A stretch of DNA of 42,038 nt from an uncultured Lachnoclostridium sp. (GTDB taxonomy: Bacteria > Bacillota > Clostridia > Lachnospirales > Lachnospiraceae). Numbering within the stretch: the first letter of the stretch is position 1; every line of letters begins with the position of its first letter. Both the position numbers and the translations under genes were made by a program. Below, in pieces: positions 1 through 42,038 of this stretch. The stretch is taken from contig CALWDO010000023.1 in the NCBI GenBank assembly GCA_944376715.1, forward strand, positions 1 to 42,038. The letters are read 5' to 3'. The notes under the pieces are model-generated. The model saw only the letters and a list, made by a program, of their open reading frames with translations. It searched no databases and was not told the DNA's origin.

Positions 1-617
1 GTGATCATAAGCGTCGTCAGTCTGTCCCGGTTGACAATCATATCCGTAGTCTCCAGCACTTTCGCCGCCGTCTTGGGATCCAGCGCCGCCGTATGCTCAT
101 CCAGAAGCAGCAGCTTCGGCTTTTTCAGCGTCGCCATCAGGAGAGTCAACGCCTGTCTCTGACCGCCGGAAAGCAGTCCCACTTTGGTGGTCAGACGGTT
201 CTCCAGTCCCAGGCCCAGCTTGGACAGCATCTCTTTATACGCTTCCCGTTCATGGTTCTTAATCCCGCTGCGCAGGGTTCTCACCGTACCCCGGCGAAGC
301 GCCAGAGCCAGGTTTTCTTCAATACCCATCGTTGCCGCGGTACCGTTCATGGGATCCTGGAACACACGTCCCAGAAATGCCGCGCGTTTATGTTCTGAAA
401 GTTTCGTCACATCCTGCCCGTCGATGATGATCTGTCCCCGATCCACCGGCCATACGCCGGCGATCGCATTCAGGAGAGTAGATTTTCCGGCGCCGTTTCC
501 GCCGATGACCGTAACAAAATCCCCGTCTTCCAGAGTCAGGCTTACATCATCCAGCGCTACTTTCTCATTCACCGTTCCGGGATTGAATGTTTTGGATATA
601 TTCTTAATCTCCAGCAT
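1..617 (-). CDS. ABC transporter ATP-binding protein (3' end cut by window edge)
   Basis: This is the nucleotide-binding subunit of the importer encoded by the next two genes; it would hydrolyse ATP on the cytoplasmic face. The frame begins at an ATG at 617 and stays open to base 1, about 205 codons, so the C-terminus lies outside the window. Visible motifs are the Walker A stretch GGNGAGKST near residue 40, the signature LSGGQ near residue 150, and a Walker B-like LLLLDEHTAALDP where the usual DEPT reads DEHT. DEHTAALDP is, from memory, common in ATPases that pair with COG2984/COG4120 partners. The ATG follows the permease stop codon (TAG at 620-618) with no spacer, which implies translational coupling. 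Substrate is not determined by this subunit. Assignment to an ABC ATPase is certain; the exact substrate class is inferred. Confidence 0.93.
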   Translation of the reverse strand, partial: MLEIKNISKTFNPGTVNEKVALDDVSLTLEDGDFVTVIGGNGAGKSTLLNAIAGVWPVDRGQIIIDGQDVTKLSEHKRAAFLGRVFQDPMNGTAATMGIEENLALALRRGTVRTLRSGIKNHEREAYKEMLSKLGLGLENRLTTKVGLLSGGQRQALTLLMATLKKPKLLLLDEHTAALDPKTAAKVLETTDMIVNRDRLTTLMI

Positions 618-1538
618 CTACTGTTTCCCTCCCCTTTTTACCGGTTTTGAAAAATATCTGCTCTTCCAGGTAGGAATGGCAAGGAAGATCGCCACAACTA
701 CTGCCGACAGAAGTTTCAGCAGGTCTGTATCGATACCCATCCAGATCACTACCTGCACCACCAGATAATAAATGATGGATCCAAAGGTCACTCCCAGCAG
801 CCGGAAACCGAAATTGTGGAAGATCTTGCCGAAGATCGCCTCTCCGATGATCACGGCAGCCAGACCGATCACGATAGCTCCGCGTCCCATGTTGATATCC
901 GCGAAGCCCTGATACTGGGACAGCAGCGCTCCGGAGAGAGCTACCAGACCGTTGGACAGCATCAGGCCCAGTACACGGCAGAAATCTGTATTGATTCCCT
1001 GTGCTCTGGCCATCCGGTCATTGCATCCCGTGGCACGCAGAGAACATCCCAGCTCTGTTCCGAAAAACCAGTACAAAACGAGAATCAGCAGCACAATAGC
1101 CACTGCCACGATCAGGATCGTATTCTGCCAGACAGGCACATCCCGGATATAACGCAGGGATACAAGCAGGTCATATTTATCCACATTCACCGCCTGGTTG
1201 GATTTGCCCATGATCTTCAGGTTGATGGAATACAGCCCCAGCTGTGTCAGGATACCGGACAAGATCGCCGGAATCCCCATAAACGTATGTAACAGGCCGG
1301 TCGCCAGACCCGCCAGCATGCCCGCCAGCGTTCCCGCCAGCATCGCCACCCAGATATTCTGCCCGCTCATCAAAGTCATGATGCAGACTGCGCCTCCGGT
1401 ACATAAAGTACCGTCCACGGTCAGGTCGGCGATATCCAGGATCCGGTAAGTGATATAGACGCCGATCGCCATAATCCCCCAGATCAGTCCCTGCGCAACA
1501 GCTCCCGGCAGGGCGTTCACCAAACTCATAATATTCAT
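618..1538 (-). CDS. ABC transporter permease, BPD_transp_2 type (TrpY/COG4120-like)
   Basis: A 306-residue integral membrane protein, with eight or more hydrophobic segments spread over its length, that would form the membrane channel of the importer. The N-terminus has a hydrophobic first helix followed by YITYRILDIADLTVDGT, a pattern typical of the branched-chain/ribose-type permease superfamily and specifically of COG4120 permeases that partner PF04392 binding proteins. The start is the ATG at 1538, preceded by GAGGTGA seven bases upstream. It lies 131 nt downstream of the binding-protein gene, and that gap holds two hairpins. It abuts the ATPase gene directly. Family members characterised elsewhere handle tryptophan, phenylalanine or related compounds; the substrate here cannot be read from sequence. 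Confidence 0.92.
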   Translation of the reverse strand: MNIMSLVNALPGAVAQGLIWGIMAIGVYITYRILDIADLTVDGTLCTGGAVCIMTLMSGQNIWVAMLAGTLAGMLAGLATGLLHTFMGIPAILSGILTQLGLYSINLKIMGKSNQAVNVDKYDLLVSLRYIRDVPVWQNTILIVAVAIVLLILVLYWFFGTELGCSLRATGCNDRMARAQGINTDFCRVLGLMLSNGLVALSGALLSQYQGFADINMGRGAIVIGLAAVIIGEAIFGKIFHNFGFRLLGVTFGSIIYYLVVQVVIWMGIDTDLLKLLSAVVVAIFLAIPTWKSRYFSKPVKRGGKQ

Positions 1539-1577
1539 CTTTCTGTCACCTCATCCGGTATTTCCTTTTCACGCAAA

Positions 1578-1657
1578 CAGCGAGAGAGGAATCCTCCAGT
1601 CTCGCTGCAGCCTTACATATGCCGTATGAACTGCGAAGAACAAAAGTCCTTCGCAGT
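1578..1657 (-). promoter_or_regulatory. two hairpins between binding-protein and permease genes
   Basis: Two inverted repeats fill the gap after the binding-protein stop. The first reached by transcription has 9-bp arms ACTGCGAAG/CTTCGCAGT at 1630-1638 and 1649-1657 with a 10-nt loop. The second has 8-bp arms CAGCGAGA/TCTCGCTG at 1578-1585 and 1600-1607, with a further small repeat GAGGA/TCCTC inside the loop. Neither is followed by a run of T on the minus strand, so they look less like full terminators than like partial attenuators or 3'-end stabilisers. Such structures often let the binding protein be made in excess over the membrane subunits. Structures are visible; function is inferred. 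Confidence 0.6.
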
Positions 1658-1669
1658 CCGTCAAATCAA

Positions 1670-2728
1670 TTATTCCGCTTCAATCGCCACGTAATCATCC
1701 GGGATCGTCACGCCAAGCGCTTCAGCGATCGTCGGATTGTATTTCTTTGTAAACTGCGGCGCGTACTCGATCGGCATATCCGAGATATTCTCCTCGCCGC
1801 TCAGAATACGTACTGCCATCTCACCGGTAGCCACGCCCAGATCATAGTAACTGATGGAAAGAGTCGCCACACCGCATCCGGAGCAGATACCTTCCTCGCC
1901 CGCGATGATCGGAACGCCTGCCGGCTGGCAGATATTATTGATAATCTCTGTATTTGCCGCCGCCGTATTGTCAGTCGGGATATAGATCACATCACTCTCA
2001 TTTGCTGCGGTCGTTGCCACGCTGGACAGATCGTTGGAATCAGAGAAAGAATACTGCGTGCAGGTATAACCCATATCTTCCAGGTATCCCTGTACCGTAT
2101 CCACCTGGTACTGGGAGTTTGCCTCTGCGGAGCAGTACAGAAGACCTACATTGGAAGCATCCGGGAACAGTTCGTTCAGCATAGCTGCCTGCTGATCCAG
2201 CGGAGCCAGGTCGGAAGTACCGGAAATATTTCCTCCTACAGTACCGTCAAAATCATCGATATCCAGCGCTACGCCATATTCTGTAACAGAGGTTCCCAGG
2301 ATCGGAATCTCATTGGTGCCTGCCGCTGCCGCCTGCAGAGCAGCCGTAGCATTTGCCAGAATCAGATCCACATCATCAGATACAAAGCTGTTGATGATTG
2401 TAGAACAGGTATTGGAATCACCCTGTGCATTCTGCTCTTCAAAGGTAACCGCGTCGCCAAATGCTTCGGTCAGAGCATCCTTGAATCCCTGAGTCGCCGC
2501 ATCCAGAGCTTCGTGCTGTACCAGCTGGCAGATACCTACTGTATAAGAACCTCCTGCGGAAGGAGTCTCTGCATCCTCTGCAGACGCAGTATCTTCTGCC
2601 GTATCTTCTGCAGCGGTACTCTCCTCTGCGGAAGTATCAGCCGTCGAATCTGAAGCGCTGTTTCCGCCGCATGCCGTCAGACCGACTGCCATGGTCATTG
2701 CCATCACAAGAGCCAAAATTTTTTTCAT
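1670..2728 (-). CDS. ABC transporter substrate-binding lipoprotein (ABC_sub_bind, TrpX-like)
   Basis: A 352-residue secreted lipoprotein that would capture the substrate and deliver it to the permease. Residues 1-20 form a lipoprotein signal ending in the lipobox LTAC with the modified cysteine at residue 20. Residues 21-60 are a Ser/Thr/Ala/Glu/Asp-rich flexible tether. The remainder has the periplasmic-binding fold of PF04392, with motifs such as VGICQLVQHEALDAATQGF at the start of lobe one and YIPTDNTAAANTEII further on, both typical of COG2984 proteins. The ATG at 2728 follows GGAGGAATTGAT. It is the first gene of its operon and has its own strong promoter at 2782-2810. Ligands of characterised relatives include tryptophan and phenylalanine; the ligand here is unknown. 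Confidence 0.92.
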   Translation of the reverse strand: MKKILALVMAMTMAVGLTACGGNSASDSTADTSAEESTAAEDTAEDTASAEDAETPSAGGSYTVGICQLVQHEALDAATQGFKDALTEAFGDAVTFEEQNAQGDSNTCSTIINSFVSDDVDLILANATAALQAAAAGTNEIPILGTSVTEYGVALDIDDFDGTVGGNISGTSDLAPLDQQAAMLNELFPDASNVGLLYCSAEANSQYQVDTVQGYLEDMGYTCTQYSFSDSNDLSSVATTAANESDVIYIPTDNTAAANTEIINNICQPAGVPIIAGEEGICSGCGVATLSISYYDLGVATGEMAVRILSGEENISDMPIEYAPQFTKKYNPTIAEALGVTIPDDYVAIEAE

Positions 2729-2759
2729 ATCAATTCCTCCGTTTTCCTCTTCTATCGAG

Positions 2760-2775
2760 GACTGCTTCAGCAGTC
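2760..2775 (-). promoter_or_regulatory. hairpin at predicted transcript 5' end of the TrpX-like operon
   Basis: GACTGCT and AGCAGTC form perfect 7-bp arms with a 2-nt loop. The expected transcription start, about seven bases after the -10 box at 2782-2787, falls at about 2775, so the RNA would begin with this stem. It could be a 5' stabilising stem or a DNA operator at +1; no poly-T follows. Confidence 0.6.
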
Positions 2776-2781
2776 TTTAAG

Positions 2782-2810
2782 ATTATAGCGCTTTAACGCA
2801 AAAAAGTCAA
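2782..2810 (-). promoter_or_regulatory. sigma-A type promoter of the TrpX-like operon
   Basis: On the minus strand the -35 box TTGACT (2810-2805) and the -10 box TATAAT (2787-2782) are separated by exactly 17 nt. It lies 54 nt upstream of the binding-protein ATG and immediately downstream of the glnQ-type terminator. Confidence 0.9.
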
Positions 2811-2823
2811 CAGGTTTATCAAA

Positions 2824-2861
2824 GGCCGCCTGTCCGTTTGTCAAACGCCGGACTGGCGGCC
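2824..2861 (-). terminator. terminator of the amino acid ABC operon
   Basis: GGCCGCC and GGCGGCC (7 bp), then a T-T mismatch, then GTCCG/CGGAC (5 bp), form a long GC-rich stem just after the ATPase stop at 2875. On the minus strand it is followed by TTTGATAAA. The next promoter's -35 box begins only 14 nt beyond it. Confidence 0.85.
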
Positions 2862-2874
2862 TGCAGCAATTCAC

Positions 2875-3615
2875 TTATAATACTTTGCTCAGGAAATCAA
2901 TCGTCCTGGGTTCCTTCGGATGAAGCAGCACTTCATCAGGCGTGCCTTGTTCCACAATGTAACCGCCCTCCATGAAGATCACGCGATTCGCCACTTCCCG
3001 CGCGAACCCGATCTCATGGGTCACAACCACCATGGTCATGCCTTCTCTGGCCAGTTCTTTCATAACTGCCAGAACCTCGCCTACCATCTCCGGGTCCAGA
3101 GCGCTGGTCGGCTCGTCGAACAGCATAATGTCCGGCTTCATCTCCAGGGCGCGTGCGATAGCCACGCGCTGCTTCTGGCCGCCGGAAAGCTGGCTGGGAT
3201 ACGCCTCTGCCTTGTCTTCCAGGCCTACGCGGCGCAGGAGTTTCAAAGCCTCTTCCCGGGCCTGCTCTTTTTTCATAATCTTCAAATGAACCGGAGCCAG
3301 CGTCATATTGTCCATCACATTCAGATGGTTGAATAAATTAAAGTGCTGAAATACCATGCCGATATTCTGGCGTACTTTATTGATATCTGTATGCTTATCG
3401 GTCACATCATGCCCGTCGATAACAATCTGTCCGCCTGTAGCGGTTTCCAACTGGTTCAGGCAGCGCAGCAGAGTGGATTTCCCGCTTCCGGAAGGGCCGA
3501 TCAGGACAACCACCTCTCCTTCCTGAACGTCCAGGCTGATGTCCCGCAGAACTTCCAGTTTTCCGAAATTCTTTTTCAAGTTCGCCACATGAATCTTATA
3601 TCCATTATCTGCCAC
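2875..3615 (-). CDS. polar amino acid ABC transporter ATP-binding protein (GlnQ/HisP-like)
   Basis: A 246-residue ATPase that powers the importer formed with the next two genes. The Walker A motif GPSGSGKST is at residues 40-48, the Q-loop at VFQHFNLF, the signature at [15 protein letters not shown], Walker B at [13 protein letters not shown], and the switch histidine in VVTHEIGFA. Length matches the usual 240-250 residues. The start is a GTG at 3615 (MADNGYKI), chosen because GGAGGGT lies just upstream; it overlaps the end of the permease gene by 11 nt, which suggests coupled translation. This is the last gene of the operon and is followed by a strong terminator. Amino acid specificity is set by the binding protein and is not determined here. 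Confidence 0.95.
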
Positions 3616-4273
3616 GGTTCACCCTCCTCTCCACTTTCTTCGCAACCTTACTGAGAATTGTAATCACGACCAGATACATGACGCCGACAATTGCCCAGGT
3701 CTGGAGATTTTTAAACGTATTTCCCATGATCGTCTTTCCTACATTTGTCAATTCCGGGAACCCGATCACGGACAAAATAGAAGTATCTTTCAGAGTGATG
3801 ATAAACTGGTTGATGATAGACGGAATCATCGTACGTACCGCCTGGGGGATCACAATCAGTCTCATGGCCGCCCCATAGGTCAGTCCCAGGCTCCGTCCTG
3901 CCTCCATCTGTCCCCGGTCTACGCTTTCGATACCTGCTCGGATGATCTCTGCCATATAGGCGCCGCAGTTCATGGACAAAGCTATTGTGCCCGCCTGCAA
4001 AGCGCTTAAGCGGAATCCGGTGATTCCCAGTCCCTGGATACCTGCGGGAATACCAAAGAAAATAAAATATGCCAGAACGATCAGAGGAACGCCGCGGACA
4101 GCATCCACGTAAACCGTCCCGATCATATTAAATACTCTGTTGTGCCCCACATTCATCAGTCCGAAAATCATACCGATGACTATGGCAAAAAGTAATGATA
4201 ATAAGGTTAGAAGGAGCGTCTGCCCCAATGCGCGCAGCAGCATAGTGCCGTACACATTAATAATAGATAACAT
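3605..4273 (-). CDS. amino acid ABC transporter permease (HisM/GlnP family)
   Basis: A 222-residue membrane protein with about five transmembrane segments that forms the channel of a polar amino acid importer. The EAA loop that docks with the ATPase is clear at [22 protein letters not shown], near residues 143-164, and the upstream motif [17 protein letters not shown] is typical of the three-gene glutamine/cystine/histidine family. The ATG at 4273 follows AAAGGAGAACGG. Only one permease gene is present, so the channel is probably a homodimer. The gene is separated from the binding-protein gene by 142 nt containing a strong 17-bp inverted repeat, and its 3' end overlaps the ATPase gene. Confidence 0.94.
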
Positions 4274-4326
4274 GGTTTCCGTTCTCCTTTCCCATCATAT
4301 GTGCTGCGGATCCACTTGGCGAAATA

Positions 4327-4397
4327 CTTCCTGTACTGTGGAAACCTCCGATACGGGCGCTTCCACAGTACAGGAAGCAGCCGTCCTGCGGCTGCTT
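4327..4397 (-). promoter_or_regulatory. long inverted repeats between amino acid binding-protein and permease genes
   Basis: A perfect 17-bp inverted repeat (4327-4343 and 4361-4377; arm CTTCCTGTACTGTGGAA) with a 17-nt loop shares its edge with a second stem, AAGCAGCCG/CGGCTGCTT (4375-4383 and 4389-4397). The two stems share bases 4375-4377, so they can stack or compete. A third small palindrome, GCTTCGCTGAAGC, follows toward the binding-protein stop. There is no T-run. By position this is a read-through-limiting or 3'-stabilising structure that would lower permease and ATPase expression relative to the binding protein. Confidence 0.7.
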
Positions 4398-4415
4398 CGC
4401 TGAAGCTGTCCAGAT

Positions 4416-5282
4416 TTATTCGCCTAAGTAAGTTGCGATAATCTCATCATAAGTTCCATTCGCTTTAATGTCAGCCAGTCCGGCATTGAACATATCCAGC
4501 AGTTCCTGATTAGCCTCGTTCATGATCGCCATACCGTAAGGAGCCGGATCACTCTCCATGCCTTCTACGATTTTCAGGTCCAGTCCGCCGGTCTTGATGG
4601 AGTCAGCCATGATCGGTTTGTCTTCCACGCATGCATCTGCCTGGCCAAGAACCACTGCCTGGTACATAGTCGGTGAATCCTCATAAACATCTACGCTGAA
4701 CCCGTATTCTTCCATCAGGCTGTTTGCGAATTTCGCGCCTTCTGTACCGTTCTTTACCGCAACAGTCTTGCCTTCCAGGTCCTCAAAGGAAGCGATATCG
4801 CTGTCGCTCTTTACCGTAAAAATCTGACTGGAATCATAGTAAGAATCTGAGAAGATCCATCCGGAAGCCTGTCTCTCTTCAGTAATGCTGGCGCCTGCCA
4901 TAAGAGCGTCTGCCTGGCCTGCCTGAACTGCCGCTACTGCCGCATCCCATCCAAGGCTCTGAATCTCAATATTAAATCCCTGATCGGCAGCTACCGCATT
5001 GAGGATATCCACATCGATACCTACGAAGTCGCCATTCTCATCCGTAAACTCAAAAGGTCTGAAGACAGTATCCATGGCAATCACCCATGTCTTATCAGAA
5101 GAAGCTGTATCAGAAGCTTCTGTTTCCTCTTCTGCTGCATCTGTGCTTTCCTCTGCCGGTGCTTCCGTCGTCTCGTCTGCCGCAGCAGCGGAATCATCCG
5201 TGGTCTGTGTCGTAGAAGATCCGCAGGCCACTGCTGAGAATGCCATGCATGCAATCAGCGCCATTACCGTTAACTTTTTCAT
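4416..5282 (-). CDS. amino acid ABC transporter substrate-binding lipoprotein (SBP_bac_3)
   Basis: A 288-residue lipoprotein of the extracellular solute-binding family 3 (PF00497) that binds a polar amino acid outside the membrane. The lipobox SAVAC ends at Cys20 and is followed by a ~45-residue Ser/Thr/Ala/Glu-rich tether. The domain then opens with WVIAMDTVFRPFEFTDENG, and FVGIDVDILNAVA, GWDAAVAAVQAGQADALMAG and GKTVAVKNGTEGAKFA are family hallmarks. The open frame extends upstream to 5393, but the ATG at 5282 is chosen because AGGAGAGGAAC precedes it and the signal peptide starts there; the longer frame would also run through the promoter and 5' hairpin. First gene of its operon. Ligand identity is open; cystine, glutamine and broader polar amino acids are all possible. 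Confidence 0.94.
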   Translation of the reverse strand: MKKLTVMALIACMAFSAVACGSSTTQTTDDSAAAADETTEAPAEESTDAAEEETEASDTASSDKTWVIAMDTVFRPFEFTDENGDFVGIDVDILNAVAADQGFNIEIQSLGWDAAVAAVQAGQADALMAGASITEERQASGWIFSDSYYDSSQIFTVKSDSDIASFEDLEGKTVAVKNGTEGAKFANSLMEEYGFSVDVYEDSPTMYQAVVLGQADACVEDKPIMADSIKTGGLDLKIVEGMESDPAPYGMAIMNEANQELLDMFNAGLADIKANGTYDEIIATYLGE

Positions 5283-5325
5283 AATGTTCCTCTCCTTTTC
5301 TTCCTGCCTGAACAGGTTACTCACG

Positions 5326-5361
5326 CACAAAGGCGATGTTAACTGTAACACCGCCTTTGTG
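5326..5361 (-). promoter_or_regulatory. 5'-leader hairpin of the amino acid importer mRNA
   Basis: Arms CACAAAGGCG (5326-5335) and CGCCTTTGTG (5352-5361) pair over 10 bp, and inner bases TGTTA/TAACA extend the stem after one mismatch. The predicted transcription start is near 5365, so the stem begins within about 4 nt of the RNA 5' end. No T-run, hence not a terminator. Candidate 5' stabiliser or operator. Confidence 0.6.
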
Positions 5362-5371
5362 ATACATTCAC

Positions 5372-5400
5372 AGTATAAAGATTTCTCCGCCACTTGTCAA
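5372..5400 (-). promoter_or_regulatory. sigma-A type promoter of the amino acid importer operon
   Basis: Minus-strand TTGACA (5400-5395) and TATACT (5377-5372) with a 17-nt spacer give a near-consensus promoter. It starts 3 nt after the stem-plus-T-tract terminator of the preceding gene. Confidence 0.92.
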
Positions 5401-5403
5401 GAA

Positions 5404-5451
5404 AAAACAGTATAATTGTATACATGTATGTCCTGTACAATACACTGTTTT
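5404..5451 (-). terminator. AT-rich terminator of the FAD/cytidylate-kinase-like operon
   Basis: Arms at 5436-5451 and 5404-5420 pair over about 16 bp with one bulged base (core ATTGTA/TACAAT, outer AAAACAGT/ACTGTTTT). On the minus strand the second arm runs straight into TTTTTTC, giving a U-tract. The same T-rich end touches the -35 box of the next promoter. Because the arms end in A and T runs it may work in both directions. Confidence 0.75.
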
Positions 5452-5470
5452 CCCCTGTGCCGGACTGTCT

Positions 5471-6061
5471 TTACAGGTCTTCCGCCGCGGCCAGCACCAG
5501 ATTCACCGCTTTGTCGATTCCCAGCTTTTCTGTATTCAGGGTAATGTCATAATTCCTGGCATCCCCATAGGCCCTGTGCGTATAATATTCACAATAACGC
5601 TTTCTGGCATGGTCCGCCTCCCTGGCGTCCGCGCGGACTTGTTCCTGTGTGGCGTCCTTCATCATTCCGACCATACGCTCTACGCGCCACTGGAATCCTG
5701 CATGTACAAATACACGCAGGCAATGGTCAAACTCTGCCAGGATATAGTCGCTGTTCCGTCCTACAATAACGCAGCTTTCCTGATTGGCCAGATTCCGGAT
5801 CGCCTCCATCTGGGCATTCCAGATCTCTTCATCCAGAGGTTTATTGTAAAAATCAAACAGACTCTGGGCGAACCCGAAACTGTTAGGCACCCGCTCATCC
5901 CAGCGGCGTACCTGCTCCGGATCCAGTTTGCCGCTGGCTACTGCGGTTTTCAGGATAATATCCCGGTCATAATAAGCGATTCCCAGCTCCTTGGCCACTC
6001 TGCGGCCGATCTCTCCGCCTCCCGCGCCAAATTCTCTGGCAATGGTAATGATTTTTTTCAT
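5471..6061 (-). CDS. cytidylate kinase-like family protein
   Basis: A 196-residue protein of the cytidylate-kinase-like family (PF13189), probably cytosolic. The N-terminus MKKIITIAREFGAGGGEIG occupies the P-loop position, but it lacks the GKS/T lysine of a normal Walker A, as is usual for this family; whether it phosphorylates a nucleotide is therefore unproven. YYDRDIILKTA and CVIVGRNSDYIL follow, and the middle has the Arg-rich lid-like segment. The start is taken at the second of two close ATGs (6061), seven bases after AGGAGG; the other ATG at 6067 forms an ATGA overlap with the oxidoreductase stop but is only one base from that site. Cotranscribed with the upstream FAD gene. Function unknown; nucleotide-binding inferred. 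Confidence 0.85.
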   Translation of the reverse strand: MKKIITIAREFGAGGGEIGRRVAKELGIAYYDRDIILKTAVASGKLDPEQVRRWDERVPNSFGFAQSLFDFYNKPLDEEIWNAQMEAIRNLANQESCVIVGRNSDYILAEFDHCLRVFVHAGFQWRVERMVGMMKDATQEQVRADAREADHARKRYCEYYTHRAYGDARNYDITLNTEKLGIDKAVNLVLAAAEDL

Positions 6062-6063
6062 AC

Positions 6064-7470
6064 TCATACCTCCTGTTCTGCTTCCATCAGTTTCCGTCCC
6101 ATCAGAACGCCCATGGCTGACGCCATCATAAGCCCTCTTGTCCATCCGGAAGAATCACCCAGGCAGTGAAGTCCCCGGATATTTGTATTCAGGTTCTGGT
6201 CCATCCGTACTTTATTGGAATAAAATTTCAGCTCCGGGCTGTACAGCAGAGTCTCGTCACTGGCAAATCCCGGCACCACTTCATCCAGCATCCGGATAAA
6301 TTCGATAATGTTGGTCATCGCCCGATACGGCATGGCCGCTGTGATATCTCCCGCCACCGCGTCTTTCAATGTCGGTTTCACGTTAGACCGCGCCAGCTCC
6401 TCCTGCCAGGTCCTCTTGCCGTCCAGAATATCGCCGTAACGCTGCACCAGGATATGGCCGGCGCCCAACATATTGGTCAGCTCTCCCACCTTCTGCGCGT
6501 AAGCGATGGGCTGGTTAAACGGCTCGGTAAAATTGTGGCTGACCAGAATCGCCAGATTGGTATTTTCACTTTTCAGTTCCTTGAAGCTGTGTCCGTTGAC
6601 CACCGCCAGGTTGTTGTCATAATTCTCCTGCGCTACAAAGCCTCCCGGATTCTGGCAGAAAGTACGTACTTTATTCTTCCAGGGTTTTGGATAGCCGATC
6701 AGCTTTCCTTCATACAGCACCTTGTTGACTATTTCCATCACTTCGTTGCGGCACTCTACGCGAACGCCGATGTCCACCGTTCCGGGACGATGGGCTATGC
6801 CATTTTCCGCACACACTTTTTCCAGCCAGTCAGCTCCCCGCCGTCCGGTGGCGATAACGATCTCATCGCCGAAGATCTCCTGTTTTCCTTCTTTTGTACA
6901 AATCCGTACGCCTGTGCAGACATCTCCATCCAGAATAATATTCTCGCATTCCGTCTCAAAGAAGATCTCCACGCCCTGATCCAGCAGATAATTCTGGATA
7001 TTCAGATAAAGCTGCTGGGCCTTCTCCGTCCCCAGATGGCGGATGGGGCAGTTCACCAGGCGCAGACCCGCGCGGATCGCCCTTTTACGGATCTCTTTTA
7101 CCTCATCCCCTTCGTAGATTCCCTCTACATGCTCATCCGCACCAAATTCCAGATAGATCTTATCTGTATAGTCGATCAGATCCTGAGCAAACTCTTCTCC
7201 AATCAAAGTCGGAAGTTCGCCTCCCACTTCACAGGACAGGCTCAGCTTTCCGTCCGAGAAAGCTCCTGCCCCGGAAAAGCCCGTCGTGATCATGCAGTTA
7301 GGCTTGCAGTTCATACATTTTCCGGTCTCTGCCTTAGGACAGTGGCGCTTATTCACCGGCTTTCCTTTTTCTATCATCAAAATCTTCTTCCGTGCTCCGT
7401 GACGCACCAGTTCCAGAGCGGTAAAGATACCCGCCGGGCCGGCGCCGATGATAATTACATCATACTTCAA
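6064..7470 (-). CDS. NAD(P)/FAD-dependent oxidoreductase (COG2509-type) with Cys cluster
   Basis: A 468-residue flavoprotein. Residues 4-20 (DVIIIGAGPAGIFTALE) are a dinucleotide-binding Rossmann motif, and GDEIVIATGRRGADWL is the second FAD-contact motif typical of these dehydrogenases. Cys44, Cys52, Cys55 and Cys59 form a CX7CX2CX3C cluster, directly followed by TTGFSGAGAFSDGKLSLS, a hallmark of the uncharacterised COG2509 family. The cluster could ligate an Fe-S centre or zinc. HCLGDSSGWTRGLMMASAMG near the C-terminus closes the FAD site. The ATG at 7470 follows GGAAGG at a wide spacing (~11 nt) and its own promoter lies at 7566-7594. The gene overlaps or abuts the cytidylate-kinase-like gene. 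Cytosolic. Physiological substrate unknown. Confidence 0.9.
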   Translation of the reverse strand: MKYDVIIIGAGPAGIFTALELVRHGARKKILMIEKGKPVNKRHCPKAETGKCMNCKPNCMITTGFSGAGAFSDGKLSLSCEVGGELPTLIGEEFAQDLIDYTDKIYLEFGADEHVEGIYEGDEVKEIRKRAIRAGLRLVNCPIRHLGTEKAQQLYLNIQNYLLDQGVEIFFETECENIILDGDVCTGVRICTKEGKQEIFGDEIVIATGRRGADWLEKVCAENGIAHRPGTVDIGVRVECRNEVMEIVNKVLYEGKLIGYPKPWKNKVRTFCQNPGGFVAQENYDNNLAVVNGHSFKELKSENTNLAILVSHNFTEPFNQPIAYAQKVGELTNMLGAGHILVQRYGDILDGKRTWQEELARSNVKPTLKDAVAGDITAAMPYRAMTNIIEFIRMLDEVVPGFASDETLLYSPELKFYSNKVRMDQNLNTNIRGLHCLGDSSGWTRGLMMASAMGVLMGRKLMEAEQEV

Positions 7471-7519
7471 TAATAATACCTTCCTTTATTCAAAATCACT
7501 TTTCCAGACACAAGTGAAA

Positions 7520-7542
7520 GGACACCGCGCACTGCGATGTCC
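7520..7542 (-). promoter_or_regulatory. leader hairpin upstream of the FAD oxidoreductase gene
   Basis: GGACATCGC and GCGGTGTCC pair over 9 bp (one G-U) around a 5-nt loop, then TTTCAC follows on the minus strand. It lies in the 5' leader between the promoter (7566-7594) and the ATG (7470). A smaller palindrome GTGCA/TGCAC (7551-7565) sits across the predicted start site. The larger stem might act as an attenuator, but the T-run is short. Confidence 0.5.
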
Positions 7543-7565
7543 CCTCTGCCGTGCACTGCGTGCAC

Positions 7566-7594
7566 ATTATACCATACCTCATGAAAAAAAGCAC
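7566..7594 (-). promoter_or_regulatory. extended -10 promoter of the FAD oxidoreductase operon
   Basis: Minus-strand TATAAT (7571-7566) preceded by TGG gives an extended -10 element. A weak -35 GTGCTT (7594-7589) is 17 nt upstream. It begins six bases past the stop codon of the epimerase-like gene. Confidence 0.75.
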
Positions 7595-7600
7595 GTATTC

Positions 7601-8602
7601 TTATGATTTTCCACGGACGGCATTCCACTGGTCTCTTCCCGCGATCATAGCGACGTCCACATGATAGCGGACAGACTCTCCCGGCTGCAAGATGGTGAGC
7701 CCGCCTTCCGCCCTCATGCGGTCTCTGCCGTCCGGATGGCAGTTGCCCGGCTCCAGACCCAATACATAATCCCGGCACCCCATCATCTTCCATTCTGTGA
7801 AATAGGGAAGGCTCTCAGGATCAAAGCGTATGACAAGCCCCTGATCGATGTCCGGATTATAGATCGCCGCAACCCCGTCCTTATCGAAGCTATGGAAATA
7901 ACACTGTTCTTCGAATCCCGGCTGAGGAGGAAGCATCTTCATCCAGGTGTCCATGTCCTCGGCCGCATGCTCCGTCCTGGGTTTCACATCTGTCGAAGGT
8001 ATATACACTTCTGACTTTTCAGAAAGCAGCGGATATCCCATATTCATGTGATACAGGATCATGGCCGGATATTCTGTATCTCCTTCATTCTCAATCACAT
8101 CTTCCACATAGAAACTGTTTTCTTCCAGAGAACAGCCGACGGTCCTCTTCATCAGCAGCTTGTGGGCTCCCAGCGCCTGATCCTTGATCACCGCATGAAG
8201 ACGGATCTCCTTCTCATCTTTCTCCCACCAGACCTGTTCCGCCGGAATGTTTCCCACTGTTCCATGAAGCGGCAGGCGTTCTCCCGCGTCGTCGCACGGA
8301 ATACCCACGGCGTTTAACCCGCAGGTCGTCAGGAAACCTACTGTAAATGACTTCAGGAATCCATTCTCCACCCCGTCATAGTAAGCGGGAGCCACATAAC
8401 CGCAGGCTGCGAAATGACTCATATTGAGTCCCCGGAAACTCAGGCGGGATATATCCGCACAGCGGTCCGCGGACACGGTAAACTCCAGACCTTTCCCGTT
8501 TCTCACCAGAAACAGGCGCATACCGTCGCCTTTTCCTCCTACCAGTCGATGCTCCTCTACTCCGGATACCTGACTTTCATGTCCTACATACGGACTGACC
8601 AT
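7601..8602 (-). CDS. aldose 1-epimerase-like protein (DUF4432 family)
   Basis: A 333-residue cytosolic protein of the galactose-mutarotase superfamily, closest in feel to DUF4432. Supporting motifs are GKGLEFTVSADRCADISRLS and LPLHGTVGNIPAEQ in the N-terminal half, YHMNMGYPLL where the family has its conserved histidine, and LGLEPGNCHPDGRD near the end, where the acid and histidine resemble the sugar-binding residues of mutarotases. The open frame reaches 8695, but the ATG at 8602 (MVSPYVGHES) is chosen because AAGGGGAGA precedes it. It lies 25 nt downstream of the FGGY kinase gene, and a role interconverting or sensing the anomers of that kinase's sugar is the natural inference. The sugar is not identifiable from sequence. 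Confidence 0.87.
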   Translation of the reverse strand: MVSPYVGHESQVSGVEEHRLVGGKGDGMRLFLVRNGKGLEFTVSADRCADISRLSFRGLNMSHFAACGYVAPAYYDGVENGFLKSFTVGFLTTCGLNAVGIPCDDAGERLPLHGTVGNIPAEQVWWEKDEKEIRLHAVIKDQALGAHKLLMKRTVGCSLEENSFYVEDVIENEGDTEYPAMILYHMNMGYPLLSEKSEVYIPSTDVKPRTEHAAEDMDTWMKMLPPQPGFEEQCYFHSFDKDGVAAIYNPDIDQGLVIRFDPESLPYFTEWKMMGCRDYVLGLEPGNCHPDGRDRMRAEGGLTILQPGESVRYHVDVAMIAGRDQWNAVRGKS

Positions 8603-8627
8603 AGATGATCTCCCCTTTCTTTTATAC

Positions 8628-10115
8628 CTATACCAGCGGACGGACGGATTCGTACAGCCGCCGGTATTTTTCATAATATTTCTCATAGGCCTCATGCATT
8701 TCAGCTCTTGGCATATATGTATCTTTTTCTTTCAGCATGACGGACGCCGCCTCTTTCAGGTCGCGGAACACTCCCGCGGCAACACCCGCCAGCATGGCGC
8801 ACCCGGTAGCGCCTGCTTCCGCGCTTCCCAGTGAAACCACCGGCAGATTCAAAATATCCGCTTTCATCTGCATCCACACGGCAGAAGCTGCTCCGCCCCC
8901 TGCGGCCCGCAGTTTCTGCGGCCGTATCCCTGCTTCTGCCAGCCTTTCCAGATTCAGCCGCATTTCGTATGTCACGCCTTCCATCATGGCGCGGTACAGA
9001 TCCGACGCGTTGTGATCCAGGGTCAGGCCAACCACCGCGCCCTTCGCTCCTCCATCCATATAAGGCGTCCCGGAGCCCGCAAAATGAGGAAGCACCAGGA
9101 TTCCGGTGGGCTCGTCCTTCATCCCTTCTTCCAAAAGATCATATACAGAACGTCCTTCCGCCTTCGCGCGTTTCTTCTCATCTTTCGCCAGATTATTGAT
9201 AAACCAGGCGACCAGCGCTCCTCCTGAGAAAGTAAAGGCATAAGTCACATAACTTCCCGGGATCACGTAAGGCACGACTGCATACCCGCCATCGTAGATC
9301 CGGCGGTCTTCAGGTATCCCTTCAAATACCGGCGTAATGCATTCTACAGTCCCGGTCACATCCACAGCCCGGTCTGCCTTGAATACGCCGGAGCCCACCG
9401 CTGCCGCCGCCTGATCATGCACTGCCGGCACCAATAGGAGATCCTTTGGGAGTCCCAGTTTTTCCGCCATCTCCGGCCGTATCTTTCCAGCGGGTGTCCC
9501 GCTTGGTACCGGTTTTGAGAAAAGCCTGCTGTCGATCCCGGCCGCCTGAAAGATCTCCCGGCTCCAGTCCAAGGCGCGGATATCAAAAGCCATAGTTCTG
9601 GTGGCCAGAGAGTAGTCGATCACCGCGTTTCCGGTCAGCATATAGATAATATAATCTTCCATCAGCAGGATTTTCCGCACCCGTCCAAACTGTTCCGGAC
9701 GGTGTTTTTTTACCCACATCAGTTTTGGCAGGCTGTACATGCTGTGAGGCGCCACTCCGGTGATATACTCCAGCCTTTCCTTTCCAAGTGCCGCTTCCAG
9801 TTCCCGGCATTCCTCCGCTCCTCTGGGATCCGTGTACAGCATGGCCGCGCGGACCGGCCGGTCTTCTTCATCCAGAAGCGCGCAGCTTTCCCCAAAGCTG
9901 GACACCCCGATGGCTTTCAGATCCGGATAATGGCTCCCTGCGTCTGACAGGACTTCGCAGACGCCTTTCCAGATATCTTCCGCCATCACTTCATGTTCAC
10001 CGGTCTTCCGGGACACCGGATAATCCCGATATGTACGGTACAGATAATTACCATCTTCATCATAGACAGTCACCTTACACCCGGTGCTGCCTATATCAAG
10101 TCCCCCCAGTGCCAT
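8628..10115 (-). CDS. FGGY-family carbohydrate kinase (xylulokinase-like)
   Basis: A 495-residue cytosolic sugar kinase; the family transfers the ATP gamma-phosphate to pentoses, hexoses, glycerol or quinones. The first phosphate-binding motif GGLDIGSTGCKVTVYDEDG is at residues 4-22, the substrate region GVSSFGESCALLDEEDRP near 70-87, the acidic catalytic region VPAVHDQAAAAVGSG near 230, and the FGGY signature region RAAGGGAASAVWMQMKADILNLPV in the C-terminal domain. Length fits the family (480-520). The ATG at 10115 follows AAAAGGGGGGA. It is the middle gene of a Nudix-kinase-epimerase operon with 18-nt and 25-nt gaps. No transporter, isomerase or regulator for a sugar is adjacent, so the substrate cannot be named; xylulose is only a default. 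Confidence 0.92.
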   Translation of the reverse strand: MALGGLDIGSTGCKVTVYDEDGNYLYRTYRDYPVSRKTGEHEVMAEDIWKGVCEVLSDAGSHYPDLKAIGVSSFGESCALLDEEDRPVRAAMLYTDPRGAEECRELEAALGKERLEYITGVAPHSMYSLPKLMWVKKHRPEQFGRVRKILLMEDYIIYMLTGNAVIDYSLATRTMAFDIRALDWSREIFQAAGIDSRLFSKPVPSGTPAGKIRPEMAEKLGLPKDLLLVPAVHDQAAAAVGSGVFKADRAVDVTGTVECITPVFEGIPEDRRIYDGGYAVVPYVIPGSYVTYAFTFSGGALVAWFINNLAKDEKKRAKAEGRSVYDLLEEGMKDEPTGILVLPHFAGSGTPYMDGGAKGAVVGLTLDHNASDLYRAMMEGVTYEMRLNLERLAEAGIRPQKLRAAGGGAASAVWMQMKADILNLPVVSLGSAEAGATGCAMLAGVAAGVFRDLKEAASVMLKEKDTYMPRAEMHEAYEKYYEKYRRLYESVRPLV

Positions 10116-10133
10116 AAAATCCCCCCTTTTCTG

Positions 10134-10631
10134 TCATTCGTTTTCCGTCAAAGGCAGATGCTTACTCTGGCCGTCCAGCACACATTCCGTCAGACAATCA
10201 TGCTCGTAAACCAGTTTCAAAGAAAAAAACGGCGCATCCCGGGTCAGAAGATCCAAAAAAACCCGGTCTCCTTCCCACAGGCTGAGCGTTCCCACCTCTT
10301 CTTTCGGCACCCAGCGAAGAATACCTTCCCGACAGTCCTCTTCCAGAGTACCCGTAAAAGCATCCGCGGTATACAGACACATATACTCCGTGGGACTTCC
10401 ATCTGCGGAAAATGTGACGATTCCCCTGAATCTCCAGGATGTAAGGGTAAGCCCCGTCTCCTCTTTTACTTCTCTTAACAGACACTCTTCCGGGCTTTCC
10501 CCCTGTTCGAAATGTCCGCCGACTCCGATCCATTTTCCTTCGTTGATGTCGTGCTCTTTCTTGACCCGGTGCATCATCAGATATTTACCATCTTTTTCAA
10601 TATAGCACAACGTGGTCATCGGACTTTTCAT
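10134..10631 (-). CDS. Nudix hydrolase (MutT/8-oxo-dGTP diphosphatase type)
   Basis: A 165-residue cytosolic Nudix hydrolase, which cleaves nucleoside diphosphates linked to another group. The Nudix box is intact at residues 39-61 (GHFEQGESPEECLLREVKEE is its core), with the REVKEE acidic residues for Mg2+. Entry at MTTLCYIEKDGKYLMMHR resembles the MutT/YtkD 8-oxo-dGTP type. The ATG at 10631 is chosen over longer starts since AGGAGGTAAACGG directly precedes it. It has its own promoter 41 nt upstream and leads the operon with the FGGY kinase. The C-terminal 55 residues are less typical. Substrate is unproven; a metabolic proofreading role for the kinase pathway is also possible. Confidence 0.92.
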   Translation of the reverse strand: MKSPMTTLCYIEKDGKYLMMHRVKKEHDINEGKWIGVGGHFEQGESPEECLLREVKEETGLTLTSWRFRGIVTFSADGSPTEYMCLYTADAFTGTLEEDCREGILRWVPKEEVGTLSLWEGDRVFLDLLTRDAPFFSLKLVYEHDCLTECVLDGQSKHLPLTENE

Positions 10632-10672
10632 CCGTTTACCTCCTTTTGCATCTGCGTTTTGTGAATACAACT

Positions 10673-10701
10673 ATTATAACTTACCAGCGTTCTGAAAGCA
10701 A
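10673..10701 (-). promoter_or_regulatory. promoter of the Nudix-kinase-epimerase operon
   Basis: Minus-strand TTGCTT (10701-10696) and TATAAT (10678-10673) are separated by 17 nt. It lies between the end of spoIVB and the Nudix start codon at 10631. Confidence 0.83.
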
Positions 10702-10744
10702 GAAATCCTAATGATTCGGAACTTCCATCAAGTTGCCGATTTCC

Positions 10745-10805
10745 CGGTCTGACAATCCAAACCCAAAATTCAACACACGAACAGTAACTTTTTCTTGTCA
10801 GACCG
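10745..10805 (-). repeat. 11-bp inverted repeat downstream of spoIVB
   Basis: CGGTCTGACAA (10745-10755) and TTGTCAGACCG (10795-10805) are perfect 11-bp arms separated by 39 nt. They begin 9 nt past the spoIVB stop. The loop is long and no T-run follows the distal arm, so this is not a canonical terminator, although it might fold as a 3'-end structure of the long operon or serve as paired protein-binding sites. Confidence 0.6.
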
Positions 10806-10813
10806 TAAAATTT

Positions 10814-11929
10814 TTAATTCTCCGACGCCGCAAGCATAGTCTCCGCAAAGATCCCGTACCCCTTAGCCGGATCGTTGACGAACACATGCGTCACTGCTCC
10901 GACCAGTTTTCCATTCTGCAGTATGGGCGACCCGGACATTCCCTGGATAATCCCTCCGGTCAGTGCCAGCAGTTCCGGATCAGTCACCTGAAACACCATA
11001 CCTTTATTCACATCATTTTCGTTAAGGCGGATCTCCTGGATCTGGATTTCATATTCTTTCAATTCTCCGGATACGGAACTTCGGATATATGCTTTACCCG
11101 GCACAATCTCCTGTTTAAACGCCACCTCCACGGGAGACGTCTGTATCTGCTGCCGGATCTGATAATCTGTTGTGCCGAATATTCCCGCCGGCGTATTTTT
11201 TGTAATATTTCCTCTCTCATGCCGCGCCGAATAAGTGATCATGCCGCTGATCTCTCCCGGCGCTCCCCGTTCTCCTTTGACAATCTCCAGAATGCTCGTA
11301 TCGTAGAGAGAACCGCCGGAAACATCCAGCAGCTCTCCTGTATCCGTATCTGTGATGCCATGTCCCAGAGCTCCGAACTGCAGATCTTCTGTTACATAGG
11401 TCAGTGTCCCGATCCCCTGAATGTCATCCTTAACCCAGATTCCCAGTTTATAATTTTCCTCTGTCTCCACGGCGCTGATACGCACCTGGATCACTTCCGT
11501 TCCACGCAGTACTTTCAGTATCATGATATCGGACTGACAAGCCTGTACACATTCGATCAGCTCGTCCTTATCATGAATCTGCCGGCCGTTGACAGCCAAT
11601 ATATAATCTCCTGTCTGTATAATCTGGTAAGCAGGTTCATACATAAGCCCGTTTACAGACTCCACTTCTGCGGTCCCGACCACATAGACCCCATCGGTTT
11701 CCAGATAGATTCCCACCGGAATTCCTCCCGGGATTACTCTTTGTTTCTGTACTGCCTGTACAGACACTTCCTTGATTCCCAGATCCAGTGTCTGCTCTTC
11801 TCCTTCGCTCACCCGGATTACATCGGGAATCCGAATATTCAGATACCATTTTCCATAAAACCAAAACAACAGAATCGACAGGATCAAGGCGGCAATCAAA
11901 CATAGACGATAAATTTTCAGACGGTTCAT
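10814..11929 (-). CDS. spoIVB: SpoIVB-type sporulation serine peptidase (S55)
   Basis: A 371-residue signalling protease. In Bacillus it is made in the forespore, secreted into the intermembrane space, and triggers sigma-K processing in the mother cell. One transmembrane helix lies at residues 8-26, a PDZ-like segment follows (IIQTGDYILAVNGRQIHDKDEL), then the S55 domain. The catalytic triad is visible as His190 in ALGHGI, Asp317 in VTDPELL and Ser332 in GMSGSP; the Asp-Ser distance of 15 residues equals that of B. subtilis (363/378). The ATG at 11929 (MNRLKIY) is taken because AAAGGTG precedes it and the helix follows at once; the longer frame opens with a TTG. Located 74 nt after recN at the operon's 3' end. 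spo0A, its usual neighbour, is absent. Confidence 0.95.
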   Translation of the reverse strand: MNRLKIYRLCLIAALILSILLFWFYGKWYLNIRIPDVIRVSEGEEQTLDLGIKEVSVQAVQKQRVIPGGIPVGIYLETDGVYVVGTAEVESVNGLMYEPAYQIIQTGDYILAVNGRQIHDKDELIECVQACQSDIMILKVLRGTEVIQVRISAVETEENYKLGIWVKDDIQGIGTLTYVTEDLQFGALGHGITDTDTGELLDVSGGSLYDTSILEIVKGERGAPGEISGMITYSARHERGNITKNTPAGIFGTTDYQIRQQIQTSPVEVAFKQEIVPGKAYIRSSVSGELKEYEIQIQEIRLNENDVNKGMVFQVTDPELLALTGGIIQGMSGSPILQNGKLVGAVTHVFVNDPAKGYGIFAETMLAASEN

Positions 11930-12003
11930 GCAGCCACACCTTTCACACTTTTTCTTTAGTGTCTGCATAAAACCGTCTGATTTTACTGCCAATTATTACT
12001 ATT

Positions 12004-13683
12004 TTATTTTTCTTTCAGCTGAAGCGCCAGCCTTCTCATCTCCCGCGCGTTCTCCTTCACGGATTCGGTGATGCTCGCTCCACCCAGAATACGCGCCAGT
12101 TCGTCCACTGATTCTTCCTCTGTAAGTCTGCGGATACTGGTCTGCGTGCTGCCGTCCACTGCGGCTTTTTCAATACAGTAATGGCTGTCCGCCATAGCAG
12201 CCAGCTGCGCCAGATGGGTAATACAGATGACCTGACGGCTCTTTCCGATAAGCGCCAGCTTCTCCGACACTTTCTGGGCAGTCCTCCCGCTGATCCCTGT
12301 GTCGATCTCGTCAAAAATCACCGTATCAATGGCGTCCTGATCCGCCAGAACTGTCTTGATCGCCAGCATAACTCTGGACAATTCTCCTCCGGACGCGATC
12401 TTTCCCAATGGTTTTAACGGCTCTCCCGGATTGGTGGAGATCATGAACTCCACCTCGTCATATCCGTCCGCGCTGTACTGCTCAGTCTTACGTACCTCGA
12501 TCTGAAAATGCACATCCAGAAAATTGAGCTCCCCCAGCTGCTTCTGCATGAGTTCCGCCAATTTTCCTGCCTGTTTCTCCCGGATCCGGTGCGCCTGACC
12601 GCATAACGTTTCCAGCGTCTTTTGCGCTTCTTCGTAATCTTTTTTCAGTTTCGCCGTGTATTCTTCAAAATGAACCAGAATATCCAGACGCTTTTGTTTT
12701 TCCTCCTGATATGCACGGATCTCTCCGATGGTCTGTCCGTACTTTGCTTTCAGGTGATTGATCCGGTTCAGGCGCTCCTCTGTCTCCTGAAACTCTTCCC
12801 CGGAAAACTCCAGTCCTTCCATATAGTCGGACAGTTCCCGGAAGAAATCGGACAGCATCCCGTCGATCTCCTGTATCTGATCAGACAGATTCTGCAGATT
12901 TTCATCATAGCGGAGAGCTCCCGTCACCTCCCGGCAGGCTCTGCCGATCTGGTCGGAAGCGGAACCGTCTTCGCCGCCGCACAGAATCCTGGCCGAAGAC
13001 AATGCCTCCAGGATCTTCTTTCCATTGACCATCTTCCGGTACTTCTGTTCCAGCAGTTCATCCTCTCCGTCTGCCAGCGCCGCTTCTTCGATCTCGGAAA
13101 TCTCAAATTCCAGCAGTTCCTGTTCCCGCAGCCTGCCTGTCTCATCGGCGGATGCTTCTTCCAGTTTCTTCTCCAGTTCCCTGCATCTGCGATATGAATC
13201 TGCCAGATGATCCTTTAATGCTCCCAGATCATTATGGGCATAATCGTCCAGGATCTCCAGATGCTTCCTGCGGTTCAGAAGTGACTGGTGCTCATGCTGA
13301 CCGTGGATGTCGATCAGATACGATGCCGCCTCCTTCAGGACAGACGCGCTGACCGTCTCCCCGTTCAGCCTGCAGAGGCTGCGGTTCCCGGAAATCTTTC
13401 GGGACAGGATCAGCTGGCCGTCTTCCGCCGGTATTCCCAGATGATCCATCCATTCCAGAATCTCCGGGCGGTCTGTGGAAAACACCAGCTCTACCAGCGC
13501 CTGATCCGCATCCTCCCGGACCATCTCCCGGGCCACCCGTCCTCCCAGGGCCATGGTAATGGATCCGATGATGATGGATTTACCTGCTCCCGTCTCACCT
13601 GTCAGTATGTTCAGCCCTTCGGTAAAATCGATCTCCGCTTCCCGGATCAGGGCCAGATTTTTCACATGTAAATGCTGCAGCAT
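12004..13683 (-). CDS. recN: DNA repair protein RecN
   Basis: A 559-residue SMC-like ATPase involved in double-strand break repair, acting on DNA with RecA. It begins MLQHLHVKNLALIREAEIDF with Walker A GETGAGKS at 29-36. The middle is long coiled coil, split by the hinge region. The C-terminal half carries the signature IASGGELSRVMLAIK and Walker B TVIFDEIDTGISGRTAQ. Length agrees with family norms (550-570). The gene follows argR with a 10-nt gap and precedes spoIVB, as in Bacillus and many Clostridia. No own promoter was found, so expression is likely through the large upstream operon. Confidence 0.97.
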   Translation of the reverse strand: MLQHLHVKNLALIREAEIDFTEGLNILTGETGAGKSIIIGSITMALGGRVAREMVREDADQALVELVFSTDRPEILEWMDHLGIPAEDGQLILSRKISGNRSLCRLNGETVSASVLKEAASYLIDIHGQHEHQSLLNRRKHLEILDDYAHNDLGALKDHLADSYRRCRELEKKLEEASADETGRLREQELLEFEISEIEEAALADGEDELLEQKYRKMVNGKKILEALSSARILCGGEDGSASDQIGRACREVTGALRYDENLQNLSDQIQEIDGMLSDFFRELSDYMEGLEFSGEEFQETEERLNRINHLKAKYGQTIGEIRAYQEEKQKRLDILVHFEEYTAKLKKDYEEAQKTLETLCGQAHRIREKQAGKLAELMQKQLGELNFLDVHFQIEVRKTEQYSADGYDEVEFMISTNPGEPLKPLGKIASGGELSRVMLAIKTVLADQDAIDTVIFDEIDTGISGRTAQKVSEKLALIGKSRQVICITHLAQLAAMADSHYCIEKAAVDGSTQTSIRRLTEEESVDELARILGGASITESVKENAREMRRLALQLKEK

Positions 13684-13693
13684 CCTGTTCCCT

Positions 13694-14146
13694 CTATCTT
13701 CTTATGATCTTTTCCAGTTCCTCCATCAGAGATTTTGTATCTTCTGACGTGCGGATTACGCACATGACCGTATCGTCTCCGGCGATACACCCCACGATCT
13801 CTTTCCAGCCCAGATTGTCCATAGCCGCCCCCACCGCCATGGCCATACCGGATACCGTCTTGATCACCAGAATATTCTGCGCGCAGTCCATAGAGACAAA
13901 AGCCTCTCTTAAAATCCCCTCATACTTTTCCGCCATCTGATGTTCCTGATGCTGAAGAAGCGCGTATTTCTGCCTTCCTCCATAAGCCGGCACCTTGGAA
14001 AGCTGCAGTTCCCTGATATCACGGGAAACTGTTGCCTGGGTCACCTCAAAGCCTTCCCGGCGGAGCATGTCTGCCAGCTCGTCCTGAGTCTCGATATCAT
14101 ATTTTCCGATCAGCTCAATGATCTTCTCATGTCTTCTGCGTTTCAT
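13694..14146 (-). CDS. argR: arginine repressor ArgR/AhrC
   Basis: A 150-residue transcription factor that senses L-arginine and controls arginine metabolism genes. Residues 1-70 are the winged helix domain (HEKIIELIGKYDIETQDELA, then VTQATVSRDIRELQLSK as recognition helix). Residues 80-150 form the hexamerisation and arginine-binding domain with the diagnostic GDDT in GCIAGDDTVMCVIRT. Length is the family norm. The position between nadK (16-nt gap) and recN (10-nt gap) is the classic Firmicutes arrangement. No recognisable ARG box was looked for beyond inspection of the adjacent carA promoter, where none is obvious. Confidence 0.97.
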   Translation of the reverse strand: MKRRRHEKIIELIGKYDIETQDELADMLRREGFEVTQATVSRDIRELQLSKVPAYGGRQKYALLQHQEHQMAEKYEGILREAFVSMDCAQNILVIKTVSGMAMAVGAAMDNLGWKEIVGCIAGDDTVMCVIRTSEDTKSLMEELEKIIRR

Positions 14147-14162
14147 CTGTCTCTTCCTTTCG

Positions 14163-15011
14163 TCAGCTGCGACTCAGTTTCTCTCTGAGCACTTCCAGAA
14201 AACTTACCTGATTGATCTTGATGATCCTGGTCACTTCCGCGGCCTTCCGGATCTCCACATAATCTCCCGACTTCATCTGAAAGCAGCTGTCCCCGTCAAA
14301 GGTCACACAGGATTCGTCCACCCCTCCGTGTCTGCCTTCCCCAATCCGGATACGAATACACTCTTCTCCGGAAAAAACAATACTTCTGGAATTCAGGGTA
14401 TGGGAACAGATCGGCGTCAGGACAAGAATAGACGCCTCCGGCGACACGATCGGCCCCCCTGCGGACAGGCTGTAGCCTGTAGAACCGGTAGGCGTGGATA
14501 CAATGATTCCGTCCGCCGTGGAAGAATACAGGTACTCGCCGTTCACATAGATATCGTAGTCGACCACCTTCAGATTTCCCTGCCGGTTCAGTACGATATC
14601 GTTAAGAGCCACATCGTGCCCCAGTTCTTTCCCATTCACCCAGACGCTACCGGACAGCATCATACGTTCTTCCACAGTATACTCATCCGCGATCAGACGG
14701 TCCAGCGCGGTCTTTACATTCTGTTCCTCAATCTCCGCCAGATATCCCAGATGCCCCAGATTGATCCCAAGAAAAGGGATCTTAAGTCCCGCCAGCTCTC
14801 TGGCGGCGCGCAAAAGAGTCCCGTCTCCGCCCAATACCAGAATTCCTTCTACCTCCGCCTCTTTCAGGCGCTCATGGGATCCGGCTCCTTCCTCCTCTTT
14901 TTCACGGACTGTGCAGCACATTCCCCGTGATCTCAGGTAATCCGCGATCTCGTGGGACAATTTCAGGTTCTCGTCTTTTTCACTGTTTGCAATGATATAA
15001 AATGATCTCAT
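14163..15011 (-). CDS. nadK: NAD kinase
   Basis: A 282-residue cytosolic kinase that phosphorylates NAD+ to NADP+. The catalytic GGDGTLL motif is at 61-67, ALNDIVLNRQG carries the conserved Asn-Asp pair, and DGIIVSTPTGSTGYSLSAGG is the NAD-binding loop. The protein has the short single-domain form common in Firmicutes. The ATG at 15011 lies 4 nt after the tlyA stop, and the gene is followed 16 nt later by argR. Its place inside the isoprenoid/RNA modification operon is conserved in Clostridia and Bacilli. Confidence 0.97.
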   Translation of the reverse strand: MRSFYIIANSEKDENLKLSHEIADYLRSRGMCCTVREKEEEGAGSHERLKEAEVEGILVLGGDGTLLRAARELAGLKIPFLGINLGHLGYLAEIEEQNVKTALDRLIADEYTVEERMMLSGSVWVNGKELGHDVALNDIVLNRQGNLKVVDYDIYVNGEYLYSSTADGIIVSTPTGSTGYSLSAGGPIVSPEASILVLTPICSHTLNSRSIVFSGEECIRIRIGEGRHGGVDESCVTFDGDSCFQMKSGDYVEIRKAAEVTRIIKINQVSFLEVLREKLSRS

Positions 15012-15015
15012 AAGT

Positions 15016-15819
15016 TTAAAGTGTCTGATGGGCCAGATCCACGATCTCGCGTGGATCTACCGGCACCTGCTCCCAGACCGTCCCCTCTTTGTGATTCTGC
15101 AGATGAAGCAGATATTCGATGTTTCCTTCCGGCCCTTTGATCGGGGAAAACTCCAGGTTCAGCACCTGAAATCCGATCCCGACCGCGTAAGTGATCACGT
15201 GCCGGATCACATCCAGATGTACGGATTTGTCCCTCACCACGCCTTTCTTTCCCACCTGCTCCCTGCCGGCTTCAAACTGCGGCTTGATCAGAGCCACCAC
15301 CTGGCCGTCCTCCGTCAGCAGATGCTTTACCGGCGCAAGAACCTTGGTCAGTGATATGAACGCCACGTCGATCGACGCGAACTCCACCGGCTCCTGGATC
15401 TGTTCCCTGGTCACATAGCGGATATTTGTCTTTTCCATGCAGATCACCCGTTCATCCTGGCGAAGTTTCCAGGCCAGCTGACCGCTTCCCACATCCACCG
15501 CATACACTTTCGCGGCGCCGTTCTGCAGCATGCAGTCTGTGAATCCCCCGGTGGAAGATCCCACATCCATACAGACTTTCCCTGTCAGGTCAATGTCAAA
15601 ATGGCTCATGGCCTTTTCCAGCTTCAGTCCTCCCCGGCTTACGTATTTCAGCGGCGATCCCTTGACCTCGATCACCGCTTTTTCCGGGAACGAAGCGCCT
15701 GCCTTATCTTCTCTCTGTCCGTCCACAAACACATTTCCGGACATGATAATAGCTTTTGCCTTTTCCCTGGACTCCGCCAGCCCGCGCTCTACCAGAAGTA
15801 CATCCAGTCTCGTCTTCAT
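15016..15819 (-). CDS. tlyA: TlyA-family rRNA 2'-O-methyltransferase (hemolysin-like)
   Basis: A 267-residue protein with an N-terminal S4 RNA-binding domain (MKTRLDVLLVERGLAESREK, residues 1-20, then FVDGQ) and a C-terminal FtsJ/RrmJ-type methyltransferase. The SAM motif is VCMDVGSSTGGFTDCMLQNGA, near residues 82-102. In mycobacteria TlyA methylates 16S and 23S rRNA; the historical haemolysin label is misleading. Starts at ATG 15819, 4 nt from the dxs stop, preceded by CAGGGATGAAG. Cytosolic, ribosome-associated by family knowledge. Confidence 0.93.
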   Translation of the reverse strand: MKTRLDVLLVERGLAESREKAKAIIMSGNVFVDGQREDKAGASFPEKAVIEVKGSPLKYVSRGGLKLEKAMSHFDIDLTGKVCMDVGSSTGGFTDCMLQNGAAKVYAVDVGSGQLAWKLRQDERVICMEKTNIRYVTREQIQEPVEFASIDVAFISLTKVLAPVKHLLTEDGQVVALIKPQFEAGREQVGKKGVVRDKSVHLDVIRHVITYAVGIGFQVLNLEFSPIKGPEGNIEYLLHLQNHKEGTVWEQVPVDPREIVDLAHQTL

Positions 15820-15823
15820 ATCT

Positions 15824-17695
15824 TCATCCCTGCTTTATTGTAATATATTTTTCGATTATCTTTTTCGTCACCGAATCCACGTCGATTCCCACTTCTTCGT
15901 AAAGCAGAGCCACATTGCCGTGTTCCACATATTCATCCGGAAGCGTAATCTCCAATACATGGACCGGAATTTCCTGATCCGCAATATAATCGCGTACTTT
16001 TTCACCGAAACCGCCGCTGCGGACATTTTCTTCCATCGTCACAATCAGCCGGTGGTCTTTCGCCAGCTCTTCCAGAATCTCGGTATCGACCGGTTTGATA
16101 AAACGTCCGTTTACCAATGTACAGCTGTACCCGATATTTTTCAGCTTCCGGCGGACCTGTTCTGCGGTCTTCACCATGCTTCCCACAGCCACGAGCGCGA
16201 TATCTTCCTCTTCATAGATGACCTCGCTTTTTCCGTACACGATGGGTTTCCTGAAATCCTTCAGCCCGTCATACGCCTCGCCTCTGGGGTACCGAAGGGC
16301 AATGGGGCCGTCAAATTCCACCGCGAACTTCAGCATATCGGAAAGTTCCCATTTGTTTTTAGGCGCCATGATATGCATATTGGGAATACTGGACAGATAA
16401 GACAGATCGAAAATGCCCTGATGAGTCTCTCCGTCGCTTCCTACCAGCCCCGCCCGGTCAATGGCAAAGACCACCGGAAGATTCTGAATACAGACGTCAT
16501 GCAGCACCTGATCGTAAGCTCTCTGTAAAAATGAAGAATACACCGCGAAGATCGGCCTCATCCCTCCTGCCGCCAGACCTGCCGCAAAAGTCACCGCATG
16601 TTCTTCGGCGATTCCCACGTCGAAGAAACGATCTGGATAGTTCAAACGGAACCGTTTCAGGCCCGTTCCGTCCGGCATGGCCGCTGTGATCGCCACCACT
16701 TTTTCATTGCGTTGGCCCAGCTTTACCATACAGGTAGAAAACACATCCTGATAATTGGCTTTTTTCCTGCGGTTCTTAGGCAGCCCCGTCTCGATGTCGA
16801 AGGGCTCCGCGCCGTGGAATCTGGCGGGATGCCGCTCCGCCGGTTCGTACCCTTTTCCTTTTTTTGTAAGTACGTGCACCAATACCGCGCCTTTTACACG
16901 TTTTGCCTTCTTAAGCACATCCAGAAGTTTGCGGATATCATGGCCGTCCACTGGCCCCAGATAGGTGACGCCCATGTCTTCAAAAAACATCCCCGGGATA
17001 AACAGCTGCTTAATCCCGCTTTTAGTCTTTTTCAGCTGATTCGCCAGATGAGTTCCGTAAGGAATTCTGTTCAGGGACTGCTCCACTCCGCTTTTAAAGT
17101 TTGTATAGACTTCATTGGTGCGAAGCCCGTTTAAGTATTCCGATATGCCCCCCACATTTTCCGCGATGGACATGTTATTGTCATTCAATATAATAATAAA
17201 ATTCTTTTTCAGCTGGGAAGCGTTATTCAAGGCTTCATACGCCATGCCCCCCGTCAGAGCGCCGTCTCCGATTACAGACACCACATAACCGGATTCTCCC
17301 CGCAGATCTCTGGCAGCCACCAGGCCGATCCCTGCTGAAATAGAAGTGGAACTGTGTCCCGTGTCAAAACAGTCACATTCGCTCTCCTTCCGTTTGGGAA
17401 ATCCGCTCATACCGCCATATTTCCGAAGCTCATCGAACCCCGCTTTTCTCCCGGTCAGCAGTTTATGAGTATAAGACTGGTGTCCCACATCCCAGACGAT
17501 TTTGTCCTGGGGCAGATCCAGACTGAGATGCAGCGCCATGGTCAGTTCTACCACTCCCAGATTGGAAGCCAGATGTCCCCCTGTCTGGCTGATCTTTTCG
17601 ATGAGAAAAGAGCGAATCTCTGCTGCCAGTTGTTCATACTCCTCCGGCGGAATCTTTTTGATGTCGTTCGCCTGATTGATTTTTTCCAGTACCAT
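15824..17695 (-). CDS. dxs: 1-deoxy-D-xylulose-5-phosphate synthase
   Basis: A 623-residue thiamine-diphosphate enzyme that condenses pyruvate and glyceraldehyde 3-phosphate to DXP, first step of the MEP isoprenoid pathway. Motifs include DVGHQSYTHKLLTGRK at the N-terminus, the ThDP/Mg site GDGALTGGMAYEALNNA with NDNNMSI, and in the pyrimidine domain DVGIAEEHAVTFAAGLA with the conserved Glu. The transketolase C-terminal domain ends the protein. Length fits (620-640). It follows ispA by 13 nt, linking pathway entry with prenyl diphosphate synthesis. Product also feeds thiamine and pyridoxal pathways. Confidence 0.97.
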   Translation of the reverse strand: MVLEKINQANDIKKIPPEEYEQLAAEIRSFLIEKISQTGGHLASNLGVVELTMALHLSLDLPQDKIVWDVGHQSYTHKLLTGRKAGFDELRKYGGMSGFPKRKESECDCFDTGHSSTSISAGIGLVAARDLRGESGYVVSVIGDGALTGGMAYEALNNASQLKKNFIIILNDNNMSIAENVGGISEYLNGLRTNEVYTNFKSGVEQSLNRIPYGTHLANQLKKTKSGIKQLFIPGMFFEDMGVTYLGPVDGHDIRKLLDVLKKAKRVKGAVLVHVLTKKGKGYEPAERHPARFHGAEPFDIETGLPKNRRKKANYQDVFSTCMVKLGQRNEKVVAITAAMPDGTGLKRFRLNYPDRFFDVGIAEEHAVTFAAGLAAGGMRPIFAVYSSFLQRAYDQVLHDVCIQNLPVVFAIDRAGLVGSDGETHQGIFDLSYLSSIPNMHIMAPKNKWELSDMLKFAVEFDGPIALRYPRGEAYDGLKDFRKPIVYGKSEVIYEEEDIALVAVGSMVKTAEQVRRKLKNIGYSCTLVNGRFIKPVDTEILEELAKDHRLIVTMEENVRSGGFGEKVRDYIADQEIPVHVLEITLPDEYVEHGNVALLYEEVGIDVDSVTKKIIEKYITIKQG

Positions 17696-17708
17696 GGTGC
17701 CGCCCCCT

Positions 17709-18596
17709 TTATCTGTCTCTGTATACCAGTGATTTAATCAGTTCTGTCAGAAACTCATTCTTATAAGGAAGTGAAGCCAGATTCTGAAGCGCCCTGTCAG
17801 ACAGTTCTTCCACGTCTGCCGAAGCCTGATCCAGTCCTTTTAAGGTCACATAGGTAGTTTTTTCATTCTTGTCGTCGCTGTGCACCGGCTTGCCGATGGA
17901 TTCCAGAGTACCTGTCACATCCAGGATATCGTCCCTGATCTGAAATGCCACTCCCACATCGGAAGCTACCTGTTCTATAATCCGGACTTCTTCTTCCGAC
18001 GCGCCTGCCAGTACGGCTCCTGTCATCATAGCCGCTTCCAGAAGGGCGCTGGTCTTCAGCTCATAGATAAAATCCAGCCGTTCTTTGGATATGGCATGAC
18101 CGGATGACTGTACATCTACCACCTGACCGCCGATCATACCATAGATGCCCGCTTTTTTTGCCAGAATCTGAAAGGCTTTCGCCACCCGTCCGGGATCTTC
18201 TCCGTAATCAAACGCGGAAGCCGCCGTCTCAAACGCATAATTCAAAAGCGCATCGCCCGCCAGGATCCCCATGGCATGGCCGTATTTGGCGTGGGTCGTA
18301 AGCTGTCCCCTGCGGTACTCGTCATTGTCCATAGCCGGCAGATCGTCATGCACCAGAGAATAAGTATGAATCATCTCCATGGCAGCCATGAAAGGACGGA
18401 TTACTTCTCCTTCCCCTCCAAACATCCGGTATGTCTCATACATCATCAGAGGACGCAGCCGTTTGCCTCCTGCCAGAACACTGTAATTCATGGCTTCCAT
18501 GACCTCTTTCTGGTACCCTTCTTCCTTCGGCAGGAAATCCCGGATCACCTCTTCGGTCCGCTTGGTCCTCTTCTTCTGTTCTTCACGAAAATTCAT
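17709..18596 (-). CDS. ispA: polyprenyl (farnesyl/geranylgeranyl) diphosphate synthase
   Basis: A 295-residue trans-prenyltransferase that elongates DMAPP with IPP. The first Asp-rich motif DDLPAMD is at 84-90 and the second is in FQIRDDILDVTG. GGKRLRP at 43-49 binds diphosphate. The residues before the first Asp motif (HTYSLVH) set chain length; farnesyl or geranylgeranyl products are both possible. The ATG at 18596 is preferred over an earlier in-frame one at 18614 because GAGGAGGGACA precedes it; it overlaps the xseB 3' end by 14 nt. Genetic coupling to dxs supports the isoprenoid role. Confidence 0.95.
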   Translation of the reverse strand: MNFREEQKKRTKRTEEVIRDFLPKEEGYQKEVMEAMNYSVLAGGKRLRPLMMYETYRMFGGEGEVIRPFMAAMEMIHTYSLVHDDLPAMDNDEYRRGQLTTHAKYGHAMGILAGDALLNYAFETAASAFDYGEDPGRVAKAFQILAKKAGIYGMIGGQVVDVQSSGHAISKERLDFIYELKTSALLEAAMMTGAVLAGASEEEVRIIEQVASDVGVAFQIRDDILDVTGTLESIGKPVHSDDKNEKTTYVTLKGLDQASADVEELSDRALQNLASLPYKNEFLTELIKSLVYRDR

Positions 18597-18819
18597 GGAT
18601 CTGTCCCTCCTCATCGATCTGAATCATCTGTTTTTCCACGCGGTCGATCTGTTCATTGCAGTTTTTCAGAAGCCGCATTCCCTCCTGGTACAGACGAAAT
18701 GTCTCCTCCAGAGACACATCTTTATCTCCCATCTGGTTCAAAAGCGCGTCAATCCGGTCCAGCGCCTCTTCCAGTTTCATCTCTTTTTTATCGCCTGAAT
18801 CCTGATATACAATCTCCAT
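18583..18819 (-). CDS. xseB: exodeoxyribonuclease VII small subunit
   Basis: A 78-residue helical protein, partner of XseA in the single-strand-specific exonuclease VII. The core KKEMKLEEALDRIDALLNQ and VSLEETFRLYQEGMRLLKNC match the two-helix hairpin of PF02609. The ATG shares its A with the TAA stop of xseA (TAATG), and the end overlaps ispA by 14 nt, so the three genes are coupled in translation. Confidence 0.95.
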   Translation of the reverse strand: MEIVYQDSGDKKEMKLEEALDRIDALLNQMGDKDVSLEETFRLYQEGMRLLKNCNEQIDRVEKQMIQIDEEGQIHEFS

Positions 18820-20057
18820 TACTGTCTGTTCCTTTCCGGTATTCCGATACGCTCTGCCTTCTCTGTTTCAAGCACCTGCGCGAGCAGCTTTCCGTCCGTC
18901 ACATGGATCATAATCCGGTCGCCGGGATGGACTTCCTCCACGCTTCGAAGGGCTTTCCCATCCTGTGTCTGCGTATAAGAATATCCCTGGCTCAGCTTCT
19001 TCAGCGGCGAAGCCCCGTCCAGCCGCTGCGCCAGGATCTGCACCTGATGTCTTCGCTCCAAAATCTTCTGATTCATGACCTGTCCCAGTTTCTCCTGCAG
19101 ATCCGCCGCATACTGACGTTTTTCATTGAGCTGGTGTCTGGGGCTGGCATACTGCAGCAGTTTTCTGCGATGCTCCGTCTGTTCCCGGCGGACCAGGATC
19201 TTCTGTTCCATCCGGTCCAAAAGCTGCTGACGGAACAATTCCAGCCCATCCAGAAGCTGACGTACATCCGTCACTGCCAGTTCCGCCGCCGCAGAAGGCG
19301 TCGGCGCCCGCAGATCTGCCACATAGTCCGCAATCGTCGTATCCGTCTCATGTCCTACCGCAGAGATCACGGGAGTCCGGCATTCAAAGATCGCTCTCGC
19401 CACAATCTCTTCGTTGAACGCCCAGAGGTCTTCAATAGAACCGCCTCCCCGGCCTACGATCATCACGTCTACGCCGTACTCATCCAGTGTACGGATCCCT
19501 TTTACAATACTCTCCGCAGCCTGGTCTCCCTGTACCAGAGCAGGATACAGGATCAGCTGTACATAAGGATTCCTCCTGCGGGAAATATTCATAATATCGC
19601 GTACCGCCGCGCCGGTGGGCGCCGTCACGATGCCCACTTTCCGGCTGTAAAAGGGGATGGGCTGCTTGAATTCCGGAGCGAACATCCCCATCTCCTCCAG
19701 CTCTTTTTTCAGCTTCTCAAACTGACGGTAAAGATCGCCTTCCCCGTCAGGAACGATCTCTTTTGCATAGAGCTGATATCTGCCGTCACGCTCATAAACG
19801 CTGACGCTCCCCAGCACGATAACCTTCTGCCCTTCCTGCATCCGGAAGCCCAGACCCCTTCTCCGGTCTCCCGCAAACATGACGCAGGCGATGGCCCCCG
19901 ATTCGTCCTTCAATGAAAAATAAATATGTCCGGAGGTATGATACTTACAGTTGGATACCTCTCCTTTCACGTAGATCCGGTTCAGCATGAAATCCTGCAC
20001 GAACATATTTTTGATATAAGCATTGACTTGTTTTACCGAATAGACATTTTTCGCCAT
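18819..20057 (-). CDS. xseA: exodeoxyribonuclease VII large subunit
   Basis: A 412-residue catalytic subunit of exonuclease VII, which degrades single-stranded DNA from either end. The N-terminal OB-fold reads YSVKQVNAYIKNMFVQDFML and VKGEVSNCKYHTSGHIYFSLKD. The exonuclease core carries FYSRKVGIVTAPTGAAVRDI, DVMIVGRGGGSIEDLWAFNE and SAVGHETDTTIADYVADLRA, all family hallmarks, followed by a coiled-coil tail. The ATG at 20057 is chosen; it lies one base past the nusB TAA (TAAAATG), and the longer open frame overlaps nusB improbably. Lacks a clear Shine-Dalgarno, consistent with re-initiation from nusB. Confidence 0.96.
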   Translation of the reverse strand: MAKNVYSVKQVNAYIKNMFVQDFMLNRIYVKGEVSNCKYHTSGHIYFSLKDESGAIACVMFAGDRRRGLGFRMQEGQKVIVLGSVSVYERDGRYQLYAKEIVPDGEGDLYRQFEKLKKELEEMGMFAPEFKQPIPFYSRKVGIVTAPTGAAVRDIMNISRRRNPYVQLILYPALVQGDQAAESIVKGIRTLDEYGVDVMIVGRGGGSIEDLWAFNEEIVARAIFECRTPVISAVGHETDTTIADYVADLRAPTPSAAAELAVTDVRQLLDGLELFRQQLLDRMEQKILVRREQTEHRRKLLQYASPRHQLNEKRQYAADLQEKLGQVMNQKILERRHQVQILAQRLDGASPLKKLSQGYSYTQTQDGKALRSVEEVHPGDRIMIHVTDGKLLAQVLETEKAERIGIPERNRQ

Positions 20058-20058
20058 T

Positions 20059-20475
20059 TTATACTGCTTTGTCCGCCAGCTTTGCCAATACGCCGTTGAC
20101 AAAAGATGGGGAATCATCCCCGCCAAACTTTTTAGAAAGCTCCACAGCCTCGTTGATCGCCACTTTTTCCGGAATATCTTCGTCGTACTTCATCTCATAG
20201 ATCGCCAGTCTCAGAATCGTCAGATCCACTTTATTCATACGTCCGATCTTCCATCCCTTGGATGCTCCTTCCAGTATGGCGTCAATCTCCGGGAGCTTCT
20301 CCATAATCTTCTGATATTTTCCGGAGATGTACGCTTCATCCTCCGGCCGGACCGCTCCGTCCTCCTTCATGTCATCCACAAACAGGTTCACCTGCTCCTG
20401 CATGTCTTCCTGTCCGTTAAATTCCACACGAAACAGGAGCTGAAAAATATGCTCTCTCAACTCTCTTCTTTTCAT
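20059..20475 (-). CDS. nusB: transcription antitermination factor NusB
   Basis: A 138-residue all-helical RNA-binding protein that takes part in rRNA antitermination with NusE and NusG. The start [20 protein letters not shown] and the C-terminal [20 protein letters not shown] and [12 protein letters not shown] are conserved NusB signatures. The ATG at 20475 follows CGGAGGACAGG. It is the first gene after the terminator at 20513-20542, yet no clear promoter lies between, so it may depend on partial read-through from the Asp23 gene or on a weak promoter not recognised here. It heads the nusB-xseAB-ispA-dxs run. Confidence 0.96.
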
Positions 20476-20512
20476 CCTGTCCTCCGAATCTTATTTCCTG
20501 TTGTGCAAAAAT

Positions 20513-20542
20513 GGGACTGTCGGTCCATACTGCGACAGCCCC
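20513..20542 (-). terminator. terminator between the Asp23 gene and nusB
   Basis: GGGGCTGTCG and CGACAGTCCC pair over 10 bp (one G-U) around a 10-nt loop, and ATTTTT follows on the minus strand. It would end most transcripts that start at the Asp23 promoter. Confidence 0.85.
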
Positions 20543-20564
20543 TTCTTTCATTTTGTCTTTCTTT

Positions 20565-20939
20565 TTAAGAAAGTACGACGCCTGCCACACGGACATTGAC
20601 CTCTGATACTTTCATGCCGGTCATGCTCTCGATAGCAGATTTTACTTTGTCCTGCACGATGCCGGACACTTCCAGGATATTCGCGCCGAATTCCATATTC
20701 AGCGCCAGATCCACCTTTACGTCCGTATCGGTAACTTCCACCGTCACACCTTTGGACAGCGTCTTCATACCCATCTTCGCTACCAGTTCATTCTTGATGT
20801 TGCCAACCATGGAAGCCACTCCTTTGACCTCCGTTGCGGCCATACCGGCAATGATAGCGACTACTTCATCCGCGATCTGCACTTCGCCTTTGTCACCGTC
20901 GATCTGAAGTACATGCGTTGCTCTGTCTAATTTTTCCAT
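20565..20939 (-). CDS. Asp23/Gls24 family envelope stress protein
   Basis: A 124-residue small protein of the Asp23 family (PF03780). Residues 17-80 (GEVQIADEVVAIIAGMAATE, then GVASMVGN and KGVTVEV) and the end VSEVNVRVAGVVL match the family, which coats the membrane in Staphylococcus and responds to envelope or alkaline stress. The open frame reaches 21158, but the ATG at 20939 is chosen since GGGAGGTAATGG precedes it and the upstream part runs through the promoter and a palindromic element. Placement upstream of nusB is conserved in Firmicutes. Precise role in Clostridia is unknown. Confidence 0.94.
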   Translation of the reverse strand: MEKLDRATHVLQIDGDKGEVQIADEVVAIIAGMAATEVKGVASMVGNIKNELVAKMGMKTLSKGVTVEVTDTDVKVDLALNMEFGANILEVSGIVQDKVKSAIESMTGMKVSEVNVRVAGVVLS

Positions 20940-20975
20940 CCCATTACCTCCCAAAGCTGATCCTACACTAACTGC

Positions 20976-21004
20976 ATTGTAACAAATTTTACCGCTTTTG
21001 TGAA
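20976..21004 (-). promoter_or_regulatory. promoter of the Asp23 gene
   Basis: Minus-strand TTCACA (21004-20999) and TACAAT (20981-20976) with a 17-nt spacer, 37 nt upstream of the ATG at 20939. Confidence 0.85.
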
Positions 21005-21031
21005 GGGGCAGTTGCGCCAGGTTCCCCGGCA

Positions 21032-21081
21032 GCTCATGCATGAGCCGTGCCCAGTTCGCCTCCGCTTCGCTCCGGCTCATG
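21032..21081 (-). repeat. palindromic intergenic element after prfC
   Basis: CATGAGCCG (21039-21047) and CGGCTCATG (21073-21081) are perfect 9-bp arms, and a 14-nt palindrome GCTCATGCATGAGC (21032-21045) overlaps the first arm. The two alternative pairings compete for the same bases. The loop holds CCGGAGCGAAGCGGAGGCGA on the minus strand, a core also present in the 27.6-27.9 kb element. The element starts two bases past the prfC stop. No T-run follows. It resembles a small palindromic repeat family member; copy number in the genome is unknown. Confidence 0.6.
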
Positions 21082-21082
21082 C

Positions 21083-22663
21083 TTAACGCCCAAACTCGGA
21101 AAGTTCCAGTCCGGGATTGCGGTCCAGCGTCATACCGATACTCCAGCTGTTGATCCACAGGAGCAGCGGACGTCCCTTCAAGTCGCGGATTTTCTTCATG
21201 TCTGAGGTTCCGTTAATCTTATCCATATCGATTTCCGGATTCTCAATCCAGCGGATATGCTCATATGGTAAGTTTTCCAGAAGAATCTCCACATTATACT
21301 CATGGTTCAGCCGATATTTCAGCACGTCAAACTGCAGCACGCCCACCACGCCCACGATGATCTCTTCCATACCGGTATTGTATTCCTGGAAAATCTGGAT
21401 AGCGCCTTCCTGGGCAATCTGCTCGATTCCCTTCACAAACTGTTTCCTCTTCATGGTATCTACCTGACGTACCCGGGCAAAATGTTCCGGCGCAAAAGTC
21501 GGGATCCCTTCATACTGGATCCGGCGTCCCGGCATGCACACCGTATCCCCTATGGAGAAAATACCCGGATCAAAAAGTCCGATAATGTCTCCGGCGTAGG
21601 CTTCTTCCACAATCTTGCGGTCCTGGGCCATCATCTGCTGGGGCTGGGACAGGCGGATCTTTTTATTGTCCTGCACATGCAGCACTTCCATCCCCGCCTC
21701 AAATTTACCGGAACAAATACGCATAAACGCGATACGGTCCCGGTGCGCCTTATTCATATTGGCCTGAATCTTGAAGATGAATCCGGAGAATCCTTCTTCT
21801 ATTGGGTCGATCATGCCCACATCCGCTTTTCTGGGCAGCGGGGACGTGGTCATCGCCAGGAAATGTTTCAAAAAGATCTCCACGCCAAAGTTCGTCAGCG
21901 CGGATCCGAAAAATACCGGCGAAAGTTCCCCTTTATCTACCAGTTCCTGGTCGAACTCGGCACTGGCTCCGTCCAGAAGATCGATCTCATCCAGAAGTTT
22001 CTCTTTCTGCCCTTCCAGAAGCACTTCATCCGCTTCATCCAGGGATAACACTCTGTCTTCCCCTTCTTTCGTTCCCTTCTCGGTACCGGAAAACACATGG
22101 ATCTTACCGCTGGAACGTTCATAGACTCCTTTAAATTCTTTTCCTGAACCGATGGGCCAGTTCACCGGGCAGGTGGCGATCCCCAGCTCTTTTTCAATAT
22201 CATCCAGCAATTCAAAAGTGTCCATAGCATCCCGGTCCATCTTATTGATAAATGTAAAGATCGGGATATGCCGCATAACGCAGACCTTGAACAGCTTCCT
22301 CGTCTGGGCCTCCACGCCCTTGCTGCCGTCGATGACCATCACTGCCGAGTCCGCCGCCATCAGCGTCCGGTAGGTATCCTCGGAGAAATCCTGATGGCCC
22401 GGCGTATCCAGAATATTAATGCAATAATTGTCATAGTTGAACTGCAGCACCGAGGACGTAACCGAGATACCTCTCTCCTTCTCGATCTCCATCCAGTCTG
22501 ACACCGCATGCCGCGCCGTTGCCTTTCCTTTGACGGAGCCTGCCAGATTGATGGCTCCTCCATATAATAAGAACTTTTCCGTCAAGGTGGTCTTACCCGC
22601 GTCCGGGTGAGAGATGATCGCAAAAGTCCGTCTCTTCTCTATCTCTTTCCTGATATCAGCCAC
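21083..22663 (-). CDS. prfC: peptide chain release factor 3
   Basis: A 526-residue translational GTPase that removes RF1/RF2 from the ribosome after termination. G1 is HPDAGKTT (19-26), the switch II motif is DTPGHQDF and G4 is NKMDRD; domains II and III follow, with MFLK-type RF3 motifs such as YRTLMAADSAVMVIDGSKGV early and FDVLKYRLNHEYNVE late. Length equals that of E. coli RF3 (529). The start is a GTG at 22663, chosen because AGGAGGAAATATC precedes it; no nearer ATG fits. It has its own consensus promoter and is followed by a palindromic element. Cytosolic. Confidence 0.96.
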   Translation of the reverse strand: MADIRKEIEKRRTFAIISHPDAGKTTLTEKFLLYGGAINLAGSVKGKATARHAVSDWMEIEKERGISVTSSVLQFNYDNYCINILDTPGHQDFSEDTYRTLMAADSAVMVIDGSKGVEAQTRKLFKVCVMRHIPIFTFINKMDRDAMDTFELLDDIEKELGIATCPVNWPIGSGKEFKGVYERSSGKIHVFSGTEKGTKEGEDRVLSLDEADEVLLEGQKEKLLDEIDLLDGASAEFDQELVDKGELSPVFFGSALTNFGVEIFLKHFLAMTTSPLPRKADVGMIDPIEEGFSGFIFKIQANMNKAHRDRIAFMRICSGKFEAGMEVLHVQDNKKIRLSQPQQMMAQDRKIVEEAYAGDIIGLFDPGIFSIGDTVCMPGRRIQYEGIPTFAPEHFARVRQVDTMKRKQFVKGIEQIAQEGAIQIFQEYNTGMEEIIVGVVGVLQFDVLKYRLNHEYNVEILLENLPYEHIRWIENPEIDMDKINGTSDMKKIRDLKGRPLLLWINSWSIGMTLDRNPGLELSEFGR

Positions 22664-22703
22664 GATATTTCCTCCTGTTGTTCCTCTTTACACACTCCGT
22701 ACA

Positions 22704-22732
22704 AGTATAGGGCAAAGAAAATCCCGTGTCAA
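22704..22732 (-). promoter_or_regulatory. promoter of prfC
   Basis: Minus-strand TTGACA (22732-22727) and TATACT (22709-22704) are separated by 17 nt. The promoter begins 26 nt after the histidine kinase stop, so prfC is transcribed apart from the two-component operon, although read-through is not excluded because no terminator was seen between them. Confidence 0.92.
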
Positions 22733-22757
22733 GGCGATTTCCGCGCTCCGTATGGGA

Positions 22758-24122
22758 TCAGGCCTCCACGCCGAGAGGCAGACGCACCGTAAAACAGCTG
22801 CCTTTTTCCGGTTCGCTTTTCACCGATACGCTCCCTCCATGGGCTTCCACGATCCACTTCACCAGCGCCAGTCCCAGCCCGGAATTGCCTTCTTTGGAAC
22901 CGCGAGCTTCATCCACCCGGTAGAACCGGTTCCAGATCTTATCCAGATGCTCAGGGGCGATGCCGATACCGTCATCCTCCACCCGGCACACCGCCTCCCG
23001 GCCTTCTCTCTCAGCGGTCAGGCAGATATGTCCTTCCTCTTTTCCATACTGCACTGCATTTTCCAGCAGATTAACCAGTACCTGATCCAGACTTCCCTCA
23101 TCCCCCAATACGGTCAGATCCGGACTGATATGGCATTGTATGCGGATTTTCCGGCCCGCAGCTTTTTCCTGTACTTTTTCCACAGCCGCCGCTGCCGCAA
23201 GTCCCAGATCCACAGGCTCCTTCCGCAGGACCTGTTTCCCGCTGTCCGCCCTGGCCAGAGTCAGCAGACGGGACACCAGAGACGACATCTGTTCCGACTG
23301 CTTCAGGATCACTTCCAGTCCTTCTTTTCGTTCCTCCTCTGTGGCGTCATTCATCAGCGCGTACTCCGCCTGGGAGCGTATGACGGCGATGGGGGTCCTC
23401 AGTTCATGGGATGCATCCGATGTAAACTGCCGTTCTTTCGCAAAAGATTCCTCCAGGCGGGCAAACATGTGGTTGAACGTATCTGTCAGCTGACGCATCT
23501 CCCCTCTGGCCCGTTCTTCCGGTATCCTCCGGCTTAAGTCCGTGCCATTGCTGATCTCATCTGCAGTCCTGCAGATCTCGTCCACCGGCAGCAGCGCTCT
23601 CCGGGTGATAGAATATCCCACCAGCAGCGCCACCGCAATCAGCAGCGGGCAGGCGATCAGCAGCAGCCGGACTATCAGATGTTCCACCGTAGTCAATGTC
23701 TCAGCCGTGTTGATTCCTCTGGCCCAGAGTGTCTGTCCGTTTCCATAGGGAATCATAATATCATAAGTAGTCCAGGTATCATCCTGCCCGGTAAACTCCT
23801 GAATCCCATAGGCTTTCAGCGGCGTATTTGTCGGAAAATCTTCCGGAACGCTTCCATATAATAACCTTCCATTACTGTCGTAAACACTGAAGACCACGCT
23901 TCCCTCATAGAACCGGATATCCTCATCCAATTCATAGGAATCGCCGTTCAGATGGATCTCGTCTACAAAATCCCAGACCATATCCTCCAGCCGGGATACA
24001 GACTCCGAGCGGAGCATCTGTTCTGAATTGTACAGCAGAAATCCCAGTACCAGAAAGACCAGTACCACCAGCATTCCCGCATACCACAAGGTCACTTTCC
24101 ATTTCAGCGGCATTCGTTTCAT
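22758..24122 (-). CDS. sensor histidine kinase (HAMP, HisKA, HATPase)
   Basis: A 454-residue membrane sensor. TM1 is at about residues 11-30, an extracytoplasmic domain of about 115 residues follows, TM2 is at about 148-172, then a HAMP linker. The phospho-acceptor His239 lies in FTSDASHELRTPIAVIRSQ. The ATPase domain has the N box LVNLLENAVQYG, G1 VEDDGIGIAPEH and G2 GNSGLGLALVKWIVEAHGG. The ATG at 24122 is 2 nt past the response regulator stop. It would phosphorylate the neighbouring regulator. The signal is unknown; the gene order behind a glycogen debranching enzyme hints at carbohydrate or envelope status. Confidence 0.95.
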   Translation of the reverse strand: MKRMPLKWKVTLWYAGMLVVLVFLVLGFLLYNSEQMLRSESVSRLEDMVWDFVDEIHLNGDSYELDEDIRFYEGSVVFSVYDSNGRLLYGSVPEDFPTNTPLKAYGIQEFTGQDDTWTTYDIMIPYGNGQTLWARGINTAETLTTVEHLIVRLLLIACPLLIAVALLVGYSITRRALLPVDEICRTADEISNGTDLSRRIPEERARGEMRQLTDTFNHMFARLEESFAKERQFTSDASHELRTPIAVIRSQAEYALMNDATEEERKEGLEVILKQSEQMSSLVSRLLTLARADSGKQVLRKEPVDLGLAAAAAVEKVQEKAAGRKIRIQCHISPDLTVLGDEGSLDQVLVNLLENAVQYGKEEGHICLTAEREGREAVCRVEDDGIGIAPEHLDKIWNRFYRVDEARGSKEGNSGLGLALVKWIVEAHGGSVSVKSEPEKGSCFTVRLPLGVEA

Positions 24123-24124
24123 AT

Positions 24125-24793
24125 CTATTCCCTCATCACGTATCCGGCGCCTCTTACCGTATGAATCAGTTTTTTCTCATATCCTTCGTCCAGTTTCCGG
24201 CGCAGATACCGGATGTAGACATCCACCATGTTGGAACCTCCCTCATAGTCAAAATCCCATACATGCTGTTCGATCTGTTCCCTGGACAGCACCTGTCCCT
24301 GATGGCGCATCAGGTATTCCAGCACTGCGAATTCTTTAGCGGACAGATCGATCGTTTTGCCGCCTCGGGTCACCACGTGCTTTCCCGCATCCACAGCCAA
24401 ATCCGCCAGCGTCATCTCGTCCGACGCGCTGTCTGACTGTCTCCGGATCATCACGCGGATTCTGGCCAGCAGTTCTTCAAACGCAAATGGTTTGACCAGA
24501 TAATCATCCGCGCCGCCATCCAGCCCCTTCACCCGGTCTTCTATGCCGTCCTTTGCCGTCAGAAACAGCACCGGAGTCTGATCGCCCCTGGCGCGCATCT
24601 TTTTCAGAACCTCCATGCCGGACATTTTCGGCATCATGATATCCAGGATCACCGTATCGTACGGAGAAGCATCCATATAATCCAGAGCTTCCTGCCCGTC
24701 GCCGCAGGCGTCCACGCTGTACCCTTCCTTTATCAGCCTCTTGCGGATCACCGTCCGCAGGTTTTCTTCGTCCTCCACTACCAGCAGTCTCAT
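24125..24793 (-). CDS. OmpR/PhoB-family response regulator
   Basis: A 222-residue DNA-binding regulator. The receiver domain runs from MRLLVVEDEENL, with Asp51 in VILDIMMPKMSG as phosphorylation site, Thr in VLFLTAKDG and Lys in DYLVKPFAFEELLARI. The C-terminal winged helix ends IHTVRGAGYVMRE. The open frame extends to 24898 but the ATG at 24793 is chosen because AGGAGGGAATAT precedes it and it begins the receiver fold. Its ATG overlaps the TGA of the debranching enzyme as ATGA, and the sensor kinase follows 2 nt after its stop, making a three-gene operon. Confidence 0.96.
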   Translation of the reverse strand: MRLLVVEDEENLRTVIRKRLIKEGYSVDACGDGQEALDYMDASPYDTVILDIMMPKMSGMEVLKKMRARGDQTPVLFLTAKDGIEDRVKGLDGGADDYLVKPFAFEELLARIRVMIRRQSDSASDEMTLADLAVDAGKHVVTRGGKTIDLSAKEFAVLEYLMRHQGQVLSREQIEQHVWDFDYEGGSNMVDVYIRYLRRKLDEGYEKKLIHTVRGAGYVMRE

Positions 24794-26883
24794 ATATTCC
24801 CTCCTGTCAGCACCAACACAGAGCGGGGCGCGATCCGCATCCTGCTTTCCAATACCCTGACCTCTTCTTCCTCCGGAACGCCTTCTTTCAGATACCATCC
24901 GGATGTGTCAGCCTCCACGCGCCAGCCCATCCCGTACGGAAGTACCGGTACCGGAAACTCCTGTTCCTCCCAGTACACATTGACCGCCAACAACACCAGG
25001 TCATCCCCGCTGTTCTCCCGGTTGCGTCCGGCATAAATTACCTGAAGCACGTTTGTGGATGCATCCGGGCCTTCCAAGCGCATCTCGGGCCATCCCAGGG
25101 AGCAGGTGCCGGAAAACCTCCTGATCACATCGTGCTCTTTCCGCAGGCGGATCACATGTTTTGTGTATTCAAAATGCTCCCGGTTCTTCTCCAGCATGTT
25201 CCAGTCCAGCCAGGAGATTTCATTGTCCTGACAGTATGCGTTATTGTTTCCATACTGTGTATTCAGGAATTCGTCTCCCGCCAGAAACATGGGCGTTCCC
25301 CGGCTCATCATCAGCACGGTCACCGCATTTTTCGCCAGCTTCCGGCGCAGAGAAAGAACTTCTTCGTTGTCAGTCTCTCCTTCGGCTCCGCAGTTCCAGC
25401 TCCGGTTGTCATTACTGCCGTCCGCATTGTTCCATCCGTTGGTCTCGTTGTGTTTCTCCTTGTAGGAATACATATCCCACAATGTAAAGCCGTCGTGGCA
25501 GTTCAGGAAATTTACGGAAGCGTTATGGCCCCGCCGTTTTGGATCATAAATATCCTGAGAACCCATGATCCTCTGTCCCGCGGTCCATGCCATACCGTAA
25601 TCTCCCTTCAGGAAATTGCGCATGTCGTCCCGGTATCTCCCGTTCCACTCCGCCCAACGGTTCCATGCCGGAAATGTTCCTACCTGATACAGGCCGCCCG
25701 CGTCCCACGCTTCCGCAATCAGCTTCACATCTCCCAGAATCGGATCAAACGCCAGACTTTTCAGAAGCGGCGGCTGGCTCATGGGCGTCCCGTCTTCATT
25801 TCTTCCCAGGATACTCGCCAGGTCAAAACGGAATCCGTCAATATGATATTCCGTCGCCCAATAGCGCAGACAGTCCAGGATCATCCGCTGCACGATAGGA
25901 TGATTGCAGTTAAGCGTATTTCCGCAGCCGCTGAAATTATAATAATAGCCGTCCGGCGTCAGCATGTAATAAATATTATTGTCAAATCCTTTAAAGGAGA
26001 AACAGGGTCCCAGCTCGTTGCCCTCCGCCGTATGATTGAACACCACGTCCAGGATACATTCAATCCCATTTTCATTCAGCGCTTTCACCAGTTCTTTCAG
26101 CTCTGTTCCTTCCCGGTTGTATTCGGCATGCCCCGCATAGCTGGTATTGGGAGCAAAAAAACTGACCGTATTGTATCCCCAGTAATCCACCACCTGACGC
26201 CCGTCTACAATCCGGCTGTCCTTCATCTCGTCAAACTCGAAGATCGGCATCAGCTCCACCGCATTGACGCCCAGCTCTTTCAGATAAGGAATCTTCTCTT
26301 TCAGGCCCGCAAAGGTACCGGGGTATTCCACACCCGAAGAACCATGTTTTGTAAATCCCCGCACATGCAGTTCATAGATCACCAGATCCTCCATAGGGAT
26401 AAGCGGATTCCAGTCTTTGCCCCAGTCGAACACGCCGCGTACCACCCGCGCTTTATAGAAAGTGCCTTCCTTCCTGGCGCGGCCCCACACGCTCTGCCCG
26501 GTCACCGCCTTGGCATAGATATCCAACAGTACGTTCTTTTTGTCGAACAGAAGCCCTTTCTTCGGATCATAGGGGCCGTCCAGACGGTAAGCGTACTCAA
26601 ATTCTTCAATATCCAGCCCAAATACGATCATCGAATAGACTTTTCCCACCCGGTAGTGCTCCGGAAACGGGATCACCGCGTAAGGCTCATCCTCCATTCG
26701 ATGAAACAGCAGCAGTTCGCAGGAAATGGCGCCAAACGAGTGCACGGTAAAATTCACGCCGCCCGGCAGAGCCGTGGCTCCGTTCAGTTCATACATGCCG
26801 GGACGCACCTGAAACCCGGCGACCTCGTCCATGGGTTCCATATGGATATATCCCATAGGCGTGAAGAATTTCTCATGTCTCAT
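24790..26883 (-). CDS. glgX: glycogen debranching enzyme, GlgX/isoamylase type
   Basis: A 697-residue GH13 alpha-1,6-glucosidase acting on branched glucans in the cytosol. The N-terminal CBM48-like part (VNFTVHSFGAISCELLLFHR) is followed by the (beta/alpha)8 barrel. Catalytic motifs are visible: GFRFDLASILGR with the nucleophile Asp, VKLIAEAWDAGG with the acid/base Glu, and VNFLNCHDGFTLWDM with the third Asp; DVVFNHTAEGNELGP is the conserved region I. It begins at ATG 26883 after CAGGAGGCCGT. The stop overlaps the response regulator start (ATGA). No other glycogen genes are in the window. Divergent from the plus-strand lipoprotein gene across ~100 AT-rich bases. Confidence 0.95.
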   Translation of the reverse strand: MRHEKFFTPMGYIHMEPMDEVAGFQVRPGMYELNGATALPGGVNFTVHSFGAISCELLLFHRMEDEPYAVIPFPEHYRVGKVYSMIVFGLDIEEFEYAYRLDGPYDPKKGLLFDKKNVLLDIYAKAVTGQSVWGRARKEGTFYKARVVRGVFDWGKDWNPLIPMEDLVIYELHVRGFTKHGSSGVEYPGTFAGLKEKIPYLKELGVNAVELMPIFEFDEMKDSRIVDGRQVVDYWGYNTVSFFAPNTSYAGHAEYNREGTELKELVKALNENGIECILDVVFNHTAEGNELGPCFSFKGFDNNIYYMLTPDGYYYNFSGCGNTLNCNHPIVQRMILDCLRYWATEYHIDGFRFDLASILGRNEDGTPMSQPPLLKSLAFDPILGDVKLIAEAWDAGGLYQVGTFPAWNRWAEWNGRYRDDMRNFLKGDYGMAWTAGQRIMGSQDIYDPKRRGHNASVNFLNCHDGFTLWDMYSYKEKHNETNGWNNADGSNDNRSWNCGAEGETDNEEVLSLRRKLAKNAVTVLMMSRGTPMFLAGDEFLNTQYGNNNAYCQDNEISWLDWNMLEKNREHFEYTKHVIRLRKEHDVIRRFSGTCSLGWPEMRLEGPDASTNVLQVIYAGRNRENSGDDLVLLAVNVYWEEQEFPVPVLPYGMGWRVEADTSGWYLKEGVPEEEEVRVLESRMRIAPRSVLVLTGGNI

Positions 26884-26944
26884 ACGGCCTCCTGAAAAAT
26901 ATTTATTTTCTTTTTTATTTTAATCTGCCTTTAATTTTTCTCTT

Positions 26945-26959
26945 TTAGTATATAACTAA
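26945..26959. promoter_or_regulatory. palindrome at a possible divergent promoter
   Basis: TTAGTATATAACTAA is a near-perfect 15-nt palindrome midway between glgX (minus) and the lipoprotein gene (plus). It supplies a -10-like TATACT on the minus strand and TATAAC on the plus strand. No convincing -35 boxes were found for either direction, so the promoter call is tentative; the palindrome might also bind a regulator affecting both genes. Confidence 0.4.
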
Positions 26960-26986
26960 CAAAACAAGAAAGCGAGGAAAAAATAT

Positions 26987-27574
26987 ATGAAAAAAAGAAC
27001 TTTATTAGCAGTTGGAGCCATCGCCGTTTTATTACTCACCGGATGCCAGTCTTCTTCATCCAATGCGGAGACGGAAGCTTTAAAGGAACAGGTCGCGCAG
27101 CTGGAACAGCAGATCGCAGACCTCCAGGCCGCAGACAGCGCCAATGACGCCGCAGCGGCAAATGATGCGGCAGCAGCAGACAACACGTCATCAACGGACA
27201 GCCAGACAGCAGACCCGGCAGCAAACGCCGCCGCGGATACCGGCGCCGCGGACACTTCCGCGAACAGCGGCGCCTCCGCTACCACTTATACATTAGAAGA
27301 ACTCACCACCATGGTCAACGACTATGTAACGAAAGCAGACGCCGCCGCTCCCAGCGGAACCAACGATATGGAGCAGTTCTTCTCCCTGAAACAGGAAGCG
27401 AATCAGATTGACAATGAACTTGAAAGACATGAAGACGAACTGGAAAGACAGTATCGAAACGGCTCCCTCACCAGGGATGAATTCCGTACCAATGAAAGGG
27501 AACTGGATCATCTGGAAGACCTGCTGGACGCAGCGGAAGACCAGATAGAATATGTATTCGGAATCGACGACTAA
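26987..27574 (+). CDS. small Ala/Asp-rich lipoprotein of unknown function
   Basis: A 195-residue predicted lipoprotein, the only supported plus-strand gene. The signal peptide MKKRTLLAVGAIAVLLLTGC ends in lipobox LLTGC with Cys20. Residues 30-47 form a short coiled coil (TEALKEQVAQLEQQIADLQ). Residues 49-100 are low-complexity Ala, Asp, Asn, Thr, Ser. The C-terminal half is charged and helical, with ELERHEDELERQY and LDHLEDLLDAAEDQIEY repeating a heptad-like pattern. The ATG follows GAGGAAAAAATAT. No known domain is recognised. It is bracketed by divergent glgX upstream and a strong terminator downstream. The coiled-coil plus flexible linker suggests an outer-face structural or stalk protein; this is only an inference. 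Confidence 0.85.
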   Translation: MKKRTLLAVGAIAVLLLTGCQSSSSNAETEALKEQVAQLEQQIADLQAADSANDAAAANDAAAADNTSSTDSQTADPAANAAADTGAADTSANSGASATTYTLEELTTMVNDYVTKADAAAPSGTNDMEQFFSLKQEANQIDNELERHEDELERQYRNGSLTRDEFRTNERELDHLEDLLDAAEDQIEYVFGIDD

Positions 27575-27592
27575 TCAGTCAGAAATCACATA

Positions 27593-27618
27593 CCGCCCGG
27601 CAGATCACTGCCGGGCGG
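27593..27618 (+). terminator. terminator of the lipoprotein gene
   Basis: CCGCCCGGCAG and CTGCCGGGCGG pair perfectly over 11 bp around the loop ATCA, followed on the plus strand by AAATATTTTAT. It lies 19 nt after the stop codon. Confidence 0.9.
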
Positions 27619-27627
27619 AAATATTTT

Positions 27628-27850
27628 ATGATGCCAGGGTCAAAAGGTCTGAACCCACATGAGCTTGCTCATAAGTGGATGAAGGGCCTTGGGACCCGCT
27701 CCGATATGAGCATAAAAGTGGGATGGACATCCCACGATATGCGAATATTGGGGAGGATTGTGGGGCGCTGAACGTCCGGTGGACGTTCGCTTAGCGCCGA
27801 CCGGAGCGACAGCGGAGACCGCGAAGTACGGAACAATCCGCAGGCATCAT
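27628..27850. repeat. nested inverted-repeat element (candidate structured RNA or non-autonomous repeat)
   Basis: The 305-bp gap between two convergent genes (27575-27879) holds the lipoprotein terminator and this element. A closing pair ATGATGCC/GGCATCAT (27628-27635, 27843-27850) encloses: CCAC-ATGAGC/GCTCAT-GTGG (27655-27678); GTGGGAT/ATCCCAC (27718-27735); and an outer pair GGATTGT/ACAATCC (27755-27761, 27833-27839) that encloses a 6+8-bp hairpin, GGCGCT-GAACGTCC/GGACGTTC-AGCGCC (27764-27798). A short stem GGGGC/GCCCC (27856-27870) follows outside. All pairs are compatible with one multibranch fold on either strand. No protein is supported. Orientation is unknown. Whether it is multicopy cannot be seen from one window. 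Confidence 0.65.
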
Positions 27851-27879
27851 GGCTGGGGGCTTTTGGCCCCAACATCATT

Positions 27880-30492
27880 CTATTTAACACGGATCAATTT
27901 ATAGATCTGCAGCAATAACGTAGGAATAAATGCCAGTACAAAGATGCTCAGCGCTTCGCTGCCCGTAAGCGGTGATACCGTAAACAGCCCCTGCAGACCG
28001 GGAACAAACAGCACCAGACACAACAGCGCCAGTCCCAGAACAAAAGCGCCGATGCTCCATTTGTTGCTTCCCAGACCGATCTTCAATATGGAACGGTCGC
28101 TGCGGCAGTTAAACCCATGGAACAGCCTGGCCAGTGTCAGCACTGCGAAGGCCATGGTACAGGCCACCGCGCTGCCGCGTCTCATGCCGATATAGAATCC
28201 GCCCATAACCGCCACCGCGATCATGGCTCCCTGAACCAGAAGCTGCGTCATAAACGATTTAGTCAGGATTCCTTCCTTCGGATCTCTGGGTTTTTCCTTC
28301 AAAAGCGTCTTATCTGAAGGTTCCATACCGATCGCCAGAGCCGGAAGCGAATCCGTCAACAGGTTAATGAACAGAAGCTGTACCGGTGTAAAAGGGGACG
28401 GAAGAGCCGTAATCGAACAATACAGCACCGCCAGGATCGCCGCCATATTTCCGGACAACAGAAAACGGATCGCGTTCTTGATGTTGCGGTACACATTTCG
28501 TCCATTCAGTACCGCCTTAATGATAGTGGCGAAATTGTCGTCCGTCAGGATCATAGCCGCCGCGTCTTTGGAAACCTCAGTTCCTGTAATCCCCATAGCC
28601 ACGCCGATATCCGCCTTCTTCAGCGCCGGCGCGTCGTTGACACCATCGCCGGTCATAGCCACAATCCGGCCCTTTCTCTGCCATGCGTCCACGATCCGGA
28701 TCTTATTCTCCGGGGATACACGGGCATAGACAGACACCTTTTCCAGCACCTGATCCATCTGATCGTCGCTCAGCGCATCCAGCTCCGTACCCGTCAGAGC
28801 CATATCGCCTTCTTCGTAGATACCGATCTGGGCAGCGATGGCGGAGGCTGTCACCTTGTGGTCGCCAGTGATCATGATCGGGCGGATGCCGGCGCTTTTG
28901 GCGTCATGTACTGCTTCTTTCGACTCTTCTCTGGGCGGATCCATCATAGAGATCAGGCCCAGGAATGTATAATCTCTCTCATTCTCCAGAGAAAGCACAT
29001 CGTCCTCTCCCACTTCTTTATAGGCAAATGCCAGGACACGCAGTCCGTTTCTGGAAAACTGCTCGTTCTGCTCCAGAATCTTTTTCCGGTCGTCTTCGGT
29101 AAAGGCTCTCACCCCGTCCGCTTCCGCAATCTGCGTCACCCTGCCCAGAAGCACGTCTACCGCGCCTTTGGTAAGCACAGTCGGAATCCCATGCAGGCGG
29201 TACTTGGCGCTCATCAGCTTCCGGTCCGAATCAAACGGAATCTCTTCCATCCTGGGCATCATACTGCGGATCGTCTCCTCAGAAATGCCCGCCCTGGAAA
29301 GTCCTGCCTTCGCAGCCATCTCCAGCAGGCAATATTCCGTAGGGTCTCCCACGCCGCTTCCGTCTTCCTGAAGATAAGAGTCATTAGCCAGAATCGCCGC
29401 ATACAAGAGATATCTGTGAAGCTGCGTACGGATATCCACCTGTTCCGGACGGATCACCTGTCCGTCGATATAGATCTCCTGCACAGTCATACGGTTCTGC
29501 GTCAGAGTACCGGTTTTGTCGGAACAGATCACAGACACGCATCCCAGGCTTTCCACGGCCTTCAACTCTTTGACGATAGCATTTTCCTTAACCATCCGCT
29601 GAGTCCCCATGGCCTGGACAATCGTCACAATAGAACTGAGCGCTTCCGGAATCGCGGCCACTGCCAGCGCAACCGCGAACATCAGGGAATCCAGGATCGG
29701 CATATCCCGGTACACGCCCAGGAAAAATACCACAATACAGATGGCAATAATGATAATTGCCAGTTTCTTGCTGAAATTATCCAGGCTCACCTGCAGCGGC
29801 GTCTTCTTCGCCTGGGTATCGTTCATCAGGTTGGCGATCGTGCCGATCTCAGTATTCATACCGGTACCCGTCACCAGCACATCCGCGCGCCCGTACGTCA
29901 CCAGACTTCCGGAGAAAACCATATTGGTGCGGTCCGCCAGCGGCTGCTCCCCTTCCAGTACCTGGTCTGTCTTATCTACATTGGTAGACTCTCCAGTAAG
30001 TGAGCTTTCGTTGACCTGCAGAGAATAATTCTTCAGGATCCGGCCGTCCGCCACGATCATGTCTCCTGCTTCCAGGCAGAGGATATCGCCCGGTACAACC
30101 AGTTCAGATTCAATCTCCATCTTATGTCCGTCCCTGAGAACTTTTGCGTGAGGAGAGGACAATGCTTTCAGTGAATCCAGAGATTTCTCCGCTTTTACAT
30201 ACTGGACCGTACCCAAAACCGCATTGAGCACAATTACTACAAAAATAACAATCGTACTTTCTATATTTCCTGAGATCATGGAAATAACCGCCGCCACAAT
30301 CAGGATCAGTACCAGCAGATCGGCAAACTGTTCCAGAAATACCTGGAGCGTGCTCTTCTTCTTCGCCTCTTTCAGCGCGTTTCTCCCGACTTCGTCCAGC
30401 TTTTTCTTTGCCTGTTCTGAAGTCAGGCCGTTCCCATCTGTCTGGAACTGGCTGAACAGTTCCTCTTTAGACATCTGATAAAATGGTTTCAT
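27880..30492 (-). CDS. P-type ATPase, calcium-translocating type
   Basis: An 870-residue P2-type cation pump with about ten membrane segments. The actuator TGES is at 166-169, the phosphorylated Asp325 is in CSDKTGTLTQN, and the hinge is VAMTGDGVNDAPALKKADIG. The N-terminus MSKEELFSQFQTDGNGLTSEQA is the cation-ATPase N-domain. Calcium-type site residues appear as AIPEALSSIV in M4 (281-290) and NLLTDSLPALAIGMEPSD in M6; bacterial Ca2+ pumps such as Listeria LMCA1 have similar segments. Expected to export Ca2+ (possibly Mn2+). The ATG at 30492 follows AAAGGAATATGCGGC. It lies 43 nt after the methyltransferase with no terminator between, so they are probably cotranscribed. Confidence 0.93.
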   Translation of the reverse strand: MKPFYQMSKEELFSQFQTDGNGLTSEQAKKKLDEVGRNALKEAKKKSTLQVFLEQFADLLVLILIVAAVISMISGNIESTIVIFVVIVLNAVLGTVQYVKAEKSLDSLKALSSPHAKVLRDGHKMEIESELVVPGDILCLEAGDMIVADGRILKNYSLQVNESSLTGESTNVDKTDQVLEGEQPLADRTNMVFSGSLVTYGRADVLVTGTGMNTEIGTIANLMNDTQAKKTPLQVSLDNFSKKLAIIIIAICIVVFFLGVYRDMPILDSLMFAVALAVAAIPEALSSIVTIVQAMGTQRMVKENAIVKELKAVESLGCVSVICSDKTGTLTQNRMTVQEIYIDGQVIRPEQVDIRTQLHRYLLYAAILANDSYLQEDGSGVGDPTEYCLLEMAAKAGLSRAGISEETIRSMMPRMEEIPFDSDRKLMSAKYRLHGIPTVLTKGAVDVLLGRVTQIAEADGVRAFTEDDRKKILEQNEQFSRNGLRVLAFAYKEVGEDDVLSLENERDYTFLGLISMMDPPREESKEAVHDAKSAGIRPIMITGDHKVTASAIAAQIGIYEEGDMALTGTELDALSDDQMDQVLEKVSVYARVSPENKIRIVDAWQRKGRIVAMTGDGVNDAPALKKADIGVAMGITGTEVSKDAAAMILTDDNFATIIKAVLNGRNVYRNIKNAIRFLLSGNMAAILAVLYCSITALPSPFTPVQLLFINLLTDSLPALAIGMEPSDKTLLKEKPRDPKEGILTKSFMTQLLVQGAMIAVAVMGGFYIGMRRGSAVACTMAFAVLTLARLFHGFNCRSDRSILKIGLGSNKWSIGAFVLGLALLCLVLFVPGLQGLFTVSPLTGSEALSIFVLAFIPTLLLQIYKLIRVK

Positions 30493-30535
30493 GCCGCATA
30501 TTCCTTTCTTTTGCCAATGTTCACAAAGATTTTTG

Positions 30536-31276
30536 TCATTTTTTCTTAACTACAAAAGTATGGTCTGCAAACTCGTGCTGATGGATTCTCAGGAAGCGAT
30601 CAAAGATCATGCCATTCTCCGAACAGGCATTATCCTTCAGAATCGTCAGCGTACATTCATATGGGAAACAGCTGTTATCCAGAATCACATTGGTAGACAG
30701 AGTATATGCAAACCGCAGAATCTCCACCGGATCATGATAAGCCGTACCGGGACGCTGAAACTGGCCTTTATCTGTGAAAAAGTTGAAAGACACACCTTTA
30801 CGGCACTGTTTAAACAGTTTTTCCACTGAAGAAAAGATCGTTTCATAATTATCCGGTTTCTCCGTATAAGGAATCGTAAAAGTCTGTGACGATACCGCAT
30901 AGTCAAACTCCAGGTCTGAAATATCATCCGTGGTGAAATTTCTCTTCAGATACTGAATCCGGTCCGAACCATAATGTTTTCTTCCCTCTTCCATGAACTC
31001 ATCCACCACGTCCAGACCGATATAAGAATAATCCTGAAAGCCCAGCTTCTGAAGATATCCGTTAATATCGCCGAATCCGCATCCGGCGTCGCACAACGTA
31101 AAAGTCGGCTCTGTCTGCGGCGACTGGAAAAATTCAAAATATTTCAGAAGCTCATAATACCGAATCACACGGCGGTCGCTGGGCATATCCATGCTCATCT
31201 CAGAATATCCGTATTTTTTGAAATTCTGACGGTAATGATCCGTTCTCTCCTCAAATCTTTTGTTTGTCTCTTCCAT
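30536..31276 (-). CDS. class I SAM-dependent methyltransferase
   Basis: A 246-residue cytosolic methyltransferase. Motif I is CDAGCGFGDINGYLQKLG, starting at residue 62, and Asp at SYIGLDVVDEFMEEG ends strand beta2 (ribose contact). DLEFDYAVSSQTFTIPY is the motif IV region. The C-terminal half contains VSFNFFTDKGQFQRPGTAYH, not tied to any family I recognise. The ATG at 31276 follows GAGGAAAAAGG. It lies 46 nt after the lysozyme remnant and upstream of the P-type ATPase. Substrate unknown; protein, small molecule or lipid are possible. Assignment to the fold is firm, not the reaction. Confidence 0.88.
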   Translation of the reverse strand: MEETNKRFEERTDHYRQNFKKYGYSEMSMDMPSDRRVIRYYELLKYFEFFQSPQTEPTFTLCDAGCGFGDINGYLQKLGFQDYSYIGLDVVDEFMEEGRKHYGSDRIQYLKRNFTTDDISDLEFDYAVSSQTFTIPYTEKPDNYETIFSSVEKLFKQCRKGVSFNFFTDKGQFQRPGTAYHDPVEILRFAYTLSTNVILDNSCFPYECTLTILKDNACSENGMIFDRFLRIHQHEFADHTFVVKKK

Positions 31277-31322
31277 CCTTTTTCCTCTTTCTTTTGTTAT
31301 AGTATCTCCGATTTGAATGAAA

Positions 31323-31763
31323 TCATCGGATATTATCCAGGAGCGGAACGAGATACGTCTCTAAATCCTTCTCCGTTCCATAAAACACATTTCTGTCAAT
31401 ATATTTTTCTTCTCCATTATAGCCTTCCAGTACTGCTGTATCTGTATACTGCCAAAATTGCCATTCTCTTCCCAATCCAAAAGGCGGCGTATAGACATTA
31501 CGGATCCACAACGGATATGAATTAAAATTATCACGAAGATACCTGTCATAAAACGGCATCGTAGTGTAAATTACCGGCTTCACCTGATATTGCTCTTCAA
31601 GTATTAAAAGAAAAGTCTCCAGATTTTGAACTACTTTGTCTTTCTCCGGGAATTTTTCCCGCAGATCACCATAGTATTCTACATCTACCGCAGGAACCAG
31701 ATGACCAGACATTTCCCCTGTGATTTCCATAAAATGCTCCGCTTATATCTGTGGCTCGCTCAT
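31323..31763 (-). pseudogene. GH25 lysozyme remnant (N-terminus lost, nonsense codon)
   Basis: The 135-residue open frame from ATG 31730 matches the C-terminal two-thirds of GH25 muramidases: LVPAVDVEYYGD holds the catalytic DxE, KPVIYTTMPFYDRYL and REWQFWQYTDT are conserved strands, and it ends with a Tyr/Asp-rich tail. A normal GH25 domain has ~190-200 residues and starts with a VDVSxxQG strand, which is missing. In-frame upstream codons back to 31763 read MSEPQI, stop, AEHF; AEHF continues the family's helix just before the DxE strand, so the TAA at 31745-31743 likely replaced a CAA (Gln). Beyond this lies a promoter and the carB terminator, with no room for the rest. A partial product from ATG 31730 (GGAG at 7 nt) may still be made. 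Confidence 0.75.
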
Positions 31764-31769
31764 AAACCT

Positions 31770-31798
31770 ATTATATAAATATTTCTGCTATCTGTCTA
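31770..31798 (-). promoter_or_regulatory. promoter upstream of the GH25 remnant and methyltransferase
   Basis: Minus-strand TAGACA (31798-31793) and TATAAT (31775-31770) have a 17-nt spacer. The predicted start is about at the ATG 31763. It would drive the remnant and, with no terminator in between, the methyltransferase and P-type ATPase genes. Confidence 0.78.
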
Positions 31799-31810
31799 TA
31801 TTAAACAAAA

Positions 31811-31854
31811 GGGCCGCCCCATGGGCAGCCCCGCGGAACGGACATTGCCGTTCC
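31811..31854 (-). terminator. tandem hairpin terminator of carAB
   Basis: The first stem after the carB stop is GGAACGG/CCGTTCC (31835-31854, loop of 6). The second is GGGCTGCCC/GGGCGGCCC (31811-31831, 9 bp with a G-U, 3-nt loop), followed on the minus strand by TTTTGTTT. The second stem plus T-tract is a canonical terminator; the first may stabilise the 3' end. Confidence 0.88.
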
Positions 31855-31859
31855 AAAAA

Positions 31860-34800
31860 CTAAATTGTCGCAATATCAATCAATGTCAGATTCTTGTGAT
31901 CGGTATCTTCCAGAGAAGTCACCAGCGCTTTCGCCGTATCGATGGCGGTCAGCACATTGACGCCTGTCTCAATGGCATTCCGGCGAATCACAAATCCGTC
32001 ATGACTGTGCTCAATGCCCTGAGAGGGCGTATCGATAACCAGATCGATCTGATGCCCAAGAATCAGATCCAGAATATTCGGAGACTCCTGCTCCAGTTTC
32101 CGGGTCATACGAACCTGAACGTCCGCCTCCATCAAAGCCCGCGCCGTGCCTTTGGTGGCATAAATATTGTATCCCAACGCTTCAAACCGTTTCGCAATCT
32201 CTACCGCCTCCGGCTTATCCTCATCACGTACCGTCATGATCATGTTCTTATGCTTGGGCAGATTAACGCCTGCTCCCAGAAACGCTTTGTACAATGCTTC
32301 ATTGAAAGTCTTCGCGATGCCCAGGCACTCTCCGGTGGATTTCATCTCCGGTCCCAGACTGATATCTGCGCCGCGGATCTTCTCAAAGGAGAATACCGGC
32401 ATCTTAATAGCATAGTAATCCGCTTCTTTCTGAAGCCCGGGCTCATAACCCAGTTCCCGGATCTTCTTACCGAGAATCACCTGAGTGGCCAGCGGCACGA
32501 TGGGGATTCCGGTCACTTTACTGATGTACGGAACCGTACGGCTGGATCTGGGGTTCACCTCGATCACATAAACATCTTCTCCCACCGCAATGAACTGAAT
32601 ATTAATCAGTCCGATCACATGCAGGGAGCGTGCCAGTTTCTTCGTATAATCTTCGATCGTGGCTTTTACATTTTCACTGATGCTTCTGGCCGGATATACG
32701 GAAATACTGTCTCCGGAATGGATGCCCGCTCGTTCGATATGCTCCATAATGCCGGGAATCAGGATATCCTCTCCGTCGCAAACAGCATCCACCTCTATCT
32801 CTTTGCCCTGCAGATATTTATCCACCAGGATCGGATGATCCTGGGCGATCCGGTTGATGATACCGATAAACTCTTCCACATCTTCGTCATTTATGGCAAT
32901 CTGCATACCCTGGCCGCCCAGTACATAGGAAGGACGCACCAGTACCGGATATCCCAGACGATTAGCGACTGCTTTCGCTTCTTCCGCCGTATAAACAGTG
33001 TCTCCCTTGGGACGCGGAATACCGCACTTTTCCAATATCTCATCGAACAGTTCTCTGTCTTCCGCCGCGTCCACATTCTCCGCGGAGGTGCCCAGAATCG
33101 GTACGCCCATCTTCATCAGGGCTTCCGTCAGTTTGATAGCAGTCTGTCCGCCAAACTGCACCACAGCTCCGTCCGGTTTTTCCAGACGCACGACGCTTTC
33201 CACGTCTTCCGGCGTCAGCGGTTCAAAATACAGTTTATCCGCGATATCGAAGTCCGTACTTACGGTCTCCGGATTGTTGTTAATGATGATTGTCTCATAC
33301 CCTGCCTTGGAAAACGCCCATGTACAGTGTACCGAGCAGAAATCGAACTCGATACCCTGGCCGATCCGGATCGGACCGGATCCCAGTACCAGCACCTTTT
33401 TGCATCCGCTGGTCTCTTCCGCCTCATTCTCGCTTCCATATACAGAATAATAATACGGCGTTGCCGCGTCAAATTCTGCCGCACAGGTATCCACCATTTT
33501 ATAAGAGGCTACAATACCGTTGTCATAACGCATAGCGCGGATCTCAGCCTCAGTCTTTCCGGTGAGCTGCGCGATTACATTATCCGGGAACTCGATACGC
33601 TTTGCTTCTTTCAGCAGATCTATCGTCAGTTCCTGCGTCTTCAGAGCATGCTCCATTTCCACCAGAATAGCGATCTTGTCGATAAACCACAGGTCAATCT
33701 TCGTGATATCATGGATCGTTTCATACGAAATCCCCTGACGGATCGCTTCCGCGATCACCCAGATCCTGCGGTCGTCCACCACTGCCAGCTGCTCCAGCAG
33801 TCCGTCATGATCCAGATGACTGAAATCATAGGACATGAGGCTGTCCACATGCTGCTCCAGAGAACGGATCGCTTTCATCAGACCGCCCTCAAAGTTGTCA
33901 CAGATGCTCATGACTTCTCCGGTCGCCTTCATCTGCGTAGTCAGCGTTCTCTTGGCGCTGATAAATTTGTCGAAGGGCAAGCGCGGCATCTTAACCACAC
34001 AATAATCCAGCATAGGTTCAAAGCTGGCCATCGTCTGTCCGGTAATCGCATTTTTGATCTCATCCAGTGTGTATCCGATAGCAATCTTCGCCGCCACCTT
34101 TGCGATCGGATAACCGGTAGCCTTGGACGCCAGCGCTGAAGAACGGCTCACACGGGGATTTACCTCGATCACGCAATACTCAAAACTCTCCGGATGAAGG
34201 GCAAACTGCACATTGCAGCCGCCGGTAATCTGAAGCTCCGTAATAATATTAAGAGCGGAGGTTCTGAGCATCTGATACTCCTTATCGCCCAAAGTCTGAG
34301 AAGGAGCCACCACGATACTGTCTCCGGTATGAACTCCGACCGGATCGATATTTTCCATATTGCAGACCGTAATCACGTTTCCGGCGCTGTCGCGCATTAC
34401 TTCATACTCGATCTCTTTCCAGCCCGCGATGCAGCGCTCTACCAGCACTTCTCCCACGCGGGAAAGGCGCAGTCCGTTTGCCAGGATCTCTTCCAGTTCT
34501 GCCTGGTTATGGGCAATTCCGCCGCCGCTTCCACCTAAAGTATAAGCCGGGCGAAGCACCACAGGATAACCGATCTGACGCGCAAACGCGATACCGTCTT
34601 CCAGATTGTTTACCACCAGGGACGGCGCCACCGGCTCCCCGATCTTCTCCATAGTGGATTTAAATTCCAGACGGTCCTCCGCTTTTTTGATCGTCTGGGC
34701 GGTGGTGCCGATCAGTTTTACTCCGGCCTCTTCAAAAAATCCCTGCTCAGCCAGCTCCATGGCCAGATTCAGTCCTGCCTGACCGCCCAGGGTCGGCAGC

Positions 34801-35057
34801 ACGCTGTCCGGCTTTTCTTTCAGGATCAGCTGTTTCACCACTTCTGTCGTCAGAGGCTCGATATATACATGATCCGCGATATCCTTATCCGTCATAATCG
34901 TAGCCGGATTGGAATTCAGAAGAACCACTTCGATTCCTTCCTCTTTCAGAGAGCGGCATGCCTGTGTCCCCGCATAGTCGAATTCTGCAGCCTGGCCAAT
35001 GACGATCGGACCCGAACCAATCACCAGAACTTTCTTAATCTCCGGATTCTTAGGCAT
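31860..35057 (-). CDS. carB: carbamoyl-phosphate synthase large subunit
   Basis: A 1065-residue enzyme that makes carbamoyl phosphate from bicarbonate, ammonia from CarA, and two ATP, for pyrimidine and arginine synthesis. Two tandem ATP-grasp halves begin VLVIGSGPIVIGQAAEFDYA and VLVLGSGPIRIGQGIEFDFC. Half one shows GGQAGLNLAMELAEQG and RPAYTLGGSGGGIAHN; half two shows FGGQTAIKLTEALMKMG and RPSYVLGGQGMQIAIND. The C-terminal ~140 residues are the MGS-like allosteric domain (ATKGTARALMEADVQVRM). Length equals the E. coli enzyme (1073). The ATG at 35057 overlaps the carA stop by 8 nt (ATGCCTAA). Cytosolic. Confidence 0.98.
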   Translation of the reverse strand: MPKNPEIKKVLVIGSGPIVIGQAAEFDYAGTQACRSLKEEGIEVVLLNSNPATIMTDKDIADHVYIEPLTTEVVKQLILKEKPDSVLPTLGGQAGLNLAMELAEQGFFEEAGVKLIGTTAQTIKKAEDRLEFKSTMEKIGEPVAPSLVVNNLEDGIAFARQIGYPVVLRPAYTLGGSGGGIAHNQAELEEILANGLRLSRVGEVLVERCIAGWKEIEYEVMRDSAGNVITVCNMENIDPVGVHTGDSIVVAPSQTLGDKEYQMLRTSALNIITELQITGGCNVQFALHPESFEYCVIEVNPRVSRSSALASKATGYPIAKVAAKIAIGYTLDEIKNAITGQTMASFEPMLDYCVVKMPRLPFDKFISAKRTLTTQMKATGEVMSICDNFEGGLMKAIRSLEQHVDSLMSYDFSHLDHDGLLEQLAVVDDRRIWVIAEAIRQGISYETIHDITKIDLWFIDKIAILVEMEHALKTQELTIDLLKEAKRIEFPDNVIAQLTGKTEAEIRAMRYDNGIVASYKMVDTCAAEFDAATPYYYSVYGSENEAEETSGCKKVLVLGSGPIRIGQGIEFDFCSVHCTWAFSKAGYETIIINNNPETVSTDFDIADKLYFEPLTPEDVESVVRLEKPDGAVVQFGGQTAIKLTEALMKMGVPILGTSAENVDAAEDRELFDEILEKCGIPRPKGDTVYTAEEAKAVANRLGYPVLVRPSYVLGGQGMQIAINDEDVEEFIGIINRIAQDHPILVDKYLQGKEIEVDAVCDGEDILIPGIMEHIERAGIHSGDSISVYPARSISENVKATIEDYTKKLARSLHVIGLINIQFIAVGEDVYVIEVNPRSSRTVPYISKVTGIPIVPLATQVILGKKIRELGYEPGLQKEADYYAIKMPVFSFEKIRGADISLGPEMKSTGECLGIAKTFNEALYKAFLGAGVNLPKHKNMIMTVRDEDKPEAVEIAKRFEALGYNIYATKGTARALMEADVQVRMTRKLEQESPNILDLILGHQIDLVIDTPSQGIEHSHDGFVIRRNAIETGVNVLTAIDTAKALVTSLEDTDHKNLTLIDIATI

Positions 35058-36129
35058 TCTTCTTCACCTCCATCATGCGAATAAAACGATCAAACAGATA
35101 ACTGGAATCCTGGGGGCCAGGACACGCCTCCGGATGATACTGGACCGTGAAAATATTCTTTCCGACATATTTCAGCCCTTCGTTTGTCCCGTCATTGACA
35201 TTTTCAAACGCAGGAACTGCCACGCTGGGATCCAGACTGGACACATCTACGGCATATCCATGGTTCTGGGAGGAAATATACACTCTGCCCGTCTCCAGAT
35301 CTCTCACCGGATGGTTGCCGCCGCGATGTCCGTACTTTAATTTATACGTATCCGCCCCTGTAGCCAGCGCCATAAGCTGATGCCCAAGACAAATTGCGAA
35401 AACAGGAATATCTGTGTGATAAATCTTGCGGATCTCTTCGATAATCTTGCCGCATGCCTTCGGATCTCCAGGGCCATTGGAAAGCATGATACCGTCCGGA
35501 TGGGAAGCGATGATCTCGTCCGCAGATGTATGAGAAGGATAGATAGTGACTTCACAGCCACGATTATTTAAAGAACGCGCGATGTTGCGTTTTGCGCCCA
35601 GATCAAGAAGGGCTACTTTATAGCCGTCACCCGGAAGTACGGTCTTTTGCTGACAGCTCACTTTCGACACTTCGTCTCCGGTAGAATACGCTTTCAGTTT
35701 TTTCATAACCTCTTCCAGAGAATAATTTTCATCAGTGGTGATCATACCATTCATAGTTCCCGACTCCCGAAGGATCTTCGTCAGCGCACGGGTATCAATA
35801 CCACAGATGCCAGGAATATCATTCTTTTCCAGGAAATGCTGTATCGTATCTTCCGACCGGAAGTTGCTTGGCATTCTGGACAGCTCCCTCACAATAAATC
35901 CGTCCACCCAGGGTCTGTCGGATTCCATATCCTCATAACAGATCCCGTAATTGCCAATCAGCGGATATGTCATCACCACGGCCTGTCCCGAATAAGAAGG
36001 ATCGGTCAACACTTCCAGATAACCGGTCATGGAAGTATTAAATACAATCTCACTGACCACTTCTCTGGTGGAACCGATGCTTCTGCCGGTAAAGACATGT
36101 CCGTCTTCCAAAATCAGAAATGCTTTCAT
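35050..36129 (-). CDS. carA: carbamoyl-phosphate synthase small subunit (glutamine amidotransferase)
   Basis: A 359-residue glutaminase subunit supplying ammonia to CarB. The N-terminal domain starts MKAFLILEDGHVFTGRSIGS. The class I amidotransferase has PVFAICLGHQLMALA with the nucleophilic Cys and FTVQYHPEACPGPQDSSYLF with the catalytic His and Glu. The open frame extends upstream, but the ATG at 36129 follows AAAGGTGAAAAG. Its leader is short (~80 nt) with no PyrR-type attenuator and no visible ARG box, so whether the operon serves pyrimidines, arginine or both is open. Confidence 0.97.
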   Translation of the reverse strand: MKAFLILEDGHVFTGRSIGSTREVVSEIVFNTSMTGYLEVLTDPSYSGQAVVMTYPLIGNYGICYEDMESDRPWVDGFIVRELSRMPSNFRSEDTIQHFLEKNDIPGICGIDTRALTKILRESGTMNGMITTDENYSLEEVMKKLKAYSTGDEVSKVSCQQKTVLPGDGYKVALLDLGAKRNIARSLNNRGCEVTIYPSHTSADEIIASHPDGIMLSNGPGDPKACGKIIEEIRKIYHTDIPVFAICLGHQLMALATGADTYKLKYGHRGGNHPVRDLETGRVYISSQNHGYAVDVSSLDPSVAVPAFENVNDGTNEGLKYVGKNIFTVQYHPEACPGPQDSSYLFDRFIRMMEVKKNA

Positions 36130-36215
36130 CTTTTCACCTTTATCCTTTCTTCCAGTATCTGAACAGGGCGTCCGCCTGCATCCCTGCATAGCTTATAAAT
36201 GCCCAAATTGCAAAC

Positions 36216-36244
36216 ATTATACATGAAAAGACGGGGATTGTAAA
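36216..36244 (-). promoter_or_regulatory. carAB promoter, with its -35 box in a terminator loop
   Basis: Minus-strand TTTACA (36244-36239) and TATAAT (36221-36216) with a 17-nt spacer. The -35 hexamer lies in the loop of the hairpin at 36230-36252, so the DNA of promoter and terminator coincide. Confidence 0.87.
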
Positions 36245-36252
36245 CCCCCGTC
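36230..36252 (-). terminator. terminator of the UPF0303 gene, overlapping the carA promoter
   Basis: GACGGGG and CCCCGTC pair over 7 bp around a 9-nt loop, and TTTTCATG follows on the minus strand. It lies 54 nt past the UPF0303 stop. Transcripts from upstream would end exactly inside the carAB promoter. Confidence 0.8.
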
Positions 36253-36306
36253 AAAATATTTCCTGTCCAACCGAAAATCCAATAAATTTTTCGGCACATA
36301 TCTCGA

Positions 36307-36804
36307 TTAAAAATGTACCGGCAATCTCGGAATCTCATCAATTCGCAAATACTGGCTCAGACATGCGGCAGCAAATTCATGATCTGCCATGTGATCCAGC
36401 CCGGATACAATCACGCTTCCGATCACGCCGACTCCTGCCACACGAATTGGAAATCCGCCGCCGGACGCTGTGTATTCCTCATCATTCAATCCTCTGTCTT
36501 CCAGAGTCTCGTCATTTTTCTTCATCATCATATACAGACGCAGGCTGCTCATCTCCATTACCCGCACTGTATTCTGTTTCCGGGTCATCCACTGCTCATT
36601 ATTATAGTTTGTCCCTTTGAAACCATACTGGAATACTGTGTATCCGTTATTCAGCCGGATGCTGATCGCCACCGGCAGCCGGTTTCTCGCCGCTTCCGAC
36701 ACCATGAGACTCCCCAATTCCCAGGCATCTTCATTTGTGAAATGAGAAAATTGAAGAATCTCCTCCTGCATTGCCAATATCCGAATGGACTCTTCCAACA
36801 TCAT
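36307..36804 (-). CDS. UPF0303 family protein (HbpS/GlcG-like fold)
   Basis: A 165-residue protein of the UPF0303 family, related to the GlcG/HbpS heme-binding fold. Typical motifs are NEDAWELGSLMVSEA early, PVAISIRLNNGYTVFQYGFKGTN in the centre, ASGGGFPIRVAG with the glycine run, and IGSVIVSGLDHMADHEFAAACL toward the end. Cytosolic. The ATG at 36804 is chosen after AGGAGGAAGTAAG (a second ATG follows at once); the longer frame would run through its promoter. It has its own promoter overlapping the end of the upstream ATPase gene. Biochemical role unproven; members have been proposed to bind heme or act in redox sensing. Confidence 0.9.
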   Translation of the reverse strand: MMLEESIRILAMQEEILQFSHFTNEDAWELGSLMVSEAARNRLPVAISIRLNNGYTVFQYGFKGTNYNNEQWMTRKQNTVRVMEMSSLRLYMMMKKNDETLEDRGLNDEEYTASGGGFPIRVAGVGVIGSVIVSGLDHMADHEFAAACLSQYLRIDEIPRLPVHF

Positions 36805-36859
36805 ATCCTTACTTCCTCCTTTTCCTCTTGTACGGCAACAATGCTGTCTTAATAAGGTA

Positions 36860-36888
36860 AGTATAGCACGTTTGGCCGGGAGAGGCAA
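36860..36888 (-). promoter_or_regulatory. promoter of the UPF0303 gene
   Basis: Minus-strand TTGCCT (36888-36883) and TATACT (36865-36860) with a 17-nt spacer; the -35 box directly abuts the stop codon of the YhaN-like gene. Confidence 0.8.
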
Positions 36889-38961
36889 TCAATCCCGGCA
36901 TGTAAAATAAATCATCTGCCGTCTTTTAGACATTTCTTCTATGAATGCCAAAGCTCTTTCGTACCGCTCTGTATCCAGATTCACAAAAGGGTCGTCCAGG
37001 ATCAGCACCGGCTGTTCTTTTTCATAGAGCGCGTCCACCACCGCAAAACGTTCCGCGATCCGGATCAGGTCCTGCTCCCCTGCGCTGAAATATGCCAGTT
37101 CTCTGGCTGCTCCTCCTTTCGGGATTTTCACCTGCAGTTTCACATCCAGGATCGGTTCTGACTCTCCTTCCGGGTCTAAGATTTTCAGATAGTGCAGGAA
37201 ATTCTGCTGCAGGCACTCCAGATAACGGGACGAAAAACGGTTTCTTGCTTCCTTCAGATATTGAAGAGTTGTACCCAACAGCCTGTGTTCCCGTTCCGAT
37301 ACTTCCAGTTCTCCTTTCAAACGTTCTGATTCCTCTTCCAGCTCCGGGATCTGTTCCGCTTCACCGGACAGGTTCTGTATCTGATTCTGTATATGGCCGA
37401 TTTCTGTCTGCAGTGTCTTTCTCTGTTCCTGCAGCATTCCAAGTTTCTGTTCCAGATCTGCCTTTTCCTGTACAGTAAAAAATGGCTGATGCATACACGC
37501 AAGTTCCTCCGGCGGCAATCCGTCCCGGAACTGTTCATAGGCCATCTGGCTTTTCCTTGCTTCCTTTTTCTGTATTCCATAATCCCGCAGAAGTTCTCCA
37601 TACCGGCGGCTCCGCTTTCTTTCCTTCTGCAAGGCTTCTTCCAGAGCATGCTCATCATCTTCCCGCGCCGGATCGATCATAAGGATTCCTTCTATTTCTT
37701 CGCGAAGCGCCCCCTTCTGCTCCTGAAGTTTTCTGCAGCTTTCCAGGATCTCTGTATGCTGTTTCCCGATTTCATGAAGCTCCCTTGCCTTTTTCTGTCT
37801 TTGTTCTTTCTTCTGCCATTCTTTTGCCGCCGCCATAAGCAGCAGTAAAATTCCTGCCGCCGCCAACACGAGCCCCGGAACCAGAGGGCCCCATGCAAGC
37901 ACCGCCGTCCCGGCCAGTAAAACTCCTCCTGCCGGCAGCAAAAATCTTATTCCTGTTCCTTCTCTTTTGCCTTCCTGACGCAGTTCCCCTGCACGCCTGT
38001 CCAGTTCCCGCGCATGACACATTTCAGAGTCAATCCCACGCGTTGCTTCCTGCAGCTTTATGATCAGCCTCTGACACTGGTCCAGTTCCTCCTCTTCAGG
38101 CGGGGCCGGTACAAACGCTTCCAGTTTCTCCTGAGTTTCCCGCAAAACATCCGCTCTTCCCTGTGCTTCTTCTTTCAGACTTTCCAGACGCTCCCGGCGA
38201 GCGTCCAGGGCCGCCTGACTGTTCTTCGCCTGAATCTGCTCCTCCGCTTTCCTGATTTCCTGCTGCAGTTTTTGATCCTGGGATTCCTTCTGCGCCATCA
38301 TGCGCTTTTGTTCTTCCAGATTTTTCTCTTTGAGACGACAGTTTTCCAACTTTTCCTGAAGTCTTCTGATCATTGCCTGAAGTTCTGGGATCCTTCCGCG
38401 GTTCCCGAGCTTCTGATAATATTTCATCCGGTTTTCCAGAAAATCACATGCTTTCTCATAATTCTGCATATCTCCGGCCTCTTCTTCCACACGAGTCAGC
38501 CGGGCGTTCATGCTGTCGTTGACTGTCACGGAAAAATCCTGCTGCGCGAAATAACTGCTCCGTTCAAACGCAGACCGGTCCAGACGAAACAGCTCCTCAC
38601 CCAGACGTTCCGTATAATCACTGCTTGGAAGACCCGTAACCAGGTCATACAGGCAGAATGTATCCTCTCTCTCTTTTATTCCAAAAAAGCGTTCCGCCCG
38701 ATAGCATCTTTCCCCTGCGGAAAACTCCACACTGCCGCCAAAAGCCCCTCCCTGCCAGGGCAGATATTTCTTTCTTTCATTTTCTTTGAGGGAACGCCGC
38801 GTGGTTGCTTCCAACCCGTAGAACACAGCCTTTAAAAACGCTGCCAGCGTGGATTTTCCCCAGCCGTTGGCAGCGTTTATACGATTTAATCCCGCCTGGA
38901 ACTCCATGTCAAAATCATGAAGTTTACCAAAATTTTCAATATGTATCCGTAAAATCTGCAT
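36889..38961 (-). CDS. YhaN/SbcC-like AAA ATPase with internal hydrophobic hairpin
   Basis: A 690-residue RecF/SMC-like ATPase paired with the next gene's nuclease, in the manner of SbcC with SbcD. MQILRIHIENFGKLHDFDME opens the protein and Walker A NAANGWGKST is at 29-38. Long coiled coils follow. Within them, around residues 325-365, a very hydrophobic double stretch (LLPAGGVLLAGTAVLAWG, then PGLVLAAAGILLLLMAA) looks like a membrane hairpin, as in Bacillus YhaN. The C-terminal ABC half has the signature YFSAGEQDLIRIAERFAVV and Walker B PVLILDDPFVNLD. The ATG at 38961 follows GGGGAGGATTAGG and lies one base after the nuclease gene stop; the longer frame is discarded. Confidence 0.92.
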   Translation of the reverse strand: MQILRIHIENFGKLHDFDMEFQAGLNRINAANGWGKSTLAAFLKAVFYGLEATTRRSLKENERKKYLPWQGGAFGGSVEFSAGERCYRAERFFGIKEREDTFCLYDLVTGLPSSDYTERLGEELFRLDRSAFERSSYFAQQDFSVTVNDSMNARLTRVEEEAGDMQNYEKACDFLENRMKYYQKLGNRGRIPELQAMIRRLQEKLENCRLKEKNLEEQKRMMAQKESQDQKLQQEIRKAEEQIQAKNSQAALDARRERLESLKEEAQGRADVLRETQEKLEAFVPAPPEEEELDQCQRLIIKLQEATRGIDSEMCHARELDRRAGELRQEGKREGTGIRFLLPAGGVLLAGTAVLAWGPLVPGLVLAAAGILLLLMAAAKEWQKKEQRQKKARELHEIGKQHTEILESCRKLQEQKGALREEIEGILMIDPAREDDEHALEEALQKERKRSRRYGELLRDYGIQKKEARKSQMAYEQFRDGLPPEELACMHQPFFTVQEKADLEQKLGMLQEQRKTLQTEIGHIQNQIQNLSGEAEQIPELEEESERLKGELEVSEREHRLLGTTLQYLKEARNRFSSRYLECLQQNFLHYLKILDPEGESEPILDVKLQVKIPKGGAARELAYFSAGEQDLIRIAERFAVVDALYEKEQPVLILDDPFVNLDTERYERALAFIEEMSKRRQMIYFTCRD

Positions 38962-38962
38962 C

Positions 38963-40036
38963 CTAATCCTCCCCGGCCAACGCACGGATTCCCATCCGCA
39001 GCACCTGTTCTTTCTCTTCCTGCTCCATGGAAGAGGCCAGTACCATCCGTACAAATTCTCCTTTGAGAGAAATATCATACTGATAATCTTCCGGATGTAC
39101 GGCAAGGCTGGTACGGTCCTGCACTTTCACAAAATACCAGGAATCTTCCAGCCATTTTTCAAGCCAGGAAGAATCTTTCTCTGCTTCCGGAGACACCTCT
39201 CCGGTCAGAACCACTTTTACCAGATCCTTTTCCGGAACCGGCGAAAGAGTCTCCAGCGTCTTCTTACGGATTTCTTCCTGTGTCAGAAGTCCCGTAATAT
39301 CCACCGGTATTTCCCGGCACGTACGAAAGGCAAACGGCACAAACTTCCGGCTGATCCGTCCGTCTTTGATCTCCAGCAGCACATATCCTTTTTCCCCGCA
39401 TTCGTCAAAGCCTCGTCCTTCCAGACATCCGCTGTAGCACCAGACGCCCCTGTCGTCCAGACGGCCTTCCCGATAACTATGGATATGGCCCAGCGCCAGA
39501 TAATCAATATTCTTATTCTGCAGCGCACGCAAAGAAAAGGCGCCTGCCTGCTCCCCGGTCCCATATTCTGCCGCTGTCCCGTGCAGCATGACCAGGTTGA
39601 TCCTCTCCGGATCCAGGGTAAGCCGTCCAAAAATCCCATCCTGCGTTTTCTCCGAAAGCTCCGCCCCGGCAATACACAGTTCTCCCTGCTGATATACCGT
39701 CCATTCCTCTCTGAATGTCCGAAGATTGTCCGGCATCGTTTGAAGATCAGCCAGGAAAGTGTTCTGATCATGGTTTCCCTGAAGATAATAAAAACAGATC
39801 CCCGGATGATTTTTTACCGCATCCAGCACACAGTTCCTGGCACGCGCGGATATGGTCTTTGCGTCAAACAAATCCCCGCACAGCAGAATCGCTTCCACGC
39901 CCTGGTCCTCTGCCGTTTCCACCATCCGCGTGAAAGTACGCGTGACCTCCTGGCGGCGTTCCCACGCTTTCTCCCGGGGCAGGCTTGCTTCCATCCTTGC
40001 GTCCAGATGCAGATCCGCGCAATGTATCAGTTTCAT
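38963..40036 (-). CDS. YhaO/SbcD-like metallophosphoesterase (DNA exonuclease)
   Basis: A 357-residue calcineurin-like phosphoesterase predicted to be the nuclease partner of the following ATPase. Metal-binding motifs are in order: HCADLHLDA at 5-13, ILLCGDLFDA near 51-60, YLQGNHDQN near 88-96, and LALGHIHSYR near 190-199. The C-terminal ~120 residues (GLLTQEEIRKKTLETLSPVP) act as capping region. Starts at ATG 40036 after CGGAGGATATC, 11 nt after the phosphatase gene. By homology with SbcCD/YhaNO it would process DNA ends or hairpins, with the ATPase possibly tying it to the membrane. Confidence 0.93.
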   Translation of the reverse strand: MKLIHCADLHLDARMEASLPREKAWERRQEVTRTFTRMVETAEDQGVEAILLCGDLFDAKTISARARNCVLDAVKNHPGICFYYLQGNHDQNTFLADLQTMPDNLRTFREEWTVYQQGELCIAGAELSEKTQDGIFGRLTLDPERINLVMLHGTAAEYGTGEQAGAFSLRALQNKNIDYLALGHIHSYREGRLDDRGVWCYSGCLEGRGFDECGEKGYVLLEIKDGRISRKFVPFAFRTCREIPVDITGLLTQEEIRKKTLETLSPVPEKDLVKVVLTGEVSPEAEKDSSWLEKWLEDSWYFVKVQDRTSLAVHPEDYQYDISLKGEFVRMVLASSMEQEEKEQVLRMGIRALAGED

Positions 40037-40047
40037 GATATCCTCCG

Positions 40048-40512
40048 TTACGCCATATCCGTTTTCCGGATATGTTCCAGCAGACCTTTGCAGCCTGCCG
40101 ACACATCCCGGTAAGTGGCGTCAAAATCACCCGTATACCAGGGATCATCGATGTCCCGTTCTTTGTCTGTGTATTCCAGCAGCCGGTGCACTTTCCTGTC
40201 CGGATCATCCCCGATGATCCGCAGAATATTGCGGATATTCCAGGTGTCCATACCGATCAGATAATCGTATTTGTCATAATCTGACCGTTTCAACTGTACT
40301 GCCCGGTGGTCTCCGCAGTAGATTCCCACCTCTTTCAGTTTCCGCCGCGTTCCGCGGTGGACGCCGTTGCCGATCTCCTCGGTGCTGGTGGCAGCGGAAT
40401 CGATATAGAAACAGTCTGTAAGACCGGCTTTGTCGACCATGTCCTGCATAACGTATTGAGCCATTGGGCTGCGGCAAATATTGCCGTGGCAGATAAATAG
40501 TATTTTTATCAT
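40048..40512 (-). CDS. low-molecular-weight protein tyrosine phosphatase
   Basis: A 154-residue cytosolic phosphatase. The active-site loop CHGNICRS at 8-15 gives the CX5R signature (Cys8, Arg14), and the general acid lies in DDPWYTGDF toward the C-terminus. SAATSTEEIGNGVHRGTRRKL is the conserved second region. Length is the family norm. ATG 40512 follows AAAGGATATAAAAGAT. It probably leads an operon with the YhaO/YhaN genes (11-nt gap); a small hairpin (GTGCTG/CAGCGC, 40539-40555) lies in its leader. No tyrosine kinase or capsule genes are nearby, so the target is unknown. Promoter not recognised. Confidence 0.95.
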   Translation of the reverse strand: MIKILFICHGNICRSPMAQYVMQDMVDKAGLTDCFYIDSAATSTEEIGNGVHRGTRRKLKEVGIYCGDHRAVQLKRSDYDKYDYLIGMDTWNIRNILRIIGDDPDRKVHRLLEYTDKERDIDDPWYTGDFDATYRDVSAGCKGLLEHIRKTDMA

Positions 40513-40601
40513 ATCTTTTATATCCTTTCCTTTTCTTAGCGCTGTTCTTCAGCACATAAGAAATGCCCGGAGGATGCTTCAAAAGTCTTCAAACCTTAAT
40601 A

Positions 40602-40626
40602 CAGTCGAACATTAGCAGTTCGATTG
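40602..40626 (-). other. hairpin at the boundary of the AT-rich region
   Basis: CAGTCGAAC (40602-40610) and GTTCGATTG (40618-40626) pair over 9 bp (one G-U) with a 7-nt loop. On the minus strand TATTAAGG follows, so it could be a weak terminator for the AT-rich gene upstream. The rest of the 213-bp gap 40513-40726 shows nothing recognisable apart from the CTACGC word repeated at 40681-40686 and 40701-40706. Confidence 0.4.
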
Positions 40627-40726
40627 TCATGTATTACAAGCTTTCCGGCGCTTTTTCAATTTTTATGTTTTGCCCCAAACCTACGCTATTCTTCATAAAT
40701 CTACGCAAATATACAGGCAAATATAG

Positions 40727-41218
40727 TTATCCTTGTTTTTCATATACAATTTTGCATTGTTGGCGAACTTGTTTTGTTAAAGACAAATTCCATGCATGCA
40801 TTCTACTATGCCAACGCTTATTCATCAGGAATGTATTCCAATCCATTTCTAATACTGTTTGTAACTCATAGTTATCATCAAATTTACATACGATAACATA
40901 CTCAAACTTCTGATTATCAGGTGTATTTGACCCAGGTTCTTCTAATCCATAAAATACACCCGTTGTATTATTACTTGTAGATTTTATACTGTATCTGTCA
41001 CCTTTTCTGCTAATAGCGTCAATATTTTCTGTTCCTACCGGCGCAGGTGAAAGATTAGGCAAACCAGGCGTGTTATTATATATCTCTATTGCTAAATATT
41101 CGCCAAGTTCTCCAACTACATTATTTGTTCTAATAACTTTACGACGTTTCAATTCTTTTATGGCCATGCTATATAGCTGAATTATTTCTTTTGTTTCTTT
41201 TTCTCGTAAATTAATCAT
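40727..41218 (-). CDS. hypothetical protein, DUF6998-like, possible PD-(D/E)XK nuclease fold
   Basis: A 163-residue protein encoded in AT-rich DNA unlike the rest of the window. The arrangement VVGELGEYLAIEIYN (Glu37, Glu40), ENIDAIS (Asp67) and RYSIKST (Ser77, Lys79) fits an E...D...xxK pattern seen in divergent PD-(D/E)XK nucleases, with Ser in place of the usual acid. FEYVIVCKFDDNYEL follows as a core strand and EMDWNTFLM as a helix. I recall this layout in DUF6998 proteins, which is a memory-based match. A basic N-terminal helix (KELKRRKVIR) precedes. The ATG at 41218 has AAAGG 12 nt upstream. No methyltransferase lies beside it within the window. Nuclease activity is inferred, not shown. 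Confidence 0.72.
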   Translation of the reverse strand: MINLREKETKEIIQLYSMAIKELKRRKVIRTNNVVGELGEYLAIEIYNNTPGLPNLSPAPVGTENIDAISRKGDRYSIKSTSNNTTGVFYGLEEPGSNTPDNQKFEYVIVCKFDDNYELQTVLEMDWNTFLMNKRWHSRMHAWNLSLTKQVRQQCKIVYEKQG

Positions 41219-41339
41219 TTTATCTTATTCCTTTGAAATTTAAATGGCTTTTTTCTCTTTTGTATCCTCTCAAAGGTAACTTATATTACTAAAGTTGAAA
41301 ACATTATCTTTCTGTAATTTCTACGCTTTGTCATCGTGG

Positions 41340-42038
41340 TTATTTTATCACATACTTAGTACCTCTTCCCCTGCCTTCAATTTTAACGACGCCTTTTTTG
41401 CTCATTTCTTTCAGTAACTGTGTTGTCTTTGATTTGCCAAACGGGGCGTGAGGTGCAATTTCGCTGATTGATTTTAACATTGTCTTGCTTAAAATCTTGT
41501 ATATTTTTCTTTCGTCTTCCGTTAGATTCAGGTTTTTCTCAAAAACCGGGAGTACAATCTTATTTGTATTTTCCGACACTTCAAAATCCGGCTGTTTTAG
41601 TCCTTCTTCGTAGAGTTGCTTTATTCGTGTAATTCCCGTACCAAATATTTCCACAAACCCCAGCCTGTAAAATACATTTGCAAGATTTCTATTTCTCAGA
41701 ATTGAAAGTTTTCCTGCTAAATACTCATCTTCTGTTATTCCAGATGGCAGTCCTCCCGGAGAAATAATTTCTATTCTGTCATCAAACATGGAAACTTTTA
41801 TTTGCGACTCCACATCCCATACTCTATGAATCAATGCATTTGCAATTGCTTCTCTGAATGCAGCCTCCGGTATTTTTTCCACCTTTTTTCTGTCGGCGCC
41901 TTGGATCTCTTCGTATTGATAATAATCTTTGAATACCTCCAGTGCTTTTTCATATACTGCCAAAATAGATATATTGTCAAATGTTGCTCTCTTATGAATC
42001 ACACTGATGTTTTCCCCGAACTTCACAATATCAATTCC
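41340..42038 (-). CDS. ATP-binding/winged-helix regulator, AlbA_2/RecG-related type (5' part outside window)
   Basis: About 232 residues of a longer protein; the frame is open through the right edge, with a residue run IDIVKFGEN at the border, so the N-terminal part (likely the AlbA_2/Schlafen-type domain) is missing. Visible is the HATPase_c_4-like module of this family: REAIANALIHRVW, DRIEIISPGGLPSGI, LRNRNLANVFYRLGFVEIFG and TGITRIKQLYEEG, all typical. The last ~60 residues form a winged helix (DERKIYKILSKTML, KSKTTQLLKEMSKKG, GRGRGTKYVI). AT-rich codons set it apart from neighbours. Such proteins are common in genomic islands; role regulatory or defence-related, unproven. Confidence 0.85.
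   Translation of the reverse strand, partial: GIDIVKFGENISVIHKRATFDNISILAVYEKALEVFKDYYQYEEIQGADRKKVEKIPEAAFREAIANALIHRVWDVESQIKVSMFDDRIEIISPGGLPSGITEDEYLAGKLSILRNRNLANVFYRLGFVEIFGTGITRIKQLYEEGLKQPDFEVSENTNKIVLPVFEKNLNLTEDERKIYKILSKTMLKSISEIAPHAPFGKSKTTQLLKEMSKKGVVKIEGRGRGTKYVIK

Follow-up and report, generated by a model that had tools for sequence, protein, structure and literature searches.

What is the strongly folding sequence that occupies the gap between two convergent genes in the window, the whole stretch of 42,038 nt analysed here? A sequence-only reading of positions 27628..27850 had proposed either a structured non-coding RNA or a non-autonomous repeat mobilised by a transposase encoded elsewhere, and each half of this proposal met with evidence: a match to an RNA family with covariation for the first, and dispersed copies, inverted ends, target duplications and an empty site for the second. 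The repeat reading explains more than the structured-RNA reading, and it is highly probable (about 0.92) that the element, catalogued in Rfam as the Clostridiales-1 RNA, is a Lachnospiraceae MITE, one of the short DNA transposons that do not move autonomously. The gap itself is convergent as described, with the plus-strand ORF ending at 27574 and the minus-strand ORF ending at 27880.

The nested stems reported for this site lie well above chance. On the plus strand, 27620-27875 is predicted to fold at -123.6 kcal/mol, whereas its shuffled versions average -83.7 (z -7.9) and none of 200 reaches the same value, and the minus strand gives a strong but weaker fold (-109 kcal/mol, z -6.9). The predicted structure comprises a closing stem enclosing three hairpins, the third of which is enlarged by an extra module of ~57 nt. 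This fold contains the pairings singled out beforehand: the closing stem, the 7-bp internal stem and the 6+8-bp hairpin. The last of these is part of the extra module (27764-27820), which is missing from 69 of the 76 distinct copies. When the whole window was submitted to cmscan, a single above-threshold match was returned, to RF01699, Clostridiales-1 RNA (Weinberg et al., 2010; PMC2864571), at 27629-27849 (+). Sequence and structure match over the full model with 111.2 bits, above the curated gathering cut-off of 48 bits. This family is catalogued as an sRNA, having been a candidate RNA without known function in 2010, whereas the element described here is better understood as mobile DNA. A table in the available part of that article lists the motif as probably an RNA and probably not cis-regulatory; motifs absent from its main text are placed in Additional File 1, and the same part makes no mention of mobility, inverted ends or target duplications for Clostridiales-1. 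The main text of PMC4081043 does not mention this RNA, and searches by family name, accession and MITE terms, with subscription papers and ISfinder outside their scope, gave no title or abstract opening in which the family is called mobile.

Reading of the flanks has shown that sequence conservation extends past the 3' side of the Rfam model, up to an inverted counterpart of the 5' end, and the element ends are imperfect 18-bp terminal inverted repeats of the form GATRYYRGGGTCAAAAGG. The stretch 27628..27850 stands as the folded feature but not in its right end, as the element continues for ~26 bp to 27876. Delimited by its ends and by the empty site described below, the element is too short for a transposase gene, and the window copy has a GC content of 57%. 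Its parts and immediate surroundings are the following.

27593..27618 (+): intrinsic-terminator-like hairpin of the upstream plus-strand gene, outside the element and also present at the empty site
27623..27629 (no strand): left target-site duplication ATTTTAT; the identical 7-mer stands once at the empty site in G299
27630..27876 (+): whole mobile element, 247 bp, with ends of the terminal inverted repeat type, flanking 7-bp repeats and absence from the empty site
27630..27647 (+): 5' terminal inverted repeat GATGCCAGGGTCAAAAGG, a pattern match with 3 mismatches to the 3'-type end; family consensus
27629..27849 (+): Rfam RF01699 match, cmscan 111.2 bits, model positions 1-166 of 166
27629-27635 with 27843-27849 (+): closing stem, from the RF01699 match
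27637..27697 (+): hairpin 1 (GGGTC...GACCC) with a CUUG loop, from the fold and covariation in relatives
27699..27753 (+): hairpin 2, whose internal loops are purine-rich (GA/GA), from the fold and covariation in relatives
27755..27839 (+): hairpin 3 (GGATTGT...ACAATCC), enlarged by the nested module, from the folds and covariation in relatives
27764..27820 (+): nested module within hairpin 3, a palindrome plus tail GACCGGAGCGACAGCGGAGACC; modules with the same tail occur in 7 of 76 distinct copies
27859..27876 (-): 3' terminal inverted repeat GATGTTGGGGCCAAAAGC, read on the minus strand, a pattern match with 2 mismatches
27877..27883 (no strand): right target-site duplication ATTCTAT, with one difference from the left copy

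Evidence for insertion has been obtained from the sequences flanking such ends. Among 115 end-delimited elements (ends with at most two mismatches to the pattern, each joined to its nearest partner alone, with 10 flanking bases to either side; duplicates were taken out, which covers G194, a genome that seems to recur among the named records), 57 carry perfect 7-bp direct repeats against a shuffled mean of 1.96, and 74 carry 7-bp repeats with at most one mismatch (shuffled mean 11.31). Perfect 8-bp repeats flank 11 elements (shuffled 0.14) and perfect 9-bp repeats none, while some of the 41 elements without a 7-bp repeat within one mismatch have 8-bp repeats. The 57 perfect duplications mostly read ATNNNAT as a consensus. 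They are not merely a longer inverted repeat, since repeats that do not end in AT also exist, such as ATATTAC (L036) and TTACAGAA (L039). In a stricter test of 270 ends, 100 had a partner at most 420 bp away with an exact 7- or 8-bp duplication and two had a farther partner, one unlike the terminal inverted repeat and one joining two separate copies; the other 168 had no partner with such an exact duplication.

The duplication around the window copy itself, ATTTTAT/ATTCTAT, is identical at 6 of 7 positions. One empty site has been found, in G299, a genome of the same genus, which aligns to window positions 26987-27629 (83%) and 27875-28300 (89%) with the element absent. A single ATTTTAT is present there, and the terminator-like hairpin and both gene ends are retained. 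The right duplication (27877-27883) takes in the stop codon (27880-27882) of the minus-strand cation ATPase gene, and as read from the alignment this stop is TAA in G299 and TAG in the window. That the sequence is merely the transcription terminator of the two convergent genes is extremely unlikely: the convergent position, the hairpins and the one terminator-like match within the element (minus strand, 27735-27718) would fit such a role, but a separate terminator-like hairpin at 27593-27618 serves the plus-strand gene and occurs in G299, where the element is absent, and convergent gaps account for just 11 of the 61 copies scored. The window copy is probably near-neutral at its site, since it adjoins the ATPase gene just past its stop codon and lies downstream of an existing terminator-like hairpin.

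The sequence-only reading had suggested that similar sequence may occur in other Lachnospiraceae, and the distribution of the element fits this. The window's own genome (88% complete, 79 contigs) holds about four copies: besides that in the window there are one that runs into a contig end and two remnants of reduced length, one of which (C3) is flanked by the perfect 7-bp repeat ATAATAT. RF01699 matches with E <= 0.001 occur in 161 of 299 sampled genomes of the same family, the window's own included, 130 of them above the cut-off, and by hand count 53 of the 161 stand at the scoring ceiling of nine matches. In a class-wide sample, 16 of 391 genomes match (13 above the cut-off), with 12 of these in the same family, one in the same order and three elsewhere in the class. 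The genome G271 contains 162 end-like sites, against 6 for a reversed control pattern. A scan of named records, which is not a census, yielded at least 119 stretches with the 3' end pattern; the 80 matches listed are mostly from Lachnospiraceae, the others including some Clostridiaceae, Eubacteriales and one Coriobacteriales assembly.

With copy L013 as query, no match was detected in 72,556 plasmid records, and 17 of 50,697 phage records matched, all of them unannotated faecal 'Bacteriophage sp.' records of 4-11 kb. On these results the element is not a plasmid or clear phage feature, and the 17 records may be bacterial contigs rather than phages. Whole or part copies of the element are seen in MT837347, MT837121, MT837314 and others of these records. 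Four scans of viral contigs for exact end patterns gave 9, 0, 0 and 8 contigs.

Short and broken forms bear on what the folded body contributes to movement. Perfect 7-bp repeats flank 6 of 19 elements shorter than 60 bp and 9 of 22 elements of 60-129 bp, together 15 of 41, the remainder of the 57 being longer; some forms of 35-120 bp from which most of the fold is missing are among those with duplications. As some copies of 35-37 bp, barely more than two ends, also have perfect duplications, we infer that the folded body is a passenger that is dispensable in cis for movement. Post-insertion deletion could be the source of single short forms with duplications. In the genome G194, four forms of 69-70 bp occur at different places, none with a perfect 7-bp repeat and two with repeats identical at 6 of 7 positions. 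Several G271 copies, at loci such as L248, L250, L262, L268, L274 and L279, keep the 5' end and break off variably toward the 3' side, and 29 of 44 G271 5' ends among the matches listed have no recognised 3' end, a proportion that results partly from the narrowness of the search range and of the pattern used.

The compensatory changes that had been named as the mark of an RNA are present. In an alignment (A1) of 20 diverse copies out of 33 printed loci, compiled from copies other than that in the window, 96.7% of cells pair and two-sided changes occur in 27 of 44 pairs. The covariation score is 0.458 against 0.188 when shuffled and at most 0.115 when the structure is slid, the unslid version being favoured because this alignment also supplied the structure. 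Of five covariation measures, the number of further pair types did not rise above the shuffles (45 vs 43.9). By table sum, two-sided changes account for 145 cells and one-sided changes for 24. The GA/GA internal loop is invariant in all 20 sequences, 18 of which retain the CUUG loop.

A strand-symmetric process would be expected to leave G.U and A.C in equal numbers. In 75 distinct copies (the first 64 of 119 A2 rows and the first 11 of 36 A3 rows) there are 89 G.U and 25 A.C, with 53 cells of other mismatches, and the ratio is 61 to 25 after one column holding 28 G.U is dropped; these counts are not independent, the copies being related by descent. The plus strand folds better than the minus strand in 71 of 71 distinct copies (the first 63 A2 rows and the first 8 A3 rows), by a mean of 11.8 kcal/mol as RNA and 4.4 as DNA. 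Among G271 copies this lean toward G.U is weak (12 distinct changes vs 5 distinct A.C), 41 alignments of the G271 type contain 20 distinct changes that break a pair vs 23 that keep it, and some copies are truncated. Taken across lineages, the fold of the body is kept, mostly in the sense of one strand.

Such conservation could also arise at the level of DNA, the arms being kept complementary by a process such as template switching between the arms of an imperfect palindrome, with no RNA function involved. This explanation is on balance unlikely: it would suit the large excess of two-sided over one-sided changes, but a strand-symmetric process would not be expected to produce the bias seen in G.U and in folding energy, even if that bias is modest and partly shared by descent. 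Somewhat unlikely too, and to be held tentatively, is a MITE in which selection acts on the RNA, with a transcript that, for example, blocks or triggers cleavage of the mRNAs into which it is inserted or acts in trans. The excess of G.U over A.C and the constancy of the GA/GA and CUUG loops argue for it; against it stand the relatedness of the copies, the weak lean and near-equal pair-breaking and pair-keeping changes in G271, the truncated copies of that genome, the want of a tandem strand preference and the number of further pair types at shuffled level.

Genome context bears on a further reading, that of a stand-alone small RNA gene family in multiple copies, as implied by the Rfam type 'Gene; sRNA'. 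Among 61 scored contexts, 24 are divergent, 14 tandem opposite, 12 tandem same and 11 convergent, with 12 others dropped for lying near a locus end or having no neighbour, and with genes taken as crude ORF picks rather than annotation. The even tandem orientation (12 same vs 14 opposite) gives no sign of a cis-regulatory strand, and a simple consensus scan found no sigma-70-like promoter match in 27500-28000. The curated family, the two-sided changes with their covariation score and the better folding of the plus strand in every distinct copy compared would all agree with an RNA gene, but target duplications, the empty site, shortened derivatives, the even tandem orientation and the result of the promoter scan do not, which makes this reading very unlikely. 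With no strand preference in tandem contexts, and with duplications on some short forms from which most of the fold is missing, the most suitable reading of RF01699 is a MITE with a folding body.

The features found are those of a MITE: a short sequence without a transposase gene, terminal inverted repeats, target-site duplication and many dispersed copies. Several observations count against this reading. Covariation and strand bias exceed what a plain MITE needs, and the GC content of the window copy contrasts with the AT-richness reported as typical of MITEs in the part of PMC10969869 available. The copies in the own genome are few, there is a single empty site, the window duplication is imperfect, 41 of the 115 elements and 168 of the 270 ends gave no duplication in the tests above, and a search through five transposase families yielded no autonomous element that has these ends.

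In the search for the transposase, PF00872 (IS256) matched in 4 of 8 copy-rich genomes, PF01610 (ISL3) in 2 of 8, PF01609 in 5 of 7, PF06782 in 3 of 10 and PF12762 in none of 10. None of the five fits, each being missing from some of the 7-10 copy-rich genomes examined for it. At 41 transposase loci from the five families, a few of which end early at contig ends, the 14-base end pattern never formed an inverted pair and gave some single chance matches. Inverted end pairs 700-4500 bp apart, sought in loci from L124 upward, gave four hits in three loci; in every hit one end was weak and a duplication was lacking. The first 60 residues of ORFs inside 14 unusual ends, judged by eye, included none that was transposase-like. 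The ends may belong to a transposase family outside the five, or their transposase may no longer lie close to ends of this kind. For the MITE, a DDE-type transposase acting in trans would bind the ~18-bp ends, cut an ATNNNAT-type target with a 7-bp stagger and insert the element, gap repair would then create the 7-bp duplication, and the folded body would ride as a passenger. Its likeliest effect would be local, in that a copy within a transcribed region could form a self-contained folded RNA domain.

Comparable elements are known from other bacteria, and the likenesses drawn here rest on their descriptions in the parts of the articles available. QMITE2 of Coxiella burnetii is a MITE with 7-9 bp direct repeats, terminal inverted repeats of 23-29 bp and a core with a predicted folded transcript, and sRNAs derived from it have been mentioned (PMC10969869); it resembles the present element in its direct repeats, terminal inverted repeats and folding core and differs in genus and in the inverted repeats themselves. 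BOX, RUP and SPRITE of Streptococcus pneumoniae are repeats scattered through intergenic regions, for which RNA stem-loops are predicted, and BOX has a modular build (PMC3049150). The host differs, and convergent gaps are over-represented for these repeats, whereas divergent gaps (24 of 61) outnumber convergent ones (11 of 61) here. ERIC and Correia are likewise small folded repeats, in other hosts, and can alter mRNA cleavage once transcribed (PMC3049150). A precedent for mobile repeats curated as RNA genes is provided by the MITE-derived microRNA families in Rfam, but these are plant microRNAs and not bacterial sRNAs (PMC4383904). With the MITE reading, an RNA family listed since 2010 as an sRNA with no assigned function gains an explanation as mobile DNA, while Rfam-based annotation would otherwise call many 'sRNA genes' in each such genome. 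The ends and the target consensus allow the missing transposase to be searched for, and the family offers a system for asking why a MITE keeps a covarying, strand-biased fold.

Hairpin 3 adds a further layer to the element. The module inside it consists of a palindrome with varying arms and a tail like GACCGGAGCGNAGCGNAGA. It has been detected in 7 of the 76 distinct copies (the first 65 A2 rows and the first 11 A3 rows): the window copy, four from G194 (L106, L040, L041 and L103), L175 and L195. Several G271 copies outside this set (L244, L261, L270 and L281) also contain it. The module enters after GGATTGTGGG in the window and L175 and after AGG in G194 and G271, giving at least two entry points, and is possibly a second mobile hairpin in its own right, though no target duplication was noticed around it. 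It is a rather doubtful, speculative extension that the element is a non-autonomous DNA transposon with a strand-specific selected RNA, for example one guarding the mRNAs it has entered or acting in trans on transposition, whose hairpin 3 is a landing site for a second mobile hairpin; if true, the element would then be a MITE that bears an RNA and contains nested mobile modules. A tail of the GACCGGAGCG type is common to the modules of several lineages. In the same-genus loci L051, L058 and L059, a like module is present around 1504 inside a different dispersed repeat, with arms like GAAATGGAAA / TTTCCATTTC.
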